From NCBI GenBank assembly GCA_013215805.1, contig JABSQM010000001.1, positions 35,346 through 99,345 on the forward strand: a stretch of DNA of 64,000 bases. The letters are read 5' to 3'. The stretch's first letter is position 1; each line of letters begins with the position of its first letter. The stretch is from Piscirickettsiaceae bacterium (GTDB lineage: Bacteria; Pseudomonadota; Gammaproteobacteria; Nitrosococcales; Methylophagaceae). The notes beneath the pieces are model-generated. The model saw only the letters and a list, made by a program, of their open reading frames with translations, was not told where the DNA came from and did no database searches. Shown here one piece after another: positions 1-64,000 of this stretch. The position numbers and the translations under genes were made by a program.

Positions 1-118
1 AATGGCTAGAGATTACAATTATTTAGCAGTGTTGTTCTATAACGCTACAATGAAGTGGCAGTGTATAAAATCGAGCTGAGTTGTACTAGATGTGTAGATC
101 TCAAATAGAGGTTAACGC

Positions 119-2347
119 ATGAAACGAATTTTGATTAATGCAATTCATGGGGAGGAGTTGCGGGTAGCTATGGTCAATGGGCAGCGTCTATTGGACTTGG
201 ATATCGATAATCCATCCAGGGAACAGAAAAAAGGCAATATATATAAAGGTAAAATTACTCGAATTGAGCCTAGTCTTGAATCTGTATTTGTTGATTATGG
301 TGCGGACAGGCAAGGCTTCTTACCTTTGAGAGAAGTTGCTAAAGGTTATTTAAAAGAAATCACTAGCAGTGGCTCCAGTATCAAAATTAATGTTCAAGAT
401 GTTTTGTCCGTTGATCAAGAGCTAGTCATTCAGGTAGAGAAAGAAGAACGTGGGAATAAAGGTGCAGCATTAACTACTTTCATCAGTCTTGCAGGTCGTT
501 ATTTAGTGTTAATGCCTAATAGCCCTAGTGCTGGTGGTATTTCTCGCCGAATAGAAGGTGAGGAACGCGTGGAAGCACAAGAAGCCTTACGTTTATTAGA
601 AGTTCCTGAATGTATGGGCATGATTGTGCGTACTGCTGGCGTAGGCAAACGGGCAGAAGAATTACAGTGGGACTTAGAATATTTAGTTCAATTGTGGACA
701 TCTATTGATACAGCAACTAAGGAGCGTTCTGCACCATTTCTTATCTATCAAGAAAGTAATATTATTATCCGTGCATTACGCGATCATTTGCGTAATGATA
801 TTGTCGAAATATTGGTCGATTCGCCTGATGTCTATCAAACTGGTTATGACTTTATGCGTATGGTCATGCCTCATGAATTGGGCAAATTTAAACTCTATCA
901 GGGTAAGGTGCCCTTATTTACGCACTATCAGATTGAAGATCAGATTAAGACAGCCTTTCTTCATCAAGTACGTTTGCCATCAGGTGGAGCACTGGTTATT
1001 GATCCTACCGAAGCGTTAATTTCTATCGATGTCAATTCCGCGCGTGCGAATAAGGGCAGTGATATTGAGGAAACAGCCTTAAATACTAACTTAGAAGCTG
1101 CCGAAGAGATTGCTCGTCAATTGCGTTTTCGTGATTTAGGTGGGTTAGTAGTTATCGATTTTATCGATATGGGACCGATCCGTCATCAACGTGAAGTAGA
1201 AAATATTTTACGCGATTATTTGAAGGTAGATCGAGCGCGTGTTCAAATAGGACGAATTTCTCGTTTTGGTCTATTAGAGATGTCTCGTCAACGTATACGC
1301 CCTTCATTAGGCGACAAACATCAGGAGGTGTGCCCGCGCTGTTCTGGCCTAGGCAATATCCGAGATGTGCAATCTTTGAGTCTTGAGATACTAAGGCTCA
1401 TAGAAGAGGAAGTCAATAAAGAAAATATCTCGCAACTTATTATTCAGCTGCCTGTTTCGGTATCAACGTTTATATTAAATGAAAAGCGCACACAATTAGA
1501 TTTTATTGAACGTCGACATAATGTGAAATTGCTATTGATTCCAAATCCATATATTGAAACGCCAAATTATAATATTAAGATAGTTAGGTACGGTAGTGAG
1601 CGTTTAGATGTAAGTCATAATCTTATGGTATCGCCTGAAATTGAAGCACCAGAAACTTTAGAAAATAAATTGGTATTTGAACGTCCAGTAGTGACCGGTG
1701 TATCGCCATTTGTACCCGCTCCATCGATGTTGTTAGATAATCAACCTAGTTTGTTAAAACGTCTCGTGAATGTTCTGACTGGCAGCCAGGCTGAGGGTAA
1801 TATTAATAATATAGTGGACAGTACGGAGGATGAATCACAGGGGAAGAAAGTCATTAATCGGCATACTGTTGATGATAATCGCGCCTCTATTAATGGTAAT
1901 TCCGGCAAAGATAGAGATGATATTACTACAATTAATAATCAATCTTCATCTCAAGCGCAATCTGATGTGAGTAAAGGGAATATAGGGGTTATCAGCGGCG
2001 AAGCGAATAAACTTCGTAATCAGGTTCGCCGTTCACGTCGTGGTGGTCGCCGTCGACGTCCGCGCATGGAGCAGGCAGTTGGTATTGACAGTAGTTCTGG
2101 TAATGAGGCCTTGCCTAAAAAAAAGGAAGTGGAGGGTAATACGATACTGGAGTCAGTTCCTGAAATTAATGGTAATTTGGTACTCACAGATAATTTTATT
2201 GATCGGACTGTCAAAAAGCCAAAATTTATAGCAGATGAGATATCACGAAAACAAAGATCTGGCACTGGAAGTCTACGTCAACATAAACTTTCAGTGGAGG
2301 ATAAGGGTGAAAGGCAGAGTGAACAACAAGGAGTGACAGAAAAGTAA
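119..2347 (+). CDS. rne: Ribonuclease E (short C-terminal tail)
   Basis: Endoribonuclease that starts mRNA decay and matures rRNA and tRNA. The protein has 742 residues; E. coli RNase E has 1061. The catalytic half is complete: S1-type RNA-binding region near residues 35-120, metal-binding aspartates in IDVNSAR (about 304) and VIDFIDM (about 347), and the zinc-link CPRCSGLG near 404. After about residue 530 the protein becomes low-complexity, with an arginine-rich patch near 635-650 ([13 protein letters not shown]) that probably binds RNA. I see no recognisable degradosome-binding motifs, so partner binding is probably reduced. AGAGG lies 8-12 bases before the ATG. The 20 codons after the stop remain open and tail-like, which suggests a recent shortening. 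It converges with the kdsB cluster. Confidence 0.96.
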
Positions 2348-2543
2348 AAGTCAATTTCATCAGATGATAGCGAAGATAGAGTTAAAAAAACAACTACTAA
2401 TAAGGTCTAGCTAAGATTGGCATTAGGAATTAATTTTTGTTACTTTTCATCAGCTATTAGGTTATGTATTGGCAATTGATATATGAAATAATTAGATGGA
2501 TGTATATATGTGAATTATATTTGAATGTGATATTAAGTGGGTG

Positions 2544-3329
2544 TTAATTTCCTATATGGTCAGTTGTAAGTAGCTTTTGCATTTTAATTAGATCATTCTT
2601 AGTATCTACGCCATGGCCGGCATAGACTTGCGCCATTGATAAATGGATTTTTTTACCATAAAATATGGCACGCAATTGCTCTAATGATTCGTATTTTTCC
2701 AATATGCAAGGCTTCAATTTAGAATAATTTTTTAAAAATTTGGCTCTGTATCCGTATAGCCCAATATGTTTATATTGAGGCAATTCTGAAGGCGATGAGT
2801 AATTCTGGTGAAAGTTATCTTGCATCCAAGGGATTGGTGCACGGCTGAAATATATAGCATATCCATTTATATCTATCACTACTTTTACTATATCCGGATC
2901 AAATATTTGTTTCTTCTTTGTGATCTTGCTATATAATGTTGCAATGTCTACATTATGATGATAATTAAGATCGTCTGCAACTTGATCAATTAATGATGAT
3001 GGCAAATAGGGTTCATCACCTTGCATGTTCACGATAATATCATCATCGTTAAAATTACGGAGGTATACCACCTCAGATAGTCGGTCGGTGCCCGATGCAT
3101 GCTGCGAAGAAGTCATGCATACATCAGCTCCAAAATTATGTGCCATCTTCTCAATCCGAATATCATCTGTAGCAATAATCACTTCATATGCTCGACTTGC
3201 CTGCGCATGTTCAAATACATGTTGAATCATGGGCTTACCAGCTATATTAATTAAGGGCTTACCAGGGAGTCTTTTGGAATTATATCGAGCAGGAATTATT
3301 ATCCTAAAATGGCATTCACAATTTTGCAT
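2544..3329 (-). CDS. kdsB: 3-deoxy-manno-octulosonate cytidylyltransferase
   Basis: Activates KDO as CMP-KDO for transfer to lipid A, a cytosolic step of LPS core synthesis. The sequence is collinear with KdsB, from [17 protein letters not shown] at the N-terminus through [10 protein letters not shown] to a normal C-terminus, about 261 residues. I start at the ATG at 3329; the next upstream start in frame is a TTG at 3338. The ATG overlaps the end of the Trm112-like gene by 14 bases, so the two are probably translationally coupled. It is the last gene of the msbA-lpxK-Trm112-kdsB run. In Pseudomonas, ptpA and murB follow kdsB; here nothing lies between kdsB and rne. Confidence 0.96.
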
Positions 3330-3495
3330 CGGTATCAACTTTACGAGCTTTTTCTATCAACATTATTGGTATGTCGTCGCGGATCGGATAGGCTAACATA
3401 CAATTTAGGCAAATCAGCTCTTGTTGGGGACTGTCGTAGTCTAAGTTACCTTTACAACTTGGACAAGCCAAGATCTCTAATAATGATTTATCCAT
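3316..3495 (-). CDS. Trm112-like small zinc protein (YcaR family)
   Basis: A 59-residue protein starting [16 protein letters not shown] and ending near KVDTDAKL. Two Cys pairs, CPSC near residue 11 and CLNC near residue 30, form the expected zinc ribbon of the Trm112/YcaR family, followed by the family's [11 protein letters not shown] segment. Its biochemical role in bacteria is not firmly settled; eukaryotic Trm112 activates methyltransferases. The gene overlaps the lpxK stop by 8 bases and the kdsB start by 14, the usual position of ycaR between lpxK and kdsB. It is short and easily missed, but motif and synteny make it secure. Confidence 0.93.
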
Positions 3496-4492
3496 TAGTA
3501 TTATTTCCTGCTAATTTTTGAATTATGCGTTGGTTTAATTTCCCACTAACTGCAGCTTTAATGGGTACATACCACATATTATAACTGGCAAAGTATTGGC
3601 ATTTTACTGCATCCTTCTCCGTCATTAAAACCATTTTATCATCATCAAAATTAATATCAGTACTTTGAAAGTAGTGATGATCATTAAATTCATGAGGTAT
3701 AACATTAATGCCGAGTTCATTTAATAAATTAAAAAAACGCTTAGGGTTGCCAATTCCAGCAATGCCATGAGCATCCTGTCCGCTAAAGTCAACCAGACCT
3801 TTTTGTATGGAGGTATCTGTAAGATTAATAGCTTTAACGGCTGATATAGTGATATCGAATAGGTAATTACTATATTCTCCATTATATACGAGAAAATCTA
3901 TATATTTTAGCCTTGATATTGGCTCTCGTAGAGGGCCAGATGGCAGGCAATATTCATTGCCGAATGTACGTTCTGCATCAACGACTACTATTTCGATATT
4001 CCTATTAAAGGCATAATGCTGCAATCCATCATCGGAAATGATGAGATTACAGTTAAAGTGCTTAATAAGGGCAGTTGAAGCTTTGATACGTTTGGGAGAT
4101 ATTGCTATAGGACAGTCAATGTGGCGTGCTATTATTACGGGTTCATCACCCACATCTGCTGGATCGCTGTCTTTGCTAACCAATAGGGGATATCGTTTAG
4201 GCATACTACCATATCCTCTACTGATAATACCTGGCTTAAAACCGTATCTTTGTAATTGCCGTGCTAACCAGATGACGAGAGGTGTTTTGCCCGTACCACC
4301 TATATTGATGTTACCAATGATAATAACAGGTATAGGTATAGAATACCTTTTAAATATTTCTGATTTATAGCATAGTTGTAATAATGTTGTGGCTATCCTG
4401 AATAAAGTTGACAGTGGTGATAATAGCCATCTTAATGAGTGAGTCTGATACCAACTTTCTAAAAGATATTTTTTCATGTATGCATGTATCAT
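3488..4492 (-). CDS. lpxK: Tetraacyldisaccharide 4'-kinase
   Basis: Inner-membrane kinase that phosphorylates the lipid A disaccharide at the 4' position. It has 334 residues. A membrane-associated N-terminal segment is followed by the P-loop [12 protein letters not shown] near residues 58-69 and the conserved ISRGYGS segment. The DDGLQH motif is also present. The ATG overlaps the msbA stop in an ATGA arrangement (4489-4492), strong evidence of translational coupling. A second ATG five codons in is possible. The 3' end overlaps the Trm112-like gene. With msbA and kdsB it indicates that LPS synthesis and export are retained. Confidence 0.96.
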
Positions 4493-6222
4493 GTTTTATA
4501 AAATTGTGAATGGTACAGGTCAGCGTATTTTTGATCTTTATCCAGCAATTCCATATGTGTACCGGCTTCAATGATTTTGCCATGATGCATGACAATAATT
4601 CTATCTGCTTTTTTTATGGTAGATAAACGGTGTGCAATTACTAAAGTAGTACGTCCTTTCATAAGAGTTTTTAATGCAGAATGGATATTACTTTCTGATT
4701 TAGTATCTAATGATGAGGTTGCTTCATCTAAGATTAAAATTGGGGCATCATGTAATATGGAGCGAGCAATAGCTAGACGTTGACGCTGCCCTCCGGAAAG
4801 CAATATGCCATTTTGACCTATTTTAGTGGAAAGTCCATTAGGTAATTGTTTGATAAAGTCCCAGGCATGGGCTGCTTGGGCGACCTTAATAATCTCATTA
4901 TCACTTACAGGACATTTTTTTCCATAGGAGATATTATTAGCAATTGTATCATTAAATAATACAACTTGTTGATCAACTAAAGAAATTTGTTTTCGTAAAT
5001 TTTTCAGTGTTATATCGTTGATATAAAAACCATCGATTTTAATTTTACCTGAGGATAGGGTATAAAAGCGGACCAATAAGTTAACCAAAGTAGTTTTTCC
5101 GCTACCTGAATGACCTACAAAAGCAATAGTTTGCCCGGGTTTTGCTTCAAATGATATAGAGTCCAGTACTTTCTCGGTATGAGAGTTATATCTGAAGCTA
5201 ACATTTTTATATACAATATGTCCCTTAATCCTCTCTAATGTTTTTTCTCCAGTATCCAATTCCGGGGTTTGATCTAATAAAATGAATATACTCTCTGCTG
5301 CTGCAATACCACCTTGTAAATTTGCGTTTACCTTTGTCAATCGTTTTAATGGAGTTAAAATCATGAACATGGCTGTAATGAATGAGATAAAACTACCTGG
5401 TGTGATTGAATCTAGAACCTCAGGCAGAGAAGCCAAATAAATAATAACTGATAATCCCAATACAGTGATCAACTGAATAATAGGTTGGCTGATTGCTTCG
5501 GTTGCTAATATTTTCATTCGTTGGTGTCGAGTTTTTTGATTAACTCTACTGAAACGATTAATTTCGTATTCTTGCCCACCAAAAGTTTTCACTTCGCGAT
5601 GACCTGTTATGATTTCAGTACCTATATGGCTTACATCTCCCATAGAATCTTGGATGGTTTTACTGATATTACGGAAACGTGAGCTAATTTTGTAGATTAT
5701 CAGAGAAATTGAAGGTGCCGTCAGCAATACTATTAGAGATAGTATGCTACTGAGATAAATCATCCAGGTTAATAGAGCAATGATAGTGAGTCCATCTCTG
5801 ACAACTGTAAGAATGGCATCAGTGGCAGCGCTGGCCACTTGTTCAACATCATAGAGTAACTTAGACATAAGTTCCCCTGAATTGTTCTGATCAAAATAAC
5901 TAGATGGTAAAGTAATCAGCTGTTTAAACATCTCGCTCCTTAATTTCGTAATTACATTACGAGCTATCCATCCTAGTCCGTATAATGTGAGAAAATTTGC
6001 TACGCCACGAATCAGAAAGATAATAATTATCCACATGGGCATCATTTCAATAATTTTAGGATCTCGTTCAATAAACCCACTATCCATTAATGGTCTCATT
6101 AACGCAGCAAGCCCAGCTTCCGTTGAAGCAAAAATTAGCATGGCAGCAATAGAGACAATGAAAACTAGCCAGTAAGGACGGACGTATGTTAATAAACGTG
6201 AGTATAGTTGTTTAGCATCCAT
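4489..6222 (-). CDS. msbA: Lipid A flippase, ABC transporter MsbA
   Basis: Homodimeric ABC exporter that flips lipid A-core across the inner membrane. It has 577 residues, the normal length. Six transmembrane segments fill about residues 15-310. The ATPase domain has Walker A GHSGSGKTT (about 372), signature LSGGQRQR (about 475), Walker B ILILDEAT and the switch histidine in VIAHRLST. It heads the lipid A cluster and overlaps lpxK by 4 bases. About 1.26 kb with no recognisable gene lies upstream, where related bacteria often carry exbB/exbD and comEC. Confidence 0.97.
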   Translation of the reverse strand: MDAKQLYSRLLTYVRPYWLVFIVSIAAMLIFASTEAGLAALMRPLMDSGFIERDPKIIEMMPMWIIIIFLIRGVANFLTLYGLGWIARNVITKLRSEMFKQLITLPSSYFDQNNSGELMSKLLYDVEQVASAATDAILTVVRDGLTIIALLTWMIYLSSILSLIVLLTAPSISLIIYKISSRFRNISKTIQDSMGDVSHIGTEIITGHREVKTFGGQEYEINRFSRVNQKTRHQRMKILATEAISQPIIQLITVLGLSVIIYLASLPEVLDSITPGSFISFITAMFMILTPLKRLTKVNANLQGGIAAAESIFILLDQTPELDTGEKTLERIKGHIVYKNVSFRYNSHTEKVLDSISFEAKPGQTIAFVGHSGSGKTTLVNLLVRFYTLSSGKIKIDGFYINDITLKNLRKQISLVDQQVVLFNDTIANNISYGKKCPVSDNEIIKVAQAAHAWDFIKQLPNGLSTKIGQNGILLSGGQRQRLAIARSILHDAPILILDEATSSLDTKSESNIHSALKTLMKGRTTLVIAHRLSTIKKADRIIVMHHGKIIEAGTHMELLDKDQKYADLYHSQFYKT

Positions 6223-7485
6223 AATTAAAATATCTTAAATTCATCATTACTCTGTTGTCTTTTAGGGAGGTTGATACTTCATCAATACTTCACATTTTTG
6301 ATTAGGCAAATTTATTAATTATTTTTTAGGATCTTTAAATAGAGAACGATGATAGCAAAAATTATAGGATTAATAATGGAAGTGAATTAATAAATGAAAT
6401 TTTATATTTTTGCGGATACAGAGAAAACTTCAAGATTAATATTATCTAGTATTATATTTATGAATGATTTTAAAAAATAGTGAAGATTAAATTCGCGGTG
6501 ATAATAATTTAGATATTAGTGTTTTTCAAAAATATTATTAATATCCCCCTCATTAATGCTTTGGGATCAAAATTTATCTTTTTCAAAATAGCTAAACACC
6601 ATTACTCATGATGATAATCAACAAATTAATCGGAAAAATAATTGCAGCCATAGCATGTGTTTCATTTTATGCACATATTAAGTTGCATGATATCTACCAA
6701 TGTAAGCTATAAACTGACATACTTAATATATTTTTAGTACTATATAAAATAAATTACTAAGTTGGGTATAAAATGCTCTGACATTTAGAGTAGCCATTTA
6801 TCATTGATCATATTACAATTATCTATAATATAGGAAATAGGTTCAATTAGTTTAGTTTAGATTAGTAATCACTTGTATCTAGCCCATTCACAATGAGTGG
6901 TAAATGCATCCAATTATAATTTTGTCGTCATATCATATTGAGAGCTTCATTTAATCAGATTCTTATATGGCGATAATTAAGGATTTTTTTCTAGATAGGA
7001 ATAATTGAATTAATGGTATACAATTATGAATATGATCACTGTCAGTAGAATTAACAAATTATTTTAGATCTATCCTTGATTTGAATACTAAGGTCAAACA
7101 TATATAAATACAACCATACATATCTTATTTTTTAAATATACTGTAAATTATAATTTATATATTTTTGGTGGAATATAAGGATAATTATTACTACAAAGTA
7201 AGCTAGTATGAGCATACCCTATCATGATTAAAGGGGCTATTCTGAAACATCCATAATCAATAATTAAAGAAACCTAAGGCATAACATTTTTTCATTTTTA
7301 TGAACAAGACTATTAAATTCTATCATCATTGGATGATAACAGTAGTAGTGATAACTAACTCATTTGGTAGAATAAGAAAGTTGGTGATTTATAGAGACAT
7401 AATATGGCAGATATAATCAGATCTATTTATGATGTTTGGTTATTTTATTTAGAATATTTCTGTATGTTAAGTGATAATAGATATC
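6223..7485. other. Gene-free spacer between msbA and the DUF2062 gene
   Basis: Roughly 1.26 kb of very AT-rich DNA with stops in all frames. In Pseudomonas and relatives the interval between lpxK/msbA and the DUF2062 gene holds exbD, exbB and comEC on the lpxK strand. I looked for their motifs on both strands and found nothing convincing. Genes may have been lost here beyond recognition; that is inference from gene order only. Confidence 0.5.
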
Positions 7486-7998
7486 ATGCCTCGTAAATTT
7501 CTTAAGCGTTTTATGCCCGATCATAGGGTATTGCAGCAACATCCATATCTGCAGAAAATCAGTCGTCGTCTAATTGAACCCAAATTATGGCATTTAAATC
7601 GTAAGTCAGTTGCTGGTGCTACTGCATTAGGCTTATTTATAGCGTTCATGCCTATTCTAGGGCAAATGATTATTGCTGCTACATTAGCAATATTGTTTAG
7701 AGTCAATCTGCCGATTTCAATATCTGCAGTATGGATTAGTAACCCATTGACAATGGTACCTATTTATTTTTATGCTTATGAGGTTGGTGCTTGGGTTTTA
7801 CAAAAACCTATAGGACACCATGGTTTTTCTCTATCGTGGGAATGGCTCAGAAACGAATTTTTATTAATATGGCAACCATTGCTGCTTGGTAGTCTCATTT
7901 ATGGGACCATTGCTGCTATCTTAGGGGTGATTCTTGTTAGAATGTTGTGGCGGCTAGTGGTTATTAGGCGTTGGTTGCAGCGCCGACATAAGAGGTGA
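7486..7998 (+). CDS. DUF2062 family inner-membrane protein
   Basis: A 170-residue membrane protein of the DUF2062 family. It starts MPRKFLKRFMPDH, the family's usual beginning, and has the conserved ISNPLTMVPIYFYAYEVG segment near residues 85-102, with about three hydrophobic helices. An in-frame GTG at 7471 would add five residues, but the ATG at 7486 fits the family start. The function is not established. In many gammaproteobacteria it sits beside comEC or lol genes, as here (it is convergent with lolD). It ends in a basic tail (RRWLQRRHKR). Confidence 0.9.
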   Translation: MPRKFLKRFMPDHRVLQQHPYLQKISRRLIEPKLWHLNRKSVAGATALGLFIAFMPILGQMIIAATLAILFRVNLPISISAVWISNPLTMVPIYFYAYEVGAWVLQKPIGHHGFSLSWEWLRNEFLLIWQPLLLGSLIYGTIAAILGVILVRMLWRLVVIRRWLQRRHKR

Positions 7999-8001
7999 CT
8001 A

Positions 8002-8679
8002 TCATATAAGATGTCCATCAGTCAAGGTTAAAATTCTATTCATTTGTGATGAGAGCCATTCATCGTGAGTGACGATAATTAATGCTATTCCTAATGATTG
8101 ATTCAACTCAAAAATTATATCAATAATTGTCTGAGCTGTGTAATGATCAAGATTCCCAGTAGGTTCGTCCGCTAGTAGACATGCTGGCTTTGTAACCAAT
8201 GCTCGGGCTAATGCTACTCGTTGACGCTCACCACCTGATAATTCGCTTGGCTTATGTATAAGCCGATGCTCAAGTCCCATTTTCTCCAGCAAATATTCGG
8301 CATTAAGTCGAGCTTCTCTTATTTCTTTACCACTAATGAGGAGTGGCATGGCAACATTCTCGGTAGTGGTAAATTCTGGCAATAGATAGCTAGATTGATA
8401 GACAAATCCAAAAAATTTATTACGTAATATACTTAATTGATTGACTGATAGTGCACTAATATCTTGTCCTTGTACGATGATTCGTCCGGTGGTGGGATCA
8501 TCTAAACCGCCAAGCAGGTGTAGTAATGTGCTTTTTCCTGAACCTGAGTTACCTGTAATAGCTAGGAGATCACTCTTATCTATAGTAAGATTAATGCCGT
8601 TTAAAACATGAGTTATAAGATTGCCCTCAGCATAATATTTCGTTAAATGTCGGCATTTTAAAATGGAATTGCTATTCAT
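8002..8679 (-). CDS. lolD: Lipoprotein-releasing ABC transporter ATPase LolD
   Basis: Cytoplasmic ATPase that powers release of outer-membrane lipoproteins from the inner membrane to LolA. It has 225 residues with Walker A GNSGSGKSTLLHLLG near residue 42, signature LSGGERQRVALARAL near 145 and Walker B ACLLADEPTGNLD. The family-typical FGFVYQSSYLLPEFT follows Walker A. It overlaps the 3' end of lolC by 8 bases, so the two form one operon. The presence of Lol fits the outer-membrane lipoprotein BamE in the same window. Confidence 0.96.
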   Translation of the reverse strand: MNSNSILKCRHLTKYYAEGNLITHVLNGINLTIDKSDLLAITGNSGSGKSTLLHLLGGLDDPTTGRIIVQGQDISALSVNQLSILRNKFFGFVYQSSYLLPEFTTTENVAMPLLISGKEIREARLNAEYLLEKMGLEHRLIHKPSELSGGERQRVALARALVTKPACLLADEPTGNLDHYTAQTIIDIIFELNQSLGIALIIVTHDEWLSSQMNRILTLTDGHLI

Positions 8680-9919
8680 AACGCAAGGCTTCAGCCGGTT
8701 TTATTTTGGCTGCGCACCAAGAAGGATAGAGGGTGGATGTTAATGATAACAGAAGGGCAGTGATGCCTATAACAGTTACATCATTCCAATGTAAATCAGA
8801 TGGTAAGCTACTGATATAATAAACATCTGCAGGCAGAAATTGATAGCCAAGTAATTGCTCTATATTAGTGACTATTATTTTGATATTCATAGTCAAAGTA
8901 ACTCCACCAATAATCCCAAGCAATGTGCCTAATAATCCTATTAATGTACCTTGGACTATGAATACAGCCATTATTTCTCTAGGTTTCATACCTAAGGTAT
9001 GTAAAATAGCAATGTCTGCCTGCTTGTCAGTTACCATTATGATTAGTGTGGTAACAATATTAAAAGTTGCAACGGCGACAATTAATAATAAGATCACAAA
9101 CATAACGGTCTTTTCTGTTTTGAGCGCCCGGAAAAAATTAGAATGTTGATACGTCCAGTCTACGGTTCTAAAATTATTAGGTAAAGTGGATAGCAATTTT
9201 CTGGTCATTAGAGGAGCTTTGTATACATCATCAAGTTTAAGGCGAACACCAGTTACCTTTCCTCGCATTCTAAATAATTTATCGGCATCATCAATATTAA
9301 TTATTGCTAAAGAACTATCGTAGCTATGCATGCCAATTTCAAATATACCGACGACATCTAATCGTTTCAATGTAGGTATTTTGCCCGCTAGTGTGGGTAT
9401 GATATGAGGTGTGATTAAGGTTATTTTATCCCCTATTGTGGCGTTAATTGCAATTGCTAGATCTTTGCCTAAAATAATTCTAAATTTACCAGGTTTTAAA
9501 GCTTCTAATTGTCCTTGAATTATTTTTTTTTCAATGGTGGACACTTGGCTTTCCAGTTTTGGATTGATACCCCTAATTAAGGAGCCATAAACACGATTAC
9601 TTTTACTGATCATAGCCTGTCCTTCAATGAAAGGAGCTAGGCCGATAATGCTGGGAAAGTCAGAAATATTTGTTTGCAAGCGTTGCCAATCCCTTAATGT
9701 TCCATTATATTCAGTTACAAATATATGTGAAGTCATCCCTAAAATTCGCTCACGTAATTCTTCTTCAAATCCATTCATTACTGATAATACTGTGATTAAT
9801 GCAGCTACCCCTAAAGCAATGCCAGACATAGATGTGAATGAAATAAAAGAAATAAAATGGTTACGGCGCTTAGCTTTAGTATAGCGTAGACCAATATATA
9901 TACTTAAAGGTTTAAACAT
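8672..9919 (-). CDS. lolC: Lipoprotein-releasing system permease (LolC/LolE family)
   Basis: Integral membrane subunit of the Lol exporter. It has 415 residues. The N-terminal helix carries the family motif in FISFISFTSMSGIALGVAAL, a periplasmic domain of about 220 residues follows, and three C-terminal FtsX-like helices end the protein (close to KIKPAEALRYE). Only one LolC/E-type permease is present, as in lineages where a single permease serves for both LolC and LolE; a second copy elsewhere cannot be excluded. It lies upstream of lolD and overlaps it by 8 bases. Confidence 0.93.
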   Translation of the reverse strand: MFKPLSIYIGLRYTKAKRRNHFISFISFTSMSGIALGVAALITVLSVMNGFEEELRERILGMTSHIFVTEYNGTLRDWQRLQTNISDFPSIIGLAPFIEGQAMISKSNRVYGSLIRGINPKLESQVSTIEKKIIQGQLEALKPGKFRIILGKDLAIAINATIGDKITLITPHIIPTLAGKIPTLKRLDVVGIFEIGMHSYDSSLAIINIDDADKLFRMRGKVTGVRLKLDDVYKAPLMTRKLLSTLPNNFRTVDWTYQHSNFFRALKTEKTVMFVILLLIVAVATFNIVTTLIIMVTDKQADIAILHTLGMKPREIMAVFIVQGTLIGLLGTLLGIIGGVTLTMNIKIIVTNIEQLLGYQFLPADVYYISSLPSDLHWNDVTVIGITALLLSLTSTLYPSWCAAKIKPAEALRYE

Positions 9920-9973
9920 TATTTGATGGTATAATACTATAAAAACTTCATATCATTGATGTGAGACCAGTTG

Positions 9974-10636
9974 TCATCTGGCATAGATAGTTCTTGTGCC
10001 ACTTATACTTCCGAGAAGTAATACGTCTGCAGGACGCATTGCGAAGATACCATTAGTTATTACGCCAACAATGTTATTTAATATTTCTTCTAATTTTATA
10101 ATCTCCATTACTTTCCAACCGTGGACATCAATAATTACATTGTTATTATCAGTGATAAAATCTTTGCGGTAAACAGGCTTTCCTCCTAATTTCACGATTT
10201 CACGAGATACGTAGCTTCGTGACATAGGAACTACTTCAATGGGTAGAGGAAAGGCACCTAATATATCAACTAATTTACTTTCATCTGCGATACAGACAAA
10301 TTTATCACTAGCCGCTGCAATAATCTTCTCACGTGTCAAGGCTCCTCCCCCACCTTTAACAAGTTGCAAGTGGTGATTTGATTCATCTGTTCCATCAACA
10401 TAAATGGCAATTTGTCCAACATTATTTAAATCCAGTACCGGAATATAATGTTTTTTTAGACGTTGTTCTGAGGTGATAGAACTTGATACTGCGCCTTTAA
10501 TAGTACCTCTAATAGAAGTTAAGGCTTCAATAAAATGATTTATCGTTGAGCCTGTACCTACACCTACCACATCATTTGTATTGATATATTCTAAAGCGGC
10601 CCAAGCGGCCTGTTTCTTCATCTCATCAGAAGTCAT
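9974..10636 (-). CDS. rpiA: Ribose-5-phosphate isomerase A
   Basis: Interconverts ribose 5-phosphate and ribulose 5-phosphate in the pentose phosphate pathway (cytosol). It has 220 residues, the family length. It shows [11 protein letters not shown] near residue 26, VDGTDESN near 85 with the substrate-binding aspartates, and [11 protein letters not shown] near 98 with the catalytic glutamate and lysine region. GGAAG-type ribosome-binding sequence (GGAAGAG) lies just before the ATG. It is divergent from the ilvA pseudogene, the same rpiA/ilvA arrangement as in Pseudomonas. Confidence 0.96.
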
Positions 10637-10801
10637 TGCTCTTCCTTTTCAAAAATCTCTTGTGTAAATTAACCGATTATTATAGAGATGAACAATCGTG
10701 AATGGTAATTTGAGAGCTATTATTAATTAATGTTGATCAGGGATTTAAGTGGTTATACTGACTTAGAACATATGTCAAAATAATTTTTAAAGCGGGGACA
10801 T

Positions 10802-11330
10802 ATGATGCAACAATTAAAAATATCGCAATCAATAATATGTGATTGCCATCACGCTAGTTCAGCTTTACGTGTCATTTATAATATGGGGATTTGCAAACAG
10901 TATTCTTATTTAAGTTTTGTCAAGCATAACTGTATAAAATATTTCAGTACTGATGAACGTCATATATGAAATTGTACTACTTTTGTTGGTGATCATGTTC
11001 AATGCATGGGCTTGATAGTATATAAAATTGGTATGTATATCATGGATCTTAATGCCTCAAACTACCTTTAAGTTAACATGTAGCCGTTTATCAGGTCTTG
11101 GTGCTCAATATTACTTTGCATGAAGATAATCATGATTGATATCATATCTATACTTTTGTCATATCTTAGGAAGTAAATCTAAATCCTTATTTATTCTGAT
11201 AATTTTGAGGTTATTTTTAATGAAGGACTCATTTTGATGTAATCATAGGCAGCTATTTAAAATTATCATACTAGATGTTCGCGTTTGGTTGATGATATCA
11301 CCCTAATTTTTAGTTTGAATATTCATCATT
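10802..11330 (+). pseudogene. ilvA: Threonine deaminase pseudogene (ilvA remnant)
   Basis: Decayed gene for the first enzyme of isoleucine synthesis. Translating the plus strand in shifting frames gives consecutive IlvA landmarks in the right order. DLQTVFLFKF near 10888 matches the family's DLQPVFSFK, which holds the PLP lysine. GDHVQ near 10990 matches GNHAQ. MPQTTFKL near 11050 matches MPxTTPxxK. LHEDNHD near 11110 matches the GDNxD motif, and RLVDDITL near 11280 matches a C-terminal catalytic-domain segment. The reading frame is broken by several stops and frameshifts, and much of the middle appears deleted. A GGGGA-type ribosome-binding sequence precedes ATG 10802. The 3' end is uncertain; remnants may extend toward 12.1 kb. 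The divergent rpiA neighbour supports the identity. Confidence 0.85.
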
Positions 11331-12931
11331 TAATCCGAAATAAAACTACTTAGAATTAAACATATTGATATTGCTTGTTTGAAATTTTTATTAAAGTAAA
11401 GTAAAGAGATAATCATGGATCCAGTGGTCTTATTTATTGATGATTCAACTGTATATCAGATTAGCGATTAATTTTTCATAACTATCCTTGTAAGAGTTGG
11501 ATATCGTAATTATTATTGACAGTTATTGCTGTATAACCATAATTAATAGACTATTTTAAATAGTGATTATTTAATTGCCAAATAGTTGGGTTACTAGGAT
11601 ATGTCTGTAATTATAAATACATTATTCGTTCAATCTTGGGATGAAACCATGTCAATTGTATTAATTTTAGGATTTAATTATGTGGCAATCAGGTATCATT
11701 AGGTAATCCTAAGAGGTACAATCTGCTACAGACATTGATGAAAGTGAGGTAGGTCTTAAAATTTTTATCAAATCTTGTGGTCGTCTGTTGCCGATTAAAT
11801 TATTATTGAATGATCATTAGGATATATATCTTTGTTGTGATGATAATTTACGGTAGTAGTGTTGGTCGTTATATTTTGATTTTTAATTAAATCATAGTAT
11901 GATAATGCGCTATTCACTGGTTTATTTTTGTGATAGCAAAATAGCAAATTGCACATTTCTTGATTAACAGAGGTCAAAGAGGCAATAAGCAACCGCATCA
12001 CCTTGAGTTCTTCTCATGATCTGGTGCTCTATTGCATTCTTACCCGTTTCGATGGTACCGAAATATTAAATCTTATTGATAGAGAAACTAAGGTTATTTG
12101 TATGGTCTAATTTATGTTTATAAATTGCATTATAAGGATGGAGACAAATTTAGAATCGTAGTATGATATAGATTATATTTATTTGATAATCGTGTCTTTC
12201 ATTATCTGTTCTTTAGTTGATATTATTAACCGGTATTTTATTTGAAACTTGATCGTTCCTAATTAGTTAACCTAATTGTTGGTTGATTATATATGAGCCA
12301 TTCATATATAAATAATTCATAGTCTTGTAGTATAATTATACTTTATATGTAAGGTATATCATAGGCCTCAATCGGTAATTAAATTGGCTATTAATTAATA
12401 TTAGCCTCATAATTATTTATTACTGGTAGACTGCACATTTTAAAAATGTTAAAATATACTATAGATATATTCGAAATAATAGGACAGACTGATTATTAAA
12501 TGATTATCAAACTACTAGTTGAAGAATGTCTTGTATATAGAATGTTTATTTTGTTCCATTGTCTAAATATAGGTTTTTGATAGTTTGTTTAGAGGTCTAA
12601 CAATTGGATCTATTTGGTACTGGCATTGAAAGATGATCGCTAAATAGTTACAGGTATCGAAAACTTATGATGTGAAATATTTATATATTTTATTTCAAGT
12701 TCATGGAGCTTATAAGATACAACTATCATTTATATGGCCGGTTTGTATATTCATAAAGGTATCATTACAGAATATTTAATTCATTTCATAAAAATGATAT
12801 TATAATAACAATTTAGGAGAATGAAATTAGGTGTTTGCTCGAATAATATATATCTACCATCATTGTACGATCTTAGATTGTATTGCAGTAATTTAAGACT
12901 TCAGTAGAACAAAGAGTTATATAATATAAGT
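11331..12931. other. Decayed spacer between ilvA remnant and apaG
   Basis: About 1.6 kb with no intact gene. The first part may hold the regulatory C-terminus of ilvA, but I could not align it. Upstream of apaG many gammaproteobacteria carry rsmA (ksgA) and pdxA on the same strand; I looked for their motifs and did not find a convincing match. A 68-codon minus-strand frame at 11795-12001 has no family resemblance and is probably chance. Confidence 0.5.
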
Positions 12932-13315
12932 ATGAACAATAATAAAACTAATTATATTCATGTTGATGTAAAAACAACATATCTAGTTCAGGAATCACAG
13001 CCTGATAAGTCTCAATATCTATTTTCTTATACAATAACAATTAAGAATCAGGGGGATAACTCTGCGAGACTTTTGTCCCGCTATTGGAAAATTACGGGAG
13101 CTGATGGTCACGAGCAAGAAGTTGAAGGTGACGGTGTCATTGGTTTGCATCCTCATCTTGAGCCTGAACAGACCTTTACTTATACCAGCGCAGCTATGCT
13201 ATATACTCCGGTTGGTATGATGCAAGGTCATTATTTGATGTTGGGTGATGATGGCGAATGTTTTGATGTAGATATTCCAGCATTCACTTTAGCCGTGCCG
13301 CAAACTTTACATTAA
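12932..13315 (+). CDS. apaG: ApaG family protein
   Basis: Small single-domain protein of 127 residues, the normal ApaG length, with the fibronectin-III-like fold expected from the family. The match includes YTITIKNQGDNSARLLSRYW near residues 34-53 and the C-terminal GMMQGHYLMLGDDGECFDVD region. Its molecular role in bacteria is unresolved. It usually lies between ksgA and apaH; here it stands alone with decayed DNA upstream and no apaH downstream. No strong ribosome-binding site precedes the ATG. Confidence 0.95.
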   Translation: MNNNKTNYIHVDVKTTYLVQESQPDKSQYLFSYTITIKNQGDNSARLLSRYWKITGADGHEQEVEGDGVIGLHPHLEPEQTFTYTSAAMLYTPVGMMQGHYLMLGDDGECFDVDIPAFTLAVPQTLH

Positions 13316-13474
13316 TTAAGGTAACACGATTATGGAATAGTGATTTTGATCGGTTGCATGTCTCATCTATCAGTTTGGAATTAGGATTAGGTGCATTTAT
13401 TTATGGCATTGCCTTTGTATTCTAAGATTTGTTATGGAATTCAATTTTGGTTGTATTGGTGAATGCCAAATGTA

Positions 13475-14620
13475 TCAATTTATTAATAAATTTTTTAGCA
13501 GAGTCTGGTAGATTTCTGATAAAATTTCAATATCATTAACTGATACGCATTCATCTATCTGATGAATGGTATTATTCAATGGACCAAGTTCCACTACCTG
13601 AGCACCGGTAGGTGCAATAAAACGGCCATCGGAAGTCCCTCCCGATGTTGAGAGCTTGGTATGATATCCTGTTACTGATTTAATTGCATTTTCAACCGAA
13701 TGGATTAAGGTGCTACTGGCAGGGGTATAGAATGGTTTGCCAGATAATTCCCATTCTAGTTCGTAGTTTAGAGCATACCTGTCAAAAATTCTTTCAACGC
13801 TATTTTGTAATTGCTCATAAGTAACTTCGGTAGAATAACGAAAATTAAATGTAATTTTTATTATGGATGGAATGATATTTGTTACGCCCGTACCTGAGTG
13901 TATATTGGAAATTTGAAAACTAGTAGGTGGGAAGTTTTTGTTTCCCTGATCCCATTCTATTGAACAAATCTCATTTAGTGCTGGTGTGATCAAATGAATG
14001 GGATTTCTAGCTAATTGAGAATAGGCGATATGTCCTTGTTTACCTTTCACCGTTAAATAGCCGTTTAGAGATCCCCTGCGGCCATTTTTTATGACATCAC
14101 CTATTTTTTTCGTGCTACTAGGCTCACCCACTATGCACCAGTTTATTTTTTCCTTTCTAGCTTCCAAAACCTTGATAACTTTAACGGTTCCTTCAGTTGC
14201 TGATCCTTCTTCGTCACTGGTGATCAAAAAAGCGATGCTTCCATTATGATCAGGATATTCAGCAATAAATCGTTCGCAGGCGGTGACCATGGCAGCAATG
14301 CTACTTTTCATATCTGCTGCTCCACGACCATACAGTAGGCCATCACGAATTTCAGGCTTAAAAGGATCGGATTTCCAAAGTTCAATGGGGCCAGTAGGAA
14401 CTACGTCAGTATGGCCAGCAAAGGCAAACACAGGACTCTTTGTGCCACGTCGAGCCCAAATATTATCAATCCAATTATCTTTCTGTCCAAAGCGTAAGTG
14501 TTCAACTTTAAAGCCGATCGCTGATAATAAATTTATCAATAATTTCTGACATCCTTTGTCATGAGGTGTGATACTGTCGTAACGAATAAGATTTTTAGTT
14601 AATTCAAGCGTATCTGACAT
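13475..14620 (-). CDS. dapE: Succinyl-diaminopimelate desuccinylase
   Basis: Zinc aminohydrolase that converts N-succinyl-LL-DAP to LL-DAP and succinate for lysine and peptidoglycan synthesis. It has 381 residues, full length. Metal ligands are visible in [12 protein letters not shown] (His near 67), [10 protein letters not shown] (Asp), [10 protein letters not shown] (catalytic and metal Glu), and the C-terminal NNTIHQIDE. The dimerisation domain is intact. It lies about 250 bases downstream of dapD on the same strand, so dapC-dapD-dapE may be expressed together. No gene separates it from apaG. Confidence 0.96.
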
Positions 14621-14872
14621 ATTATTTCATCCATGATGATCTTCATATTCAGTGACCTTTAGGTCATTGTCATCTTTGATGCTTAGGCTCTTAGTTAGGA
14701 TTTAATCATATAAAGTTATATGGTATATAAGGCGAAAAAGGAGATATGGTCAGACCTATTTTTTGTATATAGCACCTAAATTGATGTTGATTTGTATAAT
14801 TTTTATTGATTTAGTTGATGTTACTAGATGTGATATATTATGGTGGTTTGCAAATCATTTACCACCAATATT

Positions 14873-15694
14873 TTAGATATTTCTTAATAATTTATTAATA
14901 CCGATTTTGCCTAGTGTTTTTGCATTAACTTTTTTTACAATAATCGCACAGTATAAACTGTGAGTACCATCCTTGGATGGTAAATTACCAGAAACAACAA
15001 CAGAATGTCTTGGTATGCGCCCGTATGTTATTTCTCCTGTCATTCTATTGAATATTTTGGTACTTTGACTAATATATACACCCATTGAAATGACAGCACC
15101 TGACTCAATTATTACACCTTCAACTATTTCAGAGCGTGCACCAATAAAACAGTCATCCTCAATAATTGTTGGCCTGGCTTGTAATGGTTCTAATACCCCT
15201 CCGATTCCTACACCACCAGAGAGGTGAACATTTTTACCAATTTGAGCGCATGAACCTACGGTCGCCCAGGTATCAATCATGGTTCCTGAATCAATATAGG
15301 CACCCATATTAACGTATGAGGGCATTAATATCACTCCTGGTGCGATGTAGGAGCCATAACGAACGTTAGCTGGAGGAACGACACGGATGCCAGCTTTGAT
15401 AAAATCATCTTCATTAAAGTTTGCAAATTTGGGATCAAATTTATCATAAAAATTAGTTTCATCACCAAGTATGATTTTATTGTCACTCAAACTGAATGAA
15501 AGTAATACTGCTTTCTTTAACCATTCGTTAACCACCCAGTGGTTACCTTTTTTTTCGGCAACGCGGGCAGATCCATTATTAAGCATAGCTAATGCTTCAT
15601 TGACCGCATTTCGTACATCTACATTGGCATTGCTTGGGGTAATATCCTCACGAAGCTCAAATGCAGTTTCATTAATTTGTTTGATATCACTCAT
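14873..15694 (-). CDS. dapD: Tetrahydrodipicolinate N-succinyltransferase
   Basis: Transfers succinyl from succinyl-CoA to tetrahydrodipicolinate, opening the succinylase branch of DAP synthesis. About 273 residues from the chosen start. The C-terminal half is a left-handed beta helix made of hexapeptide repeats (for example [17 protein letters not shown]), and the N-terminal helical domain aligns with E. coli DapD ([15 protein letters not shown]). I start at ATG 15694 because GGAG lies seven bases upstream and it fits the family start. The earlier ATG at 15706 overlaps the dapC stop in a TAATG arrangement. It is coupled to dapC. Confidence 0.96.
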
Positions 15695-15705
15695 TGGGTG
15701 CTCCA

Positions 15706-16908
15706 TTAATTCTCTAAGTCTTTAATAAAGGTGCCGATTCTTTGAGCTGCATCTATGCATTCATCAAATGATGCAACTAAGGCGATACGCACTCTATTTT
15801 TACCAGGATTTACATTATTAGTACATCTTGCCAAATAGATTCCAGGCAGTACTGTGACATTTTGTTCGGCAAATAATCTTTTGGTAAACTCAGTATCGGC
15901 AATTGGTGTTTTGGCCCAGAGATAAAATCCCGCGTGAGGCCATTCTACCCTCATTACTGGCGACAGAATCTCTAATACAGCAGCAAATTTTTTTTGGTAT
16001 AACATTCTGTTTGTAGCGACATGTATTTCGTCTTGCCAAGCAATAGCGGATGCTGATTGTGTAGCTGGCGCCATAGAACATCCGTGGTAGGTGCGGTAAT
16101 GTAAAAATTTTTGTATTATTTTAGCATCGCGAGCGACAAAACCTGATCTAAGACCAGGCGCATTAGATCTTTTAGATAAGCTATGAAAAACTACGCAGTG
16201 TCCTAAATTTTCATAACCGGCTTCGACTGCAGCTTGCAGCAACCCTATAGGTGGGCATTCATCATTAAAATAAATTTCTGAATAACATTCGTCAGATGCA
16301 ATTATGAAATTATGTTGATGTGCAAGCTTGATTAAATTAGTCAAGGTAGTTTTGTTAATAATTGCACCAGTTGGATTACTAGGATTGCATAGATAAATCA
16401 GTTGGCAACGATCCCAGACCTCTTTCGTAATACTACCAAATTCTGGGATAAAATTGTTTTTCGCTTCACAGTTTAGGAAGTATGGCTCAGCACCTGCTAA
16501 GATTGCTGCTCCTTCATAAATTTGATAAAATGGATTTGGCATCAATACTAATGGTGCTTGTTGATTACGATCAATGGCAGCTTGGGCAAAGGCAAATAAG
16601 GCCTCTCTCGTACTATTGACCGGAATAATTTGATTTGAAGCATCAATATTTCCATTCAGTTTAAATCGTTGATCTAGCCATTCAGCTATAGATTTACGGA
16701 GCTTGTGGCTTCCAACAGTTGTAGGATAAGTTGATAATTCATGCAGATTCTTGATGAGCTCCTTGGTGATGAAATTAGGTGTTGGGTGCCTAGGTTCACC
16801 TATTGATAAAGAGATATGCTCTTTTTCGGAAATAGTGGCACAACCTTGTTTGAGCTTAGCTAGTTTTTTGAAAGGGTAGGGATGTAGATCCACTAAATTG
16901 GGATTCAT
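15706..16908 (-). CDS. dapC: Succinyldiaminopimelate transaminase
   Basis: PLP-dependent aminotransferase that makes N-succinyl-LL-DAP from the keto intermediate and glutamate. It has 400 residues. The class I/II fold signature is clear: CNPSNPTGA near residue 175, [10 protein letters not shown] near 205 and the PLP lysine in [15 protein letters not shown] near 244. It begins [19 protein letters not shown], typical of proteobacterial DapC. It overlaps dapD by one base or lies just ahead of it, so dapC and dapD are one operon. With dapE the window holds three consecutive pathway steps. Confidence 0.95.
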
Positions 16909-19900
16909 ATATCAAATAACTATATTCATAAAAATGATTATTATAACGGTTTAAAATTACTCTAGTCATTATTCATAGATTAATATGTGTATATGCCTAC
17001 TTTGATAACAAATCATTGGGTCACACCACTATAGTTTTGTCCATGCAATATATTTCTAAGTTATAGATTACTACGTAATGGTTGTTATTAGTTTTTAGGA
17101 TTTTTGTATTTTATTATTTAGGAACTCCACATCCAATTCTAGAGCTGTTATTTCCTTGATGTTTGTACTTGGCTGGATTGTCGGTTATTGGCACCTGGGT
17201 ATACCAAGGTTGTTTAGGTTGTATTTTTCAACACCTAATAAATTCACTACTCCCATCTGTCTCAGTATATCTGGAATATGTGCCTCATACTCACCTTTAC
17301 CTTGCCTTGAACAAATTTGGCTACCGATATTACATGCTTTTGTGTAATGCAACATTTTTATGTGAATAATATTAATAACCATGTCCTGCTCTTCCAATGG
17401 TTTAATAACTGAATTAAATTATATGCATCTTTCGCGTGAGTATGGGCAATTAGGCATGGTATTCCAATAAGCATAGATGTTTTCATATTGTTTTTAAACT
17501 GTTTTGCCCAGTCCTTTGAAAAAATTTGATGCCTTTATTTGGTAAGCTACTTTCACACTTCAAACTCGTTCCGATCCTACTTCTTGTCTGGTGCATCACA
17601 AATAGTAAAGCAGCTATATTCAAAGTAGAAGCGATAGCCATCTCTGGTGATTACTTGCGGATGATAATAAGATATAGTTAATTAAGTAAATATTATATTT
17701 TATGCCTTTTAAGCGCTTATCTATCAAATATATTGCTGAATATTAATTAGTTGCACAACTTTACAAGTTGTACCTAATATTTATTACTCTGTCTTTTTTA
17801 TCTTTCACTCCAATACTATTTTTGATAACATGATATTTATCAATAACGAGGATTGTCATTAGGCAGAACTTATTAAAAATTTTTTAAGGCCTCTATATAT
17901 CAATTTACTCCTGTCTGATTTTTCATGGTTAGGTGAATTATTAAAAAGTGCCTGCAGATGTTCTTATGTGCATTACTTTATAATTTTAAACATGTTGTTG
18001 GCATTTAGGTTAGCAATGACAACCACCCACCAGGTTAACCTTATAAATTTCATGATTATTGTAAGTTTATAGTAAGATATTCGTTTAATCCTTTGAATTA
18101 AGTCATAGTCAATGTATTGTCGTATTCGCTGCGATTCCCGCTTGTCTTGTCAATTCTAGTAATAAGGTAGCAATAGATTGTTAATTAATAGTATTTACTG
18201 ATAGTTTAGTTATATGGCACTTATTATCCAAGAAACTCATCTCAAGCCTCACCATTATTTCGCGAAATTTTATTATGACGTGTACTGTTCAATAAATGGT
18301 ACTTATTTTGATTGAACTCGCACTATCATGATTGAAGTAAGTTCAATCTTTGTGCTATTAGTTTGAGTGCCAGTAAGCATGGCCTTAATTGTTATCCACC
18401 AATTAAAATGCGGGAAGGGCGGAATTTATTTCTCTGATTCATCGCCCTCAATATTGGCAAGATCTTCTCTTTTGACATAAACTAATCTATGTAATATGCG
18501 TAGCTATGAATTTAGATGATGCACATTCTACTCCAAAGTGGGCCAATGGATATTACGTACTGCTATAAGATTTTTACCGGTGGTATTGACAGTCATAACT
18601 TTTTGCCTCTTATTGTATGGTAGTGAAATATTGATTATATCCAACTTGGTTGTTATCATGAGCCTTTAATGTTAGACAAAGATAGAGTACACCATACCTA
18701 TCCCTTTACATTCAACAACATATCTTGCTCTCGTTTCCAGTATCAATTTGCAATATTGATTCCTTAATAAAATATTTGTTAGCGTTGCGATAATATCTTT
18801 GTCCAGTAGCGAATGTCATATTTTGATTTGGCAGATCGAGTGTGCCACTATTCAGATGGATATGATCTATACGATACAATTGTTACACTCACTTGAAAAT
18901 ATAAATCAGGATCTACGTAACTCGAACATCATGATTTTCAGGTTTGATATATTTTCCATGTAAGAAAAGCACATGATGGCTACTTATAGTAGCCTATACG
19001 GTAGCAATGAATATGACTCATCTCATTAGCCGCTCACCAGTACTATAAGTATGATAGTACTAGGTATGGACAAAATAGGACTTTATTTAAATAATCAATC
19101 ATTTTTATCAAGCGATATAGCAGTAACCAAATATAATATGTCCTTGGGTATGAAGTCTCTAGTATCTTTATTAATCTTGGCACTAGAGTGACAGATTATA
19201 TGCTTGTAGATGTCGTTCATCACCTTTTTTAGTTACTTTATGGAGATGTAAATTCATTTAAGAGAAGTTTTTCCATATGGTATAAATCAGACCGTAATTT
19301 ATAAGTTATATTTTGGCACTATCTAACTCAAACTTTTATAATTACCCTGAGGCTATTTGAAAATGAATCGATTTGATATCTTGGTATGGATGTTTTCATG
19401 CTGTCAATCGTTGAGAGCTAATCATTAAAAGTATAGTAGAATAAGGGTTCCAGTGATTTCGCTATAGATTGGATTAATTTTAATTTCGGTCTTTTTGAAG
19501 TTACCTTAACTTTTCTTACATAGTTTTTCGTAGATTATTGTATGTATGCTGATTGGCATGATGAATTAAATGGTAATGTAATTTTACCGGGATTAGATTC
19601 CCCAAAGCCTCCCAAATATTTTGAGTTTAAAAAAACAAGCTTGTGGTTCAGTAAACCTTCTAATGCAGTCATATTGATCTTTAAAAATTTTTATAAAAGC
19701 AGATTATGTAAAAGTATGGATGTAACCAAGTTTTTTGACTTGAAGGATGATCTATTTTATACTGTATTTGTAGTTTCAACCTTAGATTTAAAAAATAGCT
19801 CCACTCAAATATATCAGCTAAATAACAACATCTTCCTGTATTGCAATTGCTGCCTTGGAATGAAGGCAAGGAATTGATTGCAACGGTGTATAATATATAA

Positions 19901-21208
19901 ATGAAATTTATGTCAAGTATTATAATCTATAAGATAGCTCATCTCTAAGCAATCCTTCATGGCGTAATAATATTTTTATGATTATCAGATGTATGTCAGC
20001 TGTTATCAGTTTGTTATTTTCATCCATTATGTGGTACATACTTTAATTGTGAGATCGAGCTGGTGTACCAACAGTTTATAATTTGCTGATCATTTGTTGC
20101 GCGGTATCCGTATTGGTGTTTCCTAAATTATTTGCGTAATATTAATTTATTCTTCTTTTTTAAATATTAGTGGCTTTATATCTGGCTGTTGTCATGGCTG
20201 ATATATCTACTTGTGGTAGCTTCGATTCAAGGCAATATTATTCTAGTGTCACTATTATTTAATTTATCATTGTTGTGAATATTATTGATTAGTTGTTGTT
20301 GATGGGTAAACGTCTAATTTTTGACTATGTTAATATTAATTGTTGCAATTGGTGATCATTTAACCATACTATTTAATTTTCATATTATCTTTCCTATTCA
20401 CATGGATGAGTAAATCGGCTGGCTTTGATTATTAATATAGCGATTTTTAATTAGAATATTTTTGTGCAAATGATTGTCAATACCAATGCACCCAATGTAT
20501 AGCATATATGTTGTCTATATGTACATGCATGTATTGAATGCTGTCAATAAACTATGATACTAAATGTGGGCTTTTAGGTTATAGTTTGGGTATGGATGTT
20601 AGGATGGTTAGGCATGATACTCATCATTATTGTAGCCTGCGGCATTTCAACTTCCATTGTAGAGGAGGAAGAAATATTCTCGAGACAAATTCATTTATCG
20701 TTTGAATTTAAGAATTAATGTGATCAAATCGATATTACCTGCCAGTTTTTATTATCAGATATAAAAATTATCCTTAATCTTTATTGTAAAATAGTAAGAC
20801 TATCTTATGATATAACACGCCCTGTATTTTAGTTTAATTATTCCTGATTAGATATTGACCAAGTGGTTGGCAGTTTGATTTAATGTAATAACTTAATTTA
20901 TATTCAGGGTAGTGGCATTGAAACATATTTTTAGGGATTAATATTTATCTTTCTTGTTAGATGATGTTGATTATTTTATCGTAGGCTTTATAGGATGTAG
21001 GTGTTCATATTTCAAAAAATTGATTTTAAATATTAGCTTTTTTGTGGCGAACTGGATGGTAATATTATCGATTTTGCAGATAATTTTTTCTATCTTATGA
21101 ATTTAATCAGTATAGTACTATCACAATCATATTATCATTTAAGGAATTATATGAAAGCGATACCATTATTTTTGACTAGATTATTATAAATACTCCGTCC
21201 TCACGTTG
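16909..21208. other. Long decayed region with unidentified coding-like scraps
   Basis: A 4.3 kb stretch without an intact gene. In related bacteria glnD and map often lie upstream of dapC, but I could not find their motifs. Several minus-strand frames look protein-like. One is at about 17,185-17,700, including GEYEAHIPDILRQMGV; another is at about 18,300-19,000, including LDLPNQNMTFATGQRYY. A plus-strand 111-codon frame at 19542-19877 starts MYADWHDELNG but resembles nothing I know. Hydrophobic plus-strand scraps occur at 20.0-20.7 kb. I treat the region as a gene graveyard without naming the genes. Confidence 0.45.
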
Positions 21209-22411
21209 TTAATTGGGTTTGCCGTCTACTCTCTTCTTAATAAGAATCATTGAATAGGAGCCTATAAATAATGAAAAAGAAGCTATCCACAGTGCTTGGG
21301 AAATACCGATCCATTGAAGATATAACCCTGGGTATAAAATGGGGGCAATAACACGTATTATTGTGCCTAAGAATAAACTGGCAAAAATCCATGACAGTAC
21401 CTTGGGAGGCTCCATTATATTTCTGCCCGTATGTCCAAGGGAGACACGTGAGATCATTCCCATTGTTATCATGCCTATTCCACCATAGGTAAAAGCGTGT
21501 AGAGGCAATGTATGTGGTAATGGAAAAAAATAATCCATAGCTTTAAGTGCAAAGCCTAAAATAAATATGCTATAACCTATATATAGCACCCATAGCAATG
21601 GTGTTTTCCAAATTCCTCTTGTATGCCAGCACCAAAGCCTGAAGCTATGAATAAATGTTAAGATAACAGTTAATAACATAACTAGTATATCAATGCGTAA
21701 AAATATATCGCTTATCCATAGTGCTGCCAAAAATATCAGGCTAGAAGCATCAATAAAAGGCCAATTCTTCAATTGTACATTTTCCTGTACACCTCGCTCA
21801 ATGAAGAATGGTATGACACGTCGGGCGAGTATAAAAATAATTGCCATTTCAAGATATACAGCTGAATACAACCCCCACGAGATCCCTTGTTCTACGATAT
21901 TAAATACGCCGAGATAATATAAAATATTAGCAGCAAGGATAAGCACTAATTTAGTGATAATTATAAGTTGAGGCCATTGTTGCGCTTTTATAATTGGATA
22001 TAGAATCGTAATAATAAAGATAATTAAGAATAAAATATCACATACCCCCGCCCATACAAATAGAGTGGAAGAATTGAGTAGAGGAAGAATCCTAGCCAAC
22101 AACCAAATTGTTACCAAAATAATAAGTGGCAAACCCTTAATGGTCGAAATTCCGGTCCAGTTACGTACAGCGGTTAATAAGAAACCAGATATTATTCCAA
22201 TTGTATAGCCGAAGACCATTTCATGTCCATGCCATACTACTGGGGTAGTTTCAGAAATTGGTAGCACCCAATTAAAGCTATAATTTGCCATCCAAATTAT
22301 AGTGGCGATAACAGAGAATAGGCTAGAAAAGAAGAAGAAAGGCCTGAATCCTAGCTCGAATAAAGCGAAGTTTTTATGTGAATTATTTGACAATCTGCTA
22401 GATTGTTGCAT
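21209..22411 (-). CDS. nnrS: NnrS family membrane protein
   Basis: Polytopic membrane protein of 400 residues with about twelve hydrophobic helices. NnrS proteins contain haem and copper, occur mostly in denitrifying or nitric-oxide-exposed bacteria, and help tolerate nitrosative stress. Family landmarks are ELGFRPFFF near residue 17, WHGHEMVFGY near 62 and SGFLLTAVRNWTG near 76. Conserved histidines sit in PLHAFTYGGIGMITMGM and the SRVSLGHTGR segment. AAGGAT lies before the ATG. It stands alone, with no NO-reductase or nitrite-reductase gene in the window, so detoxification rather than respiration is the likelier role (inference). Confidence 0.93.
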   Translation of the reverse strand: MQQSSRLSNNSHKNFALFELGFRPFFFFSSLFSVIATIIWMANYSFNWVLPISETTPVVWHGHEMVFGYTIGIISGFLLTAVRNWTGISTIKGLPLIILVTIWLLARILPLLNSSTLFVWAGVCDILFLIIFIITILYPIIKAQQWPQLIIITKLVLILAANILYYLGVFNIVEQGISWGLYSAVYLEMAIIFILARRVIPFFIERGVQENVQLKNWPFIDASSLIFLAALWISDIFLRIDILVMLLTVILTFIHSFRLWCWHTRGIWKTPLLWVLYIGYSIFILGFALKAMDYFFPLPHTLPLHAFTYGGIGMITMGMISRVSLGHTGRNIMEPPKVLSWIFASLFLGTIIRVIAPILYPGLYLQWIGISQALWIASFSLFIGSYSMILIKKRVDGKPN

Positions 22412-23257
22412 TTTTTATCCTTACATCTGCCTATTATGTGTTAGTATCTTTTGCGAAGATATGATTTTTATGTATTTGCTCCCTTAAGGCTCAAACTTTA
22501 AAATTCATATATCTTCATCAATCGTATCCATATAATCTGAAAATATGTCTATGGTAACTAGTCATCATAGTGTTGATAAATTATGATATGTGCTATCAAT
22601 TAAATGATTATGGAATAATTGTATTAATATAATATGAATGATTCATCCATTTGACTATCCTTCTCTATATATTTTATGGATGTGCTTTCGCCAGTGATTA
22701 ATTGGGCTAATAAAATTCAGTCATCTATTGTTGTGCTTTACTATTTTATAAATGCTATTAAATATTTGTGTACTCACTCTACTATAGATTATTTGATAGG
22801 CGAGTTCATTCATGTGTGAGATACAATTACATATTAATTTTTCATTCAGATAGATCATCGAATGATAACCGTTAATTATCTAAAGTACATCCGGTATCAT
22901 TACTATTCTAATTCGTATTAAGTTTTTATTAATTGGTAACGTTGTTATTATTAATGTCAAATTAGATTTCTTAGAACCTGTATTTAATACAATTCATATT
23001 TCCTCATCTTAACATGGAAGTCTTATTGAAAGATAGAGTATGTCAGTTCAGTTCCTATCATTAGCTATTGATGTACTTGATAAAGATTATTGATTCATAG
23101 ATTATATTCAAGATTCGTGATTAATATTATAATACTATTATATTTTTTGTAATATTAAAATGATAAGATGGCCTATCATTGTGTCTTTTTTGCTTCATGC
23201 CATCCATTTTAAATATTGTCGTTTACCGATGTTTTAGAGTGATATATAAAATTTTTA
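22412..23257. other. Gene-free spacer
   Basis: About 850 bases between nnrS and folE2, very AT-rich, with stops in every frame. I recognise no gene, tRNA or repeat in it. Confidence 0.6.
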
Positions 23258-24067
23258 TTAAAATCCATTTTTAATTGAGGCATATGCAGAGTGGTTATGG
23301 ATGGATTCGAAGTTTTCTGATTCAATTGTGTATGCATTGATACGATTATCATTATTTAATTTAGCAGCAATATCACGTACAATATCCTCAACAAATTTCG
23401 GGTTGTCATAAGCACGTTCAGTGACATATTTTTCGTCAAGACGTTTCAATGAGCCAAAAATTTCACATGATGCCTCTCGCTCAATGAGATCAATTAAATC
23501 CTCAACCCATATGATGTTATTATCGACACGTACTGTGAGACTCACGTGTGAACGTTGATTATGGGCACCGTAGTCGGAAATATTTTTTGAACATGGACAT
23601 AAACTGGTAACCGGTACTATTACTTTAATGTTGATCACTGTCTTATCATCAATAATTTCGCCAATAAAACTGACTTTATAGTCCATCAGACTCTTTACTT
23701 TACTAACAGGGGCTTCCTTATTTACAAAATAAGGAAAATATATTTGGATAAATCCATGTTTAGACTGAAGTCTCTTGGTCATTTGATTCAGCATTTCGCG
23801 AAATGATACAATGGTTATTGCACATTCATATTGGTTAAGAATCTCAACAAACCGTGACATATGTGTACCTTTAAAGCGATGAGGTAAATTTACATACATA
23901 TTAAAATTAGCGATTGTATGTTGTATACGGTTGTTACGGTCACTGACAATGATAGGATGTTTGATATTTTTTATGCCTACCTTATCTATTGCGATGTGAC
24001 GCCTATCTACAATGTTTTGTACGTCTTCAATTTCTTCACAGCAATCAGGTTTTATATCAGTAGTCAT
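23258..24067 (-). CDS. folE2: GTP cyclohydrolase FolE2 (type IB)
   Basis: Makes dihydroneopterin triphosphate from GTP, the first step to tetrahydrofolate, using the prokaryote-specific type IB enzyme. It has 269 residues. The metal-binding cysteine lies in [20 protein letters not shown] near residue 148, and the start of the domain shows the typical [20 protein letters not shown] segment. The final region with [12 protein letters not shown] is also conserved. AAGGA precedes the ATG. In some bacteria folE2 is a zinc-starvation paralogue; I see no clear Zur site upstream, so here it may be the main enzyme (inference). Confidence 0.95.
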
Positions 24068-25199
24068 GCTTTTTTAATCCTTAATAACTATTATAAGTGC
24101 GTCTATTCATCCCCATAGGGTATAACACCACATATTTTCACGCATAAATAATTTATCTCTAGTACTTTATATTTGCATAGTAGTATTTAACTAATATTTC
24201 TCAGCTACTAAGTTAATTTCATCAAACGAGAAGAGATTGTCCATTGGATAGTTGTGATAAGGTTCTCTTAAATTTTTGGCTAGCCGTTTTAATAATTTTG
24301 AGATCTATATATACACTATTATTGTCTTTACAGTTTTGATTTTTCTTTCTATTTATATGGAACATGACTTTCATCACTAATGCATTTATGAAATATGATG
24401 TTAGGGTTATAATAAAATTATTGATGATGTCTAGCACCATTGATGTGTCATAATACAGTCATATTATTGCTGAAATTTTAGTTGCATATAATTTATTATT
24501 TTTATTTTTCTAACAACTTCAAGTCATTTGGCACGCAATATCATTGGATATAACGTATCAATATTGATTATTCTGGTCTATATCAATCCTTTAATTGTCT
24601 GTTCTTTAAATATCGATGATAGAGCTATATCATTTATAATGAAGGTATGTATTTGAGCTTGATATAATTCATTATTACATCAATTTTAACTTAAGTTGTT
24701 TCGCTATATTATAATATTTAAGTAGATTAGAGATACCATAGGAAGGATGAATTATTTCGGGTCTTTTCAGGTTTGGCGGTTTTAAAGTTAATATTATGAG
24801 AGATGCGTAGCTAAGATTACCTTTGATCCAGGCAGTTATTATTTAATATTAGCTTGTTTCGGTTCTGTATTATAGTTAGTAGTAACTTAGTATTAAGTGT
24901 CTTAATATCTTAATTTGTTTTACTCCAATTAAAGACGAACCAATTGTCGTCTGATATGTTTTTGTATCGATAAATTATATGTTTGTCGTTAAATAATTAT
25001 TTTTTGTAATCCATGTATATTTAGATTGATTTGATCAGGTTGTTTTAAGTTAATGTTTTCTTGTTCAGTCTTTTTAATTTTTGTATATCATATATATGTT
25101 CAGTACATAATTATTAATTGATAACATATTATTGCCTATAGAATCATTTTCGAAAGGCGTCAATTTTTTATCGTCGTTAAAGTATGTATTAAATAATTC
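24068..25199. other. Gene-free spacer
   Basis: About 1.1 kb between divergent folE2 and ribF. murJ often precedes ribF in gammaproteobacteria, but I found no MurJ motif on the plus strand. A 72-codon minus-strand frame at 24222-24440 and a 70-codon frame at 25074-25286, which overlaps ribF, look like chance. Confidence 0.55.
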
Positions 25200-26144
25200 A
25201 TGTATAAAATTATTCGCGGATTTCATAATCTTCCTACATTCAGCCAAGGTTGTATTGCCACTATTGGTAATTTTGATGGTATTCATTTAGGTCATCAATC
25301 AGTATTAAATCAATTGGTAATAAAGGGTGATATGTTGGATTTGCCAACAGTAGCCATTATGTTTGAACCGCAAGCTAATGAATTTTTTACCCCTGATATA
25401 GCTCCGGTGCGTCTTAGTAGATGTAGAGAAAAGATTGAAATATTACTTAGTTATTCGATTGAGCATTTATGTGTGTTGCGGTTTAATAGAAGATTGGCAC
25501 AAATGACCGCGCGAAATTTTATTGAGCAATTGTTAGTTAATGGTCTAAATGCACGTTGTTTGGTAGTTGGAGATGATTTTAATTTTGGTAAAAATAGGCA
25601 AGGCAATCTTGCCTTGCTACGTCAACTGAGTCATTGTTTTTGTTTTGAAGTGATTAATATGCATACCTTGGTTGTTGATCAGATCCGTGTTAGTAGCACT
25701 CGTATTCGTAAAGCTTTAAAAGTAGGTGACTTAGTATTGGCTAATAAATTATTGGGTCGACCTTATTGTATTAGTGGTCGAGTATCTTATGTTGATAAAC
25801 TTAGCATAATAGAAAGGATTCAAACATTAAATATACATGTATACCTATATAGGTTACCTTTGAGTGGGGTTTATGTTGTGACACTTCTCGGTATTGAGGG
25901 TGAACCAATTAAAGGCATCGCCTATGTTGGTGTTCAGTCTACGCTCAGTAGTAAGGGAGATTTATTAGAAGTATATTTATTTGATTTTAACCGTGATATT
26001 TATGGACGATATGTACAGGTGCATTTTTTACGTAAGTTGCGTGCTGAGCATAAGTATTTTGACCCAACAATGTTGATATCTCAAATTAGAAAAGATTACC
26101 AACAGGCAAAAGAATATTTAGATTTAGTGGCTGAGCTCAATTGA
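25200..26144 (+). CDS. ribF: Bifunctional riboflavin kinase / FAD synthetase (kinase signature unusual)
   Basis: Converts riboflavin to FMN and then FAD. It has 314 residues, the family length. The N-terminal adenylyltransferase domain is well kept: GNFDGIHLGH near 22-31, GDDFNFGKNRQGN near 124 and VSSTRIRKAL near 165. The C-terminal flavokinase begins LGRPYCISGRV as expected. Where the family has a G-F-P-T-A-N signature, however, this protein reads ERIQTLNI, keeping only the Thr and Asn. Kinase activity may therefore be altered, or this segment may be diverging. ileS, the usual downstream neighbour, is absent. Confidence 0.93.
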   Translation: MYKIIRGFHNLPTFSQGCIATIGNFDGIHLGHQSVLNQLVIKGDMLDLPTVAIMFEPQANEFFTPDIAPVRLSRCREKIEILLSYSIEHLCVLRFNRRLAQMTARNFIEQLLVNGLNARCLVVGDDFNFGKNRQGNLALLRQLSHCFCFEVINMHTLVVDQIRVSSTRIRKALKVGDLVLANKLLGRPYCISGRVSYVDKLSIIERIQTLNIHVYLYRLPLSGVYVVTLLGIEGEPIKGIAYVGVQSTLSSKGDLLEVYLFDFNRDIYGRYVQVHFLRKLRAEHKYFDPTMLISQIRKDYQQAKEYLDLVAELN

Positions 26145-26754
26145 TAATATGTGTCTTATAAAAATTAATGTGTTATCAAATTAACAATATGTAACTCACA
26201 ATCAAATGATGAATTGATGGAAATTTTGAATGATTCATCTTTAATTAAAAACATTCATAATCATTCGCGTTTAAACCATATATGATTTTTTATTTTGTGG
26301 TGTTATAAGGGCACTTAATTAAGATATATTGCATTAAAATAAAATTTATATATAATTAATATTATTTTACCATTAATTAGTCAGTATTAATTGTAGATGA
26401 CAGTATCATGATTGTATAACATTCAAGTCTTTATACATGGAATATCAGTATGTGATATTATAATCGCTATAATGATTCATACACGTAATAATCACGTATA
26501 TACGATCCATCTGATTATATATGTTAACATTAATTTTTAAATTAAATAAGGTTTGCTTAATTTTTTATATTAGGACACCATCTTGTGTAAAATTCAATGT
26601 AGTTGGTAAATATTTTGGTAATTCATAGATGTATCTATCTGTGATATAAATTTATATCAAGAATCTTGGTAAGCAAATTTTTAATGATATATTCGGACAA
26701 TTTATCAGTGTTATCTCAGTAGGTATATGAAAGTATTGTTAATGATATGTAATT
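26145..26754. other. Gene-free spacer
   Basis: About 600 bases after ribF, nearly pure A+T, stops in all frames. The common downstream partner ileS is not here and I see no trace of its start. Nothing else recognised. Confidence 0.6.
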
Positions 26755-27651
26755 TTACTTTAAAGGAGGTAGGTAGGGTTGTAGGTTTGAGGGTATAATT
26801 TTGAATAATTGGCTACGGCAAGAATGCCAATACATGGATAAGAGTAATAAGAAGCTACCAACTGAAATGCCTGTGATTGCAAAATTATAGGTTGCAATAC
26901 CATAAGCTTGTAACGAAGTGAATATAGCGTATAACACATAAGCTAACCCTGATACCATGATAGCTCGACGATCTATGGCTACTGATACAAAGGACATACC
27001 GATATAAAATAGGGTTACCGAAATTGTTTCTGCTAATCCACTGTTACCTTCAAAGATACCTGAGATTAAAAATATTGGATGAACTATTAATGGGGCAGAT
27101 AATAAATGTAGCCAAAATGCTACATCAGATTTTCTGGTTTTTCGCAATAAATCATCACTATCCCAATAAACAGCATAGATGAATGTTATCATACCACTAG
27201 AAAATAATATTGGAGTAAAACAAGACTGTACATCAGCGTTATTGTTTGTAATGGCTATAGCAAGTAAGCAGCTAATGGCTATCCCTGCCCCAACGGCTAC
27301 CGTGATTGGTATCTTAAAATGATGCCAATGAATCCAAGTGAAAATTAATGTAATACATATAGATATGAGTAATTTTATTTCTGATATTTCGCCAAAAGTG
27401 TAGATAGATGATGCTAAAATTCCGGCTAAAAAGCTTAATAATAAAACTATAGCGGGCAGGGCCATACGATGTCTTAATACGAAGAAATTAGCTAGTCCCC
27501 ATGAACTTATAGCAAAAAGAACTGCACCAATAATATCACTTATAGTTCTACCAAACCAAGAAGCTGAAATTAACACTAAGGTACAGGCAACTACGACATA
27601 GATATCATTGAAGCTATTAATAAGTCGAATATTATTCTGGTCGATGGTCAT
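26755..27651 (-). CDS. Conserved multi-pass membrane protein of unknown function
   Basis: About 298 residues from the start chosen here, almost all hydrophobic, with about ten transmembrane helices. I recognise the general type: it begins with a short acidic segment (MTIDQNNIRLINSFND) followed by helices and the conserved-looking motif FVLRHRMALPAIVLL. I cannot give a function. The frame is open back to an ATG at 27795, which would add 48 mostly basic residues unlike the rest of the protein; I prefer ATG 27651. It is a single gene flanked by long empty spacers on both sides, so its survival suggests it is still selected. Confidence 0.75.
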   Translation of the reverse strand: MTIDQNNIRLINSFNDIYVVVACTLVLISASWFGRTISDIIGAVLFAISSWGLANFFVLRHRMALPAIVLLLSFLAGILASSIYTFGEISEIKLLISICITLIFTWIHWHHFKIPITVAVGAGIAISCLLAIAITNNNADVQSCFTPILFSSGMITFIYAVYWDSDDLLRKTRKSDVAFWLHLLSAPLIVHPIFLISGIFEGNSGLAETISVTLFYIGMSFVSVAIDRRAIMVSGLAYVLYAIFTSLQAYGIATYNFAITGISVGSFLLLLSMYWHSCRSQLFKIIPSNLQPYLPPLK

Positions 27652-27795
27652 GATATCTTTCAATCTATTCTTGTTGTTACGAAAGATCCCGACTGATTGT
27701 TTATTAAAGATACCGGACCTAATTGGGGAAAATAAATATTTAGTAACGCACGTGCGAATCCCCAAAAATAATATCCACGTACTATAACGCAACAT

Positions 27796-28901
27796 CCTCT
27801 ATCTTCAGTAGAATATATACATTGATGTCAAGGTGCGAATAATTATGATTTAACTTAATTATATCTAATAACTAGGCCTAGAAAATTGCAGATAGCATTA
27901 TTAAAATATTCTAATTTTTATATTAATGCTATACAGGTACAATTAACCTTAAATGGCTTTTAGTAAATACTTTTATAGATGAAATAATTAATTATGGGGG
28001 TATTGTCGGTATCAGTAATAATACGGAACAAGCTGTAAATATTGAAATTACTAATTTTATGTGGTTTCATTGGAACACGTATAAATATCCAGTGATTATT
28101 ATGATGATTTTATTGATTTAAAAAGAACATTATTGAGCCTTAACTAGAATAAATTCATTCTAATTATATGCTTCATAGAGGATATACAGGTATACAACCA
28201 TTTTTGATGTATTGAACAAAACATCTTCTATTAAAGTGGGTTGTTTGCTTTAATTTAATTTTAGTCTGATTAACCTCATGTAATGAGGTTAATTAGGTAC
28301 CGCAAAAGACATGGTCATAAATATAGATAAGGATTTATACTATTTGTAATCTGAGATTAATCATTAAGTTTTATGTTACATGTGAAGGTTTTAAATTTTA
28401 TTAACTTCACTTCATTTTCATAACAATATTATTTGTGCTATATTTTTAATGATTAATCAATGCATTTCAGATGTTTATATTGCTCTTATAGCCTTCATCT
28501 TCATATATACTCATCAAAAGTTGAACTAGCCGTAACTATGTTTTCTACTTACTCAATATTATAGCCACTTAATTCTGTGATCTCAAAATTAGTTTCAAAT
28601 ATTTAATAGCCATGGCATAGCCATGAGTTAATGTTAAATATCTATTTCATCTCATGTCTATTCTTCCATATTTAGGGTATTATTTTTTAAGGACGATAAT
28701 GTTATCGATAGATAAGGTAAATGATGATTGCCACGATCTTGTTTCCTCATAAGGGAAGTGACCGAGTATTATTTGGTTTCATATTTACCTTGAAGTAGAT
28801 ATGTTGATGAGATTTAAATTATTTATTTGACATATACAATTTGCCATCCAATTTTAGTTAGGTCTCAACGTTGTTTTTCACTTGTTACTTCTCTCCAGAT
28901 A
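27796..28901. other. Gene-free spacer with a perfect hairpin
   Basis: About 1.1 kb between two minus-strand genes. I see no coding remnant. A perfect inverted repeat lies at 28269-28293 (listed separately). A short direct repeat of ATAGCCATG occurs near 28,607-28,626. Confidence 0.55.
28269..28293. repeat. Perfect 11-bp inverted repeat
   Basis: ATTAACCTCAT and ATGAGGTTAAT flank a three-base loop. No run of T follows on either strand, so it is not a standard intrinsic terminator. It could be a protein-binding site, a mobile-element end or chance. The match is exact. Confidence 0.7.
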
Positions 28902-29846
28902 TCAATAGGTAAATTCTTGTACCTGTGGCAGTCCTTCATAAGTACTCATATGAACTTCCATACGTTCCTTAGTCAAGGAGATCTGTTTTCTGCGTTCTCT
29001 AAAACGTACTTTTTGTTTATTACTTATCTTATCAATACAATGCGAACAACTAATGCCGTACTCATATTTTTCGCTTTGTTTATCGTACTCATTAATAGGG
29101 AAACGGCATGCATTGCATTGATCGTAATTTCCTCTATCTAAATTATGATTAACGGTGACACGTTCATCAAATACAAAACATTCACCTTGCCACATGGTGC
29201 TTTCAGCAGGTACATCCTCTAAATATTTTAGGATACCGCCTTTGAGTTGATACACTTCCTTAAAGCCTAGTTTCTTCATATAAGAGGTTGATTTTTCACA
29301 ACGAATACCACCTGTGCAAAATATAGCCACTTTTTTATGTTTTGTAATACTAAGGTTTTTCTTGATGTATGCAGGAAACTCTTTAAAGCTTTTGATATCG
29401 GGATTAATCGCATTTTTAAATGTACCTATCTGAAATTCGTAATAATTGCGTATGTCAATTAATAATATGTCCGGATTATTTATTAGATAATTCCAATTCT
29501 TAGGTTTCACATAGGTCTCGACAATGTTAGTAGGATCTATATCTTTTACACCCATGGTAACAATCTCTTTCTTCAATTTAACACGAGTACGTAAGAATGG
29601 TATTTTATAGGCAAAAGATTCCTTACAGCTCATAGTGCTTAGGCGTTTATCATTTTTTAAATATTGTAAGAGATCATCAATATCCTCACGTGATCCAGAA
29701 ACAGTACCATTGATACCTTCATGCGCCAACAATAAGGTACCGCGCACGTTTTTTTCTAGCATAAAATCCAATAGAGGTGGTTTCAAATCTATATAATTAT
29801 TCAACATGACAAATTTGTATAGTGCACATACAACTTTCTTAACCAT
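28902..29846 (-). CDS. trhO: tRNA uridine(34) hydroxylase TrhO (rhodanese family)
   Basis: Oxygen-dependent enzyme that hydroxylates wobble uridine 34 in some tRNAs on the way to cmo5U/mcmo5U; formerly YceA/UPF0176. It has 314 residues. The N-terminal ferredoxin-like domain contains [17 protein letters not shown] near residues 36-52. The rhodanese domain has [16 protein letters not shown] and the active-site loop [13 protein letters not shown] with catalytic Cys near residue 175. A C-terminal CNACR and CSHCIDK pair suggests a zinc site. TrhO needs cellular oxygen, so the organism is probably not a strict anaerobe (inference). Confidence 0.94.
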
Positions 29847-30482
29847 GGATCAATCCTAATGCTTTAATTTGTGTTTTGCCATTTAACATTATACTATAAT
29901 CTTTTCTGTTGAAGTAAGATTTTCAGTGATGTACCCTTAATATTGTAACTATTCTAATATTATTAAACATTACAAAGCATTGTTGTTATTAGGTATTTAT
30001 GGTGAGCTGAATTATTATCTCATTTATATTAAACAATGTTTATAGAAGATTATGAATTTTATTCATTGGAACTATACTTGATTGATGATGACCTGCAAAA
30101 GGTAATTGGTGATATTAATTTACTACTTTTATGATGTTTATGGGACAATAAATATATCTTTCAAAGATATAGCAACCGATGAATATTTGGGATGTCAGTA
30201 CATCAAAACTATTTTTGTAATAATGTTGGATTCTTTCGAAGTCATGTGTGCTTTATCGTTGCCTTGATTCTACCTTAATAGCTAGGTATATTTTAATAAA
30301 TATTTTTTGAACATCTATTGTCTCAAATATTGCCTATATCTATTAACTTTTTTAATTTAGCCACCACTCCATCATAATCAAGATCAGCTTGAATATATTT
30401 GCTATATTTTTATAGTTAATATTATGAGTCTAAGCAATATTTCAGTTAAAATAAATAACTTTACCTAAGTTAGGGGATACAG
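29847..30482. other. Gene-free spacer
   Basis: About 640 bases between divergent trhO and ubiK. No gene or RNA recognised. The promoter of ubiK should lie near its right end, but I see no clear consensus. Confidence 0.6.
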
Positions 30483-30719
30483 GTGTTAGATACTAGAAAA
30501 ATTGAAGAAATAGCTAAAAATATTACGAGTGCACTACCCTCCTATTTGATTGCTATTAGGGAAGATATTGAGAAGTATATACATACTGCTTTAACAGCTA
30601 CTTTCGATAGATTAGATTTGGTGACTAGAGAGGAGTTTGATATACAAACTCAGGTCATGCATCGGATTCGTGAAAAATTAGAGGAGCTAGAACGTGTCAT
30701 CGCTGAGCTAGAGCATTAA
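30483..30719 (+). CDS. ubiK: Ubiquinone biosynthesis accessory factor UbiK
   Basis: A 78-residue protein, formerly YqiC. It helps aerobic ubiquinone synthesis by binding UbiJ in the Ubi complex. It aligns along its length with E. coli UbiK: LDTRKIEEIAKNI at the start, LDLVTREEFDIQTQV near residue 41, and a C-terminal coiled coil IREKLEELERVIAELE. The start codon is GTG, preceded by GGGGA. It fits with coq7 in this window as evidence of aerobic quinone synthesis. It is immediately followed by a run of eight G in AT-rich DNA. Confidence 0.95.
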   Translation: MLDTRKIEEIAKNITSALPSYLIAIREDIEKYIHTALTATFDRLDLVTREEFDIQTQVMHRIREKLEELERVIAELEH

Positions 30720-31497
30720 TATAATAATCATTTGGGGGGGGTGATCTATATTTGTCAATTAAGGATGTTGTGGTATAAATCTATGTATACTTTTGCTGAT
30801 AAATATCTATATTAGTTATGTAGTGTGAAATATATATCTTTGACATGTTGTTCGGTATAACAATCTATAATTGTAATAATAAAATTATTATAGAATGGCT
30901 AATCATATTAGCCGTTAGTAATCAATCTTGAATTTAATTATTTATTATAACATCATAAATTGAGACGTTCTAGTCATATCCATCTACCAACTTTTTCGCA
31001 TGTATATCGACCGATATTTATATCCGCGCTTATACAATTACAAACAATGCTACATCTGATATGTTGAAGTGGTGTTTGTCATACAAACTAAATTAGAAGT
31101 GATAAATATGATTCATAGATGCTCTTGAGGTTTCAATGTTTGGTATAAAGATATTAGATACTTGCCTGTTGCAAGGTGTTAGCAATCATGCTTATATCTG
31201 TTTTATAGTTATATTTGTCAAAACTTTTTAGCTATTGAAACCGAGGTTGTGGTTGTACGCTGTTGCACAACTTATTTCAATAATATTAGTCAATAGATTT
31301 ATCCTGGTCATTAGTCTTTAATACTATGTACAGGTAAATGACAGTGCCTTCCTTCAATAATTATAGGACATGAAATATTTAATTAAAACTATATATTCAT
31401 ACTTAATTTACTGATTTATTGATACCTAATGACTATAGGTGTGTATCTTTAATTTTCTATTTTTTGCTTATCTTGTAATGGTTTAATGTAATGAAGA
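30720..31497. other. Gene-free spacer with a G8 run
   Basis: About 780 bases downstream of ubiK. comM sometimes follows ubiK in relatives, but I found no ComM motif. A homopolymer of eight G lies at 30734-30741, conspicuous in this AT-rich sequence. Otherwise nothing recognised. Confidence 0.55.
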
Positions 31498-31571
31498 TGG
31501 AGGCTGCGGTCGGAATCGAACCGGCGTTTACGGAGTTGCAGTCCGCTGCATAACCACTCTGCCACGCAGCC
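31498..31571 (-). tRNA. tRNA-Cys (GCA)
   Basis: Full cloverleaf on the minus strand. The acceptor stem GGCTGCG pairs with CGCAGCC, the anticodon loop CTGCAAC gives GCA, and the T loop is GGTTCGATTCC. CCA is encoded at 31498-31500. It lies ten bases from tRNA-Gly and downstream of pgsA, matching the E. coli pgsA-glyW-cysT order. Confidence 0.98.
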
Positions 31572-31580
31572 CTTAATATT

Positions 31581-31656
<76 letters not shown>

Positions 31657-31694
31657 TGATAAATTTATTCAGTATAGGCGTATATATTGTTATG

Positions 31695-32252
31695 TCAATA
31701 TTTTATATGGATTATCTGCCACACGGATTTTAAATAACTAAGCATCGATATTAATGTTAGTCCTGAAGCTACATATAATAACGCTACACCAATCTCAAAT
31801 ATTGGTAATCCAAAGAATGATTTGTAGAAAATTAGGCATCCTAATGACACCATTTGAAGGGTGGTTTTCCATTTACCCGCATAGGATACTTCAACCATAT
31901 TTCTTTTTCCAAGCTCAGACATCCATTCGCGTAATGCAGAGACAATAATTTCACGACTTATGACTATTATTACGGGCAATAATATATACCATACTGGAGT
32001 TTTGTATAAAACAAGCATTGAGGTTACAGTAACAATTAATTTATCTGCTACAGGATCTATAAATGCACCAAAAGATGAAATCTGCTTATGTCTTCTAGCT
32101 ATATAACCGTCTAGCCAATCAGTTAGCGCTGCTACCACAAATATAATTGTTGTCCACATTGGTGCTGATATTGCTGGCCAAAAAAAAAGTGTAATTAATA
32201 TTGGTATTAGCGCAATTCGTAATAAACTTAAGATATTAGGTAAATTTGGCAT
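31695..32252 (-). CDS. pgsA: CDP-diacylglycerol--glycerol-3-phosphate 3-phosphatidyltransferase
   Basis: Membrane enzyme that makes phosphatidylglycerophosphate, the committed step to phosphatidylglycerol and cardiolipin. It has 185 residues, full length. The CDP-alcohol phosphotransferase motif is intact: DWLDGYIARR followed by FGAFIDPVADKL near residues 45-71, with all expected aspartates. Four or more membrane helices are visible. Upstream on the same strand is the uvrC pseudogene, whose stop lies 13 bases before the pgsA start. The original uvrC-pgsA operon is therefore still laid out although uvrC is dead. Confidence 0.96.
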   Translation of the reverse strand: MPNLPNILSLLRIALIPILITLFFWPAISAPMWTTIIFVVAALTDWLDGYIARRHKQISSFGAFIDPVADKLIVTVTSMLVLYKTPVWYILLPVIIVISREIIVSALREWMSELGKRNMVEVSYAGKWKTTLQMVSLGCLIFYKSFFGLPIFEIGVALLYVASGLTLISMLSYLKSVWQIIHIKY

Positions 32253-32264
32253 ATTTCTGACTTG

Positions 32265-34111
32265 TCAGGAGCATGAGATATCAATAATATTATTGTATGA
32301 TTTATTACCATGAAAAGTATCATATATTTTATGATTTAAAATCACATTGATTTTATCAATGTGTGCTAGATCTTTCATATCAGTACATCTTATTTCCTGT
32401 AGATTATCAGATGGCCGCGATAATTTACGCTGCCCTTGAAATCTCAATCTGCTATAATTTAATTTTTCTATACTTTCATTTGGCCTTGTATATGTCTACA
32501 TTTTTAAAATTATGTACTTCAATATGAATTGGTTGCCATAAGTATAAATTTTGTGTTTGTAGCGACAACATGATGTTTTTCTATCTTCTAAGATGAAATC
32601 TCCTAGTTTTGCTTTTCATATTTTACTCATCAATATCCACTATATTTATATTTAACTGTAGTTTGTCATTGAAGATTTAGGTCTGGTCGATTGGTCTTTA
32701 CTACTATACATAATTAATGAATCTGGTCGCTGTTCTTTGTTTTTTTGAGTATATAGATAGTTATGCCATTGTCTTATAGCTGTATAAGCATTCATGATGT
32801 AATTCTCCCGATATTAGATTTACTGACAATGATCTCTTATTGTGCCTTCTAATTCAAATGTTACACATGTCTCTATGGCCTGTTTATCGTAGGTATGGCT
32901 AACATTTAAACATTAAATTTGTTTTGGATCTTATCTATTACTGGCAGAGCTTTAATGCTGTATGGTCTTGAGATACATTTATGCTTTTATTTAAGCGTTG
33001 ATTTATGTTAATCACAGCATTTATTTTTGCTATTGTCATCCATCTAATATTGCTATCGCGCTATGGTTCGCGTAACTTAGACACCATGTCTGAATTTTTA
33101 TTTTCAATACTTCTCCTAACGGGCTTACATTTTTTGGTATATGACTCATAAAAATTTCACTGGGTACATATTTACCTAAATAATGTTGCAAGATAAAGGC
33201 CATAATAATTATTTTAGGCTGCTATCTAAGTAATATTCAAGAAAGTAACTTTTTTTACCTAAGGCACTTTCTATACGAATACAGTATACCTTTGCAATAT
33301 TCATGTTATCTTTAAATTAAGCAGCTAGTACATTCTAATTTGCACGATTTAAATTTACATATTGACGTTTCTGTATTCAATGAGTACTAATTATTTTATT
33401 TTTGATTACCTCGGTCTGTTCAAAACTAATTGGTTCTGAGGTCTATCAAATTAATTGTGACAGTTGATCTATGCTTGCCGATTTCCTCTTCAAAAAAATA
33501 AAATCATATTTTGTACATTTTCTTGATGATCGGCCTCCGGTGCCAATCCAACACAAGGTGTAGCGTAACGTTTAATTTGATATTGTAAATATGATTTGGA
33601 ACGATCGTTATACTTAGTATTGTCACATTAAAGCATAGTAAATAATAATTGTGGCAGCTTTTAAAAATTTCTAATCGCACCAATATTAGGATATGGTCTG
33701 TAATATTTATTATTTTATAGCTAGGACCTCTGTGTACACTTAGTCTAAATAATTTATCGGCGAAAATTAATAGATATGCATATTTCTCCATTTCTTGACA
33801 AAACGTTGTAGCTCGGTATTAATTTCTTGATTATATTAATATTTGATGATCAAAGACTTATTATTAGCTATGTTGAACTGTGATCTAGATGTGATACATT
33901 TTAGATATTATCACCCGTATTTTTTTGATATTACCAGTCTGATAGAAATAACTGGATATACTTTTTATATATATTTTTAGCTTTACCAACATAATATGAC
34001 TAGACTATTGGTATCGATCATGTGATGAAGACTAGTTCTATCAGCTAATATCTTTTGGAAGATGGTGGGATCATAATCAGTATTTACAGTTTTTGTGTAT
34101 TCTTTGTACAT
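32265..34111 (-). pseudogene. uvrC: Excinuclease subunit UvrC pseudogene
   Basis: Decayed nucleotide-excision-repair nuclease gene. From ATG 34111 the minus strand gives UvrC landmarks in correct order, in changing frames. These are TDYDPTIFQKILADR (start), YVGKAKNIYKK near 33,990, IKKLIPSYNVLSRNG near 33,810, then a DKxYxY-like segment with LFRLSVHRGP. Near 33,590 comes YLQYQIKRYATPCVG, and at the C-terminus LAHIDKI and KIYDTFHG near 32,310. Total length (about 615 codons) equals a normal uvrC, so it was inactivated by stops and frameshifts, not by a large deletion. Position just upstream of pgsA matches E. coli. Confidence 0.9.
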
Positions 34112-34867
34112 TTCTAGGTTTTACCTTGGAGCAATCTATTGTTATTTTTTTGGTGATTGTGTGTAATGGCACTTATGAGTTTGAACATAATTATGTAATT
34201 TACCATTATAGATAATCTGTAACACAATTAATGTGATATTAAATTACTACTGTAACTATGTGTCATAGATATACAAAACATGCAAATAACTATGTCGTTA
34301 GTCCTGATTATTATTATCTTTATCTCTATGATGATAGATTATCTATGTATTTCAGGTTCGGCATAAAATAATCATTACCTATTTTAAAAAGTAGTATCCA
34401 AATTTTCAGATATACCTATATCTTCTACCAGTTCTATCCATCGATCTATCTTAATTATGAAGGAATTGTAACTATATTCACTCCAATGATCTTTGATAAT
34501 TTCTATTTTGTAAGCATCTGAAGTTTATTTCCCTATTTTATGAGTCGGATGTATATTTTAGCCAGATGGGTGATTTATTTTATAGTCATGCCTCATCATA
34601 ACTATATATTAGGGATGACAATAGTATATGTAGCTCAAAGATATATTAAATAATTTGATACATCTATCAAGACAGGATTTAAGTTATTATATACTTATTA
34701 AAATAACTATTTTTATTGTGTATATGCATTAGTTTATGTAAGATTAAAATTAGGTAGTGTTTTTATTTTTCAATTTTTATCTTTTTATTTTATTATAATT
34801 TACGTATAATAAATATCTTTATTAAATTTCCACTAGTCTATCCATGTATGCCCGGTTCCTCAGTACA
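34112..34867. other. Unassigned spacer between uvrC remnant and IS6 fossil
   Basis: About 750 bases. uvrY/gacA lies here in E. coli, but I found no response-regulator motif. A short minus-strand stretch near 34,380-34,460 reads KIDRWIELVEDIGISENLDT and looks protein-like; I cannot assign it. Confidence 0.4.
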
Positions 34868-35345
34868 ATGGTTATCTTTGTCGTAAACTTTGTCGTAAAT
34901 TATGCAATATCGTTATCTTACGTTATATATACACCAATTATCATGTTTGAAAGTAGTCATTTTTATCTGACGCTATTGTAGACAATTATATGTTATTATC
35001 TTTCATATAAGTTCAGTTTTCCAAGAAATGGAAGAAATTAAATTGGAACGAGACTTGAAGGTCGATCATGTAATAATCAATCGTTAGGTTATTAAATTTA
35101 TACCTGTGTAAAGCATAACTTAAGATTTGAGAAGAGACTAGTTTTTCTTTATGGTACATAGATGAGAGCTATATCCAGACAAAAGGAGAATGATTTTACC
35201 ACTATCATGCCTGTCGATAAATTGGATAATTCAATCTATTTCCATATAAGTGTAAAGTGTAATTAAACAGTAGCTAAAGCCTTTCCTAATGAGGCTTTAT
35301 TTCATAATAACTACCAGATGAAATAATTATTGATGGAAATAATAT
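34868..35345 (+). mobile_element. Truncated IS6-family transposase fossil (copy A)
   Basis: Degenerate transposase with stops and frameshifts. Recognisable pieces in order are EEIKLERDLKVDHVIINR near 35,030-35,090 (family: EEIMxERGxxVDHxTxNRW), WYIDESYIQTKGE at 35,152 (family: WRMDETYIKVKGE), a short AKAFPNEALF segment and PDEIIIDGNN at 35,315. The C-terminal third, with the catalytic Glu, is missing, and the mfd start lies only 60 bases beyond. A related, longer copy lies at 50,826. The element was probably cut by deletion. It may now contain the mfd promoter (inference). Confidence 0.8.
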
Positions 35346-35404
35346 TTATTTTGGCTATGTATATTTTATAATATGTGGGAAAATATAAATTTTATTTAAT
35401 CATT

Positions 35405-38400
35405 ATGTCCAATTATATGATTATTTCATCTATGATTAGTCCTTTATATCCCCAATTGCCTCAAACTAATAATGATGTAGTTTGTGCGGGTCAACTTCAT
35501 GGTAGTGCTCAAGGTTTATTATTGTCGAAAGCAGCACTACAACATGATGGACCCTTAGTAGTTATAACGGATAAATCTGTTAGTGCACTTAGATTGAAGC
35601 TAGAATCTCAATTCTATGCTAGTAACGCCGGTTTAGATATTCTGTATTTTCCCGATTGGGGGACCTTGCCATATGACAATCATTCCCCTCACCAAGATGT
35701 TATCTTCGAGCGATTATCAACATTATATAAGTTGCCTAACCTGAAGCGTGGGCTATTATTTATTTCTATTTCGACAATGATGCATCGTATTACACCATGC
35801 GGATTTTTAAAAGACAATACTCTGAAATTAGAAATTGGCGATTTTTTTAGAGTCGAAGACTGGACAATTAAATTAAAAGAAATAGGATATCATTACGTAT
35901 CTCAAGTAATGAAACATGGTGAATTTACTATCCATGGTACCATCGTTGATATTTACCCTATGGGCAGTCAATCTCCTTATCGTATCAATTGTGTTGATGA
36001 TAAAATTGTTATCCTGCGCATCCTCGACCATGAGACTCAGAGATCATCAGATACTGTTAACTTAATTTATTTGTTGCCGACACGTGAATTTTTATTCACT
36101 GATGGTAATATTAAACTATTTCTTCGAAGATTTTGCTGTGATTTTTTAGACGTTTCACATAACAGTCCTATTTATAAAGAGGTTATCTCTGGTGATATGC
36201 CCGAAGGTATTGAATATTATTTACCTTTATTTCATCGAAAGACTAGTAATATTCTTGATTATCTGCCTGAGAATGCTCTATTGGTTAATATTGGCGCCAT
36301 TTATCATTCTGCCAATGCTTTTTGGGAAGAAATAGGTCGTTGTTTTCAAAAATATAGGTCTGATCTAAAGCGCCTCCCCTTGTTCAATCCTATTGAAATG
36401 TTTTTTCCAGTTGAAGACCTATTCACTAGTTTCAAGGGTTATCAGTGTTTGTATTTACAAACTCTTGAGCTTGATAAAGGCTTGGGAATGTGCAATTATG
36501 GCACGACTTTACCGCCCAATCTTACTCTTAATACTGATAAAGATGAATCTTATGAAGCGTTATCTTCCTTCATTGATCGCTTTGAGGGACGAATATTGTT
36601 GGTTATTGATTCGGAGCAATATGATGCCTTACTATCCCTATTAAATAAAAATAATATCCATTTCAGAACTTATAAAAATTGGGATGAATTTTTTTATGAT
36701 TATAGCATGTTAGGTATCATTGCCGTTCCTCTTGAATATGGATTAATCCTTCCGCAAAATAATATAGCCGTAATTGCCGGTATTCAGCTACTTGGTCATC
36801 AGGATATACGAAGTCGTTGTCATAATCTAAGAAAACCTGTTTTTAATACGGCCATTACCAACCTAACTGACTTGCATATTGGTGATGCCGTAGTGCATGA
36901 AGATCATGGTGTGGGTCGCTATTTAGGCTTGCAAACTTTAAGTGTGGGTGATGTGGATACTGAATACGTTGCTCTCAAATATTTTAATGATGATAAGCTT
37001 TATGTGCCAGTTTCAGCACTTAATTTGATTGTATGCTATTCTGGTGCGGCTTCAGAATTCGCACCCTTGCATAAACTGGGTTCCAGTCAATGGAAAAAGG
37101 CACGAAGTAAGGCGTCAGAAAAGTTACGAGATGTAGCAGCAGAACTATTAGATATTTATGCAGAACGCGCTATTCATAAAAAAACACCAATAAAAAATCC
37201 GGATGAGGGATATAGTGCCTTTATATCTACCTTCCCCTTTGATACTACACTGGATCAACAAAATGCCATAGATGATGTATTTAAAGATATGACATCAAAT
37301 ATACCTATGGATAGATTGTTATGTGGAGATGTTGGTTTTGGTAAAACCGAGGTAGCAATGCGTGCTTCCTTTTTAGCGGTACAATCCGGTAAGCAAGTGA
37401 TAGTACTGGTACCTACTACTTTGCTTGCTCAACAGCATTATAAAAACTTTAAAGAACGCTTCGCTGGTTGGCCAATTAATATTGAGATCATGTCTCGTTT
37501 TTGCTCTAATAAACAGCTAAATGCCGTTAAGCTGGCATTAAGTGAAGGTACTTCGGATATAATTATTAGCACTCATAAAATCATTCAGCAGGATGTACAA
37601 CCTAGACGACTTGGATTATTTATCCTGGACGAAGAACATCGCTTTGGTGTTAGTCAAAAGGAACGAATTAAAAAATACCGGAGCAGAATTGATGTATTAA
37701 CCTTGACGGCTACACCTATTCCTCGTACCTTAAATATGTCAATATTAGGTATTCGTGATGTATCCATAATCTCTACTCCACCTGCTAGGCGTCTTGAGAT
37801 TAAAACTTTTGTTCAGCAATGGGATGAGAGAGATATCCGTGAAGGTATGCTGCGAGAGATCAGGCGTGGCGGTCAAGTGTATTTCCTTCATAATAAGGTG
37901 AAGGATATAGATCGGTTCGCTCGAAAGATTAAGCTACTATTACCTGAAGCCAAGGTGGGCATTGCTCATGGTAAAATGCGTGAGCGAGATTTAGAACAGG
38001 TTATGGTTGATTTCTATAATCAGCGATTTAATATTTTAATCTGTACCACTATTATTGAAACAGGTATAGATGTTCCTTCTGCCAATACTATTTTTATAGA
38101 TCGTGCTGATAAACTTAGTTTATCTCAGCTCCATCAGATTCGTGGGCGTGTCGGTCGTTCTCATCACAGAGCTTATGCCTATTTAATTGTTCCATCACAA
38201 GAAATTATGACCCAAGATGCAATTAAACGTCTAGAAGCTATAAAATCTATTGAATATCTTGGCGCCGGCCTTGCTCTATCAATGCATGATTTAGAAATTC
38301 GTGGTGCTGGTGAACTTTTAGGTGATGATCAAAGTGGACAAATACGTGAGATTGGCTTTGCCCTTTATAATAAATTATTAAAACAGACGATAGATGTACT

Positions 38401-38878
38401 GAAATTAGGTAAAGATGCCACATCAATCGCAAATTATCGACAATATGTAGAGATAGATCTTCATGCCCCAGCCCTGATTCCAACTGATTATCTGCCTGAT
38501 GTGCATACTCGTTTAGTGCTGTACAAGCGTATTTCATCCGCGTTAGACCGCGAATCCTTATGTGAATTACAAGTTGAAATGATAGACCGTTTTGGTCCAT
38601 TGCCAGAACATCTACAAACCTTATTTGCTATTTATGCGTTACGTCTTAGAGCTGGGGATATAGGTATCCTAAAAATTGATGTATTCGATCAGGGTGGTTG
38701 CATCATTTTTGATAAGAATACCAACATTGATCCAATCAATATCATTGAGCTTGTCCAAAAACAACCTGACAAATTCAAATTATATAACTGTGATAAACTA
38801 TGTTTTTTTGATAGTATGTCTGATATAAATAGTAGAATAGCAGTACTAGAGCAGCTGCTTAAAGACTTACAAAATTGA
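35405..38878 (+). CDS. mfd: Transcription-repair coupling factor
   Basis: Large DNA translocase that removes stalled RNA polymerase and recruits UvrA. About 1157 residues from ATG 35405; an in-frame start at 35375 would add ten hydrophobic residues. It has the UvrB-like N-terminal module (for example FPDWGTLPYDNHSPHQD), an RNA-polymerase-interacting region near 500-560, and helicase motifs: Walker A GDVGFGKTE near 640, DEEH near 740, LTATPIPRTL, and RGRVGRS in the translocase lobe. The C-terminal UvrA-binding domain is present. It is complete although the nearby uvrC is dead, so it may now act mainly to clear stalled polymerases (inference). Confidence 0.97.
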   Translation: MSNYMIISSMISPLYPQLPQTNNDVVCAGQLHGSAQGLLLSKAALQHDGPLVVITDKSVSALRLKLESQFYASNAGLDILYFPDWGTLPYDNHSPHQDVIFERLSTLYKLPNLKRGLLFISISTMMHRITPCGFLKDNTLKLEIGDFFRVEDWTIKLKEIGYHYVSQVMKHGEFTIHGTIVDIYPMGSQSPYRINCVDDKIVILRILDHETQRSSDTVNLIYLLPTREFLFTDGNIKLFLRRFCCDFLDVSHNSPIYKEVISGDMPEGIEYYLPLFHRKTSNILDYLPENALLVNIGAIYHSANAFWEEIGRCFQKYRSDLKRLPLFNPIEMFFPVEDLFTSFKGYQCLYLQTLELDKGLGMCNYGTTLPPNLTLNTDKDESYEALSSFIDRFEGRILLVIDSEQYDALLSLLNKNNIHFRTYKNWDEFFYDYSMLGIIAVPLEYGLILPQNNIAVIAGIQLLGHQDIRSRCHNLRKPVFNTAITNLTDLHIGDAVVHEDHGVGRYLGLQTLSVGDVDTEYVALKYFNDDKLYVPVSALNLIVCYSGAASEFAPLHKLGSSQWKKARSKASEKLRDVAAELLDIYAERAIHKKTPIKNPDEGYSAFISTFPFDTTLDQQNAIDDVFKDMTSNIPMDRLLCGDVGFGKTEVAMRASFLAVQSGKQVIVLVPTTLLAQQHYKNFKERFAGWPINIEIMSRFCSNKQLNAVKLALSEGTSDIIISTHKIIQQDVQPRRLGLFILDEEHRFGVSQKERIKKYRSRIDVLTLTATPIPRTLNMSILGIRDVSIISTPPARRLEIKTFVQQWDERDIREGMLREIRRGGQVYFLHNKVKDIDRFARKIKLLLPEAKVGIAHGKMRERDLEQVMVDFYNQRFNILICTTIIETGIDVPSANTIFIDRADKLSLSQLHQIRGRVGRSHHRAYAYLIVPSQEIMTQDAIKRLEAIKSIEYLGAGLALSMHDLEIRGAGELLGDDQSGQIREIGFALYNKLLKQTIDVLKLGKDATSIANYRQYVEIDLHAPALIPTDYLPDVHTRLVLYKRISSALDRESLCELQVEMIDRFGPLPEHLQTLFAIYALRLRAGDIGILKIDVFDQGGCIIFDKNTNIDPINIIELVQKQPDKFKLYNCDKLCFFDSMSDINSRIAVLEQLLKDLQN

Positions 38879-39052
38879 TTATTTTAAGTCGGTATTAATC
38901 GTTTATGATTTATTTGGATCATTTTTAATAAAATAGCTTTATTTTAAATTATACTTTATGAGTTAATGAATATATTAGTAGCACCCATGTATTAAATGAC
39001 ATAATTATATTTATTGTTATCTTCACTATTCTAGTATCAATTATTAAAACAT

Positions 39053-39700
39053 CTAAGATCTGCTATGTTCTTGTTTGTTATTATGATAATCACACACATG
39101 GGAAACAGCGCATTGTTTACATAGAGGGTTTCTGGCCTTGCAAATATGGCGACCATGCCAAATAAGCCAGTGATGGGCGTTATCTATAAACGTTTTTGAT
39201 ATAGACTTGGTTAGTTGGTCTTCTACAGTATATACGGTTTTGCTCTTGGCTAAGCCCGTACGATTGGCAAGCCTGAATATGTGAGTATCCACCGCAATGA
39301 CGGGATGTTTAAAAACTATATTTAATATGACATTAGCTGTCTTTCTACCTACACCAGGTAAAGATTCTAGGTCCTTACGATTTCCTGGTACGTTAGAGTT
39401 ATGTAGTTTAATTAATTGACTACAGGTTTTAATTATATAAATAGATTTTTTTCTAAATAAACCTATGTTCCTTATATAGGACTTCAGTTTATCTTCGCCG
39501 AGTGCTAATATATTTTCTGGAGTATTCGCATTAGAATAAAGTTTATCTGTTGCCTTATTAACATTCACATCTGTAGCTTGTGCAGATAAAATTACGGATA
39601 TTAATAGTTCAAATGGTGAATCATAATTAAGATCAGTGGTAGGTTTTGGGTTATTATCTCTGAGTATTGAAAAAAATTCATGACGTTGTTCATTATTCAT
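39053..39700 (-). CDS. nth: Endonuclease III
   Basis: Base-excision-repair DNA glycosylase/AP lyase for oxidised pyrimidines. It has 215 residues, full length. The helix-hairpin-helix LPGVGRKTANVILN holds the catalytic lysine near residue 120, and AVDTHIFRLANR has the catalytic Asp near 138. The 4Fe-4S ligands are in CKARNPLCKQCAVSHVC near 187-203. It overlaps rsxE by 4 bases and ends the rsx operon, exactly as in E. coli. It converges with mfd. Confidence 0.97.
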   Translation of the reverse strand: MNNEQRHEFFSILRDNNPKPTTDLNYDSPFELLISVILSAQATDVNVNKATDKLYSNANTPENILALGEDKLKSYIRNIGLFRKKSIYIIKTCSQLIKLHNSNVPGNRKDLESLPGVGRKTANVILNIVFKHPVIAVDTHIFRLANRTGLAKSKTVYTVEDQLTKSISKTFIDNAHHWLIWHGRHICKARNPLCKQCAVSHVCDYHNNKQEHSRS

Positions 39701-40392
39701 AATAATTTAGCTAAAGTTTTAGGTTCTATAATACTTTTAATTGTTTCATCTTGTTTGTTATTTTTAGCATCAATTATGTTTTTTAACGCAACTATTATAC
39801 CTAATCCAATGAAGGCACCTGGAGGTAATAAAGCTATTAGGAAGCCACGATAGTCTTCAAGTACTACGATAGAAAAACCACGGGCTGACTCTCCAAACAT
39901 TAAATGGGATTCACTTAATAATGTACCAAGTCCGATGAGTTCACGTATTGATCCTAGTAATACTAGTATGATTGTAAATCCAATTCCCATCATTAATCCG
40001 TCAACCAAGGATGGTCCAACTTCATTTTTAGCAGCGAAGGCAGCAGCCCGACCCGTGATTGCGCAATTTGTTACAATCAATGGAATGAAGATACTTAAAA
40101 TCAGGTAAAGCTCATGAAACCATGCATTCATCAATAATTCTATGGTAGTGACTATTGATGCAATGATTAACATAAACACTGGTAAGCGAGCTTCATCAGG
40201 TATTTGTTTACGCAATAATGATATTAGACCGTTAGAGGCGACGAGGGTAACGATGGTTGCTAAGCCCAAACCAAGTCCATTAATAACAGTGTTTGATATT
40301 GCTAAAAGGGGGCAGAGCCCTAGTAGCTGTACCAAAGCTGGGTTATTTTTCCATAAGCCGTTACGAATGATTTGGCTATAGAGTTCATTCAT
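39697..40392 (-). CDS. rsxE: Rsx/Rnf electron transport complex subunit E
   Basis: Inner-membrane subunit of the ion-coupled ferredoxin:NAD oxidoreductase-type complex (Rnf), called Rsx in E. coli, where it keeps SoxR reduced. It has 231 residues and six hydrophobic helices. Family segments are NPALVQLLGLCPLLAISNT near residue 18 and TNCAITGRAAAFAAKN near 107. It overlaps rsxG by one base and nth by four. It is homologous to RsxA in the same operon. Confidence 0.96.
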   Translation of the reverse strand: MNELYSQIIRNGLWKNNPALVQLLGLCPLLAISNTVINGLGLGLATIVTLVASNGLISLLRKQIPDEARLPVFMLIIASIVTTIELLMNAWFHELYLILSIFIPLIVTNCAITGRAAAFAAKNEVGPSLVDGLMMGIGFTIILVLLGSIRELIGLGTLLSESHLMFGESARGFSIVVLEDYRGFLIALLPPGAFIGLGIIVALKNIIDAKNNKQDETIKSIIEPKTLAKLL

Positions 40393-41024
40393 TATTTAAT
40401 TTCCGTCACTGCGAACAGTTCATTGCGATGTACATCAAAATAAAATAGAGATTTCTTGATTGCTGTTACTACTGCTCTAGGTGTCACCGTTGCTCCGGTA
40501 AATTGATTTAATGCTCCGCCATCCTTTTTAACTTTCCATTTACTCACATTAGAATTGAATAAATATAGGCCTCTAAAATTTAAGATCCAAGCAGTTTTTT
40601 TAATATCGATTTTATCTCCTAATCCAGGTGTCTCCTTATGCTGTATAACTCTGACACCAATCAGGCGTCCATCAAATGCGATTCCAACTAGTATTGTAAT
40701 TGTACCATTATATCCATCAGGAGCAATTATGGTTAGTGCCGCTGCAACCGGCATTCCATTCAAGCGTGCACGATATACCGTACTAATGTGATTGGTTCCG
40801 AGTTGTTTATTTGGAGCTAAGTATAGGGTGTCACCTAATATCTTATTGTTATATTGTGTTCTAGGAATAACAGCATTTAGAGCTTTTAATAGAGTCTGAC
40901 GTTCATTTTTAATGATTTTATCACGGGTATTATATTTTGTAAAAACTACTAAGCTGGTGGAGCATACCGCAAAAATAGATAATACTAAACCTACATGTGA
41001 AATATGACTTCTAAGGACATTCAT
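40392..41024 (-). CDS. rsxG: Rsx/Rnf electron transport complex subunit G
   Basis: FMN-bearing subunit facing the periplasm. It has 210 residues with one N-terminal membrane anchor. The covalent-flavin motif is TGATVTPRAVV near residue 175; the second Thr is the expected FMN attachment site. The PGLGDKI segment near 130 is conserved. The gene overlaps rsxD and rsxE by one base each, so all are translated from one message. Confidence 0.96.
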   Translation of the reverse strand: MNVLRSHISHVGLVLSIFAVCSTSLVVFTKYNTRDKIIKNERQTLLKALNAVIPRTQYNNKILGDTLYLAPNKQLGTNHISTVYRARLNGMPVAAALTIIAPDGYNGTITILVGIAFDGRLIGVRVIQHKETPGLGDKIDIKKTAWILNFRGLYLFNSNVSKWKVKKDGGALNQFTGATVTPRAVVTAIKKSLFYFDVHRNELFAVTEIK

Positions 41025-42055
41025 TACTTCACCATTCCATAAATTTTAGGTTGAGTGTAATAATCAATTAATGGTACTAACATATTCATTAGTAACACGG
41101 CAAATGCTATCCCATCAGGGTAGCCTCCCCAGACGCGAATAATATATGTAAGAAGCCCAACTCCTGCACCAAATATGAGTCGACCCCTGGTAGTCGTTGA
41201 TGCGGTCACCGGATCTGTTGCAATAAAAAATGCACCTATCATTGTTCCACCACTTAATAAATGAAACAGCGGATCTGCGGTAGCCTGTGGCACTATTAAG
41301 AAGGTCGCAGTGCTAATGGTCAATAGAGCCGTAATCATTGCGGCAGGTATATGCCAACTGATAATACGGCGGTAAATCATGAATATACCGCCTATGGCGA
41401 ACCAGATGTTTATCCATTCCCATCCTATTCCACCAAATAGACCGAATAGAGCTTGATTCTGAATATGGTCTGGTAGTTGTGATAAGCTAATTTGGGTTTT
41501 CATCACATCCAATGGCGTAGCACCTGAAAAAGTGTCAATATTGGCACCGGTTGTTAACTCACCATTAAATATTATTTGTATAGCGCTAATAATATCCATT
41601 GGATTATCCGTGAGCTCTTTCATTGGCAGCCATATTGTCATTTCTAGGGGGAACGATAATAGCAATATAATATATGCTACCATAGCAGGATTAAATGGGT
41701 TGTATCCTAATCCGCCAAATAAATGTTTGGCAAAAATAATGGCGAATAATATGCCTATGACAGTCATCCACCATGGTGTCAAGGGTGGCACTGCTGTGGC
41801 AAATAATACAGCCGTGACTATAGCGCTACCATCGGTTATGAAAGGCTTTATTGGCCGGTTACGTAGCCTTAGCATGATTGCTTCTGTTGCTAGAGCAGAT
41901 AAAATTGCTAATGTAATATTGATTAGTATACCTGGACCGAAAAAGAATATGATGGCAATAAGTGCTGGTACTATGGCGATTAGCAATTGGATCATATGCA
42001 AAGTTACACTGCTAGTGCTAGATAAAAAGGGAGGACTAAGACGGAATAAAGACAT
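41024..42055 (-). CDS. rsxD: Rsx/Rnf electron transport complex subunit D
   Basis: Membrane subunit related to NqrB, with a second covalent FMN. It has 343 residues and about nine helices. The FMN-attachment motif is FSGATPLDVMK near residue 178. Other family segments are FGGLGYNPFNPAMVAY near 112 and ATDPVTASTTTRGRLIFG near 280. It lies 35 bases after rsxC and overlaps rsxG by one base. Confidence 0.96.
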   Translation of the reverse strand: MSLFRLSPPFLSSTSSVTLHMIQLLIAIVPALIAIIFFFGPGILINITLAILSALATEAIMLRLRNRPIKPFITDGSAIVTAVLFATAVPPLTPWWMTVIGILFAIIFAKHLFGGLGYNPFNPAMVAYIILLLSFPLEMTIWLPMKELTDNPMDIISAIQIIFNGELTTGANIDTFSGATPLDVMKTQISLSQLPDHIQNQALFGLFGGIGWEWINIWFAIGGIFMIYRRIISWHIPAAMITALLTISTATFLIVPQATADPLFHLLSGGTMIGAFFIATDPVTASTTTRGRLIFGAGVGLLTYIIRVWGGYPDGIAFAVLLMNMLVPLIDYYTQPKIYGMVK

Positions 42056-42090
42056 ATTTATGTTGTTGATCTATTATAAATTTAAGAGTT

Positions 42091-43569
42091 TTAGTTTTCA
42101 CTTCTGCTATTAGCCTTTCTTGTAGCCAACGTTATTTTATGTTTGCGCTGTTTTTCTTTTCTTGCAACACGTTCATATTCCTGACGTTCTAGTCTATTAT
42201 CATGTCTGATGCGAGCAATATTTGCTTTTTGTGATTCTCTTTTCTTGTTCGTAGTTTCAGTTTTAGCTAATCTAAAATATTGTACTAGTGGAATTTTGCT
42301 TGGGCAAACATAGCTGCAACAGCCACATTCTATACAATTAAATAGGCTATATTCTTGCATTTTATCCATATTTCTAGAACGAGAATACCAATAAAGTTGT
42401 TGGGGCAATAGTTTAATAGGGCATACAGTAGCGCAGTCTCCACAACGAATACAAGGCAATGGGTTAGTATCCTTAGCCGTATTTTCAACGCCTACTAATA
42501 TACAGTTGGCAGTTTTAGTAATGGGTAAATTATTATCGGCAAGGTTATATCCCATCATAGGTCCCCCTTGTATTAGGGGGGCTCCAACTTGGTGTTTGGT
42601 ACCACAAAATCTTAATAATTCATGTATCGGTGTTCCTAATAATGTTTCGAAGTTACCCGAATTATCTAAGTCCGTTCCGGTTACAGTAACTATACGTGAA
42701 ATTAGTGGTTCACTATGTTTGATTGCGCGTCCTATTGCGTATGCCGTGGTTATATTATGCAGTACTATTCCAATATGAATAGGTAATCCAGATCCTGGTA
42801 TTTCTTTGCCTGTCACTACTTGTATAAGTTGTTTCTCACTACCGGTGGGGTATAGGTTGGGTATTACTACTATTTTGGTATCTCTAATTCTCTGATTTAA
42901 GTTTAGCGCTATTCTCATTGATAAAATAGCCTCAGGCTTGTTATCCTCGATTGCAATTACACAATTATTGACATTTAGAGCTCGTTGCATAATTTCTATA
43001 CCGTCTATAATGCTTTGGGCACGTTCACGCATGATTACGTCATCACATGTAATATAGGGCTCACATTCAGCGCCATTGATAATTAATGTTTCTACATAAT
43101 GGTGAATCCCAGAATTAATTTTAATAAAACTTGGAAATCCCGCACCTCCTAAGCCAACGATGCCAGCGTCTGATATAAGGTGGCATAAATCATTAGGAGA
43201 AAGATGTGTGAAATCGTAGGTTATTCGACGGTCTATCCATTTATCTTGACCATCGGTTTCAATGGTAATGCTAGGAAATGATGAATTTGACTGATGGAGC
43301 ATTGGATGTTCACTAATTTCCTTAATGGTACCTGAGCTAGGGGCATGTAAATTAGCTGATATATGACCATTTGAGGAGGCAATCTTTTGACCTTTCAGAA
43401 CCTTATTATCTACCTTAACACAAGGTGTAGCTACCTCACCAATATGTTGTTGCAAAGGCAATACTAAAGTATGACTTAAAGACATTTTACGTATAGGTGT
43501 TGCGGTCGAGCGTCTTTTTCTTCCAGGAAGTTTTAAACCTCCTGGGAATGAATTAAGATATTGCGTCAT
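42091..43569 (-). CDS. rsxC: Rsx/Rnf electron transport complex subunit C (short form)
   Basis: Peripheral subunit related to the NADH-dehydrogenase 51-kDa/NqrA fold. It has 492 residues, against about 740 in E. coli. The glycine-rich NADH/FMN-binding segment ([14 protein letters not shown]) is near residue 133. Two 4Fe-4S motifs, [12 protein letters not shown] near 370 and [12 protein letters not shown] near 409, are intact. The long repeat-rich C-terminal extension of E. coli RsxC is absent and replaced by a basic tail. It overlaps rsxB by 4 bases. Confidence 0.96.
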
Positions 43570-44126
43570 GATTGCTCATTTGATTGCAAATCGATGTGAG
43601 AAAGATTCGACCAATTCCAACTATTAGTTTTGGCCTTTGTTTCAACCATATCAATACAATCTACAGGGCAAGGATTAACGCATAATTCACAACCAGTACA
43701 TTCATTCGTAACAACGGTGTGCATTTGTTTGGCAGCTCCAATAATGGCATCTACAGGACAGGCTTGTATACATAACGTACAGCCAATACATCGTTCTTCG
43801 TCGATAACTGCCAATGTTTTAGATCCTTCAATTCCACACTCTTTATCAAGTGGCTTTACCTCTACTTCTAGTAAATTTGCTAGAGCTTGAATAGTATCTT
43901 CACCGCCAGGTGGGCAACGGTTAATATCTACTTCACCATTGGCGATGGCCTTAGCATAAGGCCGGCAGCCCGCAAAATTGCATTGTCCGCATTGTGTTTG
44001 GGGTAGTAATTTATCAATTTGTTCAATTATGGGATTATCTTCGACTTTAAGATAAATTGAAGCAAAACCTAACATTAGACCAAAGATCAGCGCCAATAGC
44101 GTTATAGCTAAAATTGGGGTGAACAT
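43566..44126 (-). CDS. rsxB: Rsx/Rnf electron transport complex subunit B
   Basis: Iron-sulfur subunit that brings electrons into the complex. It has 186 residues: an N-terminal membrane anchor, then the [16 protein letters not shown]...CPPGG four-cysteine motif near residues 46-75, then two ferredoxin motifs [12 protein letters not shown] near 113 and [12 protein letters not shown] near 143. All cluster ligands are present. It sits three bases after rsxA and overlaps rsxC by four. Confidence 0.97.
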
Positions 44127-44129
44127 AGA

Positions 44130-44711
44130 TTAGATTTTTACGAGGCCGGCAAAGCCCATAAAAGCCATTGACATTAATCCAGCAGTAATTAAACTGATAG
44201 CAGCGCCTTGAAATGGTATTGGAACATCCGCGACAGCAATACGTTCACGCATGGCGGCGAATATGATTAATACCATTGAGAAGCCAATGGAGGCGCTACA
44301 ACCGTATAGCGCTGATTGTATAAATCCATGTTGTTCTTGTATGTTTAGCAAAGCAACACCTAGAACGGCACAGTTAGTGGTAATTAGTGGTAAAAAGATA
44401 CCTAGTACTTGATAAAGTAAAGGGCTTGTTTTGTGAACAATCATTTCGGTGAATTGGACTACTACAGCAATGACGAAAATGAAACTTATGGTGCGTAAAA
44501 ATTCTATATTAAGTGGCATCAGTAAATATTGGTTGATCAAATAGCTACATATTGAGGAGAGCGTTAGTACAAAAGTTGTAGCTAATCCCATACCTACGGC
44601 GGTTTCCAATTTACGAGAAACACCCATGAATGGACATAGCCCTAGAAATTTAACCAAAATAATATTATTTACCAGAATAGTACTAATTATAATGAGAGCA
44701 TAGTCTGCCAT
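44130..44711 (-). CDS. rsxA: Rsx/Rnf electron transport complex subunit A
   Basis: First gene of the rsxABCDGE-nth operon. It has 193 residues, six membrane helices, and the family segments [17 protein letters not shown] near residue 15 and [12 protein letters not shown] near 111. TAGG precedes the ATG. The whole operon is complete and tightly packed, in contrast to the loose surroundings, which argues that it is functional. The electron donor and the coupling ion cannot be read from sequence. Confidence 0.97.
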
Positions 44712-44888
44712 TTAATAACCTACATTGTTTGTATCTGATATTATCTTCATCATTAACCCAAGACACGATGCTTATACTTATACTTATATCTTATAAGTAC
44801 TGATTTCCGAAGTAAAGGGTTAATAGCTATTATGATTCATGCATATCTTCAATAAGTAAATAATCAATTATCAGGAGTTGTTTTTAAT

Positions 44889-45944
44889 TCATTTTTGACG
44901 TCTTGAGCGAACGGCGGTTGCCAAATCATGTAATAATTTGACGCTATTATCCCATGCCATGCACGCATCGGTTATACTTTGTCCGTAGACCAATTTTTTA
45001 TTGGTCGCCATATTCTGACGACCTGCAATTAAGTTCCCTTCCAGCATGAGACCCATGATGCGTTGTTCTCCATTCTTGATCTGTGACGCTATGTCTCGGC
45101 AGACTACTTCTTGCTGTACATGATTTTTACCGCTATTAGCATGACTACAATCAATCATTAGTCTGATATTTTGTCCGGTACGTTCAATAATGGCTGCAGC
45201 TTTATTTATACTCTCAGTGTCATAATTTGGGGTTTTACCTCCACGCAAAATAACATGGCAATCTAGATTGCCGGTGGTTGAGAAAATAGCAGAGCGGCCA
45301 GATTTTGTAACGGACATAAAGTGATGGGGTTTAGAGGCAGATAAGGTTGCATCGACGGCAATCTGCAAACTACCATCCGTTGCATTCTTGAAACCTACAG
45401 GACAGGAAATTCCTGAAGCTAATTCACGATGAGCTTGACTTTCTGTTGTGCGAGCGCCAATTGCACCCCAAGAGATGAGATCAGAGATGTATTGTGGGCT
45501 AATTAGGTCTAAATATTCTGTAGCTGCAGGAACTTTCATTTCGGCTAAATCTAGTAGTAGTTTACGCGCTATATATAAGCCATCATTTATTTTAAAGCTA
45601 CCATCGAGATGAGGATCATTTATCAGCCCTTTCCAACCCACGACTGAGCGCGGCTTTTCAAAATACATTCTCATGATTATATTTAAATCATCTTCTAATT
45701 CTAACTTCACAGATCTGAGGCGTGATGCATATTCACGAGCAGCCTTTGGATCATGTATTGAGCAGGGTCCAATAATGACAATGAGGCGATCATCCTTTCC
45801 ATGAATAATATTTTGTGTTTCAGTACGGGCGTTAAATACAGTCTCAGATGCATGAGCTGTTAGCGGTAGATCTTTTTGTAATTTTATCGGTGGAATAACT
45901 TCCTGTATCCTAGTGATACGCAAATCATCTGTATTATGCAACAT
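44889..45944 (-). CDS. aroG: 3-deoxy-7-phosphoheptulonate synthase (type I DAHP synthase)
   Basis: Condenses phosphoenolpyruvate and erythrose 4-phosphate to DAHP, the first step of the shikimate pathway. It has 351 residues and aligns throughout with the AroF/AroG/AroH family: DDLRITRIQEVIPP at the start, IGPCSIHDPKAA near residue 58, YFEKPRSVVGWKG near 95, and SCPVGFKNATDGS near 185. DCSHANSGK and SITDACMAWD close the protein. I use aroG, but the feedback type (Phe, Tyr or Trp) cannot be decided by eye. It stands alone upstream of the rsx operon. Confidence 0.94.
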   Translation of the reverse strand: MLHNTDDLRITRIQEVIPPIKLQKDLPLTAHASETVFNARTETQNIIHGKDDRLIVIIGPCSIHDPKAAREYASRLRSVKLELEDDLNIIMRMYFEKPRSVVGWKGLINDPHLDGSFKINDGLYIARKLLLDLAEMKVPAATEYLDLISPQYISDLISWGAIGARTTESQAHRELASGISCPVGFKNATDGSLQIAVDATLSASKPHHFMSVTKSGRSAIFSTTGNLDCHVILRGGKTPNYDTESINKAAAIIERTGQNIRLMIDCSHANSGKNHVQQEVVCRDIASQIKNGEQRIMGLMLEGNLIAGRQNMATNKKLVYGQSITDACMAWDNSVKLLHDLATAVRSRRQK

Positions 45945-46149
45945 GAGACTATGTACTCGAAAAAGATTCTATAATCATCATTCTACCTGTTGATCCATAT
46001 TTCTACCATATTTGATCAGACATATAAATGATGTTAAAGATATGTCAATTTTTTTAACTATTGTATTGTATCTAATTTAGATAGTGGAGGATTATGGATC
46101 CAATCTTATTCTCAGTAGGGTTATTGTAGTTGCAAGAGGAGATTTATAA

Positions 46150-46821
46150 ATGCGTTTTGCAGAGTTTATTAGAGACAATCATCAAAGGACAAAGACGGCT
46201 CAAATGCATTTGATTGATAAGTTTGAACCGACTTTTCGAAATTGGTCGGGGACAGTTAATAAAAAGTTAGCGGAAGCGCTAGAATTGAGGTCATATTTAA
46301 ATCTTTTTGATATACATACTAGTGAGGCAGATACTTGGCTAAAACAATATCCATCATTAGAATGTTCGTATAAAAATTTGCAAAAAAACTTAGGGAAGGA
46401 TGCTTATATAGGTGAGTGGTATATCGTTGATCAATATAATATTAATCAATTTGCCAATGTAACAGGCGACAAACAATGGATACATACCAATCCTGATCGT
46501 GCTCGATATGAATCCCCTTTTAAGACTACAATTGCTCATGGCTTTCTAACTTTGTCATTAATTCCATTACTTACTGGTATTGTTGGTAGTACAGATGAAA
46601 GTAATTTCTCACATGCAAAGATGATCGTTAATTATGGTCTCAATCGCGTTCGATTCCCTAGACCCGTAAAAGTTGGCGAAAAAATAAGAGCACGTACGCG
46701 TGTTATCGATCTTATATTATTAAAGAGAGGTTTAGAGGTAGTACGAGAGGTTATTATTGAAGTTGCAAATAGTACTCGTCCAGCCTGTGTAGCATATACT
46801 GTTTTACGATTATATTTTTAA
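46150..46821 (+). CDS. MaoC-type hot-dog dehydratase
   Basis: A 223-residue protein with a MaoC dehydratase domain at the C-terminus. The catalytic pair is in GDKQWIHTNPDRA near residue 115 (Asp and His) and the family segment TTIAHGFLTLSLIPLL follows. The N-terminal 85 residues form a charged extension of the kind found in some NodN-like MaoC proteins. Members hydrate enoyl-CoA or enoyl-ACP; the substrate here is unknown. AGGAG precedes the ATG. It is a single gene, divergent from aroG. Confidence 0.88.
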   Translation: MRFAEFIRDNHQRTKTAQMHLIDKFEPTFRNWSGTVNKKLAEALELRSYLNLFDIHTSEADTWLKQYPSLECSYKNLQKNLGKDAYIGEWYIVDQYNINQFANVTGDKQWIHTNPDRARYESPFKTTIAHGFLTLSLIPLLTGIVGSTDESNFSHAKMIVNYGLNRVRFPRPVKVGEKIRARTRVIDLILLKRGLEVVREVIIEVANSTRPACVAYTVLRLYF

Positions 46822-46874
46822 ATATTTTCGCTATTTATAATATTGCATTTTAAAAATTATTAGCTGCAAATATT

Positions 46875-48341
46875 TTATAAGTTACCCATATTTAACCACA
46901 TATGTACCGCAATACTAGCGGCATATCCTAATGCAATAGCCCATACCCATTTCAGATGAGCTAGAAAAGTGTATATTCCACGCGCTTGTCCCATGACCGC
47001 AACACCTGCAGCAGAGCCTATTGATAATAGTGAGCCACCAACACCAGCAGTTAAAGTCACAAGTAACCATTGACCCGTATTCATATCGGGCATCATGGAT
47101 AATACAGCAAACATTACCGGAATATTATCAATAACAGCTGACAAAATACCTACTGAGATATTAGCATTGGTGGCTCCTAGATCGACGTACATTAATTCCG
47201 AAATAACCGATAGGTATCCTATAGTGCCAAGGCCACCTACGCATAAAATAATACCGTAAAAGAACATCAAGGTATCCCATTCAGCACGTTCTAATTGTTG
47301 AAAGATATTAAAGGGAGTTTTATTTTTGTATTTATCCCCTTCAATTTTTGGAGAGTTTCCCTTGTTATCATAATGGATTTTTTTTAAGTGACGTTTATCC
47401 CCCATTTTTATGATATATCCATAAATTTTCAATAATCCCAAACCTGTCATCATTCCCATTACTGGGGGGATGTGTAGAAAGCTATAAGCGCTAACAGCCA
47501 TCAAAATCGTAAGTATAAATAGGGCAACTACAATTAGAGCTCCATTTTTCATGTTTGCAGTTTCATTTATAGCTTGAGGTTTTTCCTTAGAGACGGTCAA
47601 TGACATAATAGCTGCTGGTACCAGCCAGTTGACTAAAGAAGGAATGAATAATGTAAGAAATTCTTCAAATTGCAGTACTCCTTTTTGCCAAACCATCAGT
47701 GTGGTGATATCTCCAAATGGGCTAAAAGCTCCACCTGCGTTAGCGGCTACGACTATATTGATACAGGCAATGGCGATGAACTTATAGTTAGAGCCACCTA
47801 CAGCCATGGCAACCGTTGCCATCAATAGTGCTGTTGTTAAGTTATCGGCGATTGGTGAAATTGAAAAAGCTAATATCCCAGTCAACCAGAAGATGGTTCG
47901 TAATGAGAATTCTTGATTTATTAGCCATCTTCGTAATGCGTCAAAGACTCCACGTTCTTCCATAGTATTGATATAGGTCATTGCTGCAAGTAAAAACAAA
48001 AACAATTCAGAATATTCTAGTAAATTATGGCGAATCATGACTGTAGCTGTGTGATGATAGGCAGGATCTGACTTAAAGGAATAAACTATTGAAACAATGG
48101 CCCAAATGATACCGGCGGCAACCATCATTGGTTTTGATTTGCGCATATGAATTTCTTCTTCGGCGATCACTAAAACGTAGGCTATAGCAAATATAGCTAT
48201 TGATACATATCCTACCCAATGGGTTGTTAAATTAATAAATTTTATCTCTTCTGTAGAGGAAAATAATATCTGAGGAAAAGTGAGTAAAGATAGGCTGAGT
48301 ATGAGCATGGTTATCGTAGAACGATTAGGGTACTGAGACAT
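46875..48341 (-). CDS. nhaD: Na+/H+ antiporter NhaD
   Basis: Inner-membrane sodium/proton antiporter of the NhaD type (ion transporter superfamily). It has 488 residues and about twelve hydrophobic helices. Signature regions are FSISPIADNLTTALLMATVA near residue 160 and ANAGGAFSPFGDITTLMVWQ near 200. The C-terminal repeat has SAVIDNIPVMFAVLSM and TAGVGGSLLSIGSAAGVA. A hydrophilic loop near 320-345 is lysine-rich. Together with the Rsx complex it suggests that sodium or proton gradients matter to the cell (inference). Confidence 0.94.
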   Translation of the reverse strand: MSQYPNRSTITMLILSLSLLTFPQILFSSTEEIKFINLTTHWVGYVSIAIFAIAYVLVIAEEEIHMRKSKPMMVAAGIIWAIVSIVYSFKSDPAYHHTATVMIRHNLLEYSELFLFLLAAMTYINTMEERGVFDALRRWLINQEFSLRTIFWLTGILAFSISPIADNLTTALLMATVAMAVGGSNYKFIAIACINIVVAANAGGAFSPFGDITTLMVWQKGVLQFEEFLTLFIPSLVNWLVPAAIMSLTVSKEKPQAINETANMKNGALIVVALFILTILMAVSAYSFLHIPPVMGMMTGLGLLKIYGYIIKMGDKRHLKKIHYDNKGNSPKIEGDKYKNKTPFNIFQQLERAEWDTLMFFYGIILCVGGLGTIGYLSVISELMYVDLGATNANISVGILSAVIDNIPVMFAVLSMMPDMNTGQWLLVTLTAGVGGSLLSIGSAAGVAVMGQARGIYTFLAHLKWVWAIALGYAASIAVHMWLNMGNL

Positions 48342-48416
48342 GAGTATATTTATTCTTCTTACAAATAGTTGATTAGCTTGCTGATATTTTGCTAATATGG
48401 GTAGTATAAATGGATA

Positions 48417-48893
48417 TCAGGCTTGTTTCGTTATGGCTTTATAGAAACCTCTGGATGCATCTTCGATCAAGTCGAACACACGTTCAAATCCATTTTGATC
48501 TCCACTATATGGATCTGGAACATTATTTTTTTTACAATTATGTGCAAATTTTAGGAATAAATGTATTTTATGATGATATCTGTTGTGGCTGGATTCTAAT
48601 AAGTGGTTGTAGTTATCTGCATCCATAGCCAGTATATAGTCAAATTTATCGAAATCCAAAGAGGATACTTTGCGAGCACGGATATTGGACAAATGAATCC
48701 CTCTTTTATGTGCTGTTTGTTGAGATCTAACATCTGGACTTTTCCCTACATGATAATTATGTGTGCCTGCCGAATCTATTAGAAATTGTTTTGTGATTCC
48801 TAAGTCATCGAGTAATTTATTAAACACACCCTCAGCAGTGGGGGAGCGACATATATTTCCCATACATACAAATAAGATCTTAATTTGATTCAT
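48417..48893 (-). CDS. Low-molecular-weight protein-tyrosine-phosphatase family protein
   Basis: A 158-residue cysteine phosphatase. The P-loop FVCMGNICRSPTAEG near residues 8-22 carries the nucleophilic Cys and Arg, and the general-acid Asp is in NVPDPYSGD near 122. Members dephosphorylate proteins or, in bacteria with an adjacent fructosamine-kinase homologue, sugar-phosphate adducts on proteins (LMW-PTP-A type). Such a kinase homologue lies just upstream on the same strand here, but it is a pseudogene. In Pseudomonas a ptpA of this family is next to kdsB; that place is empty here. Confidence 0.93.
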   Translation of the reverse strand: MNQIKILFVCMGNICRSPTAEGVFNKLLDDLGITKQFLIDSAGTHNYHVGKSPDVRSQQTAHKRGIHLSNIRARKVSSLDFDKFDYILAMDADNYNHLLESSHNRYHHKIHLFLKFAHNCKKNNVPDPYSGDQNGFERVFDLIEDASRGFYKAITKQA

Positions 48894-49383
48894 GTTATAT
48901 AACTCTCTATTTTAATGTAAAATTAAGTTGAGACTGATATCGTATTATCATTTTTTATGATCGTTTATTCTTAATAATGCATATTTATATCCATAAATTT
49001 TTAGTATAATAATATCGCCTATGCTATTGATCTAAGTTACTTGTTCATCGACCCAGTAGGTAGGAATGTTTATTAGTGACTCCACCAACCACCTACCAAA
49101 TATTGGGAGCTGTTGCCATTAAACCATGTTTCACATATTATCTACTATACCTAATTAATCATCCATTTATCAATAAATGGTGTCTCTATCCTTGATAGAA
49201 AATTAATATTCATAGGTGTAAATCGAATTAGGCTTAATTCTATAGTATTTAGAAATCTTCTCCAAGATATTCTCCTCTCAGCAGATTTGAACCTAAGCAG
49301 ATAAAAATATATGTAGTTGTAATACTGTATTTTATCCTTTTGGATGATGTTATATGGCTATATGGTTACCATTCCATAATTTG
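48894..49383. other. Spacer between phosphatase gene and kinase pseudogene
   Basis: About 490 bases with no gene recognised. A G-C-richer patch near 49,040-49,110 contains GTAGGTAGG and ACCACCTACC, which could pair imperfectly. Its meaning is unclear. Confidence 0.4.
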
Positions 49384-50252
49384 TCAAAAAATTTCTGCCA
49401 GTAATTTTTCAATTATTAATTCGGCTCGATTAAGATACCCTTCGCCAAATAAATTAGAATGATTAAGAATGTAGTAAAGATTATAAAGTTTTTACGAACC
49501 TTATAATTTGGATCTAATGGATATTCCTCGCAGTATGCCGTATAAAATTATTACTAAACCTACCAAATGATTCAGTCATTGCGATATCAATTTTTCTGTC
49601 GCTATAATAAGTAGCAGGATCAAAAACCATAGGATTACCTATCTCATCAGTGGAAGTATTGCCTATCCGTAAATCTCCATGCAATAAAGCAGAACTGGGA
49701 GAATGATTTGACAAAATAAATTTAAGTGTTATGATAGAAGTTGTACATTCTCCTGTGAAGAGCCTTGAAAACCATTATTATGTGCAATTTGTAACTGTTT
49801 GTCTAAACGCTGTTGTTTCCGAAAATTACACCAATTATGTCCAATATTATTACATTGCGAGGCGCTACCTATGTTATTATTAATACGCCAACTAAAAAAT
49901 TTTGGCGGTGCCTATGTAATTCAACTATCTTCTGTCCCAATTTGTAAAATGATTGTTTGCGTAGGCCTCTAAGTTCAATATATTCCATAGCTATATAGAT
50001 ATATCTGTTAGTTAGACAGAACATATGACCTGAGGTATTCGTAAATGGCTCAACTTCCTGAGTTCCTTAAATCCTTGCGTCTCGGCTTTGAACATATTTA
50101 TCAATAAGGGCATATTCAATTTGATAAAAAATGCTGAATCTTTTTTTTTTGTAATTTATATGGCTATCACGGATAGGCGATATCTGATATTCAATAATTT
50201 TTATTTTGGTCGTTTTTTCTATATCTTGTAATATTTCTCCTGAATTAGACAT
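49384..50252 (-). pseudogene. Fructosamine-kinase family pseudogene
   Basis: Decayed gene of the fructosamine/ketosamine-3-kinase family (PF03881 type). Reading the minus strand with a few frame changes gives the full protein in order. The pieces are a start MSNSGEILQDIEKTTK, MFKAETQGFKELRK near 50,090, MEYIELRGLRKQ near 49,985, DKQLQIAHNNGFQG near 49,800, then ALLHGDLRIGN with the catalytic Asp near 49,685. FDPATYYSDRKIDIAMTE follows, then NLYYILNHSNLFGEGYLN near 49,450 and the final KLLAEIF. Length equals a normal gene; only a handful of frameshifts and stops break it, so the loss looks recent. It lies upstream of the phosphatase gene on the same strand. Confidence 0.92.
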
Positions 50253-50825
50253 ATTTGTCCCAATTATTCTGATTAATCTGTGAAATTTGTACTGAGTCCT
50301 CGCATCTATTTGTTATTGCACTAATCATTAAATGTATTATGTGACATATTAAAATTTATGGTGATGTAAAATATATGCCATTCTATTTTTTCATCATATA
50401 AATTGTCGTATAGCGCAGAATAGAATTCTAAATTGTGAGGCATCATTTTTAGTGGAATACTCATTTAGTTATTTGAAGTGTATAAAAAGCGTTGTGTGAT
50501 ATTGTAGTTAATTGGCGTGCATACTTGTAATTATTAAATCTACAACCGGAGGTGATTAAGCAGAATATGTATCACATTATGATTGTACAATAAATATTAA
50601 ATTATACTTGGTATAAGTATGGCATATTACAGTTATATAACTTTCTGAGTAAAAGCAATTTTTCTATGCCGTAAATTATTTTATGTACAGGTAACGAAGT
50701 TACAGTGAAAATCAAATATTATAGGGTTCATAGCAACTACAGCTTTTAATAAGAAACAGTAATTATAGATTATTAGAAGATTTTATTTTCTATTAGTTTA
50801 TCTTGTGGTTAAGAAATATCTAATG
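50253..50825. other. Gene-free spacer
   Basis: About 570 AT-rich bases between the kinase pseudogene and the IS6-type fossil; nothing recognised. Confidence 0.55.
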
Positions 50826-51580
50826 ATGGTTCCGTCGTAAATTTCGTCGTGAACATGTAATATCGTTGGCCCACACATCATAACCATATACCGATTGCTA
50901 TGTTTGAAGGTAGTCATTTTATATATGAGGTTATCTTAAAAACCATATGTTACCATTTTGTCCATAAACTGAGTTTTTATAGATCGAAGAAATTAAATAG
51001 GACGCGGTGTGAAGGTTGATCATACAACAATTCATCTTCTGGTCATTTAATGTACACTTATTTTGGAGCATAACTTAGGACTTCGGAAGAGACTTGTGTT
51101 TTTTTTTCATGGCACATGGATGAAACCTATATAAGGTAAGTGATTTTGCTACTATTGTTCTGTCAATGAATTTACAGATATCATCGACTACTGTCTAGGC
51201 TCAGAGCTTGATAAGAAAACGGCAAAACTTTTCTTAATGAGTCTGTCGCTCAAGATGTCTTACTTTATGAGATAGTGATTGATGAGAGTAGTTCAAATCA
51301 TGTGGCAATTAATATGATAAATGTATGGCTGTAGTTATCAGGGCTTTTGATGTTGTCTTTAATTAGAATATTGCATGTTAAATACTTCATTAACATTATC
51401 AGACAAAGTCACTGTTTGTTGAAGCGCAAAACGTATCAAATACTAGTCTTTAAATTAATTGAGAGCGCCCAAGAGATTGTCCATTGTCAATAAATGTGGA
51501 CTATGATTGAACGAGAGCGGATAGACATTAAATAGACAACTGTTTTCGATCAATTTTACGTACTTTCAGGATAGTGGTGC
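50826..51580 (+). mobile_element. Near full-length IS6-family transposase fossil (copy B)
   Basis: Degenerate transposase, in the same orientation as copy A. Landmarks in order are RGVKVDHTTIH near 51,005, WHMDETYIR at 51,110, DIIDYCLGSELDKKTAKLFL near 51,180-51,240, YEIVIDESSSNHVAIN near 51,268 and HVKYFINIIRQSHCLLKRK near 51,374, followed by ESAQEIV and VFDQFYVLSG near 51,550. These match the IS6 family DDE domain. The catalytic Glu of the family's NNIVEQDHR is replaced by Arg, and several stops and frameshifts are present, so it is dead. I could not find terminal inverted repeats. Confidence 0.85.
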
Positions 51581-51989
51581 TTGTAAATCGGTACATTTAC
51601 CTCATCTGTAAGTTTCTTACCAGTACCACATGCATGAGGTGTAATCCATATATACCTTAAATTATAATTATTTGATAATTTCTCTAATTCACCTATCTCT
51701 TACCTTACCATGGATTGTTGTGGCTGTTGCCATTATATACTAGGCGATATATCTGTAGTATGGAAAACTTTGATACCGAAATATGTTAATAATTAATTAA
51801 AGTTATTATTGTGATCTGAATTTTTTCCTTAGCATAAATATCGATGATATATTATATATCCTAGGTAATTTCCTAGTAATATATTATTAATACTTAAGTA
51901 GTTAAAATTGATATGTAATATTTCCTACTTTTTTAGCTTCAGAGAAGTGATAGTAGCAGGCTACCTCATTATTATTATCAATAGTTATT
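51581..51989. other. Spacer with an unassigned coding-like stretch
   Basis: About 410 bases between the IS6-type fossil and htpG. On the minus strand, about 51,590-51,710, one frame reads through about 40 codons including YIWITPHACGTGKKLTDEV. It looks like a protein fragment but I cannot name its family. The rest is AT-rich without features. Confidence 0.4.
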
Positions 51990-53903
51990 TTATTTTTTTA
52001 AGGTTAATAACAACTTATTGAGGCGTTTCACATAGCCTGAAGGATTCTTTAATTGTCCACCTTCAGTCAAAGTTGCTTGGTCAAATAAAATTAGAGACCA
52101 GTCGGAAACGCTATTCTTATTCTCCTCATTTTTTAAATTAATAACTAAGGGATGATTGGGGTTTAATTCGAGGATGGGTTTAGTATCGCCGATCTCCTGT
52201 CCTGCTGATTTAAGCATACGCTCAAGATTAGCGCTCATGTCATTTTCATCAACTACCAAACATGCTGGAGAATCTATTAAACGATGCGTAATTCTTACAT
52301 CTTTAACCTGTTCACCCAGGTGTTGTTTAACTTTTTCTATTAGATGTTTCAGATCTTTGTTTGTTTCTAGCTGCTCTTCATTCTTATTGTTATCATCAAG
52401 TTCGTTAAGATCTAAATTGCCTTTTGCGACGGATTGTAGTTGTTTGCCATTGAATTCAGTTAGTGAATTTATTAACCATTCATCTACGCGATCGATAAGT
52501 AGCAAAACCTCTATTTTTCTTTTGAGAAAAATCTCTAGGTGCGGGCTATTCTTTGCGGATGAAACGTTTTCCGCAGTAATGTAATAGATCTTATCTTGCC
52601 ATTTCTTCATGCGATTAACATAATTGTCAAGGGAGACGGTTTGTTTATCATTGCCCGTTTCTGTTGAGGCGAAACGAATTAATTCTGCTAACGTGTCCTT
52701 ATTTGTAAAATCTTCGCTTGGACCTTCCTTGATTACCTGACCAAATTTTGTCCAAAATATGTCGTATTTATCAGGCTCATTTTTAGCCATTTTAGCCAGT
52801 ACACCTAGAATTTTCTTGACTGATGCGGTACGTATATTATTAACAGTTTTACTATTTTGTAATATTTCACGTGAGATATTTAAGGGCAAATCATTGGTAT
52901 CAATAATTCCACGAACAAATCGCAAGTAGCGTGGCATTAATTGATCAGTATCTTCCATAATGAAAACACGTTTTACATACAATTTGAGGCCGTGTGTACG
53001 ATCACGCTCCCACAGATCAAATGGAGCTTGTGTTGGAATGTAAAGTAAGGAAGTATATTCGATTTTACCTTCTACTTTATTGTGGCTCCACGTTAATGGA
53101 TCTTGAAAATCATGAGCAATGTGTTTGTAAAATTCCTTGTAATCATTTTCACTAATTTCGCTCTTAGACAATGTCCATAATGCTGTTGCTTTGTTAACTG
53201 TCTCATCTTCTAAAATTATGGATTCATCAATTTTTCCTTCTTTATCAGGAACAGGATCTTTTTTCATTATTATGGGTAAATTGATGTGATCTGAATATTT
53301 AGTTATACAGTTACGTAGACGCCATCCATTTAGGAATTCATTTTGATCTTCGCGTATATGTAAAGTAATTTCAGTTCCACGAGTTACTTTATGAATGGTT
53401 CCAATTGTAAAATTACCTTTTCCTTCTGATCGCCACTCAACACCATATTCAGGTGATAATCCGGCACAACGTGTCTTTAATATTACATTATGAGCAACAA
53501 TAAAGGAAGAATAAAAACCCACACCAAATTGACCAATAAGCTGAGAACTTTTCGATTGATCGCTAGTCATATTATCAAAAAATTTTTTTGTGCCCGAATT
53601 TGCGATCATTCCGATATTATCAATTACTTCTTGGCGGTTCATACCTATGCCGTTATCTGTGATGGTTATAGTGCTATTATTTTTATCATATGCAATATGA
53701 ATTTTTAATTCTGGGTCATCTTCGTATAGGGCGTTATCAGAAAGTGCCTTAAAACGTAATTTATCAGATGCATCCGCTGCATTTGATATCAATTCACGCA
53801 TGAATATTTCTTTATTACTGTATAGTGAGTGGATCATTAGATCCAATAATTGTGAAACTTCTGTTTTAAAACCTAGAGTTTCCTTTTGTTTGTCAACGCT
53901 CAT
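51990..53903 (-). CDS. htpG: Molecular chaperone HtpG (Hsp90)
   Basis: Bacterial Hsp90, an ATP-dependent cytosolic chaperone. About 637 residues, full length. The N-terminal ATPase has ELISNAADASDKLR near residue 38, DNGIGM near 86 and GQFGVGFYSSFIV near 125. The middle domain has NDLPLNISREILQ near 340, and the C-terminal dimerisation domain is complete (ending YVKRLNKLLLTLKK). I start at ATG 53903, with GGGGA about eight bases upstream; a TTG one codon earlier is unlikely. A heat-shock (sigma-32) promoter lies upstream (listed separately). Confidence 0.97.
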   Translation of the reverse strand: MSVDKQKETLGFKTEVSQLLDLMIHSLYSNKEIFMRELISNAADASDKLRFKALSDNALYEDDPELKIHIAYDKNNSTITITDNGIGMNRQEVIDNIGMIANSGTKKFFDNMTSDQSKSSQLIGQFGVGFYSSFIVAHNVILKTRCAGLSPEYGVEWRSEGKGNFTIGTIHKVTRGTEITLHIREDQNEFLNGWRLRNCITKYSDHINLPIIMKKDPVPDKEGKIDESIILEDETVNKATALWTLSKSEISENDYKEFYKHIAHDFQDPLTWSHNKVEGKIEYTSLLYIPTQAPFDLWERDRTHGLKLYVKRVFIMEDTDQLMPRYLRFVRGIIDTNDLPLNISREILQNSKTVNNIRTASVKKILGVLAKMAKNEPDKYDIFWTKFGQVIKEGPSEDFTNKDTLAELIRFASTETGNDKQTVSLDNYVNRMKKWQDKIYYITAENVSSAKNSPHLEIFLKRKIEVLLLIDRVDEWLINSLTEFNGKQLQSVAKGNLDLNELDDNNKNEEQLETNKDLKHLIEKVKQHLGEQVKDVRITHRLIDSPACLVVDENDMSANLERMLKSAGQEIGDTKPILELNPNHPLVINLKNEENKNSVSDWSLILFDQATLTEGGQLKNPSGYVKRLNKLLLTLKK

Positions 53904-53953
53904 CAATATATCCCCATCTTTTTGTCCATTAAATGCATCTTGATATTATTCTC

Positions 53954-53982
53954 AGATGGGGATACTACCTATAGAATTCAAG
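53954..53982 (-). promoter_or_regulatory. Sigma-32 heat-shock promoter of htpG
   Basis: On the minus strand CTTGAA (53977-53982) is followed after 15 bases by CCCCATCT (53954-53961). This is an excellent fit to the RpoH consensus, CTTGAA then CCCCATnT with 13-17 bases between. It lies about 50 bases before the htpG start, which gives a short leader with GGGGA as ribosome-binding site. It implies that the organism keeps an RpoH-type heat-shock response. Confidence 0.88.
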
Positions 53983-55489
53983 TGATACTTTAATTTCCAT
54001 ATAAAAGTCTATGTTTCAGCTGACGATTACCGGATCAAATTAATGATTGACTATGCTAGTCTTAAATTATTTAAATATAATATCTTGTAGGTATAGTTTG
54101 GTGATCTGTCTTATTGCAGAGATATTAAAAAATTATATTTTTACGTTCAACTTCATGGTCTTATGAGATGATGTGAAACATTTGTTCGAAATTTTATTAT
54201 TTATTTTGTCAAATTGTGTTTATGGATGATTAGGTTTATTTGATATATCCAAGGTTCAACTTTGAGTTGATGACTATTGTAAATAATGTCAAGAATACAA
54301 ATTAATCAATGAAAATATTGTGTTATTAGAATATATCTTCAATACTGAGCAAATAATTTATGCAGATAAATTTATCTGGTATCCTTGTGCTTAGTGATTG
54401 CATAAATGAAAAATGAAATTGCTATTTATTTACTATTCGCAAGGATTTCAATGTTTATATAGTGGCTGAAGATCGTTTATATGTTTCATTAGATCACTAG
54501 TCCTGTTAATTAATTTTTATAGGTACATGTTCTAACCTTTACTCTTAGGGCTTTACCATGATAAATATTACTTGTAGTAATCACCTCTATTTTTAGGCGG
54601 TTTATGTGTGAGTTTAGTAATTGTTATTCGTATTTATTGTTTTAGTATTCTTATGTAAATAATTAATTTTCAAAAAATATTCAATAAATTGGTGTTATAC
54701 GCCTTTATTATATTAATGCTATAGGTACAATTTACATCGCACTGTGCTTGTCAATAGTCACGGTGCGTTCAAAACTATCTTTACTTTGTGTGTAAGTTTT
54801 GTCAGACATCAATGATGGGTGTGTGCGTATGTATCATGAAGTGATAATTTTCAAATTTTAATTATTAGTTCAATAGAATAATGATAAATGGTAGAGTGTT
54901 TAATTGAAAATATTTATTCTAATAATTATTACTTAAGTTTGGACAATTCATTGGAATTGATCAGTGTCATCTTGAGCGTCCGAAGGACAATTATAATCTT
55001 AAAATTTTCGCATGTGAAATTGGAGCCATGCATTGAGTTGTGGAGGTGGTTATGAAATATAGGTAAATGTGATTTCCGTACTTCGGGTCTTATCCCTTGC
55101 AATTCTGTAGTGATATTCACGCAGTAGTTGTTTGATCAATATTTACGGTATTTTAATTGGGCTACACATATTGCTTAAATTTTAAAAAGGTAAGGTCTCC
55201 TTGGTTTTTCAGGGATGAGAGATCAAAAACGGTGATTGTCTTTAATAATTATAAAAGATATTATATACCTTTATCAATAGGTAAGTATTTAAAATACTAT
55301 CAATCATATAAATAATGAATTATAAATTTTAGGTATGCATTTTTTATGATATAGGCAAGACATTGGTTATTTATGGTATCCATTATTTGATACTTAATCA
55401 TATATATAGTCTTTTTAAATTTGAATTGGTCCAATTAATAATAAAAATTTATATTTTAGATAATTAAAACACTTTTGATAGATGATATA
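53983..55489. other. Gene-free spacer upstream of htpG
   Basis: About 1.5 kb between the htpG promoter and tRNA-Thr. A 63-codon minus-strand frame at 54929-55120 has no family resemblance. I see short protein-like bits but none I can assign, and no RNA gene. Confidence 0.5.
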
Positions 55490-55565
55490 TGGAGCCGGTA
55501 ATAGGATTTGAACCTACGACCCGCTGATTACAAATCAGCTGCTCTACCAACTGAGCTATACCGGC
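55490..55565 (-). tRNA. tRNA-Thr (TGT)
   Basis: Full cloverleaf on the minus strand. The acceptor stem is GCCGGTA/TACCGGC with one wobble-tolerant position, anticodon loop TTTGTAA gives TGT, and the T arm has GGTTCAAATCC. CCA is encoded at 55490-55492. It is a single gene with no tyrU/glyT/tuf neighbours visible. Confidence 0.97.
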
Positions 55566-56070
55566 AATCTTTCATTATATGAATAATTTGTGATCTTGGC
55601 AAGTTAAGTGATATACTTATATTTTTTGACAAAAGATTTAAAGTTTGTAAAACTTTATCATCATTATGAGCCATATTTGATCTAACCTTGCATATTTATA
55701 ATAGTACATTGATATTAAGACGGTACTTATTTAGTTCAGTAGTCAGTTTTGTCGATATTAATGATTATTATGTCCAGGAGCATAAAATTAGTAATTATGC
55801 TTGTAATATATTCAGTATTGTTATTTTACGGAATCTCTTTGTTATTGATAGGCACTAACGACCAATCCTAAACATTCTGTAACCGGAATAATTTCTGCTT
55901 ATGCTTATCCATGTGGTATGCGTAATAAATATAAATTAATATATCTTTGTTATTGATTAAAGCCTCAATATTAAAAATCATTCATCAATGGAAGACTTAA
56001 ATATAATCAAAACAACCTGGGTCAATTAATCAGTTGTTTATAGTTGCTAATGATACATTGATTTAGTAAT
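55566..56070. other. Gene-free spacer between two tRNA genes
   Basis: About 500 bases between tRNA-Thr and tRNA-His on the same strand. No further tRNA or gene recognised. Confidence 0.6.
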
Positions 56071-56147
56071 TGGGGTGAGTGATGGGGCTTGAACCCATGA
56101 CAACCGGAATCACAATCCGGTACTCTACCTACTGAGCTACACTCACC
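56071..56147 (-). tRNA. tRNA-His (GTG)
   Basis: Full cloverleaf on the minus strand with anticodon loop TTGTGAT (GTG). The gene encodes the extra G at position -1 opposite C73, the mark of tRNA-His, with acceptor GTGAGTG/CACTCAC and an encoded CCA. It lies about 75 bases downstream of rnr on the same strand. Confidence 0.98.
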
Positions 56148-56221
56148 GTAATGAAGATTTGATAAGAGTGGGTAATTCTACCCTCCTTAACTCTCCGGTC
56201 AAGAGAAATATGTTTATAATA

Positions 56222-58393
56222 TTAAATAATTTCTAAATCTATTTTTTTACCGTCTAGATCCACTCGAACTACCTTTACATTAATTTTATCACCTAGAGAA
56301 TAAACATTGCGACTACGTTCACCTGTAAGACAATAACCTGTATTATCCAACTGATAGTAATCATTTCTTAGAGATGTTATATGAACTAATCCCTCTATAC
56401 ATATGTTATTAAGCTCAACAAACAAACCAAATCCTGTCACACCGCTGATATTACCTTCATGTATCTCACCAACACGATTTTTCATAAACTCACATTTTAA
56501 CCAATCATTGACATCTCGCGTAGCTTCATCAGCATTTCGGCTGGCCATGGAGCAGTAGTTGCCAAGTTGAATCATATCTTCATGTGAGTAGCGCCATTTA
56601 GTATTCTTATTGTCAGAGATAAGATAATTAATAGCACGATGAACAAGTAAGTCTGGGTAACGTCTGATGGGTGATGTAAAGTGAGTATAAGCTTCTAATG
56701 CCAGGCCGAAATGACCAACATTATTTGGACTATATATTGCTTGTTTAAGACTACGTAACATTACTATTTGTAATAGGTGGCCATCAGAACGCTGCTTTGC
56801 TATATCAAGTAAGGAGGCATAGTGATATGGTTGTGGTTCATCGCCGCCACCCAACATTAGACCCAATTTACCCAAGAAACTTCTTAGGCCGGATACTTTT
56901 TCATCTGAAGGTGTTTCATGGACTCGATATAGAGAGGGTAAATTATTATTTAATAAGAACTTAGCTGCGGACACGTTAGCCGCTACCATGAATTCTTCAA
57001 TAAGTCGATGAGCATCATTGCGTTTTAAAGGCTTAATAGTTTTAATCTTACGGTTTCCATCCAAAATGAATTGGGATTTTGCCACTTCAAAATCAATTGC
57101 GCCACGTTGTCCACGAGATGTTAGCATTACCTTATATAATTCATACATAGTTTTTAGTTCTGGTAATACTGCAGCATGTTTGTCTAAAAGAGTGGCATCG
57201 TGATTGGTTAATATTGCATCAACATCTTTGTAAGATAATCGTGCTTTTGAATTCATTACTGCTTGATGGAATTGATATGATTCGGTTTCACCATGGGTGT
57301 TAATGACCATCTCACATACTATGCATAAGCGATCAACATTAGGATGGAGTGAGCACAAGCCATTAGATAATACTTCAGGTAACATGGGGATAACCTGACT
57401 GGGAAAATAGATAGATGTACCACGTTTTTGTGCGTCTTTATCCAAGGGACTATTAGGTTCAACATAGCTAGATACATCAGCAATAGCTACCAATAGGCGC
57501 CATGCACCTGATTGTAATTGTTTGGCATAAACGGCATCATCGAGGTCATGTGCGTCCTCCCCATCAATTGTAATCAAATGCAGAGATCGTAGATCTAACC
57601 TACCTTCAATTGCCGATTCGGAAATTTTTTGGTCTAATAATTCAGTTTGTTGAATCGTTTGTAATGACCACGTATAGGGTAACTCGAAATTACGTAAAGC
57701 GATACTTATTTCCATGCCTGGTGCCATATGATTACCCAATATAGAAATTACTTTCCCTAAAGGAGAGTCATGACGATTAGGCTGTTTGGTAATTTTTACC
57801 TCTACAATTTGACCATTTTTTGCATCCATAAGTTCTTGGGCTGGTATTATTATATTTAGGTTGATTCGTCTATCATTGGGGATGAGGCAACAGATATTAG
57901 CATTAACTATTATTCGTCCCACAACTTTTTGATTTCTATATTTCAATACTTTTACGATAGCGCCTTCCTTGCGACCACGACGATCGACGCCGGTTATTCT
58001 TGCTACAGCACGATCACCATGCAACGCCATATGCATCTGGCGTTGACTAAGAAATAGGTCTTTACCTCCTTCATCAGGTATTAGAAAACCATAGCCTTCC
58101 GGATGTCCAACTACTTTGCCTGTGATAAGGATCATTTTAGGAGAGATGAGATCATAGGCATTTTTTCGATTGCGTGATAGTTGTTCATCACGTTCCATAG
58201 CTATTAACCTACGACGTAATGCCTCAATTTGTTCTTTTCCTTTAAGCTTGAGGAGTTTTCTGATGTTACTCCGTGTTAATGGGCGCTTATTTTGTTTAAT
58301 AATCTTTAAGATGAATTCACGGCTAGGTATTGGATTATCATATCTTTCAGATTCACGCTTTGAATAAGGATCCTGAGTATTTTTCTGAGTCAT
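56222..58393 (-). CDS. rnr: Ribonuclease R (short tail)
   Basis: Processive 3'-5' exoribonuclease of the RNB family that degrades structured RNA and takes part in rRNA quality control. It has 723 residues; E. coli RNase R has 813. The order is an N-terminal helix-turn-helix, two cold-shock domains (GHPEGYGFLIPDEGG near residue 93), the RNB catalytic domain with IDGEDAHDLDDAVYA near 270, and a C-terminal S1 domain (GVTGFGLFVELNN near 645). The basic tail beyond S1 is missing. Like RNase E here, it keeps the catalytic core and loses the appendage. Confidence 0.96.
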   Translation of the reverse strand: MTQKNTQDPYSKRESERYDNPIPSREFILKIIKQNKRPLTRSNIRKLLKLKGKEQIEALRRRLIAMERDEQLSRNRKNAYDLISPKMILITGKVVGHPEGYGFLIPDEGGKDLFLSQRQMHMALHGDRAVARITGVDRRGRKEGAIVKVLKYRNQKVVGRIIVNANICCLIPNDRRINLNIIIPAQELMDAKNGQIVEVKITKQPNRHDSPLGKVISILGNHMAPGMEISIALRNFELPYTWSLQTIQQTELLDQKISESAIEGRLDLRSLHLITIDGEDAHDLDDAVYAKQLQSGAWRLLVAIADVSSYVEPNSPLDKDAQKRGTSIYFPSQVIPMLPEVLSNGLCSLHPNVDRLCIVCEMVINTHGETESYQFHQAVMNSKARLSYKDVDAILTNHDATLLDKHAAVLPELKTMYELYKVMLTSRGQRGAIDFEVAKSQFILDGNRKIKTIKPLKRNDAHRLIEEFMVAANVSAAKFLLNNNLPSLYRVHETPSDEKVSGLRSFLGKLGLMLGGGDEPQPYHYASLLDIAKQRSDGHLLQIVMLRSLKQAIYSPNNVGHFGLALEAYTHFTSPIRRYPDLLVHRAINYLISDNKNTKWRYSHEDMIQLGNYCSMASRNADEATRDVNDWLKCEFMKNRVGEIHEGNISGVTGFGLFVELNNICIEGLVHITSLRNDYYQLDNTGYCLTGERSRNVYSLGDKINVKVVRVDLDGKKIDLEII

Positions 58394-60416
58394 TGACAGT
58401 TAATTTCTCATTCCGTAATGTGTAGTTTAGTGATGAACTGGTAAAATTGGCAACGCATTGGCTTTAGGAAAATAAATATTTTTAATCCTAATTTCAATAT
58501 TCTTTCACTGTTATTATAAGTTATAATCATTTCGGTTTACCTCTTTAAATGAAATCAAGGGATATTTCATATTAGTTTTATGAGCTTGTATTTATTGATC
58601 TCTCAGATATTATAGTGATATTTACTTATACATTGGCCATTATCCCAAATAATATCTTCCATACATAATCCGTATCCATGGCTACGATATTAAATTATTA
58701 TAATTTATAAACAAATTATATTTATCTTTACAAAATATATATTTGGTCGGTAATTGTCTGTATCACATATCCCGTGGGTTATTGTAAATAATTTATCATA
58801 TCTTAATGGTGTTCAAGATTATGATGTAAGCTAGCCATAATAATAATGCATTATCGTATAATTATTTAACGCAAAATATTAGTGAAAGGTATTCATAATC
58901 ATCAACTTTCACATTAATTATTGATTAATAGGCATGTGTGAATAAAGCTCTATATGAGCTTATAAATATAACTATCAAATTACTGGTAGTTTATTATAGT
59001 AGACTTATTATTAAGTGCGTCTTTAGAGATATCCCATTATCAAAATTAGGACAAATGGTCCAATAATCATTAATGATTATTATAGCATTACTGCAGTAAG
59101 ACTGTATTTAGTTGGTTCATATCTTATCTTTGTATTCAGTTTCATTATTTTATGGGAGAGATATATGGTCATATATATCAGTATTGGCGTATATGAACTT
59201 TATTTGATATACATCTTATTTATTAAGCTATATTCAGATACTGTATCTTTATACTATCAAAGTTATTTTTTGGTGATGTGATATGGATTAAATTTCCAAA
59301 TTTTGCAAAATATAAAAAATAACTTTAATTTTATATGATCAATTAAAATTTTAAGAAATAATTCATTGTTCATCACCATTCAATGGTAAATAGGAAATTA
59401 ATATTAATTATGAAGAGAGGTTATATTTTGAAATTAAGCTTTTAGATGTTTATCGTAGAGGTTATTAATATTTAGCGCTAGTTAATACAGCGTGTAGAGG
59501 ATGGCATTTGCTTTCCAATTTTTATAATTCAAATTTTCAATTGTGTTAAGCAGGTTCTTGAAAAAGTTTATAGATATTTTTTCTAGTTTTTGAGAGTTAT
59601 ATTACTGATAAAAATTAGGTATTGGTCCTTAAATTATTGTGCATATTTGTGATATATAATATTGTGTGGTAGCCATACCAAATGGCAAAATTCATTCAGT
59701 GTTGTAAGAAATATATTGGTAATTTAAAGATTTCATTATCGATTCTCCTTATATTGACATTAATTTTGTATTTTAAGCAGGAAAGTCATTTTCACTTTCA
59801 GATGTACATTAATTTTTATCATGATATTTATTATGTGACAACAATAAAAACCAGAATTTTAAGTTGCGACAATACGGGCTTTTATCTGGCCAAGGTTATT
59901 GCGTTAAGTGATGTCTTTAAGCATATTGTGCTGTTGTAGGCAAGCATGGCTGTGATTTTATATAAAATTATCCTAATCTGTATATGTCAATCTATAAATA
60001 TTTCGTGTTAACTAAATTATAGTAACCGACTTATCGTATGATGTTACGTATTTTGGTGCACCTGGTATGTATTTCATAATTTTTTAGTCTTTATTTTTAA
60101 TTTCTATTTTAGGATCAGGAAATCTCTTAGTACAGTACATATTAATATTCAGATCATGATGTAGATATTATTGTAAAATTTTTTTTTAAAAACATACGTA
60201 GCTTTATCTTCCAAGAAGGTCACGTTGAGTTTGATAGAAAAAATTACGTGCTAAAACTGGTGATAGATTAGGGTTATTTTTGATTTATATTTTGGTATGA
60301 TGCAGTCTTATTTCCTATCTAAAGCGCGGATATTATTATCATGAAAATTTTATTCAATACATTTTGTGATAATCGAGTTTTTGTATGAAGTTATCACAAA
60401 TTTTGGGAGTAGGGCG
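58394..60416. other. Long gene-free spacer between rnr and coq7
   Basis: About 2.0 kb, extremely AT-rich. An 85-codon plus-strand frame at 59682-59939 starts MAKFIQCCKKYIGN with a hydrophobic stretch. It has no family resemblance and no ribosome-binding site, so I do not call it a gene. Nothing else recognised. Confidence 0.55.
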
Positions 60417-61067
60417 GTGTTGATAAATATAGGCTACAATAATTTCTTAGACAATATTATCATTATCTGCGATAGAGCATTAAGAGTTATAATTAGTGAG
60501 CTGAATATTACAGCAAAAAAAATGCCTTGTGATGATTTAAATGAAGTTGTATTGACGACAGATGAACAGCTTTTATCCACACGTTTAATGCGTGTTAATC
60601 ATTCCGGAGAAGTGTCAGCACAAGCCTTGTATCAAGGGCAGTCTTTAATGGCAAAAACTCCAGCGGTTAAACAATCTATGGAAAAAACTGCATTAGAGGA
60701 AAATGATCATTTAGTATGGTGCAAACAACGTGTGCATAACTTTGGCGGTCATACGAGTATATTAAACCCGCTATGGTATATTGGTTCATTCACAATAGGG
60801 GTCATAGTTGGGAAAATAGGCGATAATTTTAGTTTAAGTTTTGTTGCCGAAACTGAACGACAAGTAGTAAGGCATTTGGGCGAACATATACATCAGATCA
60901 GTCCTAAGGATCTAAATAATTTAGCGGTGCTTGAGCAAATGAGGATGGATGAACTACATCACTGTGCCATAGCACTGGAAGCAGGAGGGGAGATACTACC
61001 TGAACCGGTTATACTGATGATGAGACTGATGTCGCAATTAATGACTAAAAGTAGTTATTGGATTTAA
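60417..61067 (+). CDS. coq7: 2-polyprenyl-3-methyl-6-methoxy-1,4-benzoquinone monooxygenase (Coq7)
   Basis: Di-iron hydroxylase for the last ring hydroxylation in aerobic ubiquinone synthesis. It replaces UbiF in many proteobacteria. About 216 residues from the GTG at 60417, preceded by GGGAG, which matches the family length of about 215; an earlier GTG at 60366 gives an unlikely extension. Iron ligands are visible in RVNHSGEVSAQALYQGQ, ENDHLVW, ETERQVVRHLGEHIH and MRMDELHH. It fits ubiK as evidence for aerobic ubiquinone. Confidence 0.95.
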   Translation: MLINIGYNNFLDNIIIICDRALRVIISELNITAKKMPCDDLNEVVLTTDEQLLSTRLMRVNHSGEVSAQALYQGQSLMAKTPAVKQSMEKTALEENDHLVWCKQRVHNFGGHTSILNPLWYIGSFTIGVIVGKIGDNFSLSFVAETERQVVRHLGEHIHQISPKDLNNLAVLEQMRMDELHHCAIALEAGGEILPEPVILMMRLMSQLMTKSSYWI

Positions 61068-61417
61068 TTTACTGATCCATATTTCATTCTTATGGAATCC
61101 ACTATTTATTTAATAGAATTTATTGTAAGGAGGCGATTAAGTGAAATCATTTCAAATTGGATACATTACAATGAGACTTAATTTAGTATAAGAAGTATTT
61201 TTTCACGTGATTATCTAATTTTATTTTTTGGATTCTTGCATTGCAGTTGTCTGAAGAACTAGATTATTTAATTACTGAAACAATTTGGCAAAAAATTATT
61301 ATAAAATATCCTAAAAATTAAATTTGTAGTTACTAGTGATGGCAGGTATGAAATTTTCACTAAATTATTAATATAATAGTTTTACGGATATCATTTCTTT
61401 TTATGAGATAATTATTT
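61068..61417. other. Gene-free spacer
   Basis: About 350 AT-rich bases between coq7 and the carbonic anhydrase gene. Nothing recognised. Confidence 0.6.
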
Positions 61418-62053
61418 ATGGCAAGTGAAGATAAGTTTTTAGATGGGTTTAAAAGATTTAAAGAAGATTATTTTGGCAATGATGTTAAATTATATAATAG
61501 AATGATAAATAATCAGCCAGCAAAGACTATGATGATTGCCTGTTGTGATTCCCGTGTTGATCCGGCTATCCTAACTGATTGTGATCTTGGCGATCTATTT
61601 ACTATTAGGAATCTGGCTAACCTAGTGCCATTGTGTGAAAGAGCAGGACATCTTCAGGGTATTAGTGCTGCATTGGAATTTGCTGTAAATGAACTTAAGG
61701 TTGAGAATATCATTATTATGGGTCATTCTGACTGTGGAGGCATTAAAGTTTTGTGGAATAACTATGGCATGGTGCAATCTCGTTATATTGATGATTGGGT
61801 GTCAATTGCTCAACCTGCCAAAGAAAGAGTTCAGAAAAATTTTTCTTCATCCTCATCTCGAATTCAAATAAAGGAATGTGAGCAACAAGCAATTCTTGTG
61901 TCATTAAATAATTTATTGACGTTTCCGTACATTAAAAAGGGCGTGGAAAATGGATTGCTCCATTTACATGGTTGGTATTTTGATATTGCGGAAGTTGAGT
62001 TACTGAGTTATAACTTCAGTGCAGTCAAATTTGAAACCATTGATTCTGGTTAG
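61418..62053 (+). CDS. can: Beta-class carbonic anhydrase
   Basis: Zinc enzyme that interconverts CO2 and bicarbonate, supplying bicarbonate for carboxylations. It has 211 residues. The zinc ligands and catalytic dyad are in ACCDSRVDP near residue 42 (Cys, Asp, Arg) and MGHSDCGGIK near 102 (His, Cys). RNLANLVP near 66 is conserved. ATG 61418 is preceded by only a weak ribosome-binding site. It is an isolated gene upstream of bamE on the opposite strand. Confidence 0.95.
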   Translation: MASEDKFLDGFKRFKEDYFGNDVKLYNRMINNQPAKTMMIACCDSRVDPAILTDCDLGDLFTIRNLANLVPLCERAGHLQGISAALEFAVNELKVENIIIMGHSDCGGIKVLWNNYGMVQSRYIDDWVSIAQPAKERVQKNFSSSSSRIQIKECEQQAILVSLNNLLTFPYIKKGVENGLLHLHGWYFDIAEVELLSYNFSAVKFETIDSG

Positions 62054-62261
62054 TCCTTTATGGCTCAACTATATTTTTATACATTTGAAGTACTATGAGA
62101 ATATTATGTTTATCCTTTTAGGTATTTGATGGTTGGACCTTTAGTGTATCATTCTTAATTTTTCGTTAAATTTATCAAATATTTACCTAACTGATTTAAG
62201 TAATACTTATTTGTTGTTAAGCTGTTTAGGGGGTAAACATTTAAATAAATATCTATTGATA

Positions 62262-62645
62262 TCATACATGTTTAATGTAACTAAGCATCTCTTCTTCATT
62301 GAAGAATAATATCAAGCTGCGTTGTATAAGTACGTTCTGAATATATATATTCCAAATGTATTCCCAGCGGTATTTATCTGATTTATCTGATTTATCTGAT
62401 TTATCTGATTTATCTGATTTATCTGATTTATCTGATTTATCTGATTTATTAATCATTAATGGTTGTCCTATGATATAGGTTACCTGGGTTTTAGTCATGC
62501 CGGTCTTTATCTTATTGATCATAATCTGAGTGACAATCTTACCTTGATGAGCACCGGTGATATATTGGCCAGGTTCTGCATACTTATCGCAGGCACTAAT
62601 TAGTAAAACTAAGATGAATAAGGTATGAATTAAAGTAATGTTCAT
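62262..62645 (-). CDS. bamE: Outer-membrane assembly lipoprotein BamE with a Lys-Ser-Asp repeat insert
   Basis: Small lipoprotein of the beta-barrel assembly machine. It has 127 residues: a signal peptide ending in the lipobox LISAC (Cys19), then the SmpA/OmlA domain with KIKTGMTKTQVTYIIGQPLM near 45-64 and RWEYIW near 93. Between GQPLMIN and YRWEY, where E. coli BamE has only a few loop residues, there are eight consecutive Lys-Ser-Asp triplets (residues 67-90), encoded by perfect 9-bp repeats. The rest of the fold appears intact. It is divergent from fur, 81 bases apart, the usual arrangement. Confidence 0.92.
   Translation of the reverse strand: MNITLIHTLFILVLLISACDKYAEPGQYITGAHQGKIVTQIMINKIKTGMTKTQVTYIIGQPLMINKSDKSDKSDKSDKSDKSDKSDKSDKYRWEYIWNIYIQNVLIQRSLILFFNEEEMLSYIKHV
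62372..62449. repeat. 9-bp tandem repeat inside bamE (8 perfect copies plus a partial one)
   Basis: On the plus strand the unit ATTTATCTG repeats eight times without a mismatch at 62372-62443, followed by a partial unit. On the coding strand each unit gives one Lys-Ser-Asp. A unit of nine bases keeps the frame, so gain or loss of copies would change only loop length. Confidence 0.97.
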
Positions 62646-62726
62646 TGCAGTATTAAGTTTATGTAGTTAATTATGAGTAAATTGAGATGATACTCTAATG
62701 ACTCAATTTTGACGAGGTTGCCAATT

Positions 62727-63137
62727 ATGGAAAGTCAGGATTTAAGAAAGGCAGGGTTAAAAGTTACTTTGCCTAGATTGAAAGTATTAGAAATTTTAGA
62801 AAATTCAGAACAGAGACATTTAAGCGCTGAAGATGTTTATAAGGCATTACTTGTGATGGGGGAGGAAATTGGATTAGCTACTGTTTATCGTGTATTAACT
62901 CAATTTGAAGATGCAGGTTTGATTTCACGCTTATGCATTGATGGTGGGCATGCTGTTTTTGAATTAGAGGATGGTACACACCATGATCATTTACTATGTG
63001 TACGTTGCAATCATATTGAGGAATTTACCGATAGTATTATAGAGCAACGTCAACAGGCAATTGCTATTAAAAAGGGCTTTGAAATGACCGATCATAGTTT
63101 GTATATATATGGAATTTGTAAAAACTGTCAGAAATGA
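62727..63137 (+). CDS. fur: Ferric uptake regulator Fur
   Basis: Iron-responsive DNA-binding repressor. About 136 residues from ATG 62727; an in-frame TTG at 62709 would add six residues and is unlikely. The winged-helix domain (LRKAGLKVTLPRLKVLEIL, then GLATVYRVLTQFEDAGLI) is followed by the dimerisation domain with metal-binding HHDHLLCVRCNHIEEF near 85-100. A second CxxC lies at the end (ICKNCQ). It is divergent from bamE, as fur and omlA are in Pseudomonas. I see no convincing Fur box in the 81-base gap. Confidence 0.96.
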   Translation: MESQDLRKAGLKVTLPRLKVLEILENSEQRHLSAEDVYKALLVMGEEIGLATVYRVLTQFEDAGLISRLCIDGGHAVFELEDGTHHDHLLCVRCNHIEEFTDSIIEQRQQAIAIKKGFEMTDHSLYIYGICKNCQK

Positions 63138-63898
63138 TGTTATCTATTTCAACTCAGTGTGGTATATATTTGTAACTGTTGCCAATTTTCATTGCAAAAT
63201 TGTCTGATATTTAGTAGTATTGGAGTTGCTTATTTTATACTTTCTAAATTTTTGAGATATTAGTTCACACGTTTGTAAAATATTGTCATCAGATTTAAGG
63301 TTTAGTATAAATTATAAAATAATCTTATATGATTACCTCATGGTGCCTGTGGTGGTAGGCATATTTTTAATCTTTTAGGTAAGATGTAACGGATTTGTAG
63401 ATAATATTGTATTTTTATTGAATGTACCTATAGTGAATTTACTTGTTTATAACCCGATTTTTATTTTACCGTATACATCCATGATGTATTTTTCTGAGTT
63501 TCATTTCGTTTTGATTATTTTTAACTGAATCTCCAAATGTGGTGTACATGTAGTGCCCATCATAGAGGGTGCTTCAAGATGGTAGTGGCTATGCCATCTT
63601 TAATATTCATTTGCATATGGATAAAGCGGTAAAATGTAATGATAGATTCATGATAGGTGACTATCAATAAATTATAATTTCACACAAAATATAATGTTGT
63701 CTACAAATCTCATAATTATATTTATAGATGTGTGATTTATTTTTTCATTGAAAGACCATTTTGAACATTATCTTGGCGGGGGAGGGAGGGTATCTTAAAC
63801 TTGATAACTTTCAGACAAGACCGGCAATACCTTCCTATCTAATTAATTTATTGTTGTTTTATCAGGCGTCACCAGAGACTTCGTGGATTTAATTTGCT
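63138..63898. other. Gene-free spacer with a G-rich tract
   Basis: About 760 bases after fur with no gene recognised. The tract GGCGGGGGAGGGAGGG at 63775-63790 stands out in otherwise AT-rich DNA. Confidence 0.55.
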
Positions 63899-64000
63899 AT
63901 GTTTATATTTCAACCAAATTCATTAGCAATGATAGTTATGCGTGGAGACAACATCAAAATTTTTTATAAGAAAAATGTTCCTTACATTAATTTTGAGCTA
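63899..64000 (+). CDS. Possible partial reading frame cut by the window edge
   Basis: From ATG 63899 the frame stays open for 34 codons to the end of the window (start MFIFQPNSLAMIVMRGDN). It is too short to identify, and no good ribosome-binding site precedes it. It may be the start of a gene or chance. Confidence 0.2.
   Translation, partial: MFIFQPNSLAMIVMRGDNIKIFYKKNVPYINFEL

Follow-up and report, generated by a model that had tools for sequence, protein, structure and literature searches.

A probably young in-frame minisatellite in bamE of a reduced Methylophagaceae genome, with a likely origin in slipped-strand mispairing

The bamE gene of a Methylophagaceae bacterium carries a perfect tandem array of a 9-bp unit that encodes eight consecutive Lys-Ser-Asp (KSD) triplets. 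The array was found at positions 62372-62449 of the window, by which we mean the whole 64,000-nucleotide stretch of DNA that was analyzed. We consider it likely that this is a young in-frame minisatellite, generated by RecA-independent slippage and persisting under weak selection on BamE. TRF reported 8.7 copies of period 9 with 100% match and no indels, and its score of 156 is the strongest by far in the window (the next best is 50). Read in the coding sense, the maximal period-9 run is 78 bp, namely (ATAAATCAG)x8 followed by ATAAAT, or 8.67 perfect copies; on the plus strand the unit reads ATTTATCTG. The eight AAA TCA GAT codon triplets span 62376-62447 on the minus strand and supply residues 67-90 of BamE. 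A same-period self-match of 69 bases at this site compares with a longest match of 13 in three simulated genomes (order-3 Markov, four large contigs, periods 4-30). A chance origin of the array is excluded, and its perfect tandem units above chance are those of a coding minisatellite and candidate VNTR. A literature search for tandem repeats in bamE found no paper on the subject, its top matches being place names or unrelated words. Miscounted copies or a collapse product could in principle yield such an array in a draft genome of 27 contigs, all the more as repeats in bamA of the same genome do break the assembly. We regard such an artefact as highly improbable, since an ordinary sequencing read is longer than the 78-bp array, which lies within a 112-kb contig with in-frame conserved sequence on both flanks.

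The gene itself is an open 127-aa lipoprotein ORF (62262-62645, minus strand), divergent from fur (62709-63137, plus strand; Pfam FUR). Its product matches Pfam BamE (PF04355) at 43.3 bits against a curated cut-off of 23.2, in one stretch that covers profile positions 1-34 only. The signal peptide (62589-62645, minus strand) ends in the lipobox Cys19, which is invariant in 52 relatives. In the AlphaFold2 model (mean pLDDT 72, pTM 0.53) two helices are followed by a three-stranded sheet, as in the BamE fold; the sheet comprises residues 93-102, 105-115 and 120-126 (62268-62369, minus strand), comes after the insert and is modelled with block means of 83-91. The N-terminal segment 22-34 is of low confidence. 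The best PDB matches of the model are all BamE chains, with E values down to 2.6e-5 and TM-scores of only 0.42-0.66. Eight perfect copies within bamE, as the initial annotation had described them, are thus borne out by TRF, the open frame and the Pfam match, and so is their in-frame placement between the GQPLM and RWEY segments, which corresponds to the loop between the family's GxPL and RWxY segments. The model places the KSD repeat, at low confidence (block means of 60, 51 and 55), in the loop that joins helix 2 to strand 1, and the repeat probably loops out of the protein unstructured. The gene product thus shares its lipobox, its domain, its helix-sheet fold and its fur neighbour with known BamE proteins (SmpA/OmlA; E. 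coli 5D0O chain E and N. gonorrhoeae 5WAM); it differs from them in the 21 residues added to the loop from helix 2 to strand 1, in a decayed N-terminal motif and in the lack of the C-terminal tail seen in relatives.

A direct search of genome contigs for relatives of this BamE returned none. Relatives were located through the divergent neighbour Fur, which is up to 89% identical to its counterpart in Methylophaga sp. 42_25_T18 and also resembles the Fur proteins of further Methylophaga-like genomes. BamE was then aligned from the relatives' loci, where bamE lies immediately upstream of fur in the opposite orientation. The KSD insert is absent from the aligned BamE of all 52 family and order relatives, so the relatives do lack it, as the recent expansion proposed earlier would predict. 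Together with the perfect copies and the small genome, this absence argues for an expansion that is probably recent. The window protein reads GQPLMI-N(KSD)8KY-RWEYIWN, and relatives have the six residues DTFHPN in place of the array segment. The initial annotation counted 24 added residues: the eight triplets are indeed there, and compared with its relatives the protein is longer by a net 21 residues, or seven extra units, because the array replaces the family's DTFHPN. Removal of seven units would leave N-KSD-KY, six residues and exactly the family length. As the array ends in a partial copy, a reconstructed one-unit ancestor would contain ATAAAT-CAG-ATAAAT, that is, a 6-bp direct repeat at a distance of 9 bp. 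The two halves of this putative slippage seed would be the first ATAAAT, at the 5' end of the array in the coding sense (62444-62449, minus strand), and the last, at the 3' end (62372-62377, minus strand).

These features suggest how the array may have grown. The ancestral segment would have drifted to ATAAAT-CAG-ATAAAT with its single KSD unit; the 6-bp repeat would then have allowed the strands to misalign by 9 bp in RecA-independent slipped-strand mispairing, and successive duplications would have added seven units. Each step adds three residues, and therefore the bamE frame stayed open while the insert presumably looped out between helix 2 and strand 1. The perfection of the copies supports this route, and so does the 6-bp partial unit at the end of the array, which is expected of a microhomology-seeded duplication. 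Its persistence would, on this account, follow from weak selection on BamE, which is an accessory subunit, in a bacterium with a reduced genome, impaired repair and a probable restriction to a host; recency, near-neutrality and host restriction are inferred here, as are the individual steps of slippage. Phase variation through this array was considered and rejected. Contingency loci likewise carry tandem repeats within coding sequence; the 9-bp unit of bamE, unlike theirs, is a multiple of three, and changes in copy number would therefore leave the reading frame as it is.

Relaxed constraint on BamE is visible in the protein itself. Among 39 columns conserved in at least 95% of the 52 relatives, the window BamE departs at 17 (14 substitutions among the 36 aligned residues, and three gaps at the lost C-terminal tail), and no relative departs at more than five. 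The family motif YRIDIQQGN has become YITGAHQGK, a change that lowers the claim of normal BamE function and leaves the claim of descent where it was. In comparison with a same-genus genome (G001), BamE identity is 48% against a median of 73%, the 20th lowest of 415 ortholog pairs. The initial annotation spoke of a lipoprotein of an essential machine; this holds for the machine, and BamE itself is nonessential in E. coli, where it nevertheless coordinates BamA and BamD (PMC6529637). One may therefore ask whether bamE is dying, its product no longer working and the array a step towards loss. The changed near-invariant columns, the missing tail and the dispensability of BamE in E. coli are in keeping with this, as is the fact that mutL and a fumarase-like gene of this genome are already broken. 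We think it unlikely, although it deserves some weight, given an open frame, a retained lipobox and fold core (W94, Y96, L111, L113 and F115) and a sheet modelled with high confidence. The open frame and the retained core residues make it probable that the cell still produces and uses BamE.

A further reading is adaptive tuning, in which the number of KSD units would adjust contacts of BamE with BamD, POTRA5 of BamA or lipid. A 9-bp unit does alter the loop length with the frame unbroken, and a changed loop could be of consequence because BamE contacts POTRA5 and BamD (PMC13067283). In a by-eye alignment, however, changed positions of the window BamE correspond to E. coli I32, N36, D66 and F68, whose mutation leads to vancomycin sensitivity (PMC10135246, Table 1), and the replaced DTFHPN segment itself aligns with D66-F68. 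Replacement of a segment in which substitutions impair function is more suggestive of lost than of gained function, and the motif upstream of the insert is decayed as well. Nothing supports adaptive tuning of the KSD loop, and we judge it very improbable; the adaptation of BamE to its partners that had been suggested from the sequence thus finds no backing here. Neutral slippage, suggested alongside it, gives the best fit, with many invariant residues of BamE lost and perfect arrays, frame-keeping or not, elsewhere in the genome.

The genome of the window is 1.15 Mb in 27 contigs at 34% GC, as opposed to 2.1-2.4 Mb and about 41% GC in two genomes of the same genus. The bacterium is probably host-restricted, judging by its genome size, composition and decay. 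A census of perfect arrays (period 5-30, at least three copies) found nine in this genome, the bamE array and eight others, or 7.9 per Mb. Their periods of 5, 8, 9, 10 and 15 include both frame-keeping and frame-breaking units. Among relatives, a 319-kb sample of G001 holds one such array (3.1 per Mb), as does a 252-kb sample from others (4.0 per Mb); the excess rests on small counts, nine versus one and one. Several of the other arrays can be placed. A ClpX-like protein has N-terminal DKNND repeats encoded by 3.5 perfect copies of a 15-bp unit (contig C23, 205352-205403), and four perfect copies of a 10-bp unit lie inside the fumarase-like gene, which is split over several frames (C23, 17724-19113); both genes are named from sequence. 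A second perfect 9-bp array, TTAATAAAT in 6.2 copies (C12, 11840-11895), has no ORF of at least 60 aa over it. Longer tandem repeats occur at C19, 587-1102 and C9, 6219-6424 (108/216-bp units; a 28-bp unit in 7.4 copies).

Among the repair genes, mutL is broken by an in-frame TAA, a TAG and a frame change (C6, 85051-86501), and mutS and dnaQ are intact. Neither a family search nor tblastn of the unmasked sequence (17 kb are masked) recovered recA from the window's genome; G001 carries this gene near its mutS. Slippage is independent of RecA. E. coli mismatch repair works best at small loops, and for that reason the loss of MutL alone may not suffice to explain 9-nt units. Repeat-rich genomes are known among insect endosymbionts, where they have been linked to the loss of repair genes (Portiera, PMC7821994). 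Portiera of Bemisia and Singhiella resembles the present case in its reduced genome and in repeats alongside lost repair functions; the genes concerned differ, Portiera having lost dnaQ, which is intact here together with mutS; in the present genome it is mutL that is broken and recA that the searches did not recover.

Open frames from across the bacterium's genome were also matched against 1.12 Mb of the roughly 2.1 Mb of G001, which yielded 415 reciprocal-best pairs; insertions were counted inside local alignments only. Internal insertions of at least eight residues were observed in four genes. One of these, a 34-aa "insertion" in GyrA, was rejected, because GyrA appeared to have been paired, at 37% identity, with its paralog ParC. 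In the remaining 414 pairs such insertions occur in BamA (15 and 25 aa), BamD (17 aa) and BamE (21 aa) only. For all three genes with insertions to belong to the BAM complex, the probability is 3e-7 across the whole set, or 3e-4 when only the 45 least conserved genes are considered; both values are post hoc. BamA, BamB, BamD and BamE all rank among the 7% of ortholog pairs with the lowest identity. BamD (C23, 278461-279327), which is only 43% identical to its G001 counterpart, has 17 and 5 extra residues between GLINFN and DESQRD in comparison with four relatives, and BamA has about 40 extra residues ahead of the KRFMSSEGASF segment. A much larger insert of at least 767 residues follows VRGYPQNSLGP of BamA in frame and consists of degenerate repeats of about 29 residues, with units like LQKLFKNQQALRDERLLWDGISPLKNMVE. 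From alignment with the E. coli VRGF motif, it would lie in extracellular loop 6. It is split over the starts of two contigs (C12, 1-945 and C1, 1-1360), the assembly breaking inside the insert, and its repeats gave no Pfam domain and no PDB structure match. LptD is present at nearly the length it has in G002 (735 against 762 open codons), and BamC was looked for in the window's genome and not found.

This pattern raises the question of whether the BAM complex has been rebuilt as a whole by insertions that changed together, with the BamA region of at least 767 residues in the sixth loop, the BamD loop and the slippage-grown KSD loop of BamE as parts of one co-evolving complex. The confinement of the insertions to three BAM subunits, the low identities of four, and the frame of the BamA insert (no stop over 767 codons, with 4 to 56 stops per part in the other five frames) speak in its favor. 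The open frame is, however, required in any case because the last barrel strands lie downstream, and the repeat units show a pN/pS of 1.12 (bootstrap 0.90-1.42), which is compatible with neutrality. With the BamA inserts in barrel loops and the other two subunits, BamE and BamD, in the periplasm, the pattern does not imply direct contact; the statistical tests, moreover, are post hoc. Correlated relaxation of outer-membrane assembly would explain the same insertions. Remodelling of the complex is possible but unproven, and joint change of all three subunits seems to us a doubtful reading. Slippage under relaxed constraint remains the preferred account of the bamE array, and the clustering of insertions in BAM subunits is a feature that plain genome-wide neutrality does not predict.

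The bamE array is one more coding minisatellite from slippage in a reduced genome. Bacterial intragenic VNTRs, such as those in the typing genes of Wolbachia (PMC3287509), are alike in their tandem units, their small genome and their attribution to slipped-strand mispairing; the present array differs in that its 9-bp unit sits in a housekeeping gene of outer-membrane assembly. A three-codon unit can lengthen an accessory subunit without breaking it, and the array offers a marker for population studies of this uncultured bacterium. The wider BAM pattern, be it relaxation or remodelling, matters more than the bamE array alone. If insertions do concentrate in the BAM complex of one lineage, this bacterium would provide a natural experiment on how much change in length and sequence the core outer-membrane assembly machinery tolerates.
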